From positions 59,842,970 through 59,906,969 of the forward strand of contig NC_057925.1 in the NCBI RefSeq assembly GCF_018873765.1: 64,000 nt of DNA, given 5' to 3'. Source of the stretch: Telopea speciosissima (Eukaryota; Streptophyta; Magnoliopsida; Proteales; Proteaceae). Both the position numbers and the translations under genes were made by a program. Positions 1 to 64,000 of this stretch are shown piece after piece (the first letter of the stretch is position 1; every line of letters starts with the position of its first letter). The notes beneath the pieces are model-generated. The model saw only the letters and a program-made list of their open reading frames with translations. It had not been told where the DNA came from and made no database searches.

Positions 1-1
1 C

Positions 2-535
2 CAACTCTCCGGTGAGATCCCCAAATCTTTGGGGGAAGTGGATTTCGTCAACATCGACTTGTCTCGGAACAAGCTTCAAGGGGACGCGTCGATGTTGTTC
101 AAGGCGGCAAAAGGGTCGCCGTGGAAGATTGATCTGTCGAGGAACATGTTGGAATTTAATCTATCGAAGGTGGAGTTGTGGGAAAAAATGGAGGTATTAG
201 ACATTTCGCACAATAAGATCTTTGGGAGTATACCAGAGGCGATAACGGGATTGAATTTGCAGCACTTGAACGTGAGTTATAATCGGTTGTGTGGAAGGAT
301 TCCCCAAGGCGGGAGTGTGCAGAACTCCGATTCATACTGCTTCTTCCACAACAAGTGCCTCTGTGGTTCGCCGCTTGCCGCTTGCCGCTTGCCGCTTGTA
401 AGTAGCGAACATCGACGATCCCGGAGTGCGAACACCGGATCAAACATACAGGTACGGATATTCCGTGGATCACATGTTTCCTCACAAAAAGCTGCTAATT
501 CTGCTTTTATGCATGGTACTATGAATGACACGTAG
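2..535 (+). pseudogene. PGIP-like leucine-rich repeat protein, 3' part, stop bypassed (copy 1)
   Basis: The frame from base 2 gives the last LRRs and C-terminal cap of a polygalacturonase-inhibiting protein (PGIP): QLSGEIPKS, IDLSRN, LDISHNKIFGSIPEAIT, then LCGRIPQGG and the cap cysteines in KCLCGSPLAAC. The family is secreted to the plant cell wall, where it binds fungal or insect polygalacturonases. The 5' part lies outside the window. The other copies show that translation should end just after the CLCG...C cap. Here four 7-bp units (371-398) shift the TAA at 399 out of frame, so the frame runs about 47 residues further, to 535, into sequence that looks non-coding. It is either a pseudogene or a protein with a new, probably harmful tail. 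Family assignment is firm; activity is doubtful. Confidence 0.85.
371..398 (+). repeat. 7-bp tandem repeat CCGCTTG x4 at the PGIP stop
   Basis: Four perfect CCGCTTG units directly precede TAAG. The equivalent site has three degenerate units in copy 3 (11994-12014), two in copy 2, and one in the inverted fragment. The block starts in codon phase 0, so only three units (21 bases) keep the following TAA in frame. Confidence 0.9.
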
Positions 536-639
536 TACTTGCTTTCAAATATTTGACTATCTTCGTTTTGTCGCTGTCTGATTGGATTGTAAAAATCAGG
601 ATTTAATAAATAAAAGATTGGAATTGGGTTCCGGATTGA

Positions 640-835
640 AATGGGGTATTGGCGTATTGCCATAATGGGCTGTTCTGGGTAAGGATCGAGATCTCTACTG
701 ATACTGATCCGATACCGATCCGGATCGGTCAATTTTGATTTTACTTTTCATTAAAAATTCTTACAATACGATACTAATGCAATTCGGTTGATCCGATACC
801 AATATCTCAATCCATGATTTTGGGATCTTTTTTGG
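640..835. repeat. Degenerate GATCCGATACC-word repeat
   Basis: This stretch is built from short variants of GATCCGATACCGATC and ATACGATACTAAT. Blocks with the same vocabulary occur at 33335-33725, 35990-36155 and 36410-36815. There is no coding potential. The rest of 536-980 is AT-rich spacer in which I see nothing else. Confidence 0.6.
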
Positions 836-980
836 ATTGAAATCAATTCAAAAAATGGGTTTAAAAGATTGGGAGGGTTTCACAACAAAATCCTTTCCAG
901 CATGCCAATGCACATCGGTGCCTTGGGGCATGTGTCGGATGGCTGAAGGTGTGCGTTGCGCTCAATGGTGCACTGGATAA

Positions 981-1184
981 GATCCGGAATTTGGATCCTC
1001 TACTGCTGAGTTGCCCAGTAGGACCGTGCTGCCTAGACACTGTGTTGTGCGCAAAGTCCACCTTAGCCCAGCCCAAACGCCTTACCCGAATGAGGGTAAA
1101 GCGATCTTTACACGTAGCATCGTGTCTAGGCAGCACGATCCTGCCGGGTAGCTCGACAATAGAGGATCTGGATCCTAAGATCCG
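981..1184. mobile_element. Hairpin MITE-like element, family 1 (copy A)
   Basis: The left arm (GGATCCTCTACTGCTGAG..., CGTGCTGCCTAGACAC) is repeated in inverted form on the right (GTGTCTAGGCAGCACG, CAATAGAGGATCTGGATCC). The centre holds an inverted GCCTTACCC/GGGTAAAGC pair. Related hairpins lie at 6008, 12235 and 19981. The bases from 1185 to 1464 hold only a short GA run. Confidence 0.75.
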
Positions 1185-1657
1185 GACTCAAGGGTTTTTT
1201 ATGAGGGTAGTGTAAGAAGGAATGTGCAATTGGAGACTGGAAAATGATATCATTCATTTGCATCTACATGGATCCACATGATCAGAATGAGAGAGAGAGA
1301 GCCCTGACCTGCCAACCCCATCTCTTCATGTGCCAAACAAAACCCCTTCTTTCTGTATAACAAGCAAACTAAAATCAATCGACTTCAATAGATACTTCTG
1401 AAGCCAATGGCTTCCAATGGATTCTTCTTTTTCTTTCCTCTTGTATAGTAAATTTGTTGAGTTTCCGCAGGAAAAGGTATAACACAAATTATGAAAGTGT
1501 TATGTTCTCCTTGCATGTTATACACCCGATACATCTTTGGCTTGAGAAGAACCAGCGCCAACGGACATGGGTAAGTTGATACCTCAGATTTGCATCAATC
1601 AATGAAGAAGAATGAATTCCTTTTTAAATGAAAATTCTTTGATTTTGGTTTGACTTA

Positions 1658-3170
1658 GGCTCTTTTTGGTATGCCTTTTATTTTTTAGGGTTAATTTCAA
1701 ATGTCCTCTGAAAATGGTTAAACTTACAATTGTTTTTTTGAATTTTCATTAATTTCACGTGCACCCCTGCTTTCCAAGCTAAGTACCACTATAGTCCCTC
1801 TTTTTTTTTTTTCAAGTAAAGTCATTTTGGTTATAACGGATCTATCTAACGGGAGGGACTATAGTGGTACTTAGTTTGGAAAGCAGAGGTGCACGTGAAA
1901 TTAGTGAAAGTTCAGGAAGGCAATTGTAAGTTTAGCCATTTTCAGGGGGCATTTGAAAATAACCCTTTTTATTTTTACCTACTTACCAAAAATCATTTGT
2001 GAAAACCATTTTTTGTCAAAACAGAAAAATCGTTTGGTAACCACTACACAAAATAGATTGTAGACAAAAAAATATGTTTGGCATATCTGTGTACATAATA
2101 GTTTTCTGAAGTGGGTGGGTAGAGAGATGCCACCTTTACCCATCTTCCTTCCCAAAGCATAAACTCATAACCGAGTTGCTGGGTATCAATCTCTTTGAAT
2201 TTTTCTTATTTTATTTTGAAATTTTGGGTTTAGATCACCCATCCATATGCGATTTAATCCCCTAAGATCCAGATCCGAAAATCTTTTCTTGGAATGACTC
2301 TCTCACGGTTTCTTCTTCTTAGTTTTCAAATCAGACACATCTTGCAAGGTAGAGATTCAACAGCAGATCAAGGCATTGAGACTCTCCTTTTCTGTAGCTT
2401 CCAAAACCGTACTTCCCTGTACCAACCACACCACCGAAACCCCTTTAAAACCCATTATTTAGTAGGTAGAAGCCAATGACATTTCAGCATGGCCTGCTTC
2501 AAGTTCCTGAAGTTCAACATTAGAAAAATGGTCTTCACTCACGGTTTCCTTCAAGCTTTGTTTTTTTTTTTTTAAGTAAAAACAACAGAGAATGAAAATT
2601 TTCAAGTACAATAGGCAATCAAACCTTGTTTTCCTCATAAATTTGTGTGTCCTCCATCCATTGCTAGAAATCTATTGAGCAATGGTTATATTCATTCCAG
2701 AAAAAGAAATAACATAAAACCCCCAAACCATCCAGAGAGAGAGAGGCTTACGCAAATAGTGCAGGGTTGAAAGGAGGAGAAGAGAAACGAACAAGAGTCA
2801 GAGATGAGGGACGAGAGAGAGGAGGCGGACTGTGAATGTTTAGGGTTGGAACGAAAAGAAAAGATGAGTGAGAGATGGACGAGAGAGAAGGGTTTTGGGA
2901 TGTAATCTTGGGCATTTAGCATTTTGTCCTCAAAACATATCTATTGCAGCCACGTGCATGTTAACTCAGCGAAAAAGTAGCGAAAAACAGTTTTCAGCTA
3001 AAAATCATAAATGACTTTCAACATCTTTTTGAATTTGGGTTTTTTTCAATCCTTTTTAAATAGAAATAGGCTCTATAAACGATACCAAACGCAACCAAAA
3101 ACGTTTTTTAAGACAAAAATCAAAAACAAAATCTATACCAAAGACGCCTTTAAAAAAGTATTTTTTGTTG
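1658..3170. mobile_element. About 1.5-kb insertion with degenerate terminal inverted repeats
   Basis: Relative to the copy 3 flank (near 12848-12930) this whole stretch is extra. The left end reads GGCTCTTTTTGGTATGCC, and the reverse complement of the right end reads AAAGGCGTCTTTGGTATAG, so the ends are related inverted sequences. The inside has no long credible coding frame. It is probably a non-autonomous DNA transposon of unknown superfamily, and it contains the MITE at 1687-1966. Confidence 0.6.
1687..1966. mobile_element. 280-bp MITE with long inverted repeats
   Basis: The left arm starts AGGGTTAATTTCAAATG and the right arm ends CATTTGAAAATAACCCT. Both arms carry CACGTGCACCCCTGCTTTCC and GTACCACTATAGTCCCTC or their complements. 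It is flanked by near-identical TTTTATTTTT runs, a plausible target-site duplication of about 10 bp. It is nested inside the larger insertion. Confidence 0.8.
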
Positions 3171-3413
3171 GGGGTTACAGATAGCTGTGGTTGAGACTAG
3201 AGAAGTGTGTCATCATTGGTGGATGAAGGAAGCACTAGGCAGACCGGTTAGGCGTTTGATGCAATCACCAGAGTACGATGGTTGTTGGCAAGTTGTAATT
3301 CCCAATTCTAGTGCAGGTTAGAAATTTTCAGCTTTTTTTTAAAATATTTTATGACCAAAGATTTCATACACGATTGTACAAGTGTGCAAACGTTCGTATC
3401 CCGAAAAGGATTG

Positions 3414-3566
3414 CCTCCAACGCTAGAGTCTGCAACCCCGCTACATGACAGAGAAAATAGGGGTGGGGTGGTCATTCCCACCTGGGCCTCACATGTGAAA
3501 TGCCGCACACCCCTCTGTTTTCTTTGTTGTTTAGCGGGGCTGGAAACTCTAGCGCTGGATGGGAGC
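3414..3566. mobile_element. Hairpin element with GTGGTCATT core (copy B)
   Basis: The left arm CCAACGCTAGAGTCTGCAAC and the right arm CTGGAAACTCTAGCGCTGG are inverted repeats, as are ACCCCGCTA and TAGCGGGG. The centre reads GGGGTGGTCATTCCC. It is absent from the matching flank of copy 3, so it is an insertion. Confidence 0.65.
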
Positions 3567-3686
3567 CAAGTCCTTCGTATCTTCTCTCACATAAGTTGGA
3601 AAAAGTCAAAACCCCCCAAACTCTATTTAAGCCTCAAAACTCCCGCACTGTCACGTGCACGACTTACATAGAATTATCTAAAAAAT

Positions 3687-3832
3687 TATCTGCTCCATTT
3701 CTTGCTTGGTCCATTTTCCCAAGTCCCTCTAATAGGGGGGGTTGGATCCTAGCCGGACAATATGTTTGGGCAGGGGGTAGGGTGGTCATTCCCCCCCCCT
3801 ATTAGAGAGACTTGGGGAAATGGAGTAGATAA
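3687..3832. mobile_element. Hairpin element with GTGGTCATT core (copy C)
   Basis: CTGCTCCATTTCTTGC...CCCAAGTCCCTCTAATAGGGG on the left mirrors CCCCTATTAGAGAGACTTGGGGAAATGGAGTAG on the right. The core is AGGGTGGTCATTCCCC. It is an insertion relative to the copy 3 flank. Confidence 0.75.
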
Positions 3833-3942
3833 AGATCCATCCCCATATTTTATTCTGACTTTTGAGAAAACCCATTAAGGTTTGGAATCGTTTCTTTTTT
3901 TTTCCAGGGCCAATCAAGGTCAATCTAGGGATCTTTGTCCCC

Positions 3943-4106
3943 TCCAGACTCCAGTTCCCTGCCCGGCCCAGTTCCCCCAGTGCCTCTAATAAGGGGGGCG
4001 CAATGATCACCCTATCCCTGCCCTAACACTCTGCCCGGGTGGGGCCCACCATCCCTTTATTAGAGGCACTGAGAAACTGGGTCGGGCATAGAACTGGAGG
4101 AGATAA
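3943..4106. mobile_element. Hairpin element (copy D)
   Basis: The inverted arms are CTCCAGTTCCCTGCCCGGCC...AGTGCCTCTAATAAGG and CCTTTATTAGAGGCACT...CGGGCATAGAACTGGAG. The core AATGATCACCCTATCCC is a reversed variant of the GGGTGGTCATT core. The arms resemble half-element sequence at 22205-22265 (CCAATTCCCTGCCCAGTCC). Confidence 0.75.
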
Positions 4107-4405
4107 GTTAACCCGATGTTGAGTGCGAGTCAGGATTGAATTTCTTTCATGTGTCAGGTCTGGTTAGGTAGGGATGGACTTGGGCCTAGGCGCAGCTAAA
4201 GGGACTCAAGGTTGGATTGAAATTTTAAAAAATCCGGCTCAACCTAACCTTATTGCATCCCTATTGGAGGTTGTAGTGATAGTGGTGGTGTGGTGTAAGT
4301 ATTCCAAAGTATAATTTCATAAAAGTTGAGTACACTAGGCGCATTTTCTCCAAAACATTGGGTACCCTCCCCAAATTATGTCTCATTTACCTAAATGAAT
4401 GTGCG

Positions 4406-5860
4406 TTTTTGACAAATGCCCCCCTGAAAATGCCTATTTGTCCAAATGCTCACTACAACTTTTCTAATTATAAACTCCTCCTTACTTTCAAAACAGTGTA
4501 GTACTTTGGTCCAGTTCGTTAGTCTAAAACGATAGAAGTTAGTTTTAGGGGATTTAATGATCAAAATGCCCTTATGAGAAAAGTCAATCAAAATTAAAGA
4601 GCAAAGTGATCAAATTGCCCTCATCTTCTCCAAATAGTTTAGGGTTTGAAATAAAAATCGATAAAAACCCTAAAATCATTCAAGAAACCATCTTCCCCAA
4701 ATCCGTTTCATTGTTAAACCCTAATTTTGTTGTTTCTTCAAATTTCTGAATGGATGGTCCTTACTATTTGATTACGATTTTCCCCAAATCCGTTTCATTG
4801 TTAAACCCTAATTTTGTTGTTTCTTCAATTTTCTGAACGGATGGTCCTTACTATTTGATTATGATTCTTCAAATTCTTCATGCTTTATTGCCCTGCTTGA
4901 GAATGTCTCAAACACCATCAAATTACCTTTTTTTTTCTGATTTTGGGAATAAGTTCGGAAACAAAACCTAACTCATTAATCCTGACTTGCAGGCATAACC
5001 ATGTCACATGACTTTCTTCTTCAAAGCTTCCGTAGTTTGGACTCTAGCAAACCCAGTTGAATTAGTTGTTTTAGCCGTTGGAAATTGGAATAAAATGATT
5101 AGAATTCAAAAAGACTCTCCAGAGATAGAAGCAGCTTTCTTTTATTGGCTTAGGTTTGTATACTCAAGTTCAAATCATTGCTGAGGAGGGCAAATTGGCA
5201 GATTTTTGGTATTGAGTAGGAGTAGGAGTATTCAACGGGATAACGGAGGTTGTTTGTTTCCATCTTTCCGTTGCAGTGCTGGTATTGAGTAGGAGTATTC
5301 GTGCCATTATGTACTCTGAGTCCTCCATGGGACCTGGGGGAAGACATGGATTTTAAACAAAAGCATTTGCAGTTTATTGAAGCGGCACTTGAATGCTAGG
5401 GGTTTGATTCCACCATATCCGAGTGAGGCTCCTGAATTAACAGAATAAAATTGATGGTTTCACCAAAAAAAAAAAAAAAACGAAATTAATAAGGAAATCA
5501 AAATTCACATAACCGGTAATTAATTTTGTTTCTCAATGAGGGAATTGTTTAGAGTTTGCAAAGGATTTGGGGAAGATGGTTTTTTGAATAATTTTAGGGT
5601 TTTTTTAAAATTTTATTTCAAATCCTAAACTATTTGGGGAAGATGAGGGCAATTTGGTCACTTTACTCTTTAATTTTGGTTGGTTTTTTTCATAAGGCCA
5701 TTTTGGTCATTAAATCCCCTAAAACTAACCTCTAATGTTCCAGACTAACGGACTGGACCAAAGTGCTACACTGTTTTGAAAGTAAGAGGAATTTACAATT
5801 AGAAAAATTGTAGGAGGCATTTGGACAAATTGGCATTTTCAGGGGGGCATTTGTCAAAAA
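4406..5860. mobile_element. 1.45-kb Mutator-like non-autonomous element
   Basis: The terminal inverted repeats are about 298 bp long (4406-4703 and 5563-5860). They start TTTTTGACAAATGCCCCC and run inward through CTCATCTTC...CAAATAGTTTAGG. Such long inverted ends point to a MULE-type element. Inside is an 87-bp direct repeat (starting near 4693 and 4780) containing TTGTTAAACCCTAATTTTG. There is no transposase frame. No clear 9-bp target duplication is visible. The right end lies about 18 bp from the inverted PGIP fragment, so the insertion interrupts that gene's 3' flank. Confidence 0.75.
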
Positions 5861-5877
5861 TCCAATAAATATTATAT

Positions 5878-6003
5878 GTAGAAGAGCACATGCTTGGTGT
5901 CTTGGCTCGTGTACGTTCGTTGCTTTACAAGTGGCGAACCACAGAGGCACTTGTTGTGGTAGAAGGCGTAGGAATCGAAGTTCTGAACGTTACCACCTTG
6001 GGG
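5878..6003 (-). pseudogene. PGIP 3'-end fragment, inverted (copy 4)
   Basis: On the minus strand this encodes PQGGNVQNFDSYAFYHNKCLCGSPL, the C-terminal cap of a PGIP. It then reads past the expected end (VKQRTY...) because only one 7-bp unit (CCACTTG) precedes TAAAG. Downstream sequence (ACGAGCCAAGACACCAAGC) matches the 3' flank of copy 2. The 5' side ends at the hairpin element 6008-6193, and no upstream LRR sequence follows it, so the rest of the gene is lost. Confidence 0.85.
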
Positions 6004-6007
6004 TGCT

Positions 6008-6193
6008 GACACAAATCTTCTACGTTGCACTGCCCTGTCCTGCTTGTGTTGCACAGACATAGGGCCATGCACAACGACCGCCTTACCCCCGCTCAAGCAA
6101 GGTGCTCAGGCAGGGGTAAGGCGGTCAATGTGTGCCGCCTTGTGTCTGCATAGCACGGCAAGACAGGCAGCCCTCCCCGTAGAAGATCTAAAT
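6008..6193. mobile_element. Hairpin MITE-like element, family 1 (copy E)
   Basis: Left arm ATCTTCTACGTTGCACTGCC and right arm GGCAGCCCTCCCCGTAGAAGAT are inverted repeats, as are GACCGCCTTACCCCCGC and GGGGTAAGGCGGTC around the centre. It sits exactly at the broken 5' side of the inverted PGIP fragment. Confidence 0.75.
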
Positions 6194-6214
6194 TCCATGG
6201 TTGATCCCTTCAAA

Positions 6215-6682
6215 CAGCCTTTGCATTAAATGATTGTAACTCCATTCAAACGGTTACACATTTGAATGCTCAATATGCAATTAGCAGTTACACCACCACA
6301 TTCTCTGGTCTCGTTCTTGATGCATAGAATTGTTTGACCCACTTCCATTCCACGGTTTCAATAAACTTATAATTCAAAACCTTATGAACTACAGTCTACA
6401 GATTGTTATTTGGTAAAGCTTTGTTTACCATTAAAAAAAAATAAACAAATTACTTCAACAAATAGAAAATTTCTACTTCCCTTTTTATTTTCAATTACTA
6501 GAGTAAGCACTGAATTAAAAATAATAAATAAAAAATGAAAGAAAAAAAAAGATAGTAATTACAAATTAATTCAAGGGTGAGATCGGTTCCACCATACCCA
6601 TCCTCAAAAAGGATAAATTCAGAAGTTCTCGTGGTTCTGAACTCACGGATCAGTCGTCTTCCAGAGCTCCAAACAGAACACC
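6215..6682 (+). promoter_or_regulatory. Shared upstream region of PGIP copy 2
   Basis: This stretch matches the sequence upstream of copy 3 (10494-10973). Shared elements are CATTAAATGATTGTAACTC, ACATTTGAATGCTCA, CCCTTTTTATTTTC...AAGCACTGA, CAGGGTGAGAT and the leader GAACTCACGGATCAGTC. TTGACC, a W-box-like word, occurs at 6332. GGATAAATTCA near 6610 is a weak TATA candidate. The promoter role is inferred from position and conservation only. Confidence 0.45.
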
Positions 6683-7970
6683 ATGGAAGCCAGTCCCACC
6701 ACCCGACTCTCCTATTTCCCAACTCTCCTTCTCCTGTCCTTTCTCCCAACGCCTTCTTCTTCTTCTTCTTCTCGATCTCTGGCCACATCTGTTAGCTGCA
6801 ACAAACAGGATTACACAGCACTGATGAAGATCAAGGCATCACTTCTCAACCCACACCACTTGGCATCTTGGATTCCCAACACCGATTGCTGCAACTGGTC
6901 CTTCGTGAAGTGCACCTCCAACACTAACCTCAACACCGAACTCTCCATCTTCGAAGCCAACATCTCTGGCCAAATCCCTGCCGAGGTGGGCGACCTCACA
7001 TACCTCAACTACCTCGCCTTCCAACAAATCACCAACCTCACCGGAACCATCACAAAACTCAAGTTCCTCGGCACACTCCTACGCTGCTGTAACAATCTCT
7101 CTGGTCCAATCCCTTCTTTCCTCGGCCAACTCACCAACCTCGTCTACCTCGAGCTCAACTTCAACCAGTTCTCCGGTTCGATCCCTTCCTTTCTCTCCGA
7201 CATCTTCAATTTAAGAACACTCTACCTCGACCACAACAGACTCAGCGGATCTATTCCCGAATCATTAGGTAAATCCATTTCATGGCTCATCCTTTCTGAC
7301 AACCAGCTCTCCGGTAAGATCCCCAAATCCTTTGGGGATGCGCATTTCGACTACATCAACTTGTTGCGGAACAAGCTTGAAGGGGACGCGTCGATGTTGT
7401 TTATCAGTCATAACAGCTTTCTATCTTGGGACTTACCATCATTACATGCAATCCCATGCAATCCTATCTTACCATTAGTTAGCTTTCTATAGAGAGAGAT
7501 GTGACTGAAAGAATATTGAGATTGAGAGATATTGCATACAATAATAGAAAGCTAACTAATGGTAAGATAGGATTGCATGGGATTGTATGTAATGATGGTA
7601 AGTGCCAAGATGAAACAATGGGGTTGCATGTAATGATGGTAAGTGCCAAGATGAAAAGCTGTTATGACTGATATTGTTCAAGGCAAATGGTTCGACGTGG
7701 AATATTGAAGTGGCGAGCAATACGTTGGCCTTTAATCTATCGAAGGTGGGTTTCGCCAAGAACTTGTGGCGCTTGGACATTTCGCACAACAAAATCTTTG
7801 GGAGTATACCAGAGACGATAACGGGATCAATTGAGCATTTGAACGTGAGTTATAATCAGTTGTGTGGAAAGATCCCTCAAGGTGGTAAGGTTCAAAAATT
7901 CGATTCCTACTCCTTCTACCATAACAATGTGGTTCGCCGCTCGCCGCTTGTAAAGCAGCGGCGAATGTAG
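6683..7970 (+). pseudogene. PGIP-like gene disrupted by a MITE (copy 2)
   Basis: The ATG at 6683 (context ACACCATGG) starts a secreted LRR protein. It has a hydrophobic signal peptide (LLLLSFLPTP), the N-terminal cap with CNKQDYTALMKIK and NTDCCNW, then extracellular-type LRRs (NLSGPIPSFLGQL, LSDNQLSGKIPKSF). After DASMLF the frame enters the 272-bp element at 7402-7673 and stops at 7492. Downstream, the PGIP frame resumes (LDISHNKIFGSIPETIT, LCGKIPQGG). Compared with copy 3 it has also lost 12 bp in one LRR (GTI-TKLKF, no PST) and 7 bp (ATGCCTC) at the C-terminal cysteine motif, giving NNVVRRSPLVKQ in place of NKCLCGSPL. It is intronless, as is usual for many PGIPs. Almost certainly non-functional. 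Confidence 0.9.
7402..7673. mobile_element. 272-bp MITE inside PGIP copy 2
   Basis: The perfect ends TATCAGTCATAACAGCTT and AGCTGTTATGACTGATA form terminal inverted repeats, with further complementarity through ACTTACCATCATTACATGCA to TTAGTTAGCTTTCTAT. A 5-bp TTGTT flanks it on both sides (7397-7401, 7674-7678), and copy 1 shows the empty site GATGTTGTTCAAGG. The right arm carries an extra internal duplication of TAATGATGGTAAGTGCCAAG. There is no coding capacity. The superfamily is undetermined. Confidence 0.92.
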
Positions 7971-8099
7971 ACGAGCCCAGACACCAAGCGTGTAATAAAA
8001 CGTCTGGATAGGATAGAATTAGGTGCGTGCTGGTTACGTGTTTCGGCACAAACTCCTGCAGTCCTGTGTAACCTAACCTATAACCTAACCTAAGCCCAA

Positions 8100-8345
8100 C
8101 AAAAAAAATTACTTTTTAAAGTCAAACCAGAATCAGAGAGTTTTCATTTAAAAGAGGAATTCATTCTTCTTCATTGATTGGTGCAAATCTGTGTTATCAA
8201 CTTACTTATCTTTCGTTCGTTCTTCTCAGGCCAAAGATGAATTTGCTCTATAACATGCGAGGAGAACATAACAATTTCATAATTTGTATTATATACCTTT
8301 TGTTGCCAAAGCCCCCCATTCACCCAATTTACTATGCAAGAGGAA
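8100..8345 (+). repeat. PGIP 3'-flank segment shared by three copies
   Basis: This stretch, from AAAGTCAAACCAGAATCAG through TTCTTCTCAGGCCAAAGATG to GAGGAAAACGCGCTC, matches 12925-13153 directly and 1465-1657 in inverted orientation. It marks the paralogous 3' flank of each PGIP copy. TTCTTCTCAG followed by CCAAAGATG resembles a splice acceptor and exon, but no credible frame follows. Confidence 0.75.
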
Positions 8346-8429
8346 AACGCGCTCAAGGAAAAAAAAATTTAGTGAATGAGGTTGGGGTTTCACACTTTCG
8401 TTCAATATAGGCACTAAAAAATTAAAATT

Positions 8430-8612
8430 GTAAATCGCATTAGAACACAAGATCGGGCTCAATTCGAGGCTTCAACCCTAATCCGACCCTGACGTAGGGT
8501 CAGAAATTCCCAATCCTAACTCACTTTTAAGACCAGGGTATCTCATTCTAGACCTTATTCAAACTCAGGGCTGACTCAGACTGACAAGGTCAAACTTACA
8601 CCCCTAACCACC
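8430..8612. repeat. Degenerate CCCTGACTCA-word repeat ending CTTACACCCCTAA
   Basis: This is a run of variants of CCCTAATCCGACCC and CAGGGCTGACTCAGAC. It ends AAACTTACACCCCTAAC, the complement of the AGGGGTGTAA end seen in other word repeats. A sister copy lies at 13385-13535. Confidence 0.6.
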
Positions 8613-8639
8613 ACTACCACAGCTGCCTAACCCCAGCCC

Positions 8640-10825
8640 AGACCATCCTCTTCCTTATGTAACTTCATTCAAACGATTACACATTTAAATGTTCAACATG
8701 CAACTAGCGGCTACACTATCACTTTCTCTGCTACAATGATTAATATTCGTCAACCTCCGCAGTTGACCAGTGGTTACATGCTGACTCCTTTGTTAAGAGA
8801 GCCCAATTCTTGACCTGTGAAACTCTTTAGCTCACTTCTATTTCATGGAACTTTTAATTTTTATACTTCCTTTTTTATTTTTTTTATTTTTTATTACTAG
8901 AGTAAGCACTGATTAAAAATAAAAAACAAAAATATTAATTACTAATAAATTCATAATCTCTCTCATTGATGCCCCATAAAATGACAACCCCACCCCTCAT
9001 AAAATGTGCAAATGACATCCCACTCGATGCCCCATGTGTTCTCCCATTGCCCCTCGCGTGCACGCAGGAACCACGATCTTGGACGGAGAACACTTCCCCA
9101 ATATTTTGATATTGGACGCAATTAAACAATGGGAAGGTAATTTTGATTGGTAAATTTTGTAAAGTTTTAAATATTTTTTTTAAAAGTTAAAGGGTCATCT
9201 TCACCATTAACATGCTTTTATTTTTTTGGTGTACATTGGAGGCCGATTGACACCACCCTTGCACAAAAGCGTAGGGTCGATTCGGGGGACAGACGACACC
9301 AATCAGCAACATCGAAATTCAATTTTGAAAACAATTTCCTCTAAAGTTTATAGGGGCTATTTGGACAATTTAAAAACTGAAATCTATAATTTTATTAAAA
9401 TTCTGAAACAACAGATGTCAAATCTCCTTGTGTCATCATCGTCAAGGTAGTGCCAAAATTAGGTTTCGACAATCATGAATATTGGCTGCCAACAAGGTGG
9501 CTCAGCTGGCCGATGCTGTTACAGTGATTCATCATATATAGATGTTCTTTTTAAATAACCTCTGCATTAAATGATTGTAACTCTATTTAAACGGTTACAC
9601 ATTTAAATGTTCAATATGCAACTAGCGATTACACCATCACTTTCTCTGCTACAATGGTTAATATTCATCAACCGCCACAGTTGATCAGTGGTTATATGCT
9701 GACTCCTTTGTTAAGAGGGCCCAATTCTTGACCTGTGAACCTCTTTAGCTCACTTCCATTTCATGAAACTTGTAATTTTTATACTTCCTTTTTTTTTTAT
9801 TTTTTTTATTACTAGAGTAAGCACTAGAGTAAGCACTGATTAAACAATAATAATAAAAATGAAAAACAAAAATATTAATTACTAATAAATTCATAACCTC
9901 TCTCATTGATGCCCCATAAAATGACAACCCCACCCCTCATAAAATGTGCAAATGACATCCCACTTGATGCCCCATGTGCTCTCCCATTGCCCCTCGCGTG
10001 CATGCAGGAACCACGATTTTGGACGGAGAACACTTCCCCTATATTTTGATATTGGACGCAATCAAACAAAGGGAAGGTAATTTTGATTGGAAAATTTTGT
10101 AAAGTTTTAAATATATATATTTTTTTTATAAATGGTCATCTTCACCATTAACATGCTTTAATTTTTTTGGTGTACATTGGAGGTCGATTGACACCACCCT
10201 TGCACAAAAGCGTAGGATCCGATTCAGGGGACAGAGGACACCCATCCGCAAAATCGTAATCCAATTTTGAAAACATTTTCCTTTTAAGTTTATAGGGGCT
10301 ATTTGGATTTTAAAAACTGAAATCTTTAATTTTATGAAAATTTTGAAACAACAGATGCCAAATCTGCTTGTGTCATCATTGTCAAGGTGGTGACAAAATT
10401 AGGTTTCTACAGTTGTGAATATTGATTGCCAACAGGGTGGCTCAGCTGGCCAATGCCGTTACAATGATTCAACATGGTTGTTCTCTTTAAAGAGTCTTTG
10501 CATTAAATGATTATAACTCAGTTCAAACAGTCATACATTTAAATGCTCTCAGCTAGCGGTTACACCACTAGAGTCCCGGCTACAATGGTTAATATTCATG
10601 AACCTCTCCACAGTTGACTAGTGATTACATGCTGACTCCCTTGTCAAGAGAAACCAGTTCTTGACGTGTGAAACTGTTTGACCCATTTCTATTCTATAGT
10701 TTCATGAAACTTGAAATTTTTTTAATTCCCTTTTTATTTTCTATTAAAGAATAAGCACTGATTAAAAAAATAAATAAATATAAAAAATGAAAAATTAAAT
10801 ACTAATTACTAATTAATTCCAGGGT
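8640..10825. repeat. About 0.93-kb tandem repeat upstream of PGIP copy 3
   Basis: Two full units (about 8640-9559 and 9560-10493) and a third partial unit (10494-10825) run head to tail. Landmarks are the ACATTTAAATGTTCAA segment (near 8680, 9600, 10534), the GATGCCCCATAAAATGACAACCCC segment (near 8968, 9908), and TGTACATTGGAGG (near 9230, 10171). The third unit leaves the repeat at the CTAATTAATTCC sequence and becomes the PGIP copy 3 upstream region. Short frames in it are not genes. Confidence 0.85.
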
Positions 10826-10973
10826 GAGATGGGTTCCACTATCTCTAAGTCAAGTCCACACCATCCATCCCTATCCTCAAAAAAAGATAAATTCATTCAT
10901 TCATAAGCTCTCACAGTTCTGAACTCACAGATCAGTCTTGTCTCTCGGAGCTCCCACCAAGAGAGAGAACACC
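10494..10973 (+). promoter_or_regulatory. Upstream region of PGIP copy 3
   Basis: It is homologous to the copy 2 upstream region and to the tandem units before it. It contains TTGACG/TTGACC-type words (one near 10660), a GATAAATTCATTCATTC stretch, and the leader GAACTCACAGATCAGTC. A regulatory role is inferred from position only. Confidence 0.4.
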
Positions 10974-12018
10974 ATGGAAGCCAGTCCCACCACCCGACTC
11001 TCCTTCTTTCTAATTACTCTCCTTCTCCTGTCCTTTCTCCCAACACCTTCTTCTTCTTCTTCTTCTCGATCTCTGGCCTCACCTAGTAGTAGATGCAACA
11101 AACAGGACTACACAGCACTGATGAAGATCAAGGAAGCATTTAGCAACCCACACGAGTTGGCATCTTGGATCCCCAACACCGATTGCTGCGACTGGTCCTT
11201 CATGTTGTGCAACACCAATACAGGAGTAGCCCTCGTCATCGAGCTCTCCATCAAAGACGTCAACATCTCTGGCCAAATCGCTGCCGAGGTGGGCGACCTC
11301 CCATACCTCAACTACCTCGAATTCGTTAACTTCACTAACCTCACCGGAACCATCCCTTCCACTATCACAAAACTCAAGTTCCTCGAAAAACTTCTACTCA
11401 GCCGGAACAAACTCTCTGGTCCAATCCCTTCTTTTCTCGGCCAACTCCCCGGCCTCAGACACGTGGAGCTCTCCTCCAACCAGTTCTCCGGTTGGATCCC
11501 TTCCTCCCTCTCCGACAATCCCTACAATTATAAAGAACTCCACCTCGACAACAACAGGCTCACCGGATCTATCCCCGAATCATTTGGTAAATCCATTTCC
11601 TGGCTCCGCCTCAATGACAACCAGATCTCTGGTAAGATCCCGAAATCGTTTGGGGATACGTATTTCACCTACATCGACTTATCGCGGAACAAGCTTGAAG
11701 GGGACGCGTCGATGTTTGTTCAACCGAAATCGGGTGACGTGAAATATTAATCTGTCCAACAACATGTTCGCCTTTAATCTATCCAAGGTGGTGGATTTCC
11801 CCGTGTGCTTGGGGCGCTTGGACATTTCGCACAACCAAATCTTTGGGAGTATACCAGAGGCGATAACGAGATCAATGGAATTGACGCGTTTTAACGTGAG
11901 TTATAATCAGTTGTGTGGCAGGATCCCTCAAGGTGGTAAACTTCAGAACTTCGATTCCTACGCCTTCAACCATAACAAATGCCTCTGTGGTTCACCACTC
12001 GCCGCTTGCCGTTCGTAA
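10974..12018 (+). pseudogene. PGIP-like gene with frameshift and nonsense codon (copy 3)
   Basis: The ATG at 10974 opens a near-complete PGIP: signal peptide (FFLITLLLLSFLPTP), N-cap (CNKQDYTALMKIKEAF, NTDCCDWSF), and LRRs such as NLTGTIPSTITKLKFL, NKLSGPIPSFLGQL and NRLTGSIPESFGKS. At 11713 ATGTTTGTTC has one T more than the ATGTTGTTC of copies 1 and 2. This shifts the frame to a TAA at 11748-11750. In the original frame a TGA stands where copies 1 and 2 have TGG (the ACGTGA/ACGTGG site), so a second lesion is present. From 11764 the correct frame continues (FNLSKV, LDISHNQIFGSIPEAIT, KCLCGSPLAACRS) to TAA at 12018. The full reading would be about 347 codons, close to the family's 330-340. 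Confidence 0.88.
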
Positions 12019-13250
12019 ATTAAAGCAGCAGGGAGGAAGAACGTAGACGACGAGCCATCCAAAGACAAAGACACCAACCACCAAGCGTCCCCTATAATAA
12101 AACGTACATCCGGAAATGAAACATTGCCCAATGTTTTGGAGAAAATGCGCCTCCCTGCTCCCTTGTGTAATCAACTTTTATGAAATTTTATTTTTTGGAA
12201 TACTTATGTTTTGTATTTCTAATCATATTCTCAAGGATCCAAATCTCCTACGGCCCAGCTGACCGTAGCAGCCTGTGTGACGTGACAAGGTCGCACGCCC
12301 AATGATCGCCTTACCCCCACTCGGGCAAGGGATAAGGTGGTCATTATGTACGCGGCCCAGTCTGCGCCGCACAGATTGCTACGGGCAGCTGGGCCATAGA
12401 CGATCCGTGTGCTCTCAATCAATCACCACACCACCACTGCCACTACAACCTCTCACTCCACTAGGGTTGCAATAAGGTTGGATTGGGCCAGATTTTTAAA
12501 ATTTCAATCGAACACCGAATCCCTTCGGCTGGGCTTAGGCCCAAGCTCAATCTGACCCGATCCAAACCTGTCCTAACTCAGAATCTAAAAAATTCAACCT
12601 TGACTCACCCCTCAAGGTATAAGAAGAAGAAGAAGAAGAAGAAGAAACGATTCCAAACCCTGATGGGATGGAAAGTCAGAATAAAAGAATTAAAAAAAAA
12701 AAGTTGAAAATTACTAACTGTATTGCAATTGGAAATTACAAGCAACTTGCCAACAACTATCGTATACTTTGGTGATTGCATGAAGCTTCAAACCAGTCTG
12801 CAGCCTCGTGCTTCCTTCATCCACCAATGATGACACAACTCCCTAGCCTGGATTGAGCTCCTCTCCCGTGTGGCGTGGCACGGTGTAACGCACATCGTGC
12901 GTCTGGGCACAATCAGAGGACTTTTTAAGTCAAATCAGAATCAGAAATTCATTTGAAGAAGAATACAATCTTCTTCAATGATTGATGCAAATCTGAGTTA
13001 TCAACTAACTTATCTTTCGTTCTTCTCAGGCCAAAGATGAACCTGCTCTATATAACATGAAGGAGAACATAACAATTTCATAATTTGTATTATATAACTT
13101 TTGCTGCCGAAACCCCATTTACCCAATTTACTATGCAAGAGGAAAACGCGCTCACGAAAAAACAATTAGCAAATGGGGTTAGGGTTTCGCATTTTCGTTC
13201 TAAAGACTATAGGCACTAATACAATTAAGGGGGAATTTCTTAGATTCACG
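12019..13250 (+). other. PGIP copy 3 3' flank
   Basis: It is non-coding. AATAAAACG near 12095 could serve as a polyadenylation signal, since the same word follows copy 2. The stretch is collinear with the inverted block 1465-6003. It holds a hairpin (12235-12411), a GGTTGGATTGGGC-word repeat (12464-12610) and an AAG run (12617-12646). Confidence 0.7.
12235..12411. mobile_element. Hairpin MITE-like element, family 1 (copy F)
   Basis: The arms CTACGGCCCAGCTGACCGTAGC and GCTACGGGCAGCTGGGCCATAG are inverted, and the centre has GATCGCCTTACCCCCAC against GATAAGGTGGTCATTAT. The inverted block at 1465-6003 lacks it at the matching position (near 4290), so it inserted after the duplication. Confidence 0.78.
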
Positions 13251-13384
13251 GGACTAAAAAAAGATTTACAAAACTGGAAAGTAAAAATTATGTTTTACAT
13301 TTGCAAGTCATTCTGTTTGAAAAGATTTACTTAATTCCCATCTGAGTAACAAAACATAAAAGGAAAAACCTAGAAATTCCAACC

Positions 13385-13902
13385 CTAATCCGACCGTAAC
13401 GCACGCAGGCCTCAAAATTCCCAAAATTCTTAATCCTAACCCACCCTTAAGACCAGGGTATCTCAGCCTAGAAATTATTCAAGCTGAGGACTGACTCAGA
13501 CGGACCAGGTAAAACTTACACCCCTAGCCACCAATGTCACCATGCCAAGAGGCGCTTCCCAAACCAGTGCTTTTCTATAGCTACTGCCATAGAATCCTAA
13601 GCTTAGGGAGGGTTTTGCATGTTCAACTCTGGCCCCATTAGATGTTAGATGTGAGCATCGCATCCAACTCCTATCCTACGACCTGCCCCACCTCCCTCCA
13701 TTCTAACAGACAGACAGGGTAGGCCACACCCTGTGTAGATGCGATTAGACTGGAATTTTTTTCCTCAGAGGTTCCTGTCAGGTCAGGTTGTCCAATTTCA
13801 CTCATAGAAAAATGTAAATGATGACCTAACCTCATTCAAGAGGTCATCATTTCTATCCCCTATGAAAGGAACCCGACAACCTGACCAGGGAAGGAACCAG
13901 AG
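13385..13902. repeat. Word repeat plus hairpin (copy G) 3' of the PGIP cluster
   Basis: 13385-13535 repeats the block at 8430-8612, ending AACTTACACCCCTAGCC. At 13766-13902 an imperfect hairpin pairs GAGGTTCCTGTCAGGTCAGG with CCTGACCAGGGAAGGAACC, and its interior pairs AATGATGACC with GGTCATCATT. The bases 13903-14393 hold the RPL6 3' side, including an AATACTAAAACCCTAGAGGG motif shared with 45005-45025. No gene is seen there. Confidence 0.6.
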
Positions 13903-14393
13903 AGGACAACGATTCAGCTGGGCAGCCGTCCACTACAGCGCTAAACCAAAAGTCCAACAGAAATGAAAGAAACGTTGTGCATCCTTAATAAAATTACCAA
14001 AAGATGCCCAGCTCAAGAAAATATAGACCGAGTTTAGCTGGAGTCACACTGATGGGAATCCATTCAACGCTTCACCGCAGAGCTTGAGATGCTTCGAAAG
14101 TATATTTTGGATACATACTAAAACCCTAGAGGGGTTTGTGAACCTTAGGCTGGTGTGGTTTTCCTTCACCACTAAAAAGGAAACTTCTTCAAAAATATAT
14201 TTCATTAAACGACTGGCATGCTCCATCACTAATCCAACAAAGATCAAACTGATTTAAGCATCCACCTACACAATTCAAGGATAAAAAAATAAAATAAAAC
14301 AAAATTCTGGGTGTCTAAAAACAAGAGTACAAGATCTGATGACAAAAATTAAGCAGACTGGAAATCAGTCCTAACAGCTTGCTGGTGTTCCCT

Positions 14394-17300
14394 CTAGAAG
14401 ACAAGCTCATGAGGTTTCATGCCTGAACTAAGAGAAAACCTTGCCGCCAAGTAAATCTTCAAGTCTGGAACTCCTTCAATGGCCTTTATCAAGGAAGCAT
14501 CCACTGCTTTCTGGTCATCCTTCTTCTCCTGTGGAAGTGTCTTTTTTTCCTACATTTTTTAAAAAAAAATACAGACAAGGTTCAGAAAACAAAATATATT
14601 AAGCACATGACCTTTTACTGGTGCAGCATTATGAAGATCAATAACAGGACGGACGGAAACGCAACTGTTTTCCGCCACCTCATTAAAAATTATAATTCTG
14701 CGGGACTATTCATTGTAACTTATTTAAAGGAGAGGGGTTCCCTGAAAGACAGGGTTGCCCTGTGCAAGAGCAGTGTCAATGAGAGCAAGTGTGAAAGCAT
14801 CAACAGGTGTAGGATATCCATCTTTCATGGGGGCTATAGGGTGGTCATTTCAAAGCCCCACTGTGTCCGGGCTTGGGCCACACTGCCTTCAGGGTTCTTT
14901 TACCACTTATTTAAATATTACTAAGGTACAAAGGTTCAAGGACCCCAAGGTTTATATATATAGGGTAGTATAGCTTCCACCACGTTTTAGAGCCTTATTC
15001 ACAAACACCATTTTTAGAGCCTTATTCATAAAAATTATTCAAGGCAAAAAGTTACATTGCAAATAGTAAGAACTGACCTCTTTTTCTGCTTCAAAGAATT
15101 CACCTTCCCCCTTCTTTTTCTTCTTTTCGCCTTCCTTTGCAAAGTACTTATCATCAAATTTCTCTGCATTAACACCAGAAATGTCTACCTTGGTGGAGGT
15201 CCCAATCACATACGATTGGTTAACACGGCGGAGAGGAACACCATTAATCTTGAATGGCCCTGCAGCATAAAAATGTCATCAAGGGCTGATAAAAGAAACT
15301 CACCACATAGATTTGGACATTTTTTAATAACAATGTAAGGTGAAAATACAAAATTACTTGTCCAACCCCAAAAGATCATAGCAACCAAGTTAACCCCATC
15401 AACTGCAGAAGCAACCTAAGCTAAGCATACAAGAGGTACAGAAATTATTAAGATAAGGAACCAACAAAATGCTTGCAAATTCAAGATTAGGGAAACCTCC
15501 CAATATTCCAACTTCTTCACTAGCATTAAATAGAAGATACAGCACAAGGCCCTGACAATAATGCATTAACAGAAACCAGAAACTGGGCATAAAAAAGATA
15601 CACACAAACACACTCAGCTTCACAAGCCTTTTTGTAAGAGGAACCTAAACTGGATGAAAAAGCTGATCAGAATCCAGGATCTAAAATTTTAGCTAGCTCA
15701 ACCTAGCCATTCACAATAATACCAAAAACCAGTTTAAGTGTCAAGACACAAAATGGGCAAAGGATGCAACAAAGATTTGTAAATTGGGAATGTGAATAAT
15801 ATACATAAAAGGACTGTGCTACAGGATTACCACATGCATAAGGAATTAAAAACAGCAAAGTAGCCCTTGCAGAGCTCTGAAGGTAAACTGGATGTGCTAC
15901 ATGAGTGGGTGCTTGTTATAGATGTGCATGCTAGAAGAATGCTAAAAGACTGGAGCAACATAGTAATGGAGGAGCTCACATGCTAAACATAGTGGCAAAA
16001 CTTCAAGACACCCAGAAATGGCAAAGAACGGTAATGCGGATATGTAAATAAGGATAAAGGTCTTATATTTTTTTTCCACTTAAAATGCTAATAGCATGCT
16101 TTAATTTTCAGGTCCCAAGGCAAAAGTGCATCATAACTTTACAAAGATTATTCGTTTGTTGAAATAGCTGCAAAACATTGTGTAAAGGAACTCATGGGGC
16201 ATCATACTGATTCAAACCAACATGTCTTCACTTTGGATACATCCTAATGCAACATTAGGACTAGCATAAAACATCAGACAGGGTATAATAATTGAAAACT
16301 TAAGACAAATTACCCACCAGAAAATCAGAGAAACATCTAGTTACATGCAATACATTCCAATTTAACTATCAAAGAATCTAACAGAGTAAAATAATTGAAA
16401 AGTCAAACATATTAGGTATTAGAAAATCAGAGGAACCAACCGGTAACAAACAATAGAGATTCCAATTTTAAATTCATAATAAATCAACTGCAACTAAATA
16501 AAATTAAATTAAATTTCAGAACGCAAGCCAAATAAAAGCATAGGGTACAATGACAACCTTCCACATTGTCCAGAATAATATTGTATCAAGGTACGTAATT
16601 AACTTTCAATTTAAGCATATAGAAAACAGGTTATTAAAGGCACCCGTATCACACATACCTTAGTTTCATTCCCCAAACAAAATACAGTAACTTATTTATA
16701 AGAATGTGTGGATAATTGACTAATTTCAATACGCAATAAAAGAAAAAAACAGAGTACAAGAATTGTGATCCGACGTTACGCTAGGAATGAGCATATCTTC
16801 TACTTGTTCTCATCCTCGAATTGTGCAAGAACAAATAAATTGAATAATACAAAATCATGTGAGAAGAATGAATAATACAAATTCAAGTGAGAAAAATAAA
16901 TTACTATACGTAAAAATCGACATTATAAATCACCTCAGCAACAACTTCTCTTAACGAATTGAAAAACAGTTTTACATCGAAGGAACACATAAAAGAGATA
17001 AATCTCACCTGTAACGAGAAGCAATCCAGACGGAAGTTGCTTCAAGAAAACAACCCTTTTCCCCTTAAACCTCCCCGCAAGGATAATCAAAATCGTTCCA
17101 GGTGTAATACTCGACCTAAAAACGTAAAAAACAGGAAAAAGGAATTAAAGGGAGAACTCAGAAAAGCAGCAGAGTTTCAGGGATCTGAAAATGGAAATCA
17201 AAATAACGAACCTGAGTTTAGTGGGCTTAGGCTTGCGTTTGTTAAGCAGAGGCTTCTTCACATCATCAGCAGGATAAAATTTCGGTGGCTTTTCTTGAGG

Positions 17301-17468
17301 TTTTGGTTCCGCCGGCTTGGCGTCGTGTCGGGGGAAGACACCGCCGTTCTTGGCCTTGATGGCCCAGAGACCACGTTTGTGGTACATCTTTGATCGCGAG
17401 TGCTTGCCCACACCACGAATCAGATCTGGGTTTCTGGTCACCCTAGGCTTCCTGTCCTTCGGCGCCAT
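14394..17468 (-). CDS. RPL6: 60S ribosomal protein L6 (eL6)
   Basis: Four coding exons on the minus strand: 17212-17468, 17009-17115, 15078-15259 and 14394-14549. All introns have GT and AG ends and phases agree (257+107+182+156 bp), giving 233 residues, the usual plant length. The start [20 protein letters not shown], the [18 protein letters not shown] stretch, the KOW-like core ([19 protein letters not shown]), [20 protein letters not shown], a lysine-rich tract and the end GMKPHELVF are all typical of plant eL6. The protein belongs to the cytosolic large ribosomal subunit. The introns are 96, 1749 and 528 bp. The last intron contains a GGGTGGTCATTTC core like that of the local hairpins. 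The gene looks intact and functional. Confidence 0.96.
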
Positions 17469-17600
17469 TGCTGAAGCTTCAGATTCCCCTGCTGCTAGCT
17501 CCTCAAACGCTTAGAGACGGTCGAGAGAAATGAAGCACTCGGAGAAGATAAAACCCTAGAAACCCTAATGCGGCTTATGTATATAATAAAATCATGATTT
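17469..17600 (-). promoter_or_regulatory. RPL6 5' region with telo boxes
   Basis: Within 100 bp of the RPL6 start, 17551-17568 reads AAACCCTAGAAACCCTAA. This is one perfect and one near-perfect telo box, a motif common in plant ribosomal-protein promoters. TATATAAT at about 17580 could act as a TATA element. The match is sequence-based; function is inferred from the gene class. Confidence 0.6.
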
Positions 17601-18358
17601 TCTCGGGTTCTTGGACTAGGGCAACTGGTTTGGGATTGCGATCTGGATCGGGTTCATCCGATTCCAATCCAGTTTGATCCGAATCTCCTAACCCTAGAAA
17701 TAATTTACGGGATGGTTCGCTCTGGATTGGCCGGAATTGGGACCTGCCTCAATCGATTTCGATCTGAATTGGCCGATTTGGTCAATCCAATCTAGATTCT
17801 TGATATATTGAACTATGGTTTTTTCAGGATGGAAACTGGACCAATCTACCCCAGAATCGGCGCCCCGATGGATGGTGTCCAGTTTTTATTTTGGCCCAAG
17901 TCACATTAATTTGGGCCCAAACTACGTGGGACTATATCCAACAGTTTTACCCTAACTTTCTGATAGATTTGCCCTTAAAAGAACCCTTTCCACTGGTTTG
18001 GGATTGGTATGTTGGTGATCCGATGCTGATATTAAACTCCATGTTGTGAAGGGAGGGGGGAAGAGGATTGGGCTCGTCTCCAATGCACCCCGACAATGTC
18101 CGCGCAGGGAGAGATGTTGAGATGTGGATGGGATGTCGATATCCCCAAGCTAGGAATGGTACACATCGTATGGTAAGGGAGGGCTTAAAAATTAGGAGTG
18201 CAAGTTTGGCTATGTCAGCCTAAACTCACCCTGGCCCACCCTGAGCTTGAACAGGGCTTGGGCTGGAAATTTGTAGCCTTAAGTCAAGGTCGGGTATGAC
18301 CAGAGTTGAGGCCTCAAGCTGAGCCAGACCTTATGTATGAAGCCCAACCCTGTTTTAA

Positions 18359-18397
<39 letters not shown>

Positions 18398-19980
18398 ATA
18401 TATCACACATATTTTGTTATATAATACATTACATATGAAGATAATAAGTATATATTTTATTATAATGTTTTTTTATGTAAAATTGATAATTTTCTCCCCT
18501 ATTCAGACTAACTCAATCCAATCCATGCATCTCTCCCATCCCTCACTCCATGATCACAATCAACGTCATCTCAGCCCGACCCTAAGGGCGAGTCAGGGTT
18601 GGATTTTCCAGGCCCTGAGTCAGAGTCAGACCAAGCCTAGGCCCAGCTACGGGGACTCAGGGTTGGGCTGCGGTTTTAAAAAGCCTAACCCAACCCGACC
18701 CTGTTTCAGCCCTATTAAAAACTCTGCAACACTAAAGAGGAGGTTAGCAATTTGTGGGCCTTGATCTGCTAATGGGCAACGTTGGCTGTTGATCTATCTA
18801 GTGGTTACTTATGGGCCTAACAGGATAGTATTTGACATTTTCATTGAGTCAATCAACTCATGGGCTAGTTGGGTCCATCATCTTGGGCCTTGCCAATATT
18901 AAGTCTCAATGTCCAGTTCATTAAAACTCATCATGGGCCCTCAGTCCTAAAAATCATTAGATTGTGTTTTTCTCGTAGTATGAATTCACAAATAAGTTTC
19001 AAGATGGGTTCTCCCCACCTGCTGAAGAAAGCAAAAGAGAGGGATTTCACCTTAATTTGAACTACATTGGCCCAGTTATTCAACTTCATGGCTTAAGGTT
19101 AGTGTTATCAGGTTGGCCCATGACCTAATGTAGGCCTGAATCTGAACTACCTTGGCCCAGTTATCAGCAAATTCTAGATCCATGCTAAGCCCATCGCTTG
19201 GTTACTCTCAAAATGGAGGATCTGGATTTTCAAAAATATATAGAAGACAAGAATAGCCTCCCACACTTAAATTTCATTCCAAAAAGGCGAAAATCAGTTC
19301 TTTAGGCCATGTTTGGATGCTAAGAAAAGAAAATGAAAAAAATATAATAAGACAAAAATCATGATAAGTCAATGATTCCTTAAAGTCAAATTTTTTTTTT
19401 CTTGGCTTCCAAGAAAAGGGTTTGTAGATCGCAATTTAAAAAGAATGATTCTCGGATGAGAGGGGAGGGGTATATTTCGAGAACTTTGTCTAATAGGAGA
19501 AGTATTAATATTTTCTAATCAATGGATGAGTCCAGATCACAATGTTTCATCACTGGATAAAAATTCACTCCAATTCCCCCATGGTGCAGTACCGTGCAGT
19601 TTGGGGTGGAGATGTGGACATCTACCGTTCGACATCCAACAGTCTGAGCTTGAAAAAAAAAAAAAAAAACTAGGACGGTGCAACTTGGACCGTTGAATAA
19701 AGTAAACCTACACGTACGTGGACTTTTTTATTTAAAACTTTGACAGCTCATCAAAGTCAAAGGTTGTGAGGTGAGTCTCCATCTTGAATTAGCAAATAGG
19801 AAAAACAGAGGAGAGATAGAGACCAAAAGTTTGACCAAGCAAGTGCTTGGAGTTTTGCGTAGATAGAAAAGTGTAGTCTGAATATCTCAAGAAAGCCCAG
19901 CCTTATACGGCTTGAGTAATTGTGGTAGGTGCAATGTAATATATATTATACAACACCAGAAGATTTTACTAGAGTGAAGA

Positions 19981-20189
19981 ATTCGGATCCAGATCCTACA
20001 CTGCCGAGCTGTCATGTCCTGTTGGACTATGTAGACATAGCAAGGCATGCAATGACCACCTTATCCCCACTCAGATAAAGCACTTGGATAAAGCGTTTGA
20101 ACAAGAATAAGGCGGTCATTGCACGCCTTGCTGTGTCTACATAGCACGATAGGACAGGGCAGCTTGACAATAGAGGATCCAATTCGTCC
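19981..20189. mobile_element. Hairpin MITE-like element, family 1 (copy H)
   Basis: GGATCCAGATCCTACACTGC...AGCTGTCATGTCCTGTTGG on the left mirrors ATAGGACAGGGCAGCTTGAC...ATAGAGGATCC on the right. GTAGACATAGCAAGGC pairs with GCCTTGCTGTGTCTAC, and TGACCACCTTATCC with AATAAGGCGGTCA. It is the best-preserved member of the family in the window. Confidence 0.85.
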
Positions 20190-20892
20190 ACTGTCACACA
20201 CAATTATTTTTCATATAAACTACATACATAGGATGAAATTTGGAGTAACTTTGAACAATGAAAAAAAGAAGAAGAATATTAAATGGCATTGAAGTGCGGT
20301 CCATGAATTCGAAAAAAAGTAATGTCATTTTTTCTATAGACTCTTAATGGGACCTGACTCTCAGATTGACATGAAAAATGGGTATTTCAAAGTATCATAA
20401 ATAGGGTAAGAAGAGATTCTCTCTTCATCATAGATCACGGATTTTTTATTACTCTCATTGATGTGAGGGCCACGTTGTTGTTGTCAGACAACAACAACGA
20501 TAACTAACCCATCTCATATAGTAATTACAAGAAGTTGGATGAGGTCTAGCTCGATAAGCATGTGATTGAAGATTAAAGAACTTCTAGTGGGTAAGTGATT
20601 ATTGATCGAACGGTGTTCAGTGCAGTCCAATGTGGGAGTGGCCACTCATCAGCTCATTGAATCATCAAATGCCCTTACAATTGAAAGTTTCATGTCCAAT
20701 CTTTACTAGCTAGCTAGTTATTAGCTTAAGGAGACAAATTGTACGTCTTCCTTCCTTCACCCATATAAAAGGAAGAATTCCGATCCTTCTCCACACTTGA
20801 AATTACTGAACCGCATTTGCCAATGACTTTGGAATTTAATTTATAGAAACTATTGCAAGTGAAACGGGTAATAAGAAGGAGCCCTAATGTGT

Positions 20893-20897
20893 TGTGT

Positions 20898-20947
<50 letters not shown>
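20893..20947. repeat. Compound (TG)n(GA)n microsatellite
   Basis: A GT run passes directly into about 17 GA units. Simple repeat; not coding. Confidence 0.95.
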
Positions 20948-20951
<4 letters not shown>

Positions 20952-21121
20952 GTAAAAGGAATCCTTGGTCACATTCATCATGCAATAATAGGTCAAGAAA
21001 TAGAAAGGCGTGCATTCATGCATGCATGCATGCACTCGTTAGAAAGCCACATGGACGTTTCACAAGCCACACTCGTCCCGAGCTTCCTTTATAGCCCTCC
21101 CCCAAACCCCAAAGGAGAGAA

Positions 21122-21164
<43 letters not shown>

Positions 21165-21645
21165 TCTTCCTGATCAGAGTTCAGGCTTACAAGAAAGTTA
21201 TAGTGATATATTGATTTTCTTCGATCTGTTCCATCCTCTTCTTGTTCTTCTTCGTTTCTTCCTTTCATTCCCTTTCAAAGTTTCCCCCCTTCCTCTCTGT
21301 CTTCCTCATTCCTTAGGTAGGTCAGAAATGGCTGCCAAATCATTACCACTTTCTCAATTTCTTTAATCCAAGTTGCGTAAATAAAACACACATCTTTTAG
21401 GACCGCCCTTCTTCAATTCCCATACGTAAAAAGCTTGTATTTAATTAATCTATCTATCCATATAATTAATTAATGTTCTTTCTTTCTTTCTTTCTAATCT
21501 AATCTAATTTATCTATATAGAGCTCTATTGATGTCAAAAAGAGTACTCAAAATTATGGATCTTTGAAGAACTATATATATCCCTTAATACCAAACTTAAT
21601 TAGTAGCAAAATTAGGAGATGATATCGATCATAGAAAATGGTATT

Positions 21646-24600
21646 TTATTCTTGGCGTGGTCGAGAACACCAAATAGAGCTGAGAGCTCGGAGCCGATGG
21701 AAGTACTCAGCGATGGCCACGTAACACCTCGCAGCTTGTCGAGTCGTCAAGATCTGGTGTATCCGGTGCAGTGTCTGCTGCCTCAAATTATCCGCCTGCA
21801 GGCCAGGTAATCCCCACCATAACCATTATTAATTTCAGTTAATCACAAACTATACTTATACTTACTTACTATAAATCCCCATTACTTGAAGTTGATCGAT
21901 CCAACAATAATAAATTCATTATTATTTTAAGTAATACAACAAAAAAATTTCTGTTATTTTCATGATTAGAAAGAAAATGATCAGAACAAGTATTAAGGAG
22001 CATTCATGGCCATTTCTAAAATGGGTTATGAGACTCATCTTTAAATTGAAAATTAGAATAGACTGATTCCTATTCGAATTCTCATATTTCTCCGATTCCT
22101 ATCTGATTTTTGAAACCATGAGTACATGAATCCAACCTAATAGTGTGTGGGTGGTCTAACTCGCCTCATGAGGGAATCGAAGAACAACAGATGAAACATT
22201 ACGGTGGTGGATCTTTATCCCCTCCAATTCCCTGCCCAGTCCAGTTCCCCAGTCCCCCTAACATGTGGGGGGCGTTACCCGGGTTGCAGGAATGTTCCAA
22301 CTACTTGATTCACAGGCAAAAAAATGGAATCTAAAAAGATATTTTGAGAAATACAAAAACCTAAGAGGGCATTTGTGAACCCAAATGGGAAGCGAATTAC
22401 TCCATTTCTTTCTATGCTTAATTAATTTAATTTTTATTTTCATTAGAAAAATTATTAGTGTCAAGGTTTTAGTGTTTCAACTAGTTTCACGAGAATCTTC
22501 ATGGAGGAGAGTAAACACGACTCCAATTTTTTTTGGGGGGGAGGGGGGAGAGGGGTTGACTTAAAAAGTGGAAGAAATTTTGTTGCAACCCGGGTTGCAG
22601 CTGGAATGTTCCTACTACCCAGTTCACAGTCAAAGAAATGAAGTCTAAAAAGATATATTTTTTATTGGTAACTTAAAAAGATATATTTTTTATTGGTAAC
22701 TTAAAAAGATATTTTGAAAAATACAAAAATCTAGGAAGTCATTTGTGAAAAATGGGAAGTGAATTATTACATTTCTTTGGCTGCAAGTCCGGGTAACAGG
22801 AATATTCCTACAACCTGGGTAGCATAAAAAAAAATTTCCCGGCCAATACTAAGATGTCTTAAATGAAAACATAAATATAAAATTTCCAACCCCACAAACT
22901 ATGTAATGTTAAAGTATGAAGTCCATATGACCATATCCATACCTGTCTCACGAAACCTTCGAGGGTGGAGAGCTTGTTCATGGCAGAAGCCATCTGGCCC
23001 ATATAGTTGGCCATGTTAGAAGGGGAACTTAGCGCATCTGAAGCAATGGTGTCGGAAAGAGACTGGTGAAGTGCTTCAAGCCCTTGCGTCAGAGCTTCCT
23101 CAGCCTCCTGTGTAGACTGCTGTAACCCACATATCCCTAAGATCTGTTGCTCCGTTAATGGCTCTATATGATTCAGAATAATCTACAATCACACAGAGAA
23201 AACCACCATTTAGTTTTGATTAATTTCCTTCCCAACCCATTAGTTATATATGTTGATTTCTACACATAGAAACCAACATGTCTTTCTTTCAGAACGGTCT
23301 TTTTTGTTTTCTTTCTCACAAGGAAGAGGAGAGAGAGGGAGAGTCACTGGGCTCACCATCATTCTTTCCTTCTACGCCAAATATTGGAGTAGCAGTTACA
23401 CCTTTATAACAAAGAAGAGAATGATTAAAAAATGGAGTCTTTAATGGAAATCCTCACTAAATCCCGACATTTTACGCCCATGCATTAAAAGTTTCATTTC
23501 CCTTCCATAGAATCTCATCATATCTCCTCTTCAGCCTCATCTCACTACAACTTCCTAGTTATTTTATGCTGTTTGAGCTGACGTGGACAAGAGTGCTTTC
23601 CACGTAGACGTCAGGCTTCTCATGCAATGTAGGACTTGTGGTCCATAGTTGAACAACTCTAGTTACTTCTTAAGGAATTGAGGTTAAGGAAAGGAAAGGA
23701 TTAACTTATGGAATGGGACTTCAAGTACTCACTTTGATAAGCTCTGATGGCCGGAATCCACCCATCCACAGGAAGCACCGCTCCGCGGGTGTCTTCCACA
23801 TGCCGGAGACAATATGAAACACATCTGATTTCAAGACCATGCTCTTGAGATTCACCATTTCATCATAGTGTGCAAGGCAATTGTCCACAAAGAGTCGTAA
23901 CTCGTTCTCCGGCAGGTGTCCTTGCACCGCAGCTCTGAGCTCGCACATGAGCCGGTGGTGATCCTCGAGCCACCTCGCATACTCCATGTCGAAAACTGCG
24001 GCATCTGAATCATAAAACAAGACCAATAGAGTTCATAATTGAATCATATATAACATCATAAATATCACAAACAATATAGTGGAGCTTAAAGGAATTAATT
24101 ATAATACCTGAGCTGATATTGTTAATGCCAGAGGAGAGACCTTGGTCCCCTAGAAGGGCTCCTCCTCCAAAGAACATACCCTAATTGAAGAGAACCCAAC
24201 ATTACTTATTTAATTAACTCTCTTGATTTGAAGATGATCAAAGATTAGAATATATATAGAAATACTCACTTGGGATTTAGCCCTATGGAGCTCTTGTTCA
24301 AGATGAGTGAGCTTAATCCTACTTGACTCAAGCTGCTGTACGTATGCCTATAAAGACCAGAAGAAAAGGGGAAAGAAGAAAACCCAGTTTCAGATTTGAA
24401 TCCTTTATTGTGGATGAGAATAATAATAATAATAATAATAAGTGCTACTAATAACCTTTTTCCTTAGCCTGCTTTTTCGAGCTGCTTCTCTATTCTGAGC
24501 AAGCCTTCTAAGTGTCTGGTCACAAAAGAATTAAAAGAAAGGCATTGATGAACAGTGTTAATTAAAGAGAGGAGGAGACAGAATGCTATTTAATTTCAAA

Positions 24601-25321
24601 ATTGATTTCTAAAGAAAGGTTAGAAGTGGAAGAACCAAAGTAAGTAAGTAAGTAACCTTAGGGTCTGGTGTTTTGGGCCCTTCATGCTCTGAAATAGATT
24701 TTGGTCCCTTCCGATTTCCTTCACGCTGCCACAACAACCAAAGGCAAGAATCATACCTTTTCTAAAGAAATAGAAAGAATCAAAGAAAGAGAAATGTTTG
24801 AATATATATAACTTAGAATCTTAAATATGAGAAACCACGTAGAAGGGGGAGAGGGTGGGGGGTGGGGGGGAGAACCCCAAAAAAAATCTTTTTTTTTTTT
24901 TACATCTTATTTTATATTGGGTTTTACTGTTAAGTGTCCATCAAAATTCAAAGTCTTACCTTGACCGTCTTTGCTTGTTCATGACCAGAAGGGACATGAT
25001 CAGTTCTTTGCTGGTTGGCCAACTCCATTGATGGCTCTGATGATCTCTTTGAACCACTGCTTGTTGGTGAAGCTGAAACAACACTACTTCCCTGACCACA
25101 ACAACCATGAAAAACCCATTTCAAGCTCATATAGAAAGGGTGGAGAAGAAGCTTTTCACATTGAAATTAAGTCTATTACCTTTGTTGATGGCTCTACATG
25201 CATAGGCTCAGAAGGGAAAATGTTCAGAGTTGGTGGCCTGAACCCTGAATTCTCTGCAACCATGAAATCCTACCAGCATTAAATAAGGCATTCAAACTTT
25301 CAAACTTACACCCATTGGAAG

Positions 25322-25352
<31 letters not shown>

Positions 25353-26421
25353 GAGAGTATATATTCTATAATAGGGACAAAATCATTTGAAAAGAACCTG
25401 GTGGAGAAGGAGTGGGAGGGTGGGAGAGAAATGATTCAAGAGGGAAGCTCAAGGACTGGGTCATGCATTTGGAGCTTCACTGCCATTCCCAAACAGGAAA
25501 AAAAAAATTAAAGAGAAAGAAGAAGGAAAAGAGAAAAGGCAGAAACTGTTCGTACCCTTTACAGGACACAGCATTATTTACGAAGAATTCATGACCAGTT
25601 TGTTACATGTCACGGTCTAAAAGAACAGAAAAGAAGAGGAAATTCAAACAAAAGCTGTATAGGAAAAAAGAAGAAATTTTGAAAAAGTTGAATTCCGTCA
25701 CATTTCTTCCTGCAGGAAATCCTGTCAAACACAGTACGATCAGATTCGATCTGGTAACCATGATTCTCTCATGACCCATAAAAAATCTCAAGTTCCAACG
25801 GCAATCTGTCCTTGTAGGAAAGGTAAATCCTTTATCTGATGGGTTCTGATTCCTATAATATAAATTAGGGGGAAAGAGATAGAGAGAGAGAGAGAAGGTA
25901 TCAAAATTCAAATAAGTAAAAAGATACTAATGAGAGACGACTCACGTCTTTGTTCTTGAGATGATGAGTGTTGTTGTTGTTGTTGTCCTTCGAGATAGAG
26001 AAAGAGGGCTTGATCTAATTCACCCAAGTCATAAGCTCCTGTATCTTTATTTCTGCTCACACAAACAAGAAGAAATAAAGGTCTAGCTTTGCAGCATCAA
26101 TTAAATCACATATTTCTTGATTTTTTGATTCGAAAAATGAAGAAATCAAGAAATGGGTTTTCTTCTTCTTGATCTTTTTAGCTATATTTGCTATGATTAC
26201 ATGAAATTTCCATTGATGGAAGATGATGAGGATTGCTGCATCAACCCATAAGAAATTTGGTCTTGCAGGTGCTGCTGTTGTTGTTCTTGATGTAGTTGTA
26301 GTTGTTGTTGTTGTTGTTGTTGCAATTGTCTTTGATAGTTGTTGTTGTTGCCTTTATTAGAAGCCATGAGAGGGCCCCAGTAAGCTTTCTTCTCTGTTTC
26401 AGGAGCTCTTGCTAACTCCAT
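21646..26421 (-). CDS. TGA-type bZIP transcription factor, TGA9/TGA10 clade
   Basis: Eleven coding exons: 26201-26421, 25946-26052, 25180-25253, 24960-25091, 24657-24725, 24456-24515, 24270-24347, 24108-24180, 23733-24004, 22943-23182, 21646-21795. They sum to 1476 bp (491 residues plus TAA) with consistent phases and GT-AG introns. Residues 1-80 are rich in Gln and Ser (a run of seven Q). The DLGELDQALFLYL motif and RPPTLNIFPSEPMHVEPS are typical of the TGA9/10 clade. The bZIP basic region (LRRLAQNREAARKSRLRKK) and zipper (YVQQLESSRIKLTHLEQEL) follow, then a full DOG1 domain (FDMEYARWLED, SGMWKTPAERCFLWMGGFRP, MNKLSTLEGFVRQADNLRQQT, LTTRQAARC). The family binds TGACG (as-1) elements; TGA9/10 act in anther development with CC-type glutaredoxins. 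The first ATG follows an upstream in-frame TAG. It looks intact. Confidence 0.95.
22205..22830. repeat. Duplicated hairpin sequence in the last TGA intron
   Basis: CCCGGGTTGCAGGAATGTTCC (22270) recurs as ACCCGGGTTGCAGCTGGAAT (22590) and, inverted, near 22785-22825. The 22586-22830 part pairs end to end. Between them, TCTAAAAAGATATTTTGA...AATGGGAAG is duplicated, and an AAAAAGATATATTTTTTATT unit is tandemly repeated (22650-22710). The first 60 bases resemble half of hairpin D. Confidence 0.65.
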
Positions 26422-27404
26422 TAAAACCAAAACAACTTTCTATTTTCACCCATAGTGATCATTTCCTGATCTTCATCATCAAAGATTTAGAGAAAGAAAG
26501 AAGAAAGAAAAAAGAGTCGGTTTTGATCGAAGAGTTTAATAAATGATAACTTATAAAGAAAGAATAGAATGAAATTGAATTTATTACAAAGAAGCAAAAG
26601 ACAAAGCTTCTTTGCTCTCTCTCTCTCACCTCTGATGACTTTTTAATGAAAAACCAACCAAAATATTTTAGATAGAGATGTATATAAGTGTAAGACCAAG
26701 AGGACAAAAACCACTGTAGACCTTAGAAAACCGCTTTGGGGGAAGGTGGAAACCGCTTTTTAAAGGGTCTATATTGGAAACCGCCTCTCTCTCTATTTCT
26801 TTGTCTGATCTTCTTAATCTATGTATATTTAAGTCAAAATTTGCCTAAGAACAAAAATTTAAACCGCTTTAGGAATCCATAATCCCTTTTTAAATTTAGG
26901 TTTAATTTATTAGTAAACTTTGGATTGGAACCATAAGAGTCTTTAGTTCAGATCTGGTGAGGGTGTGTTCTTAATTTATGCCAATCCAATGGTTGAAGAT
27001 CCTTACACAGCATGCAGCAGCATTCTTTACCAAATCACAGCATTACACACGTCAAAGAAGGAGACGCATGCGTGCAACATATGAAAAGCTAATAGGTCTA
27101 TAAAAAGAAATAATTAATTAAGAAAGAAATAAAGACTTAATGGGCCAGGGACACCTGGTTAGGGTTTCAACTTCGTGTCCCTTCCCCTTCCACATGGGAA
27201 AGGTCAATTAAACTATATGACTTTTTTTTACTTTTTAAGACTTTCTTTATTTGTCATGAAATTATTGGAAAAATATCCTAAACTAGTTATACTTAATTCA
27301 CTTCATTTCATTACATTGCTGTGCGGATTTCGGAAAACGAAAACGATTTTTAGACTTTAAGGGCTCAACTTTATTAGTTATTAACTCCTTAAGGGTGGTG
27401 TGAA

Positions 27405-27745
27405 TTGCAAATCATTGTCGCTGACCCAAATTAAATCGAACCAACTGATAAATTGCTTTTTAATCGATTTGGTTTTGTTTTAGAAAGTAAAATCATTTAT
27501 TCAACGGTTCAGTTTTGGTTTTAAGAAATGAAATCGTTTAAATTATTGGTTTTTAACTGATTTAAAAATGAATTAGAACCAGTATGCTGTTGAACCGATT
27601 ATACATACTAAACTGTGGGGGTTTCAATTTGAGATATTGGAACCGTAAACAAATGGTTCGGTTTTGTTTCCAACCCTTTATACTTTGAACCGAATCGAAA
27701 TCAAACCGATTAACTAAAATCAAACAAATTGACACCCCAATCACC
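27405..27745. repeat. AACCGATT-word repeat with GGTGTGAATTG ends
   Basis: The block is made of variants of GAACCGATT, ATCGGTTTGG and AACGGTTCAG. It begins GGTGGTGTGAATTGC and ends CAAATTGACACCCC, so its ends are imperfect inverted repeats. Confidence 0.55.
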
Positions 27746-29359
27746 CCCGGCCCCCAATTTTTTATTGGGTATGTTGACCAATAAATTGTAAAATTTCTTG
27801 ATAACAAATCTATTTCTAGCCCTTTGTTTTTGGAACAATGGTTCAATGTGTTGTTGTATCTAACAAAATTGCATTCCTATTTTTTAAACCTATTGGTATC
27901 ACTCCAAAATTCTCTTGAAAGTGTCCATAATATAATAATCTTGTGGAAAGAGTGTTCTTTGAGCAAAACGGCATAGGGACCGCACCAACATGGAGTGACG
28001 AAACATTTTCAGGTATAGGTTAAAGAGTTCATTTCTTGTGAAGAGAGAGAAAGAGAGAGAGAATGCAAGTGTACCCTCGTGTAGCCTCCACCGTTGGCTC
28101 AGAGAACCTTTTTCCCAATCTTACCAATTAGTTTTAGTGGAATGCATCAATCAAGCAATATTCTATAAACTCTTTGATACTTCACTCATAGAGCACTAAA
28201 TGAGTATCATTTTTTTTAAACAAAAAATTATGTGTTATTGTATGTGATTGAACCATCATAATAGAAAGGTATTTCAGGAATCGGTCTGATTCTATCTTTG
28301 TTCGTTCCATTTGAAGAAAGGAAGGATCCCAAAAAATTGATCTTTCTTTTAATTGTTAAAGTGGTTCTTTGAGGGGGTTTTTTTTCTCTATCTTAGAACC
28401 AATCTACTTCACTCCTCTACTTTTGACTTTGTGAACAATAATATCTTTTATTTATTTTTGAATGAGTAATAATTTCTCCTTTGTATTTTTTTTTTTTAAT
28501 GAGTTTATTCATTTTTAGTGATTAAACCATGAAAAAAATGGTCTTCATGGGTCTTATATTTGCTTTTCAATTTTACAAATATGAAATAAAATTTCTTTTA
28601 TAGTTTAATTAAATAAGACCATATTAATCATAGAAAGCTCCAAAAAATCCTACCTTGCAAGAACAAGTATTCTTATTTTAACACTCCAAAAAATCGGATC
28701 TCGTTGGAAGATCAGCAGTATGAGTTCGTTATTGTTCCTTTTGAGATGATCCAATTTTGACTATCCATGAGTCTTTAGGTTGATATTTTGTTCCTATTGC
28801 TTTTCTCTTTGTTTATCGGAGGCCTAGTGGTGGCATCTTTGCCCTATAATATTTCTTTCCTCTTTGATATTTAATATATTTATTTCTTAATCAAAAATTA
28901 ATAATTAACATCAATACTTTCTTGAGTTTCTTTCCCCTTATTTACACAAAGATTGAAAACCAACTGCTTTTGGAATTTTTTTGTTGTCGTTAATTTTCAC
29001 TACTCCATCATATATATATTTCTACTTTTAATAAACAGTACTATATTATATATGTTTTATTTTATATTAGCTTATCTCAAGTCTCAACACCTTTTTTTTA
29101 ATTAATAAACATTACTTTACAAACTAATCAAATAATTAAATCAGCTTTAAAATTGAAATACATGTATTACTTTATAACCAGAGGGTAACCTAAACCACTC
29201 AACTAAGAAGACAAGCAATTTGGATCGTCTCACTAACCTGTTCATTTTCATGCTAAAGTAATGGGTTGAACGTTGTGCAAGTCAACTGGGTTTCAAAGCA
29301 TTATCTCTTGTCATTATTCATCGCTTACATATGGGAAATAACAGGAAATAAAAGATAAG

Positions 29360-29470
29360 GCACGTTTGATATGCATTCTAGGTTGATTTTGCATTCTTGG
29401 ATGAAATTTTATGATTTTATTATCCAAGAATGTGAATTGACCAAGAATGCCATGAATGCATACCAAATAA
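29360..29470. mobile_element. Short palindromic MITE-like element
   Basis: TTGATATGCATTCTAGGTTG...CATTCTTGGATGAAAT on the left is mirrored by TATCCAAGAATGTGAATTG...CATGAATGCATACCAAA on the right. It is nearly all stem. Confidence 0.7.
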
Positions 29471-29548
29471 TGAGATCCACATGGGGGCTTACATGGTGAG
29501 AATAGAGAGATTAAAATCCTCTCCAATTCTTAACATATGCAATATGAT

Positions 29549-29712
29549 GCAGTTCCAGTGTGGGATGTCATCACTTGGTAGATGCGACATCTAACGGTCT
29601 GAGCTCAATTTAGTCAATTTTTTTTTCTTTTTTCTTTTTTCTTGAGTTTGGACCGTTGGATGTCATGCCTGTCAGGTGACGACATCCCAACCCTGAACTG
29701 CATCGCACTGCT
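29549..29712. mobile_element. Hairpin element near 29.6 kb (copy M)
   Basis: GATGCAGTTCCAGTGTGGGATGTC on the left pairs with GACATCCCAACCCTGAACTGCATC on the right, and CATCTAACGGTCTGAGCTC pairs with TGAGTTTGGACCGTTGGATG. A related half-element occurs at 19580-19660 (GTGCAGTTTGGGGTGGAGATG, CATCCAACAGTCTGAGC). Confidence 0.75.
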
Positions 29713-31580
29713 TTTTTCAAGAATTGGAGAGAGATCATCTGCACGTATGCACATGTGAACGAACACCTCTAAACCAATCACATGTTTATTTTATTTTCAT
29801 AAATACCCCTCTTTCCATTGTGAATGATTAAAATAACACAGATTACTGTCTCTCATATGTACGTGCACACCTGCACGTTGTGAAGAGAAACCGATTCCCA
29901 CCCCCCCCCCCCTTGCCCGGAATAGAGAGTATCAATATAGACTCAGTGATGAAGGTATACAAGGGCTTTATCAAAAAAAAAAAATGAAAGTATACAAGGG
30001 CGGCGCATGCTTCGTTTTCCCAGAGAAAATTATTTGCTACCTTACCGGCTACCGCCGTTTTTTTCTTTTGGTAAAGAGAGTTGGGCACCGCCGTCCAAAA
30101 TCACAAAAAGTATGATAGAAGCCACAGTCGGCACGTGTGTAAAAATATGGGTCCCCCATGACTCAAATAAAGTTCTCCAGTGGTCGGCCAGTGGGACCCA
30201 CTCTTCAAGAGTTTCGTTTTTGGAATTAATAAAGACTGAATCAAACGACGGGAGCTCCGAAATCTAAACAAAAAAAAACCCTCAGCATCGTCAAACATCT
30301 GACTGTGGCCCCCACTCGAACCTCCCAAAGGCCCAACCCTTAATTTCATGCTATTTCTTTACGTCCTGTTTCCAACAACTCCCTCTCATAATACAAACTG
30401 CCAGTTAACCGCAAAGATAATTTAAGTTATGGGAAAAAGATCTTTATTTGGTGGTGTTTCCTACGCACTATTATTAGGCATCTAAAGATGATGCCTTTGT
30501 CCCCTGGGTAGATACCTATGCGTATCCATTGGTTCAAACGCTTGTCTAAAATACATGCGACTACATAAAGATCTCTTGCTCGTATATTACTTAACAAAAC
30601 AAATACTCTAAGGGGAACCAAGAGAGAGAGTCCAAGTCCTTCTAGCCCGGTTCCATCATGTTTGGGTTGGGTCATGGGTTGAAAGGCTCAATTGGTGTTG
30701 ATGTAGAATTGAAACGAAAAAATTTGAACTGAAATCGATCATTTAAAATTGAATAAAATCAAATTAAAAAATTCAATTCATTTTTTTGTTTTGGAAAGTG
30801 AAATTGTATTGAATTTGGTTCGATTTTAGACTTAAAATCATCGATTTAAAGCTAATTGAACTTATATGTAACCATGTAAGTTAAATCTGAGTCAAATCTA
30901 AATTATACTAAACCATACAATCATGTGTTATCATATGTCTTTGTTTAGTTGTGTAAAATTACCTACTAATGTATTTCTTGTTGAATTATGTAAAAAAAGT
31001 TGAAAAGTGACATTGTATACCTATATCTTTGAAATTATAATTTCTTCCTCAATTTTATTCATTCAGCAAGTTATTTCTTTTAAATTGAATTTAAATTAAA
31101 TTATTAAGACGATAAATAAATTATTTTAAAAAAAAATCAAATCGATTTAATTTCAATTTATGAAAATAATTCAATTTTTTGGATTCAATTTCAATTTATA
31201 CATATTGTATCCTGAACTGAGCTAAAAACCAAATTGAAAACATCAAGGGAGGAAGAACACTTTTGATCGCATCAGATACATCGCCCAATCCCCTGACACA
31301 GGGGCACACACCCCTGATCATTTACGAGATTCTAAGAAGGTGCAACAGTCATTTCGTGCACCGTAAAAGGCGTGAATTACACAACCAGATGGCCTTCTCT
31401 TTCCCAAATATCAATTGACGGTCTGGTGTAGCTTCTAACACAAAGCTAGAAAATGAGTTTGTTGTTTTCCCATTGAACTTGGAACCCGGCAGAACGGTCA
31501 GACAATGATTTGATTATTTTTTGTCATTGGTCAAAATGTCTTAAAAATTCGCAACTGCTGAAGTATGACCATATTTTTTT

Positions 31581-33262
31581 GGGAAAAGATCCCCCCCCTC
31601 TCCTCTAAGTTTGCCTAATATCAATCCAGTACCTAAGTTTTAAAAAATATCTATCCCTCCTTCACTTTATAAAGATTCTATCAATCGTACCCCAATCGTT
31701 AAAAAATGCCATTAAGTGATGATGTGACATGTATAAAATTTTTAAAACCCCAAAATACCCATAATATATCTCGATTCCAATTTTGCCCTCCCCTACTTGC
31801 CCTTTTGCCTCCACCACCATCATTGCCACCACTGTCGCCTCCGATCCTCTTCCACCGCCAGCACCACCACCACCTCCGGCACCACTATCATCGTCGAAAC
31901 CCCAAACACAAGGAAACAGAAGCCCCTCTTCTTCTCCGTCAAGCTCTGCACATCGATCTGTCGTGATCCATTCTTCTCCATCGAGCTCTGCACAAGGCGT
32001 GATCTAAACTTCAACTTCTCCGTCGAACTCTGCAATTTCGATCTGAACTTCTTCTTCTCCGTCAAGCTCTACAACCAGGTTTTTTTTAATTTTTTTTTAC
32101 CCATCATTTATTCATCATAACACCTCATCAAATCAAAGGGCAAAGTTGGTCATTTGGATGAAAGGTTGAAGATCTCATCGAAAAATAGAAATATCGCCGG
32201 AATGTCCACAAAATCTCAAACCAAGAATTACGGTGAAAACCAAAAATCAGCCCTCTGAATCCTTAAACCTTAGCCAAAAGCATTGGATGTAACAAAAAAA
32301 ACTCCCTTTCTTTTCAGCACTGTATTTCCACAAGAATTGGTTCAACCCATGTCAATTTTTCTGAACTCGTGGTGGTTCAAAGTCTGATATGGGTAATTCT
32401 TTACTCAATTCTCTTTCTTTTCTCGATTAAGAGAAAAAAAAACCAACCACCATTTTCTGATTAGAGGTGAGACACAGAGGGGGTGAAAACTGTTTTCCTT
32501 TGCCTTTGGTTCCTTTGATTCGGTACTTGTTTCATGATTTTTTAGGTGAATGTAGATCTGTAGCTCCCTTATTTAATGACTTGTTAGGTGGATGTAGATC
32601 TGAAGCTCACTTGTTTCATGAATTTTTTAGGTGTGTGTAGATCTGAAGTTCGGTGAAGCGATGAATCAAGGAGGTAGATCTGAAGTTGTGAGTGCAAATC
32701 TGAAGCAGTGGGTGTAGATCCGAAGCTTGAACCTGCCAGTGAAGATCTAAAGCTAGGAGGAGAAGAAGCTGCTGCTTGCGCAAGGAGTTTCCTTGTGTTT
32801 TCTGAGCACCGATCTGAGCAAGGAGTTCCCTTGAGTTTTCTGAGCACCGATCCCAATCAGCTCCAGTAAGAAGATCTGGGAACTGGGAAGAAGATCTTAG
32901 CAGTAGCTAGATAATCTGAGCACTTGATTGAAGTGGAGGAACCAACATTCCTTCGGTCATTTCGTCAAACTGCTTCAAGCCACTACCTAAAGAAGCACAA
33001 CTTCAAGCGGCGAGACGGCGACGGAGGAGGAGGTGGAGGAGTTTTTTCTTTTTTTCTTTTTTTCTTTCTAAGCAAGCAGTTTTACATTGAACGGTTAGAG
33101 GGTAATATCGTCTTTTCACATGCTATTTTAACAGAGTTAGTCACTTAAGGTACAGGTTGATAGAATCTTTATAAAATAGAGAAGGGTAGATATTTTTCAA
33201 AACCTAGGTACTGGATTGATATTAGGCAAACTTAGAGAGGAGGTGTCCGAAGGGATGATATT
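31581..33262. mobile_element. 1.7-kb element with about 130-bp terminal inverted repeats
   Basis: The left end (CTAAGTTTGCCTAATATCAATCC, AAAAAATATCTATCCCTCC, AAAGATTCTATCAA) is repeated inverted at 33149-33250. The interior is more GC-rich than its surroundings. It contains tandem-like blocks such as TTCTCCGTCAAGCTCTGCA (31935, 32006, 32057) and GTAGATCTGAAGC (32590-32730), and its frames are low in complexity (Pro/Thr/Ser-rich). No transposase. The ends suggest a non-autonomous Mutator-like element, possibly carrying host gene pieces that I do not recognise. Confidence 0.65.
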
Positions 33263-33334
33263 TTTCCTTTTTTGTTTTTTTGGGTGGAAGAGTTGGTTGG
33301 GGGTGGGGGTTTGTTTGGACTTTGGGGAAACCAG

Positions 33335-33725
33335 TCATCAGGAACCAGATAGGTCCCGATTGATTCCGATATATATGATTTGGATCAGTCAAAAATCGGT
33401 CAGAATTGATCAAAATGTTTCTTTACCCTAGAAATCTAGTATGGATCTACGGATCTGGATCGATAATAATCAAATCAACCTTAATTTTGTTCGTTGAGTA
33501 ATGGGTCAAACATTTTGATCAGTTAGACCTATGGAGTTAGTTCATGATATCGGTCGCTGCTGATACCGTATCAATCCAATTCGAGATCAAAACAAACAAT
33601 TTTTCAATAAAAAAATCACATATGAGCCGATCTTTATCAATTAGGTCTCAATATCTGTCACGGTCGATGCCAACATGAATCGATTGATACCGACAAACTG
33701 ATATTGGTTCTTAAAACCATGGTTG
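33335..33725. repeat. Degenerate GATCGGTATCGATC-word repeat
   Basis: The block is built from GATTCCGATAT, GGATCAGTC and GATATCGGTC variants, ending TTCTTAAAACCATGGTT. The same vocabulary and a similar AAACCATGGTT-type border occur in 35990-36155, 36410-36815 and 43795-43870. Beyond it, 33726-35640 has GA and T runs only. Confidence 0.55.
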
Positions 33726-35640
33726 GACCAGATCAGATCTCAGAACCGGTCTTCTTTCCCCTTCAGTAATGTGACGGGTAATGTTGGGGATTTGTGAAAC
33801 AACCTCCAAGATTGGACGACATGAAAATTTGGCTGCAATAGTGCTCGTAAAAATGTGAGTTATTATTCTAGTAGATAAGATGACGTGGCAGACACGTGGA
33901 GTTCTGTAGGCCACATTTATTTTGATTCCGGGTGTTTGGATCTAAGGCCGCCCATGAACCAGATTAGTCAGCTTTGATTATATTTAAGAATCGGCCTTAT
34001 TATATAAGAAATTAACTAATCCATGGGCATGGGCTGAGAAAAAACCCAAAATTGAAGGATTAACAATTAAAATAAAAAATTTATTTTAATCATTTAGATT
34101 TGTTTACAAAGAAGATAAGGAAAAGACAAATTTTCCATATATGTTACTTAAGCCATAGAACCATTGCTATGTTAATATATGAAATTTTGGATTAGGTATG
34201 AGAACATGTCTACAAAAATAATTTTTATACATATCATATGAATCAAGTGTCCTCTTAAGGCCATCCAATTCATCAAAGTCTCTCACCAACTCCTCATTGG
34301 TGGAGTCTACGTTTTTCGGTCTAAAGACGACAATCCAATGCTAATAGAGAGTGAGATTTCTGATAAAAAAATGCCGCGTGATTCACTCAACACATACATA
34401 ACCAGTTTTTTAAGAAAGAGGGTTCTCCACGATGCCAGTGTGGGGAGGAATCTCCATGACATAGGTTGTCCAAAAAAAATATATCAACCAAATGGAGGTC
34501 CACATATTCAAAGTAGGAGAGGCAAAAAAAAAAAACAATATATATGAGAAAAAAAAAATTACATTTTCCGTGGGAAAGTTTTTCCCTTTTTCAATTAGTG
34601 AGTGAAAGCGCAAAGGATTGATTAGTAATTTAAGAAGGAAAAAAAAGTCCCTAATTAACTGTTATTATCTTTAGGATTTCCGCTAAGATTAATGAACTTC
34701 TAGGGATTTTAAGAAAATTATGATACATCTAAATATATCAAATGACATGGGAATTTGCAAATGAAATGTATCAGAACAGAGAGAGAATATTATGGTGAGA
34801 ATCTTTGTCTAAGAATTATATTTCTTATCCATGATAAAATACAAAAAGCTATGCTTGAATATTTTGTTTTTCTATTTAATGTCAACTTCATATTAATGGT
34901 ATTTAACATCAACTTGATTTAATAAATGGTGACATTTAAATTATTATGAAATATTACAAGGCATGACTACTTATATGTTTGCTCTAAGGGCACATAGTAT
35001 CATCACCAAAACTGGGCCAACCAATCTAGCAAAACCATCCTAAATTGGAGAGAGAGAGAGAGAGAGAGTGAGAGAGAGAGATTGATGGCCTTCTTGATTG
35101 GTAATTGGGTTCATGGTCTTCTAAAGTTGAACAAGGAGGAGAGGAACTTAATCCAATTTGTTCATTTGATTCCGCTTCTATGTCGACCACAACAATAAGG
35201 TTCCCGGACATGTATTAGTAGTTAATTACCCATTAAATGATAACCGAAACAAAAAAGTGAAATATTATTGTCACTAGGATCTATTATTTTTCCAAACCTC
35301 ACAAAATATCTATTCTTCCACGTAGAGAGATGATATGTTCATTCCGATTTTCGGCTATCAGAATGAGAAGGCATAGTCAAAATTCATGACATGTAAATTT
35401 TAGAGTTTAATTCAAGAAAAAACCTACACCCTTCTACCCGAAAAAAAATACCTACACCCTAGACTTGGCATGGATCCTGTGTATGTCTATGAATGTGTAC
35501 CAATATTCTAGAGATTATTATGACACTATCCCAATTCTGAATAAGAATAGACGGTTTAGATAGCAAAAACCAAAAAAATGGACAACACAGATCCATCTTA
35601 TGAGTTCTAAAAATGTCACAACAATTATTGTGATACCAAT

Positions 35641-35782
35641 AAAAAGGGCATACCCAGTGCACAACACTTCCCCCACTGCAGGATCTAGGATCAGAATGTA
35701 CACCTTACCCTCGTTTCGCAGAGAGATTGTTTCTTGATTCAAACCTGCAACCACTAGGTCGCAATGGAGCAACTTTACCATT
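35641..35782 (-). mobile_element. Au-type SINE remnant (SINE 3)
   Basis: On the minus strand it runs from AAAGTTGCTCCATTGCGACCTAG, with a B-box-like GGTTTGAATC, to GTGCACTGGGTATGCCCTTTTT. It has the same layout as SINE 1 and SINE 2 but is more diverged. ATTGTGATAC and ATTGTGAATAC on its two sides may be a decayed target duplication. Confidence 0.75.
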
Positions 35783-36409
35783 GTGAATACATGAAAATGG
35801 TTTGTTTTTTTTTTTTTTTGTTTTTGTTTTTTGGTAGAACATGCAAATGGTTTGAAAGCATGGACTTGTTGTCTGGCATGCATTGTCTTGTTTAACATTA
35901 TAACCATGGTTAAAGATTATAATCATAGTTATAGAGACATGGTATGCAAAATCTTGCTTTAAATACCATTCAAAAGGGTTGCTCCTAATCAGGGTTTTAG
36001 TAATCGCTCGATCGATATCGATACAATATCAATCTTAATCAGACCGTTTTGATACCCTTGGATTGGTATCGTATCGGTTAGGAATCAATATCAGTCTCTA
36101 TTGATACCAATTCGAATCGACCAATACGATGAATCCAATACCAATACCTTGAACCCTGCCAACGTACAGAGAGAGAGAGAGTATTTTCCATCAGTACATG
36201 CTAGAGGCATGAGGCATCTCTTACTATACTATAAAAAGAAACATCTGTTTTCAGAGACCATAGCCACTAATATTCATGCTCTTCTTGAGGGTTAGGATGG
36301 GGACTTGGATCATGACCCTGGGGATGGCTACATCTGAGACTATTCTCATTGGTACGGAAACTAGGATTTTATTTTTTGTGTAAAAAAAACTAAGAGGAGG
36401 TTGGAAGCA

Positions 36410-36815
36410 TATATGGTTTCGAATCTCGGATCGGATGATATTAGTCGAATCGGATCAGTATCGGTTGAGGCTGATCTCAAGATTAGATCGATACAATAAG
36501 GTTCGATTGGATCGTTCCCTGGATTGGCGATCTGAGTGAATATTTTTTTATTTTTTTAAATTTTGTAAGTTTTTTTTTTTAACTTTTTTATATTACCTTT
36601 GATAGATATTGACCGATATCAATCGATATTGACCGATCCGATCCCGAGATCAAAACACCCACAAACTTTGTCTGATACATGACCCAACCCATAAAAGAAC
36701 AATTTTGAGGATTTTTTTATCCGATTCTGATCGATTTATACCGATCTGATCCCGTTCCAAAAAAGTTTTGACAATAAACGATACCGAATCCGATACCCGG
36801 ATTTTGAACCTTGGT
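36410..36815. repeat. Degenerate GATCGGTATCGG-word repeat (second block)
   Basis: The block has GATCGGATGATATT, ATCGGATCAGTATCGG and GATCCGATCCCGAGATC words, with AT-rich filler in the middle. A smaller copy lies at 35990-36155 (GATCGATATCGATAC). It ends GGATTTTGAACCTTGGTT. 36816-38950 shows no gene. Confidence 0.55.
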
Positions 36816-38954
36816 TGGTAGAAGAACCTTACGAGTTTGCAGCTTTGATGATCATTTAATACTCGTGATAAGGTTCTTTTTTCTAAAATTAGAAAGAAAA
36901 AAAAAACCCAACTTTTTAACCATGGGTCTCTTTGCCAGTTACTAAAAATAGTAAAATTTGATCTTGTTGAACAGTTGCAGATAGCTCTTTCTTTGGTTTC
37001 TGTTGCAGCTTTCAACAACTTTGAAGAATTGATTCGTTTCTATTTTTGTTGCTGTTTTTGTTTGACCCACTAGCCCATATTCATTTTTGGCTACGGCCGC
37101 AATCTGTTCTGATCTTCACCAGAGAAGAAATAGGATATAATAATGGCTATAGCTACCCTTGGGCTCATATGCTTTGACCATGGTTTAAAACCTAATTTGA
37201 CTTGGCTTCAATCGGCAAAACCAGGGTTTTAAAACAAAGTATCGGTATCCAAATCGGGTCCGGATCGGTTTGAATCCGGTTATATTTTGCCTGAACCCTA
37301 GAAACCAGGGTTTTAAGGCATGGGAATTGCCTGGCCAGTTTCACACCTTCATGGTTTTGGCTTACCAAGTGGGAATGTTACTTAATGGACTTGGCTTGAG
37401 TTTGATCTTTGGGGCTTAACCATGACCATGAGTTAGCCTTATTTGACTTTGTTTCAGCTTTCAGGTGGTTTGACCACTTGAGTTAACTAGTCCAGTTACC
37501 TGGCCCTTCTACCCATCATATTCTAATGTTTGATGTTTCACATTATTTTTGGAAAGGATTTCCTTTGCAAGTGGCAAAATAATTTGATGTTTTGGATTTC
37601 TCTTTTAATGGGTAAAATGAAAAAGTAAAGGAAAAGGTTTTATGAAATTTGGACAAAATTCCAATTCCTTTCATCTTATTAGTCAATGATTTCTTAAAAT
37701 GGTTCTTTTAGTGTATCCCACTCCCCTACATGCAATTCATTGAATTATCATTCATTAAATCTGAATTATGAAAATATTTAGCTTATTTAACTTTTAACCA
37801 AAGAGCATTTGGTTGAGTTTATCCTCCAGTCAATTTTCACTGAGCCTCTCACTATTCTTTTTTTGTTTCTTGGTTGAAGCCTGTCACTATTCTTAAACCC
37901 CCCCACCAAAAATCACTTATTATTCAATTTAGAGCAAATAGATTTAGACAGCAACCATGCATTAGGGCATGTTATAAATTGGAATTGAAAGTGAGAAAAG
38001 ACTTAAGTAAGAATAGTTCAAGTTTTGTGAGATAAATTTTTAGCTTTCCATCCTCTTCCATCCTTTCAGCTTAGATCTCACATTTTCAACCACAAATTCA
38101 AAGCTCTCCTTCTTAGACTTCTTGAGTAAAGTAGCCCACCAAAATGTATTTCTTTAACATTGTATCAAAGTTTTATCCATTTGTTGTCTTCTCTAGAAAG
38201 TATACCCACATATATACCAAAGCTACACGTGAAAGGGAGTGTTGAGATGTTAAGAGCTAAATAAGATATAATCTCATTTCAATATAGCTGAGACATTGAA
38301 TGTGTCTTAATATTAAGCTACGAGGCAAGAAAAACAAGAAGTATACTTTCAACCCTAATTTATTTAAGAAAATTCAACATTACCTATTTGTAGAAATACA
38401 ATACATAAAAGGGTGATCATAGCTAAGGATGACATTAACAAGACAGCTATATACACATGTGGTTAATCAAAACAGGTCCCCACTGATTTAGACAGTTTGG
38501 ATTTGCCACACCAATTTTCATTAGTATAAATAAATAAAATGCCTTCATACTCATAGTATAGGCCATGGTTCCAACAATATTAGAATAAAATATTTTTCCT
38601 ATTTTCTTTATGGGCAAAGATCTCCCCGGATGTCAGAATGAAAATCACACCAATGAAAATTTGAGAGATAGAAACTCATATTTTGTCTGAGGAGAGAAAA
38701 TATCAATGTAAGATCCATGTCTCATTATATAAGAAGTCGTGAGAAAAAAAAATCCCCCCACTTTTAACATCATGGAGATTTTGTTTTTCTTTTCTTTAAT
38801 GCATAAATATTCAACACTTGGAGTGGGAAAAGATTGACTCCCTTGCGTGTAGTTGGAGTTGAAAAGAAAAGAGTATAATTGACAAACATTACCTTCCGTA
38901 TTGACAGACATTACCTAAGCATCTTCACATGTTAAGAAATGCCAGTTGCTTCTT

Positions 38955-39085
38955 ATCTTAAATGTTGGCATTTCAATGTCATTGATAACTTGTGTCATAT
39001 AACTTCCCTTTTATTTTATTCATAATAAAATCTAATTTCAATGTTGAATTATTTGAGGTATATGTCACATTCTTGGTTGAGGGTA

Positions 39086-39123
<38 letters not shown>

Positions 39124-39680
39124 GGTTGAAGGATTGATTTTATTGAACAATAGTATTGATGTCTTATTCCTCTATTCACTCACTAAGATACAATTAGAAG
39201 TTGTATTATGACCATGAACTGATGGAATTTTGTCTTACTCAATTTAGCTCAGTGTAATGTCAACTAAATGGGGTCGGCCACATGGATCCTCTTTAATTTC
39301 ATTAATCAACTCTGTTAAAGTCATATTTGTTACCTAAACTCTATTAATTGACAAACATAAAATAACAGGGAAGTTATATGGACACTTAAATAATTCAAGT
39401 TAAAATTAGATTTTATTATGAATAAAATAAAAAGGAAGTTATATGACACAAGTTATCAATGACATTGAAATGCCAACATTTAGGATAAAGTCATATTAAT
39501 CAACTCTGTTATAGTCCTAAATTATATATGTCTTTTCTCACTTCTCCTATAATCATTTTAGACATACCCTAAAGTTTTATAATTCCTCCAATATGAATTA
39601 TATATCTCCTCTTTATCAGAGTATTCTAATGTCTCTATTACAAGTGTTCATACCACTTTCGAAAGACTTGATCATTTCAC
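38955..39680. mobile_element. Inverted repeat pair interleaved with a LINE 3' fragment
   Basis: 38955-39073 (AATGTTGGCATTTCAATGTC...TTATGAATAAAATAA complement) is repeated inverted at 39373-39487. Between and beyond them, AAATGGGGTCGGCCACATGG (39268) and CTTTTCTCACTTCTCC (39532) match parts of the LINE-like stretch near 57720-57815 in the same order. The second arm thus interrupts LINE-derived sequence. A CT run lies at 39090-39118. Confidence 0.6.
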
Positions 39681-41227
39681 AGTGGCAAAAAATTTCTCTC
39701 AACCGGAACACCAACAAAATATAGGTGGATGACACACCTAATTGTACAATGTGGAAGTGTGATTCAGCCTCTCTGATCATTGGATATGTAGGACATGGTT
39801 TGAATTGATCACGTGTACAATTCTAAACCCAAATTTACTATTTAATCTCTTGCGTATGTTCATGCATCCCTCGATCATCCAAGCATTTTGTGTACACCCT
39901 TTTGACACTCATTAATTTTTACCCTTTAATCTAAAACTTTGCATGCGAATACAAGACCTTAGGGTCTATCCAAACCAACCTGTTTCATAATCGAAAATAG
40001 GTTCTTGTCTTCCAGTTTTTTATAGGTGTGCTCAAAAAGAAAAACTTGACCCTTCTATAGATTTTTCAAACTTTTTATCTAACCCTAATGTTCAAAGTAC
40101 ATTTTTCATCATTTCAGCCTTCAATGGATGATAATTTTTTTATGTCAAAAAAAAAAAAAAAAAAAAAATCAATCGAGGCATCCATCAACTTAAGATTTAA
40201 GGTAAGAAAATGTTTAGCCACCATCCTAGGGTCTTAAAACATCTCTCCCTATTGGACGAAGTCAATAATATCTTTCTCTATTTTGTGATACCCTCATCCG
40301 AAAACCATGATTAAGGGATTTATTTACCTTCACCGTGGCTTAAGAAAAACGGGTTCCTTTAAGGTATTCTTGAATTCTAGTCAAAATTCAAATGGTAACT
40401 AATCTGCACTTGTGGATATTCTTTAAATCAAATATAAACTCAATCCTAGTGGGAATTTGGATGCACAGCCACATATATGGAAAACATATATATAGAAACT
40501 TGTCAAAGAAAGATTTTTTTTCAAGGAAAACCCGTTATTGGATTTGTAGTTGGTGGAACTTATAATATCGGTCTCCCATTTTTTCTTCATGGTCTTCATA
40601 AATCTCAAGCACACCAGATGGAAAAAATAAATAATCCAAAACTTTCTGTGTTAGAACTTATCTATAACCCTCTCCTTCCTTTTTTTCATGAAGATTTTAA
40701 GAAATATTTTACTGACAAAAGAGTATATCTTTTTTTTTTTGTTCTTCTGTCATCAAAAACAATTTTGGACACTTTTTTTCGTAAGAGTTTGTTTGGCACA
40801 TATAATTTGTTTTTGGAGGATATTTTTTAAGCACTATTCATGCTTTGGTGACGAGAAAGCTTCAATAAACGGGGTTAAAAATTTTTTTCCCATTATAATG
40901 GATTTATGGGTTCTTTCAAAAAAATACAGAGTAAAAAGGTATTATCTTGACAAGTTTATTTGGGGAAGTAAACTACATAACTTGCTAAGTTAGGGAAACA
41001 GCTTTTTTCTTCGTGGAATTAAATGGTATTTTATCAGAATTCACCCACTTGATACCCCTTTATATTCTTTAGCCGCCCCCCTCCTCTCACAGAAAGAAAA
41101 AAAAAACCCAAAAAACACTCTCTTAAGAACCATCTAATTTGCAAAACTGTTGGCTTTGAGAGATAGGTTCCATACCCTAAGATAGAAATCTAACATTTTT
41201 GAATACATGGGGCAGATAATTATGACG

Positions 41228-41666
41228 GTAGATAAGGGTGTCAAAATCAAATCGAAATCATTTATCAAAATTAAATCAAACTAAACGGTTCAATGATGAT
41301 TTTAATCTTTAAACCGTTGATAAATCAGTTAACCCGATTATATAAGTGAGTGTATATAATAATATAATAAATGAGAGATTTTACAATGTATATAATATGT
41401 AAAATAGGTGGGATAGAGTATATAATATATATATTATATTTGTTAGTGAAAAAAAGAATATGTATATAATATAAAGAACATAATTTATAATATGCAAATA
41501 TTATGAATAAAACAATTAAAAATCATTTAAAATTGTTTATCAACGGTTTTAGTTTTACAATATGAAACCGTTTAATAAACGGTTCGATAATGGTTTTTGT
41601 CTATTTTACTCTCCATCGAATCGAACCAAACCATATAACCACTTATAAACCGTTTAACACCCTTAA
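41228..41666. repeat. AAACGGTTC-word repeat with AGGGTGTCAA/TTAACACCCTT ends
   Basis: The left end is TAAGGGTGTCAAAATC and the right end GTTTAACACCCTTAAA, so the ends are inverted repeats. Inside are variants of AAACCGTTGATAAA and AACGGTTCGATAATGG around an AT-rich core. Confidence 0.65.
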
Positions 41667-44600
41667 ATTGTCGATAGATTCGTGGATGAATCCTTCATTA
41701 TGGGTGAAGGAAAACTTCCACCAATAAAAAACGCGGAAATGAACATTCAAAGAAGACCAATTAGAGTGCACCAATGGACCTATAGTGACTATTACTCAAT
41801 CTTCTCCTTTGCATGCTCTCTTAAGATCCTTAAATTCAGACATGTTTCATTCATTCATATTAGTTATCTCATGTACGCCAATATGCTTACGGAAGATAGA
41901 AGAAGATGCATGGACCATGCAATGCAAAAGGAACAATAGAACACAAACAAAACTAGTAGTCTAACTAGACATTCTTCAAACCCTTTTGTCTGGTTTTGAC
42001 TTACTAATTTAATTTGGGTTTTTGATTGAAGTGTAAACTTGAATGGTTGAGCTAACCCAAAGAATTGAAGGGACCTAAATATTAATGGGTTTTCTCTTGG
42101 AACACCCTTTGGTTTTCGTCATCTTTGTCTCTTTTCATTTTTTAGGTTTGCCAAGTGCAATCAATCCAATCATACAATAAGAAACCTCTACACTCCATGC
42201 AAAAGTCCCTATCTTTGAACTGATTTCAACTTTTTAGTTTGAGTTTGAAAGCCAAAAAGACTTTGAATTGAGGGGGCCAAGAAAAGAACTTATGATCCAA
42301 TTAAAATCAAAGTTTTACTCTCTTGGAAGTACAAAAGATCAAGAAATCACAGCTGAGCTAGCTTTCTTTTCTTCCTAATGCTTGGAAAAGAGAGCCAAAT
42401 TACTGATTAATCTTTAGTAAACCATTACTTATTTGACTTTAGGAAGACTAAGGAAAGGGACCCTCCAGCTAAACTAGATAAGAAAAAACAAGAAAAAACG
42501 AAAAACTATGTAGTAATTGAAAAATTAGTGCCAGTAGTTTAATTAGAGAAACCTTGAGATAATGACATAATACATATTATAACTGTGATTAACCAAGGCG
42601 AAGGGTTTTTAAACTGGGGCATAGGGATTGAAAAAAAAATGGTTAGTGCTGCAATAAGTCTTTGAATGGACCTAATTTGGTAATGGGAGATGCTTGTAGT
42701 AAACAAATTATCTATGATTATGACTTTTATATGCTTATGCTTCCCCATAAAGTTGAGAGCTAATGTTAATTAATGGGCTGTTAACAATGATCTTTGACTG
42801 AAATGATAAAGGCTTGATTGCTATGCCAATTACTCATTAGACCCTCTTTAATTTACATGTAATCGCCTTACACTCAACCCACTCCCAAAATGGTAATTTC
42901 TTAACTTCAACTCCCCCAAAAAAGAAATCCCTTATAAAGGGTGAATCTTTATCAACGCTATAGGATTAGGGTAAAGAAAACCCATCCTCCACCCCCCTAA
43001 AAGGCAAGAGATCGTGGTTGTGTTGCCCCTGCAATAGCGTGGGGCTAGTGAGAGGGCATGTATGGGTATCAACATGGATGGGTTTTTTATATTTTACGGG
43101 AGCACAGAGTGATAATTTTGTGCACTCCTATGTCTAGACACAAAGGCTAGTGACCAAAGGTTTTTTCCCCAAAAAATTAAAAAAAAAAAACCTTAAAGGG
43201 TATGGCTTTATTGACAAAGCTTTCTACTCAATCCTATCTCGCCCAAGGTTTCAAAAAATTGAATTGAGGATCAACTCGGTCAGTGCCGATTTCAATCCAA
43301 ATCGGCCAAAAATAGAAAAAAAATTGGTCAAATCTGTTATTGGTGAAGCTTGATTTTGGTCCGGAATGTGCGGTTGAGATCTTCTGAGAGTCATTTCGGC
43401 CTCGAAATAATCTCGGATTGCTGAAAAAATGGCGTACATCCCCGCCAAAGGTTGGGAGTTGTGTTGGGCTCATTGAGATCTTCGAAACGGTATATTTTGA
43501 GATATATGTTATGTTTTGGTCTGATCTTGTTCGATTTGGCAATTTCTGGGCCCAGGGGTATTTCTGTACTTCTTTGGGTTAGGACTTTTCTATATAATGT
43601 TCTTATCTCTGAAAATACTGTAAGAGTGGTTTTTGTAACATTTCCTGAGATTAGTGAAATTCGTTATGTTACTCAATAGTGGATGTAGCTTCCTTTTTGA
43701 GGGTGAACCACGTAAATCTTGTGTGTTTATGTGTGCTTGTTCTTCTCTGTTTTCATATTTCTTCTACAAATCGCCACTTCTGGACGTTGTTTTTAACAAA
43801 ATCGATCATAACCGATTTTGATCCGAACTTACGGATTCCATTCAATTCTGATTTTTGAAACCATGATCCAACCCCCATTGACCACTTAAGGCAGAATGCA
43901 CGTTTGCTTCTTGGGATACTCCAGGATAGTCTCAAGTGGTAGCCGGATCCAAAAATCTGTCTCAGATTAATTTTGTCCTCAAATAGAGTAACAATCACTA
44001 CAACTAGATAGGGATTAGGATCTAAGAAATAAATACAAAATGTATTCCGAAACAATCCAAATTGCTTTAATCAGATCAAAAATTTTTTATTTTTGGGTTA
44101 AATAGTCAGATCATGAGCATGTGAAGGCGCTACGTTACTTGTCCATATGGTTAAAACGGTTTTCCGAGTTAAAGAAAACAAGCAGACAAAATGGATTTTA
44201 TTTATTGTAAGTATATTGTTCCCTCAATTTTGACAACTTGACACTTCTCAACAATATTGAATCATCATCAAAGTCTACACCTTAATTTAAAAAAAGGGGA
44301 GCGTTATCAAGTTGTCCGTGTAAAAAGAATCTCTTACGCCACACCAATGGTAATGCATGAGACGTATCATCAATAAAGAACCCACAATGGTAAGAGAGGA
44401 GGGAGAAAAAAATTCAAAAAAAAAAAGGGTTTGTTAGCAAACGTGGTTAAGTGAACAATGTGAGGATTTTGTTTTCCTTAAAAGAAGTAGGCAGATAGTA
44501 ATCATACTTTGTGGATTTGTTCAGAAAGATAGTAACGTTAGCAAACCCTTTATTAAATGTTCCAACCACAATAAAAATTTTCACTTTCATAAGCCATCTA

Positions 44601-45540
44601 AGTTCAAAGATACGAGAAACATTTCGGCCACGTTCTGATCGGACTCCTGAAACATAAAATGTCATCATTAACTCCCGCTCTTTTTTTCGAAGGTCCAAAA
44701 TACATTTTCTCGATCGTATTCTAATTAATAACATCAAAGATAAGAGATCATTGTTTGATCGTGTAGCCTTTGCACTAGTGCGGGGTCAATGAAAACGCGC
44801 ATAGAGGCATCAATATGGATGAGATTTTTTATTTCACGAGGGTGAGATGATAATTTTGTATGTTCTTGTGCCTGGGCATAGGATGCATACAAACCGTAAA
44901 ATTAAATAGGACCGAGTTTTCCTCCATGCACTGTGAATGGAATCCCATTCACAGTGGGTGATGGATGGGTGGGAGAGGGCATAGCAAGGGTGTTTTGGGA
45001 AAATACTAAAACCCTATGAGGGTTTGTGAACCCTAGGATGATGGGTGACCTGTCCTCTATGGATAGAGGAAAACTTTGTCTAATTAACTATGGGGTCGAT
45101 TTTCATACTGAGTTTTCTTTCACCCATGGTGAAGAGAGGATCTATTTACTCAGATTCTAACGCTTAGATGAGATTCCAAGAGTAGTGCCAAGGGCACTTC
45201 AGGCATTTGTCATATATGGAGAGTAATTATGACATTGCAGCATCATCCACAGTGAAGAAAAACTTTTTCCAATTAAATATGAAGGCAGTTTTCATACACG
45301 CCCGTATTAAGGGGGCAGGTAATGATGTGTTACATAGGGAAGGGTTGGTCATTTCGACCCCATATTATCCTATCTCACTTAACCCACTCTAAGAGCTCAC
45401 CCTATGAATACCATCCGAATCCTTCGGTCTCCCTTGACCGTGGGTGTGGAAAAACTCAGTTCTAAATCCTAACAAATTTTACTTCACTTTCATCTAATAC
45501 CTAAAACGTAGCTATTTTTCTAATTTTTTTCCTGGCAAGT

Positions 45541-45690
45541 GCTCTGCCCGTCCGGTTGTCCAGTTCCTCTCACAGGGGGCGAAAATGAAAACTTAACCAC
45601 ACCTGGGCAGTGAGTTCGGACAGAGGGTTAGGTCGTCATTCCCCCCCCCCCCACCATGAGAGGAACCGGACAACTGTACCGAACAGGAAC
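45541..45690. mobile_element. Hairpin element with GTCATT core (copy J)
   Basis: GTCCGGTTGTCCAGTTCCTCTCA on the left pairs with TGAGAGGAACCGGACAACTG on the right. The interior reads GGTTAGGTCGTCATTCCCC, close to the core of hairpins B and C. Its arms resemble those of hairpin G (GTTGTCC, GGAACC). Confidence 0.75.
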
Positions 45691-46248
45691 CTGAGAGAAT
45701 AATGATCCGCTATTTTCTGTAATGCTGGTCACACTATTTATTTTTTTATTATTATTATTATTTTTTGGTGACAAACCAAATGCATTAAAACTAACTAGAA
45801 GAACATAAACTGTTACCAGAAAAAAAAAAAAAAAAAAAAAAACTAGAATAACATAAATCAATGTTTGTGCTGGTCGTCTTACCCACCGTTTTAGATCTTT
45901 TAGCCCTATTGCTTAAAAAGTAGTCAGGCATTGCATCTTCCAAATGTTCAAAAAACAGATGAGATATTAGTTAAAAAAATTCATCAGTTTCTAGCGCCAA
46001 TGAACTATTTGAACTGAAAAGAAAAAATTATCTATGCGTTGGATGCCCTGTTCCGTCGCCTCTCTGAGTCCTTGCTCAATAGCTTTTCCTTCCTCTTCGT
46101 CTGTGGATTCTACATAACCATAAGCAAAAGAGATGGTATAGATTTCATCACCTTCTAATTAGACCACTCAGCACATCCGGTATCTTTTGTTTACTTCTTG
46201 AAGTTTCCATCAGTGACGAGGATTAAATTACCGTCTTATGGGCTTAAA

Positions 46249-46510
46249 CTTAGGGGTGTAAATGAATAGCCAAAATCCGTTTCCGTATCCGTATAGCAAT
46301 ATCCGAATCTGTCCGAAAGATAAATGAATGCGGATACGGATAGGCTATAGCTATCCGAAAAGCTATATTTACATGTAAACGAATAAAATATCCGATCCGT
46401 ATCTGTGTCCGTATCCGTTTAGCACTATCCGAATCCGTCCGATAGCTAATCGGATGTGGATGCAGATATAGTACTATCCGAGCCGAATCCAATCCGTTTA
46501 CAACCCTACT
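46249..46510. repeat. CCGTATCC-word repeat with AGGGGTGTAAA ends
   Basis: The left end is TAGGGGTGTAAATGAATAG and the right end CCGTTTACAACCCTA. The interior repeats ATCCGTATCC, GCGGATACGGATAGG and CTATCCGAATCCGTCCG. No frame is maintained. Confidence 0.7.
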
Positions 46511-47162
46511 TAAATTATCTCTCAAAAGAAGGGTGTTTCTTAAGATGCCTGCTGAGTAAGTTCAAAACGACCGATGAACTTACAATCGTCCTATTTGTAA
46601 ATCAGGTTCAGAACTCCATATGAATTTGTTTCAATGTTATTGTTCAAAAATCTGATATCTTTCATGCCACATAAAATACAGAATTATTGGACCCTATTGA
46701 GAAGACACTTTTACCATCTGTTTTGGATAGGTTCCCAGTGGACAACATATCACAAATTATGCCCTTAAATGAGTTTGATCTTAAGAATTCTGTTCTAACA
46801 CCAAGAATTACAGTGCAGCCCAGATTATTTTAGTAAAAGAGCAACTAAAAAACAGGTGCCAAAATGATTCATCAACCGATTTATACAAAATAAAAATAAA
46901 AAACACATAACCAAGCATTACAAATCTCTACACTTGGAAGTGAAAAGCATTACAGTACTACAAAATCTCTACACTTAACCAAGCATGAATAAACAATTTG
47001 GAAATTAGAATTATACATAAACCTTTTCTTTGTCGACAGGCATTTTTATGCATTCAAAGGTGGTTCCACAAAAAAGCAGAACACCATTTACAGAATGTGC
47101 CCCGAGAAAGTATCAAGTTAAAGCTACAATTAACATATTACACTTCAGTGTCGTCCAATTTC

Positions 47163-47340
47163 AAAAAAAAAAAAAATAAAGGCGTACCCAATGCACGAGA
47201 CTCCCACCACTGCAGGGTCCTGGGAGGGTCATAATGCATGCAGCCTTACCTCCTTCACGGATAGGCTGTTTCCTGACTCAAACCCACAACCACTAGGTCA
47301 CAATGGAGTAACCTTACCATTACGCTGAGGTCTGCCCTCT
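47163..47340 (-). mobile_element. Au-type SINE inserted at the CDP-DAG synthase stop (SINE 1)
   Basis: On the minus strand it starts AGAGGGCAGACCTCAGCG. It has A-box-like AAGGTTACTCCATTGTGACC and B-box-like GGTTTGAGTC, then TAAGGCTGCATGCATTATGACC and GTGCATTGGGTACGCC, and it ends in a T-rich tail, as Au SINEs do. The 16-bp AGTGTCGTCCAATTTC flanks it exactly (47147-47162 and 47341-47356). The first two SINE bases complete the gene's stop codon. Confidence 0.93.
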
Positions 47341-50300
47341 AGTGTCGTCCAATTTCTCTATCCTGAAAAATATGCCCAAGCTTCGTATACAAAGCCAGTT
47401 GCTCCTCGAAAGTAAGGTTCCTCAATATCTACATCATGATAACAACAAAACCAACCCAATCACATGTCTTTACAATTCAAACCTGAAATGATGAACAGAC
47501 CAACACAAAGACAAGAAAAGGGGGGAAAAACCCTCACATCCATGCAAGCACATGCATGCACACACACAAGTATAACTCAAAGACAAGCATATTTCAGAGC
47601 AGCACTTCACCTGATCCAAGATCATCTCCACTGAATAGCTTTCATGCACAACAAATGACTGATGATAAATATATGCAAACACAGCCATCACCATCTACAC
47701 AAACACACTATTATTAGGAACAGCATAAACTTGCACATGTATGTGATATCAAATTATCAACATTCAATTTTTCAGTGAGGATGTCAAGAATACATGGTCA
47801 CACATGCACTACAATCCAAACCATCCATTCAAATAACTGCTAAACCATTGAATACAATTGTACATTGCTAGGAATCAGAGGCAAAGCCAAAGCCTACACT
47901 CAAACCTGGCCCAATTCACAGAAGACAATAATTCAGATTCAAGTTTTAGTCGAACTTTAGTTATCAGTGGATGCCAACGATACAGGCTAGGCACTAGCTT
48001 ATCTTTGTCAAATGCCCAGATCCATCTATCTTTCAAATGTCAATTTCCAATTCGATGCTTGCCCAAAGAATGCTGGTCTATGTGATTTACTCTCTCTCCA
48101 CTGGGTTAAGCTTGAATTAAAATTTAGTTTTCAGTGGATGTAAACAAATACAGGCTAGGCACTAGATTATCTTTGTCAAATGCCCAGATCCATCTATCTT
48201 TCAAATGTCAATTTCCAAATCGATGCTTTCGCAAAGAAGGCTTGTCTGGATGCTCCTCAAGCCTAACCAGCCTCTACAACCAGAAGAAGCCACACTGATT
48301 TACTCTCCCTCCACTGGGTTAAGCTTGAATTAAAATTTGATGTTGAACAGAGTCTGCTGATAGTGTGCGACTTAAGCCACCAAATCTATAGATAAAACAT
48401 TAAAAGGAAAAGAAAAAATCTTCTGGAGAAAGTAAGTCATAGAATTTTACGTAGAAAGCCTTAGTAATGTATGCTGCAAATGATATTTGAAGAAATGGAT
48501 TACATAAATGAAAGCATGAGAATGGAAGAGAAGCTGGCTAGAATTGTGATTTCAAGCAGTGCCAGGTTAAACAAACTAAAAGAAATAAAAAATGTTACTG
48601 AAAGTTTTACATAAAGTTCCTAGTGGAAAAGAAAGATTTGAATTAATGGACCCCGTTAATGAAAGAATGGGAAAGGATGGAGGTAGGCTGGCAATTAGGA
48701 TTTGAAGAGGTGGCTTGGCGATTAGAGTTTGGAGCGATAGCTTGACAATCCTCCTTGCTGTTTAGGAGAGTAAGGTCTTGACTGACCTAATTTCTGTTTT
48801 CAGCCAGGTTATGTCATCTGGTCCTACCTGTGTTTTTTCAGGCTGGCTTTTTTTTGGGGGGTTGGAGGTGTGATGTGTCTAAAATTTTTCAAATAAGATA
48901 GAGATGTACAATATTTCCCTGTACAGGAGAGAGCTACACAAAATAAATATTGTCTGCAGGCCCAAAATTTCCTAAAACTTGACTCATGTCACAACGTGTG
49001 ATTGCCCCCAAACAAAAACTCCTTCCCAAGTCCCAACTCCATCTCTAGCCAAAGAATTTGCTAAAAGAGTTGGTGCTCCTCAACATCCATTAGAGCAAAA
49101 TGTTCCTATCATAATATAGGGCTCTAGTTTTTATAATTAAATGGGAAAGCCACCATGAAAGTTCCACCTCAGAAGCCATCCACTAAATCACCAAGCTTAG
49201 TCCACTGCCATAATCAGGTGTGGCCACTAGTGAGCTGCATAAATCAATAAACCTTGGACAACTACAAATCCAAGGGCATGCTAAGGTTACATTGTTTGGC
49301 CAACCCCAATCTCACCCATTCTCATCCATACCCTATTGATCTTATGACCTGATGCCATAGGGACTCCTATTCACCTGGGATTTTCTATAAGCATTACGCC
49401 ACCAATGCAACATTTCTTCCCGAAGAATTGTCAATACCCAACCCTTTGTTCTGTATGGTCTAACAATCTCCCATTTCACCAAATGGTCACTCCTCTCTTG
49501 AGAAGACTCTCCATAAAAAAGTTCCCTCGGAGTCTGTTCAGTCTCTTGCAGACTCACATACCTTGGCTGGAGCCTTAAAAAGGCTCAATTGTTAAATCTA
49601 TCAGATCCAATCTAGTCCCAGCCGAGATGTAATTCTTTCCCCAACCTTCTATGAACCTTTGCAATTAAAAGCTCCTAAAATGACTCTGCTTTCTGGTTTC
49701 TCCATGCTGGAGACCCAAATATTGAAATGCCCACAACTTCACACAATGCGAAAAAACCAATCCATATCCACATCAATCACATGAATATCTGCAATTCTAA
49801 TCTTCCCCAAATGAAAAAATATTTTCTCTGTGAGTCAATTCAGCAGAGTTGACAAGCCAAAAGACTCAAATCAGAGAGTCAAAGGGTAATTCTCAGGTGG
49901 TGATCTGATCAGGAACCAGATCAGTTAAATAATGCTTATGATGCCTGATAACTAGTAACAAAACCAAAAAAGGAGTAGAAGCAAATACATACGACATAAG
50001 AGTATTGTTTCAATTTTTTAGCAGTGCACCTGGCAATCCATTCTGTCAGTAATCCCACCATGTCCCGGAATGCTATGACCAAAATCCTGCAATAATTTTC
50101 AGGGAAGGGTGGTCAACAAGCAAAAAATTTAAATTTAACATGCATTCAAAGTGCCATCTAAATTCAACTGAACAATCAAATGAGGAAATACCTTGATTTT
50201 GAAAGCTCTCTTAAAACCACTCGCAAAAAATCCTCCAAAAGGTGCTATGATAGATGCGAATAGACCAAGAGCTAGAGCATGATATTGCACTGGCAAGATT

Positions 50301-53300
50301 GATACCTCTTTCCATGGAAACTGCAAGTTTAATTTTTATTAGATGAAAAATTGTCTGCTCATGGTTTAATTTAGTTGACAATAACTCCTAAAGCTTCATG
50401 TGTTGTTATGGCACAACACTTTCATCAATATCATTATGCATGGCAAATAACTTAAGAGATGCAAACGTATTTCATTTCAGTCTTTAAATTTAATTTTCTA
50501 TATTCTGGGCAGAAACTGTATATTCAGGATTTTGGTTATTGTAGTTTCATATATAGTTTGGTTCAAATCAGGCCTTTTCTTGCTAGGATGGATACTAGAC
50601 AAATTTATTAAAGAGAGGAGAGAAGAAAGAGAAAAGGAAAATTTGACAACAGTATAGGCAACCAAAATAAAATTCTTTCGATCCCCAAAAGTTGGTTTAC
50701 AATGAATATTAAGAAAAAAGAAAAAAGAAAAAGAGTCCTAATAGAAAGTACTAAAACAAACTCTTCTAAAACTAGGAAACAACTCAATCAAATCTCCTGC
50801 ATATATCCAACTCTATAATAAAAATAAATAAAGTTCAAATTATAGAATTAACCCCAAATAGCTAAATAAATCCCTAAAAAGGCCGTACCCAGTGCACAAG
50901 GCTCCCGGGTTTAGCAGGGTTTGGGGAGGGTCGAATGTACGCAGCCATACCCCTGTTTCCAGAGAGGCTGTTTCCAGGACTTGAACCCGTGACCAAGCGT
51001 TCAGCAAGTGACCACTTGATCAATGCGCCAAGCACGACCTTCAGCTAAATAAATCCCTACCACCCCTTATTAGACCAAAATCCTGGTTGGGTTCAGTTTC
51101 GTCTTGGTCTGGGTTTCCAGATCGAGTCACGCCGGTCCAGCCACGATAATGCTACTGCATCATGCTCCCAATGACATACCATTCTTTGATATCCTCTGGC
51201 TGAGGTCCCAGATCCCAAAGCAACACACAAGGCAAACCTTAAGGCAGTTCATCAGGTCCTTGACTTCCACACCACCTTCCCTCACCATTTGGATACCATT
51301 TGAGTAGAAAACCTTCCTACACCCTGTTCAATTAAATTTAATACATACTTGTAAAAAGTGGTCTCAGCCGCAGCCAGCACAGCACTTCTCCAATCCACAC
51401 CCTGCCTCTGCCATACTTAAACACCTTCTCAAATCCCCATTCCCCCTAACTATTCCCACAACTACTCAGGTCCTGAGAACTGTTGGACGCAGCTTGATTT
51501 CCCACCCTATAACAAACCATACTTTTGGAACTACAATAGCAAGCATATTACCAAAGCCAGCATGAAATGATATTTTATGGAGAAACAATAGGGGAAATCC
51601 CTAATACACAAAGAGCCATAGCTGTCATGGCGCCAAGGTGAGCCCAAGCAGTGGCCACCTTGTCACCATGGCACCTAGGGGAGCCTAGCAACTAAGACGT
51701 GCATATACCAAGGGGTTTTAGGCGTAAAATACAAATTTCTTCTCTTTAAGATGTAATTTTGAGGGGGGTTCATATGAAAAATAAAATTTTATTTCTTTTA
51801 CTTGTAAATATGAGTGGCAATATATAAAATAAAAGAATATCTTCTTTAAAGTTATAATTTTAACAAATAAAACCCAAAAGAGGTGGTCTTCTTCTTTCTC
51901 CTCTTCCTTGTCCTTCTCCTTCTTCTACCGTGGTTGGTGACAGTGGATGATGGAGGCAGTGGCTGCTGCACCTTTTCCAGTGGTAGTGCAGCTACAACTA
52001 CTTCTCCCCATTGGTCTTCTTTTTTTGGGTGAATAAATAATTCACTACTAAAAACCCGTAAGTGGGGGAGGGGGGGAATACACAGGGGAAAAGAGGGGGG
52101 AAGGAACAAAGACGCAAGCCCTAGGGAGAAGGGACAGGAGACTGAAGAAGAGAGACAGATAAGCCCCAGGAGACAACAATACACCTGTTCCCTGGGGAAT
52201 CAATAAGAGAACTATAGGGGAATACGTGGAGCTTGGAGCTTGGAGCTGACATCAAAATAGATGGCTTTCCAAATCATCTCAAGAGAGCAGGAGTCGAAGG
52301 TCTATCCACGAAGATTCCGCTCCATCCAAATGTGGGAGATAACAGCACCAAACACAAGCTTTCCTACAGTATCATATATAGTATTGCCAGAGAAGGACAT
52401 ATCCAACCAAAGCCACTCCCTTGAGAAGGGTAAGGGTCTTCTTCTACCAGGCCAGCAGGATTCAAGGTCTTTTTTCCAAATACAAGAGACAAAGGGGCAA
52501 GAGAAGAAAAGGTGATCAATGTCCTCAAGACCGTTCCAACATAGGATCCAGGAGGGAGAAACAGAAAGCTGCCGATGGAGGAGAAAGGATTGGGTGTGGA
52601 GCAGTGGGTGAAGGCTCTCCAGACTGTAAAACTATGGCGGGGGATATGAACTTTAAACCAAACAAGGTTGCACCAAGGGACTGTGAGGGCTTGAAGTCTA
52701 ACAAAGTCCCAAGCTGAGTGGGAGCTAAAAAGGCCCAAAGGGGAGGGGACCCAGGAGACCCATTCCGAAGACGAAGGGTTGGGGGGAGGGGGAGAGAGAG
52801 AGGCCCAAAGCTGGGAGAGACTAGGGGGGAGGGGGAGGGAGGGGACCAGGAACCATGGGAGATGATGGCGGAAACCGGGGCATGTTTAGGAATACCAGAG
52901 GAGTACACCGAGCGGGCACCAAAAGTGGAAAAGAGGACTCAGCAATCTTGGAAATGGTAGCTCTAAGGGCTAAGGGACGGAGGAGGATTTTGCGCCAGAC
53001 CCAAGCCAAGAGGAGTCTGAAGGCTGGTGGACAGTCCAAATGGTCTCTTTTTTGAGGAGGTAGGAATAAACCCAATTGACCCAAATAGAGTCTCGCTTAG
53101 AGGAGATTTTCCAAAGCAGTTTGAGAATACCAGCCAAATTTGAATCGTGGATTCTGCACAAACCCAGGCAACCCTCAGCTTTGGGGAGGCAGGTAGCAGC
53201 CCAGCTAAGGGGATGGAGGAATTCAGGAGATTGTTTTCCTTTCAAGAGGAAATCGCAGAAATGGGATTCCAGGGCTTTGATGGTGGATTTGGGAAGCCCA

Positions 53301-55690
53301 TAGATGCCGCACCGGATAGATGTAGGAGGATTGGAGAACTGATCTAATGAACTCAACCCTCCCAGCATAGGAAAGAAGTTTACCCTTCCAGAGTTGGAGC
53401 CTTTTACAAATTAATCCCCATTGGTCTTCTTATTCTTCCACCCTTTGCCCTTCTCTTCTCCTTTCCTCCATTTCCCCTGCTCCTCCCCCCCCCCCCCTTT
53501 TTCTCTCCTTTTTTCTATGTTTCTGGGACGTAGGAACCTCGACAACTTGGTGGCCGTAGTGATGCAGTCAAGACTGACCAATTGGGCTTAGGCAGGCCAG
53601 ATTTTGAGCCATAAATGGGGTTTTATAGGCCTTGTTTACTTGTTTATGGATTATTTACTGTATTGAGCCTTAATTAGTAGAAGTGAAGCTTGTACACAGG
53701 ATTAGTAGTTAAGCGTTTGCATTAAATCAGGATACTTATTAACTAGATAGAGTTTTGTTTTGAGTCTACTTCATTAAGTCAGTGTTTGAGAGTGAATAGG
53801 AGTCCTTTAATGTCAATTATAGAAATTTAAAAGGTTATATATATGTATACACCTCCCATCAATTGGACATGATTTGAGTTAAAAAAAACATTTTGACTTT
53901 TCTTAAGAGTTTTGGAGCTGTTGAACTGTGCATATTGGATTGGTCATTGGTATCTCAGGTCCGATCTCCCACTCGCTCTTACCAGGTGTGAGTTTTACTC
54001 ATTCTTCTTCTTTGTTCTACTCATTTTCCAATTCTGGTATTTTCCTCTAATTCTTCTACTTCTCCCTCATCTCTTCTAATATTCTTCTCTTCCATACAGA
54101 ATATTAATTTCAGAATCCTACCAATTTCTTGCTAATTATTAAACCTGATCTGTGAATCCGATATTTCCGACTTACTAGAATAATTCTAGATTTCTTAAAA
54201 CAGATCATCAAACCCAGCTATATTTTACTCAGTTCTTGCTTGTTGCTTGAATTTCACTAGCTGATTTTACTTATTTAACGATCTTTGATTCTCAAGGTTC
54301 TTCTATCAATTGATAGATCTGTTAAACCCTTACACTCAAGCTTGTTCTGATATCTCCGGCCAAAGTTATACTTTTTTCTGATCTATATACTCCCTGTTTC
54401 TGCGATCCTGTCTGTACTAGTCTCTTGTTGGGTTTTCCTGGTTCGGATTTAATCTGCATTATCTAGGATCTAGGAAACCACCTAGGCAACTATGCAATGC
54501 ATAGACCATACAGTAAGAAACTAGAAAAGTACATCAAGTATGATATTTTAAATCTTTACAGAATAATAATCAAGTTCTGCTGTCAATAAGACAGCCCCAA
54601 TACAAAAATAATATATTCTGTTATGACTTATGAGGCCAACTAATACAGTAAAATGTCTTCAGTATCATGAAAAGAAAATAGTTGTACAACAATTTTAATT
54701 ATTTCTTTCAGCTTTCCACTAAATATTCAATAAGTTTGAAAGTCAAAGTAGGCAATACCTAGGAACAACTAAGTATTGCTTGCTTACTCACCCATTGAGG
54801 AACCCAAACAGGCAAAAAATAAAATGCTGGTTTGAAGAGTGGATCAGGATCACAGTGAAGCCAACCAGTTGATAAATCCTGCACAATTTTTTCCATGGAA
54901 GTGGTTAATAAACACCTGCCCGAGATTGCAAGGTTAAGAACACAGAAATGCATTATCTATTCAAAAAGTTACCTTCTTTGGACATGTTAGCCACTGAAAA
55001 CGCCCCATGATATTCGCTAACTTCATAAGACATGAATTATCAATTCCTGTTAGCATGCATCTAATTTTTATAAACACCAAAAGTAAAGAACTCTGAAGCC
55101 TCATAAAAAATACAAGTTCATTCAAGAGATGAATATTAAGCATGCCCAAAGCATGTACTGTAAATAAATAAATAACTTAACAAATAACAGAGAATAGGTT
55201 TAAATGTTTGAATGGCAACCAAGCAGACAATTACAAAGCCCATTTCAAATAAAAAGGCACAGTGAGAAAGTGGTGTATCTTAGGAACCCAAATGATCATC
55301 TCAGTTAAATCCCCAATAACTACTCAAACACAGGCCACAGAGAGAGCAAAGTATGGGACTGTGCCTCTCAATTTCTCATACACAGACCGGTTCCTTGGGT
55401 GAAAATTTCAAAGTGACACTGATTCAAGTTAAAATAAGAGGGAATCAGAAATATTTCCCAAGAACAGTTAGCAATCAATGACTCTCAGAAGCAAGCTTTG
55501 AAGTCGTCAGGGAAAAGAATACATCATGCTCACCATGAAGGCAGAGATGATAGTTGTAACAGATGCTCCAATAAAACCCTCCCAAGTTTTCTTCGGAGAC
55601 AACTTGATTAAAGGTGTTCTACCGAAGAAAAAACCAAAAAAGTAGGCAGCAATATCATTGATTACAATAAGTGATGCTGGAAGAAGAAAC
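47339..55690 (-). CDS. Phosphatidate cytidylyltransferase (CDP-diacylglycerol synthase), ER type, 3' part
   Basis: Seven coding exons: 55534-55690, 54973-55020, 54792-54878, 50192-50320, 50030-50086, 47611-47694, 47339-47428. Phases agree; 216 complete codons precede TAG. The enzyme makes CDP-diacylglycerol from CTP and phosphatidate in the ER membrane, for PI, PG and cardiolipin synthesis. Visible: membrane segments ([35 protein letters not shown]), [46 protein letters not shown]. The family signature is complete across one junction ([10 protein letters not shown] then [17 protein letters not shown]), so the catalytic Asp residues are present. The C-terminus is [15 protein letters not shown]...IGRH. 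Plant homologues have about 420 residues. The N-terminal half was not found up to 64000. The present TAG replaces an ancestral TGA (see SINE 1). Confidence 0.94.
47930..48337. repeat. Tandem duplication (about 0.2 kb) in a CDP-DAG synthase intron
   Basis: CAGGCTAGGCACTAG, TCAAATGCCCAGATCCATC and CACTGGGTTAAGCTTGAATT each occur twice, about 0.2 kb apart. The rest of this intron (47695-50029) is AT-rich with no gene. Confidence 0.75.
50877..51042 (-). mobile_element. Au-type SINE in a CDP-DAG synthase intron (SINE 2)
   Basis: On the minus strand it reads GAAGGTCGTGCTTGGCGCATTG, then B-box-like GGTTCAAGTCC, GGTATGGCTGCGTACATTC, and ends GTGCACTGGGTACGGCC plus T residues. The 17-bp AGCTAAATAAATCCCTA flanks it on both sides (50860-50876 and 51043-51059), a perfect target-site duplication that implies a fairly recent insertion. 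Confidence 0.93.
52022..53414 (-). mobile_element. 5'-truncated LINE (L1-like), 3' end of ORF2
   Basis: Minus-strand frames encode the C-terminal part of a non-LTR retrotransposon polyprotein: [35 protein letters not shown] and [13 protein letters not shown], then the zf-RVT-like [20 protein letters not shown]. Frameshifts separate these pieces. A 17-bp TCCCCATTGGTCTTCTT lies on both sides (52005-52021 and 53415-53431), and a short T run (the A tail on the minus strand) follows the left copy. It is a target-primed insertion truncated at the 5' end, inside the synthase's 4.5-kb intron. Confidence 0.92.
53560..54480 (+). mobile_element. LTR-like sequence
   Basis: It starts TGATGCAGTCAAGACTGACC and, like the blocks at 56769 and 61366, reads ATTGGGCTTAGGC, then T/C-rich leader-like sequence (TTCTTCTACTTCTCCCTC). 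No gag-pol follows it. I infer a degraded solo LTR; its limits are uncertain. Confidence 0.4.
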
Positions 55691-55850
55691 CTGCATGGGT
55701 ATCTAGAGTTTATCAGGAAAGAAAATGTTAAGAAAATATCACCTATATTAATATACTTGTCAAGTGTAACATCAAGAATAACTAAAAGGATTAAACACAA
55801 CATCTGAAGAAATAAGAACCAATGGAAATGTACTTACATGAAAATAATAA

Positions 55851-56768
55851 TGCCACTGCAATTCTAAAACCAAAAAGGTACCAAGAGGAGAATCCAGCCT
55901 TGTAGACCTTTCGGTAAAATCTGATGAATGGCAAGATATTACAATAAATCCTTCAATGCGGTGTGAATTGTTGTTGTGTTGATACACATCGTTGTAGCCC
56001 TTACTTAACAGCTCGAGCTTTTGGGATAAGTGGTTGAAACATGGAATCAAAACCAGGAGGTCGGGTGTTTGATCCCTGGTAAGTGCGATGGGTTTGTGTT
56101 ATGTGCCGTTGTGCCCTTTACGTTGTGATGTAGATCAAAGTTCCATGTGTAGCCGCAAGAGAAAGTCTCAAAACCAGCCCGGTGTAGTTGTGGGATTCAA
56201 CAGCTGTGAGAGGCAGCCTGGTCTGATGATGTGACAGATTTTTTTTGGTTCGATGTAGCATCTCTATCAAACTCGTGGATGATTTTTTTTTCCCCAAGCA
56301 GAGGAGAAATGCCACTGCAATTCTAAAACCAAAAAGGTACCAAGAGGAGAATCCAGCCTTGTAGACCTTTCGGTAAAATCTGATGAATGGCAAGATATTA
56401 CAATAAATCCTTCAATGCGGTGTGAATTGTTGTTGTGTTGATACACATCGTTGTAGCCCTTACTTAACAGCTCGAGCTTTTGGGATAAGTGGTTGTAACA
56501 TGGAATCAAAACCAGGAGGTCGGGTGTTTGATCCCTGGTAAGTGCGATGGGTTTGTGTTATGTGCCGTTGTGCCCTTTACGTTGTGATGTAGATCAAAGT
56601 TCCATGTGTAGCCGCAAGAGAAAGTCTCAAAACCAGCCCGGTGTAGTTGTGGGATTCAACAGCTGTGAGAGGCAGCCTGGTCTGATGATGTGACAGATTT
56701 TTTTTGGTTCGATGTAGCATCTCTATCAAACCCGTGGATGATTTTTTTTTCCCCAAGCAGAGGAGAAT
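55851..56768. repeat. Recent 459-bp tandem duplication
   Basis: Unit 1 (55851-56309) and unit 2 (56310-56768) are nearly identical, with differences such as GGTTGAAACATGG/GGTTGTAACATGG and AACTCGTGG/AACCCGTGG. Each contains AACAGCTCGAGCTTTTGGGA, which recurs at 57512 and looks retroelement-derived. On the minus strand each encodes FYRKVYKAGFSSWYLFGFRI. In unit 1 this runs into a strong donor-like CATGTAAGT. I do not recognise the peptide. Confidence 0.85.
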
Positions 56769-57545
56769 TGATGCAGATAAGTCACCTAGAGGGCTTATTT
56801 TAGTGGAAATAAACTTTGGGTTGGGTTATGTAGGTGTTGGGCTTTTGATCTCATAGGTTTACTTTTTAATTGGCCAATTTAATGAGCCTAAAATATGGGT
56901 AGAAAGTAGGAAAACGGGATTTACTTCATTAGTTTAGTTAGAGTCCTGTTTGAGTCTGTTTCTTTCATTATTTAGTTTCCTAGTCAGTTTATGTTACCTT
57001 ATTCGTTAAGGATTGTGTTAGGCCTTTCCCTTCTAGTGTTTGAGTCTGTTTTCGAGTCTTCTAAGTAAGTTTATAAGGGGCTACAGCCTTGTTCATGTAT
57101 TTAATTAATGCTATTGAGAAGAAAAAAAATACCATAGCCTTGTGCTTTGCTCTGTGAGAGAGTATGGTGAGATGCCATTGGTGAGAGACCAAAATACGGT
57201 GAGAGACTGTGGGTGAGAAACCTGGGAGAGAGTGGATTCTCAATCCAATCCTATGCTTTTCTATTTTCTTCTTTGTTCCTATTTCAATCAATTTCATTGT
57301 GTGATCTACTACAAGTTCTAATTGTTACCTAGTATTTTGTAGATCAAATCAGCATTAAACTTTATTCAAGAAGATCCTGCCTGGGGGCTAGGTCCTTCGT
57401 GATCCAACCTTACATTATGTTGTGCCCCTTGATGTCACGTGTAGAGCCATGTGTGTGTGGGTCTGCACGTGCGGAGGGGTGTTGTGTGTTGATTAACATT
57501 GTTGTAGCCCTTAACAGCTCGAGCTTTTGGGATAAGCAGTTGGTA
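56769..57545 (+). mobile_element. LTR-like retroelement sequence
   Basis: It starts TGATGCAGATAAGTCACC directly after the tandem duplication. It contains leader-like TTTCAATCAATTTCATTG and CAGCATTAAACTTTATTC, and ends in sequence shared with the 459-bp unit (GTTGTAGCCCTTAACAGC). No coding domain. Probably LTR plus leader of a Copia-type element, heavily decayed. Confidence 0.45.
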
Positions 57546-57559
57546 ATTTGAATGAGCCA

Positions 57560-59060
57560 CTAAGGATTCCATTTCTGACATACCACCAAACATACAACAA
57601 CTCAACCTTATCCTAACTAAATAGGGTCGGCTACATGGATCCATGCAAAGACAAAAATTAAACATAGTAGTAAAAAAAGCCCAACAACATCAACAAAAAC
57701 TCAGCAATAACCCACCAATGGGGTCGGCTACATGGATCATTGCCCTCCAATCAGCTTTATTCGAGGCCATACTTGAGACAAGGCCCAAACTATGCATGTC
57801 TTTCCTCACTTCTCCTAAGGTCCTTTTAGGCCTGCCCCTAGCTCTTTTAGATCCTTCAATCTGAATCAATCACTCCTTCGCACTGGTGCATCCCAAGGCC
57901 TCCGTTGAACATAACCATACCACCTCAAACAACTCTCTCATAGCTTCTCCTGAATAGGGGCTAGTCCCAACTCAACTCTAATATGGTCATTCCTTACTTT
58001 ATCCTTCCTAGTCTTGCCACACATTCATCTCAACATCCTCATCTCTACCATACTTAGTTTATCTACGTGCCACTTCTAAACTGCCCAACATTCCGCACCA
58101 TACGTCATAGCCGGTCGTATGACAGTCTTATAAAATTTTCCTTTGAGCTTTAAAGGAATATGACGAACACACAACACGCCGGTTTCACCTCTCCACTTCA
58201 TCCATCTTATTTTAATTCTTTGGGAAACATCATCCTCTATATCGCCTTTTTTATTTATGAATTACGATAGATCCCAGATATCTAAATAATCACTTTAAGG
58301 TATCTCTTTATTACCAATACTGACCACCTCATTAACCGTCAGAGTATGGCTAAAGTTGCACACCATGTACTCTGTCTTTGTTCTACTAATCTTAAGACTT
58401 TTTTATCCAAAGTAGATCTCCACAACTCCAACTTGACATTAATCCCTGCTTTTGTCTCATCCACCAACACAATATCATCAACAAAAAGCATAGACCAAGG
58501 AATCTCATCTTGTATGTCTCTAGTTAAATCATCCATGGTAAGCGCAAACAGATAAAAGCTTAAGGTTGATCCTTGATGTAGCCCAAACATAATTGGGAAC
58601 TAACTACTTTGACCCCTACAGTTCTTACGCTAGTCACCATGCCATCATACATGTTTTTAATTATGTCCATGTATTTACATGGAACCCTACTCTTCTCGAG
58701 TATATGCTAGATTAGCTCTCTAGGGACTCTATCATATGCTTTTTTAGGTCAATAAGACCACATGGAGATCCTTCTTGCCCCCTCTATACCTTTCCATGAG
58801 TCTCCTAAGTAAGAATATAACTTCCATTGAGGATCTACCTGGCATAAAGCCAAATTGGTCCTCCGAAATAGTAGTATTCTTTCTCAGCTGGGTATCAATA
58901 ACCCTCTACCATAACTTCATCATATGGTTCATTAGCTTTATGCCTCTATAATTACTAAAGCTCTAAATATCACCTTTATTTTTGTAAATTGAGACCACAA
59001 TGCTTCTCCTCCATTCATCCGACATTTTCTTTGTACTAAAAATATTGTTAAACAGTTCGG
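57560..59060 (-). mobile_element. LINE remnant with reverse transcriptase
   Basis: The minus-strand frame 58590-58339 reads FGLHQGSTLSFYLFALTMDDLTRDIQDE, then MLFVDDIVLVDETKAGINVKLELW, the palm motif of plant LINE reverse transcriptases with VDD in place of the usual ADD. Flanking sequence continues the polyprotein with stops and frameshifts. The part near 57720 (GGGGTCGGCTACATGG, TCCTCACTTCTCCTAAGG) is the segment also found at 39268-39600. Confidence 0.85.
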
Positions 59061-60199
59061 TTAGCCAGGCTACACCACATATTATTACACTCTTCCACCA
59101 AACATAAATAGAACACATTCATAGAAATTAAATAGCAAACTTCCCACAATAAATAAAAACAAGCACCAAATAACCCTAGCATTTCAGTTGGTTAGAGATA
59201 AATGGGCAAGAAAATAGCTGCCATTTATATACAAAGAAGGGTAAAAGGGGGGGGGGGGGGAGGCATTATATTTGGGTCAATGGAAATAGGCTAGTATATA
59301 CTGTAGGATATTATCCAACATTTAGAGGGCCTACCTATAAAAAAAAATGGAAATAGGCTAGGCATGACAGAATAGGGCTTTTAAGTAGAAGATGGGTTTA
59401 AAGGGCTGAAATGGATTTAGGACTAGGAAGACATAAAATAGCAACTAGAAAGTAAGGGGACCAAGGGCTAGGTAACTAAGGTTTTAATGGGAAAGGGTTT
59501 TGATGTGCAGGTTATGACTGTGCATGGGTAAGGTATGAGAAAACATATGGGAAGAAAGACTGTGCATGGGTAAGGTATGGGAGCATAATGATTGAAAAAA
59601 TAAAGCAAAAATAACAAGAAAAATAAAAAAGGGATAACTAGATGAGGTACAACTCAACTTTGGTTTATTGCAAGCACCAACCTGGACTAGAACTTGGGGA
59701 GGAGCAGCAAAGTAGACAACAACTCAACTGCAATTCAATAAAGCAAATAACCCTTACCAAAATAAAAAAATAAAGCTAATAGCAATTCAACCAAATAGCT
59801 ACAATATCCCCCATCTCCTAGTATAGGCCACAGTGCTTCTAAAAATGAAAACCATTGACTTATTTACTCCCATAGCACATGTCACCTCCATGTTTCAACA
59901 AAATAGAAACCTTACAGATCTTCCATATTTACTCCCAAAATCTCCCAAATTCTACTTCTTTAGATTGTTCTCAAATTTTCTCACCCATGATTCCAGCCAT
60001 GGTTTGAGAACTCGGTTTCGGTACTGGTTTCGCCCAGCCAGAAAACCGAGTTGGGCCGAGATCTCAGTGAGATGATGTATTTTCATATCGCCTAGTATCT
60101 CGTCTCGCCATCTCAAATTAGCCAGATCTCGCCGAGTTCTTGTTCCATGATTCCAGCTAACTATTTCCTAAACTAAACTTAGAGGGGGAAAAGAAGCTC
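59061..60199. other. Intergenic or retroelement debris without genes
   Basis: It holds a G run (59250), a doubled TGTGCATGGGTAAGGTATG (59520, 59562), and a CTCGGTTTCGG/GATCTCGCCGAG word repeat (60000-60150). No coding sequence is supported. Confidence 0.55.
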
Positions 60200-61360
60200 G
60201 TCCCCCCCAACACTCCCCCTCAACCTGGTACGGGTATATTTGTCACTCAGCTTGGATACAATTGAGGCCTTTGAGAGAGCATCCACAATCTAATCTCGAG
60301 ACTGCACATATGAATACACACATCAACCCACAGTTCAACTTTTCCTTGATAATCCACTTCAATGTGCTTTATTAGACCATGCTAAACTAGGTTTTGGACA
60401 AAACTAATTACAGCTTCATCGGGGAACACTAGCTCTCCCAATAAGACTTTAGCCCTAAAAACTTGTATACTCCACACTCCTTCAGGTCACAAGATTACCT
60501 CCTATTGTAGTGTATAGAATCTAGAGGTGAATCTAGTCAGACCATGACCAGCCCCTATCATATCTATAGGCTTCCATCCTCATATGGCCATGCTTTGTGC
60601 CATAATCCCCTCTCACAGACTGGCTTCAGTACCTTAAGATCCGCTAAGCAGCTTCCAAATGGCATGTGGTCAGGGCATGCAGAAACTGATTCTCCATGCC
60701 AACACCATCAGTGATAAGAGAACGTAACAGAGACAAGTAAATCAACTTCCCAACCAATCTTTGGAACTAACAGCACCAACCAAAGGAACACCACTGTATC
60801 CTCAAGTTTATGGTTTGGCTAGATGAGACTTTCTGCCGCTCCACATCAAGAATTCTTGCTTCTCGAAGGTCCTTGAACTCAAATTACTAGCAAGTTTATC
60901 CTTCAACCAGTTCATATTTTCATTGTCATTTCAAGTCATCACCGCATCATCTGCTTAGAAAACAATATCTGTAACTTTCCTCTAATAATATTTATTACGA
61001 ATGGTGTTGTATTTAGCTTTGTATTCATATTTTTCTCATGGCCCTCAAAAATCTATCAATCCAAACATGAGGCGACTATATTAACCCATAATGGGTCGTA
61101 TTTAACTTGCATTCCCATGAAGGAAGATGTTCTTGACATCAAACTGCTGCCAAACCAAGTCTTGATTTGGAGCAAAAAATAGAACAAAAAATATCACTGT
61201 GTTCATTCATCTTGCCCACAGGAGCAAATGCCTCATAAAAGTCAGTTCCACAATTCTAGGTCAACCCTTTGGTCATACTTGTGTTGTTAATATTTGACAC
61301 TATACACCCATCTGCATCCACCAATTCTTTCCATTTAGGGAGTTCAAACAACTAAAAGGT
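60200..61360 (-). mobile_element. Decayed Copia-type pol
   Basis: Minus-strand reading, with many stops and frame changes, gives pieces of Copia reverse transcriptase: ADDAVMT near 60950, NWLKDKLASN, then SVDLLVSVTFSYH-like and HLEAA...LRYLK-like remnants near 60640. The RT-to-RNaseH order fits Copia. It cannot encode a protein. Confidence 0.65.
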
Positions 61361-61365
61361 AGCTG

Positions 61366-62480
61366 ATGCAGTGGCATTAGAGTGGCTGCACAGACACGAT
61401 AGACTTTGGAAATCAAAGCCCAAAAGGTCCATCCATTCTCACAGCCATTGGGCTTAAGTTTGGGTCCAAGCAAGGCTCGTAGTTGGTAAATAGTTAGTCT
61501 TTTAACTAGTTGGGTGAACTAATTTGTTTTCCAGGGGCATTATTGTAATTTTAATTTCTAGTGTGAGGCCACAGGTTTTGCTGTTTAATTAGTGTTAGTC
61601 TAATCTAGTCAAGTCAGTGTTAGTAGTTGAGTCCATAAACCGATATTCATTTTTCAGGCTGTCATGATGCCTGCATTTCCATAAAATAAAATAAATTTCT
61701 TAAGTGTGAGACCCAATGACAGGTTGTGCTGTTTAATTAGTGTTAGTCTAATCTAGTCAAGTCAGTGTTAGTAGTTGAGTCCATAAACCGATATCATTTT
61801 TCAGGCTGTCATGATGCCTGCATTTCCATAAAATAAAATGAATTTCCTTTTTTATGCCATTATATTTGTCATGTGCCATGCAATGCATAATGTCTATTAG
61901 GTTGCTTAGTAGTAGTTTAATTCTGTTAGATTATGTTTAAAGTGTTTGAAGTTCACTCAAAACACTACTTTTTGACTCCTATTTAAGAATGTAATCCCCC
62001 ATCTATTTAGTAAGATGAAAAGAAATTTATTTTGGGACAGTGTGGCTGTGAGGATTCTCTACCCAACCCTCTGAAACCCTTCACCTAGCAGCAACTCTGT
62101 TGCTCCCCTATTCTCCTCTTCCTTCTCCCTCTCTTCTCCCCTGCGATCCCGGCTTCTCTTCTTATTCTGCCCCCAGATCTGTTCTCTCTGCCGCAGGTAC
62201 TGAAGATCTTCTCTGCTATCAGACTTCTCTGAACAGAGCAGTTTATATTCTTTTAAAAGAAATCAATCTCAGAATCTGTCTGAACCTAATAAATTATTAC
62301 TCCGCTTCTGGTTTTGATCTCTTTTTTTATCTTAGATCCCCATCTGGTATTCAGTCTTATATCCTGCTATAATTCAAATTTGTTTCTGAATATTTTAATT
62401 TATTATTCTGTTCCTGGTTTCATTCCTTCTCTCTTTCCCAGATCTGACATTAATATCAATTCTGTACTCTGTTACTAAAA
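61366..62480 (+). mobile_element. LTR-like block with internal 145-bp tandem duplication
   Basis: It starts TGATGCAGTGGCATTAGAG, inside the decayed Copia pol, and reads on the plus strand through ATTGGGCTTAAG to a T/C-rich leader near 62100. TGCTGTTTAATTAGTGTTAG to CTGCATTTCCATAAAATAAA occurs twice (from about 61580 and 61726). Likely a solo LTR nested in the older element; the 3' limit is uncertain. Confidence 0.45.
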
Positions 62481-62849
62481 TCAGATCAGTTTCTCTATTG
62501 AATTCCTCTTCAGTTTTCATTATCAAATCTCTTCTATCATTATTAAGCTCTGTTATTAACCATTGGATATATCAGTTCATTCTTGGGCCTGTTTTTTCTG
62601 AGATCAATATACTTTTGGATATCAGACTGCATAAGTAGCATTGTTCTCCAAATCACGCAGCAGTTCTACAGAGTTATTTTCCACCTCAGATCAGAAATAA
62701 TATTTGCCACATTAAGAGGATCTTTCTTTTGGTCAACCATTGAGAGGATCATTCAGCTGTGTTGAAAATAAACCCCATAAGACACAAAATGAAACTGGGT
62801 GTCATTACAATAATTTATTTATTTTTTTTTTAAAAAAAACTTTCCTAAA

Positions 62850-63640
62850 AGCAATATATAGATGAGTCATAAACAATGGAACAATACAAGGATTCCGATG
62901 TCTGAAGAATGACTTGGATTGGAGGGGACATCTTGACAAAGAGCATGGGGCAGTGCACTTTTTTTGTCTGTTCCTTGTAAGAATTTGTAGTGACCTTGGG
63001 TCATGTTCATCATCCCATTTTTCCTTATTAAGGTTATCCTCTTGAACATGAACCTGACCATCAAACATGTACAATTCCACTGCCAATGGAAGAAAATACA
63101 ACTCTCCATTTCAGTGCTCCCTTTGAAGAGTAGTTTTTTTAGAAGTGAAATATGGAGCATAGTCAAAGACTGTAGTCACATCTCTAGCCCAGGGGAGGGG
63201 GTCAAACTTCATCCTTGTGGGAGAACAAAAGCAATCATAGCCCTCCTCTGCTGATGAATATTCAAGGAATACAAAATCCAGGGAATATTTTGGTAAGCTT
63301 ATGAAGCTTCGGCTTCTGGATTTTTCCACAAGCAAGTTTCTCAAGTTTAAAAATGTGTCCAATAAAATTAAAACGAATGGAATCTATAAAGCTTGAAGCA
63401 CAAGAAACCCAGAAACCACATTCGGTGGCTTCTTTTGCTCCTGCATATATGGTAAAGATTCCAAATGTTATATTTTGATTGGCTGTATGTTGTTAAACCC
63501 AAAAGCTGACTACAAAAAATCTTACCCAAACATGCACCAAGATGTCTCTATGTGGGTCCCACACACGGGCATAACATATACGTCCACTCACCTTAGCAAA
63601 AGTAATGCCTGAAGCAAACCCTGGGGCAAATTAATCCCCT
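62850..63640 (-). pseudogene. Unrecognised block with open frames and splice-like sites
   Basis: On the minus strand, acceptor-like TTTGCCCCAG is followed by FASGITFAK and a strong donor AAG/GTGAGT near 63595. A second acceptor (ATATATGCAG near 63442) precedes AKEATECGFWVSCASSFIDS... to FPGFCIP and a stop near 63272. Another frame then continues with EYSSAEEGYDCFCSPTRMKF, RDVTTVFDYAPYF, a TGA at about 63116, then ELYFLPLAVELYMFDGQVHV and NKEKWDDEHDPRSLQILTRN to about 62870. The shared frame with one stop and one shift suggests a broken gene or retrocopy. I do not recognise the family and cannot assign a function. Confidence 0.35.
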
Positions 63641-64000
63641 AAGTACATGAACAAGTTTCACATTCACCACTCAACAAGACATTCACATGGTCAAAAATCA
63701 CTAATTTATGAGCTAAACAGAGCAAGGATGAGTACAAATCGACCCGAATACCGAATAGATAGCACAACAACCATGTCTTTTCCACTGACTTGGTCAAGGA
63801 AAAAGAAGAAAGCAGCAAGCATTGAGAAATAACCACACAGAAACAGATCACAGTAACAATATGAACAACTATGCACTGTTACATAAATTTCCCATTGAGA
63901 ACCAAGCAGGGAGTTGAAAACAAAATATTGTTACAGCATGATAAAAATAAGCCTATTAAAGGAGAAAAATCTTTTAAATGATACATGAAAGTACATTATT
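63641..64000. other. Window end, nothing recognised
   Basis: AT-rich sequence without a supported gene. It could be intron sequence of the CDP-DAG synthase or of the unrecognised block. Confidence 0.4.

Follow-up and report, generated by a model that had tools for sequence, protein, structure and literature searches.

SINEs of the Au and Au-like type reportedly occur in seed plants (Yasui 2001 and Fawcett 2006, as cited in PMC3747384). Au SINEs have a tRNA-type 5′ part, a length of about 180 bp, a T-ended 3′ tail, and target-site duplications, all of which recur in the element described here. Their tail is given as (T)2-5 in PMC3747384, whereas the tail at our locus comprises 18 T-rich bases.

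Like our locus, the wheat insertions presented in the accessible portion of PMC5787218 place an Au SINE in or beside a protein-coding gene. That portion reports 35 of 40 copies as intronic in one table, mentions one last-exon case as well as cases in coding sequence, and describes retention or exonization along with coding sequences that became shorter or were changed. Unlike our locus, none of the cases in that portion is described as one in which the insertion restored a stop at an unchanged residue. Among the papers covered, which lie mostly outside subscription journals, we likewise recognized none that describes such a SINE-derived or otherwise new stop codon. One "new stop codon," in the accessible part of PMC2875222, is due to replication slippage, unlike the SINE case, and a search for SINE tail strings in the text of papers returned no SINE paper and one unrelated match.

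Here, we describe a locus in Telopea speciosissima, within a 64,000-nucleotide (nt) stretch of DNA (the window). The evidence supports the insertion of a SINE after the first base of a stop codon, with TAG completed by the element's own first bases.

The window carries part of an intact, predicted CDP-diacylglycerol synthase gene

The gene model was built by extending the locus past the window and rests on reading frame, splice signals, and a paralog. The gene is intact, with 424 amino acids encoded in 11 exons, 4 of which lie beyond the window. Its spliced coding sequence of 1275 nt consists of 424 codons plus TAG, with no internal stop and with GT-AG at 10 of 10 introns. The exons are as follows.

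C10:59907412-59912222, past the right end of the window: exons 1 to 4 (splice model)
55534..55690, minus strand: exon 5 (splice model)
54973..55020, minus strand: exon 6 (splice model)
54792..54878, minus strand: exon 7 (splice model)
50192..50320, minus strand: exon 8 (splice model)
50030..50086, minus strand: exon 9 (splice model)
47611..47694, minus strand: exon 10 (GT-AG, in-frame splice model)
47339..47428, minus strand: terminal exon, 11 of 11, 90 nt including the stop (AG before the exon, in frame with exons 1 to 10, homologue in the paralog)

Read from 47428 down to 47339, the terminal exon encodes 29 residues and then TAG. The product is a predicted CDP-diacylglycerol (CDP-DAG) synthase (phosphatidate cytidylyltransferase), an enzyme of plant phospholipid synthesis: the Pfam family CTP_transf_1 (PF01148) matches residues 51 to 381 over profile positions 2 to 264 of 264 (E = 1.5e-77), and there are weak matches to the solved phosphatidate cytidylyltransferases 4q2g (E = 1e-10) and 4q2e (E = 4.1e-10). 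By eye, a 27-residue stretch of the spliced protein fits the signature of the CDP-DAG synthase family, S-x-[LIVMF]-K-R-x4-K-D-x-[GSA]-x2-[LIF]-P-G-H-G-G-x-x-D-[RK]-x-D, and the same stretch aligns with 4q2g.

A SINE lies within the stop codon

By direct reading and a frame check, the last codons of the gene on the minus strand are GGA CGA CAC TAG. The initial annotation had taken the T of this stop from a duplication and the AG from a SINE, and sequence, frame, and coordinates all bear this out. The features around the junction, in the direction of transcription, are as follows.

47341..47356, minus strand: 5′ copy of the 16-bp target-site duplication, GAAATTGGACGACACT; coding, its last base being the T of the stop
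47339..47341, minus strand: present stop codon TAG, with T from the target site and AG from the SINE (reading and frame check)
47163..47340, minus strand: Au-type SINE of 178 bp in sense orientation, starting AGAGGGC and with a T-rich tail at its end
47147..47162, minus strand: 3′ copy of the target-site duplication, GAAATTGGACGACACT again; now noncoding
47145..47147, minus strand: relic of the presumed former stop TGA, with the T in the duplication and the G and A single-copy
46940..47146, minus strand: presumed original 3′ untranslated region (UTR), with similarity to the paralog reaching about 46940 (empty-site alignment)

The two copies of GAAATTGGACGACACT, 47341-47356 and 47147-47162, are identical at 16 of 16 positions, which confirms the proposed 16-bp duplication and its coordinates. 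The SINE between them opens with AGAGGGCAGACC. The 3′ copy is followed by GAAGTG, and the joined flanks read CAC TGA. Where the insertion had been placed in the last codon of the gene, this is correct for the stop codon and incorrect for the last amino acid codon. A search of the assembly for a SINE-less allele of this same locus, in which the joined-flank pattern was allowed 3 mismatches at most, found none; its sole match was the 3′ half of the pattern at the window locus, with 3 mismatches.

The element belongs to a multicopy, probably Au-type family

The SINE is present in many copies. With the window copy as the query, 40 matches (itself included) were scored of 3244 first-look candidates, and with another copy as the query, 40 were scored of 5042. 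The window SINE is 80 to 87% identical to the 39 other genomic copies listed and 87.4% identical to the majority consensus of the family. For comparisons among copies, we fetched 68 loci, merged 7 repeat fetches to give 61, and added the window copy for a sample of 62, which was picked by similarity to the two queries and is not random. A duplication at the same place and by the same criterion (duplication score of at least 12) is found in 33 of the 62, window copy included; the other 29 failed the duplication test or had an alignment that stopped short of the 5′ end. An earlier, looser run on 40 copies had given weak, low-scoring duplications in many of them.

The majority consensus aligns end to end with an approximate Au sequence, with a score of 155 against a best of 45 in 500 single-base shuffles; the inner part of the window family differs from this approximate sequence by several gaps. 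A- and B-box-like stretches, as would suit a putative internal Pol III promoter, can be picked out by eye in the tRNA-type 5′ part, the latter with a C-to-T change relative to the consensus. At least two T's stand between the body and the duplication in 27 of the 33 copies with a duplication, and one or none in the remaining 6. Both the duplications and a tail ending in T agree with the Au-like SINEs listed in PMC3747384, and the family name Au, though provisional, appears well supported.

Outside CpG sites, the window SINE diverges from the consensus at 10 of 132 sites (7.6%), which ranks it 61 of 62 in a sample with a median of 5.3%; 2 of these 10 differences are common to at least a tenth of the other copies, and a separate global alignment gave 11 differences in 134. 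Ten further differences fall at CpG sites, as would be expected if the copy had been methylated. The window SINE is thus among the more diverged of the sampled copies, which leaves time for single-base changes by the junction.

A paralog provides an empty site

The initial annotation had suggested looking in related species for a site without the SINE; a paralog on the same chromosome, C10 near 5.95-5.97 Mb, serves as an empty site. Its terminal exon lacks a SINE, and its alignment with the joined flanks is gap-free across the insertion point, extending 88 nt on the upstream side and 37 nt on the downstream side, which argues that the SINE arrived after gene and paralog had separated. The 11 exons of the paralog are collinear with those of the window gene and have AG and GT at the corresponding positions. 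Ten of the 11 agree in length; in exon 7 the splice donor, also a GT, is shifted 12 nt upstream without loss of frame. Its exon ends were set by alignment to the window gene and not independently, and its own frame is open for 417 codons. Over 411 codons, leaving out the final ten of exon 7 and the four that close the reading frame, stop included, Ka is 0.040 and Ks is 0.289 (Ka/Ks of about 0.14), and on these values both genes look constrained.

At the relic codon, the paralog reads CAC TGC. Its frame ends three codons earlier, at a TGA that sits where the window gene has GGA, and its C terminus is therefore three residues shorter. This earlier stop and the shifted exon 7 donor suggest a C-terminal tail that is free to drift. 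The proposal that the ancestral stop was TGA thus stands in part: the G of the relic is common to the paralog and the A is not, and since both bases lie outside the duplication and are single-copy, they could have changed since the insertion, making TGA likely and not forced. A third copy of the C-terminal exon that might polarize the stop codon was not found in the genome among matches at E values up to 10; the five matches were two to the window gene, two to the paralog, and one weak (E = 2.07). When the genome was searched for the protein family, 15 places matched, and the 7 on C1, C6, and C737 were left unused.

Alternative readings of the junction

The A of TAG could have come from the element or from the target. 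Of the 32 other copies with a duplication, 17 are informative in that their 3′ copy rules out an A from the target, and the extra base before GAGG in these is A in 8, G in 2, and absent in 7. The remaining 15 have an A in the 3′ copy and are uninformative (14 with A on both sides, 1 with G on the 5′ side). Because a leading A is a normal 5′ end in this family, the element itself most likely supplied the A of TAG. One could instead suppose a duplication of 17 bp ending in G, so that the insertion made a fresh TGG that a later G-to-A change turned into TAG. The base after the 3′ duplication copy is indeed G, and 7 of the 17 informative copies start straight at GAGG; this course, however, requires an extra mutation and an interval of extended protein, and an extra 5′ A is common in the family (8 of 17); we consider it highly improbable. 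The codon may also have been TGC, as in the paralog, when the SINE arrived. The protein would then have run on to the next in-frame stop, a TAA that is the fifth codon after TGC, and the SINE would have truncated it slightly, with C changing to A later in what had become untranslated DNA. The third base of the relic is single-copy and outside the duplication, and the age of the SINE would have allowed a substitution afterward. Such a history nevertheless needs one particular C-to-A transversion after the insertion that happens to make a stop, and, since the paralog stops at an upstream TGA of its own, the TGC there may simply lie in former 3′ UTR that is free of constraint. Rough branch lengths would give a former TGC around a fifth of the probability and suggest that the codon was probably TGA already at insertion; overall, we regard a former TGC as unlikely.

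A different kind of doubt concerns the gene itself, in that the exon might not be the real 3′ end of an mRNA, as in an alternative last exon or a pseudogene, and the stop would then be of no consequence. Frame, splice signals, and the paralog are the whole basis of the gene model; against this, the paralog keeps the same terminal exon together with its AG, the coding sequence is intact, and Ka/Ks is low, and so we hold a wrong annotation to be quite improbable. A chance repeat, a processed pseudogene, and a tandem duplication were rejected as explanations, given that the gene has introns and that the element is multicopy with family-typical ends.

Proposed course of the insertion and its consequences

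Taking the retroposition mechanism from established knowledge of SINEs, we propose that target-primed reverse transcription placed a copy of an Au-type SINE in the 3′ end of the intact CDP-DAG synthase gene, in the orientation of the gene and after the split from the paralog. Integration would have taken place right behind the stop codon's T. With (A)GAGGG as its 5′ end, the element would have converted T/GA to T/AG by its first two bases (the slash marks the insertion point), so that translation would still end after the same histidine. The SINE would now be followed by the second duplication copy and then by GA and the original 3′ UTR. We regard this account as a whole as very likely. That judgment covers the entire insertion account, from which a former TGC and a 17-bp duplication differ by one base each and with which they overlap. 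Counted against the account is the perfect match of the duplication copies, which are slightly better preserved than the divergence of the SINE suggests.

The protein end appears unchanged by the insertion, and the proposal that protein length was kept is true relative to the reconstructed empty allele of the window gene; the C terminus before the insertion was reconstructed from the window gene alone, as the paralog does not share the TGA. Similarity to the paralog runs about 205 nt past the old stop and, by eye, fades soon after GTAGTACTGTAATGC, as expected of a shared 3′ UTR. The SINE is probably part of the 3′ UTR of the mature mRNA; for an mRNA ending at about 46940, this UTR, once some 200 nt long, would presumably have gained 194 nt. 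Beyond the stop, the next one in frame is now the 28th codon, where it had been the 5th, so any readthrough would now translate 27 more codons as opposed to 4 before. With respect to selection, the insertion was presumably nearly neutral. The locus would be a clean example of a retroposon that entered the most delicate triplet of a gene, left the protein unchanged, and replaced the start of the 3′ UTR.

Stop codon hits by Au-type ends are predicted to restore a stop in most cases

The initial annotation regarded the neutrality of the insertion for the protein as the unusual part, a view that an enumeration of possible cuts does not sustain. Combining three stop codons, two interior cuts, and three ends (sense AGAGG, sense GAGGG, and an antisense A-run), a stop codon is restored in 17 of 18 cases, the exception being TG/GAGGG. 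The antisense case requires at least two T's in the tail, as is true of 27 of the 33 copies with a duplication. Since nearly all cuts restore a stop, keeping the protein end is nearly automatic once a SINE cuts the stop codon, and the rare part is the landing. The general point is one of arithmetic: the ends of the Au-type SINE family are compatible with stop codons.

Taking the 5042 first-look candidates (unverified copies) in a genome of 823 Mb with 30,000 genes assumed, random insertion would lead one to expect about 0.37 copies within any stop codon per genome and, for sense copies immediately behind a stop codon's initial T, about 0.09. The true rate may exceed the random figure because Au SINEs in wheat favor genes, with 1268 of 1886 sites in or close to predicted genes according to the accessible part of PMC5787218. 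Such cases would be expected across many plant genomes. It is a tentative and unlikely idea that Au-type ends (sense (A)GAGGG, antisense AA...) cause stop codon hits to be systematically tolerated, with a detectable excess, in plant genomes, of SINEs that start exactly at a stop codon; if true, genes would have a quiet route for changing both the identity of the stop codon and the 3′ UTR. The accident described here is neat and of an expected kind, involving no new mechanism, and it adds one more example to the known SINE insertions in genes.

Other repeats in the window and in the introns of the gene

Two further SINE copies lie on the minus strand of the window, at 35646-35783 (78.6% identical to the consensus) and at 50881-50995 (81.0%). 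Both are more diverged than the copy at the stop codon, and the second is located in intron 7 of the CDP-DAG synthase gene. Intron 4 of this gene contains a 300-bp direct repeat (55849-56148 and 56308-56607), 100% identical and with starts 459 bp apart, which is either a very recent tandem duplication or an effect of the assembly. Reverse-transcriptase-like fragments such as MCGKTRKDKVRNDHIRVELGLAPIQEKL were noted by eye in translations of intron 4, at about 57770-59040. The paralog region (C10:5.95-5.98 Mb) also has reverse-transcriptase-like fragments, in different introns, and such fragments are probably old LINE pieces.
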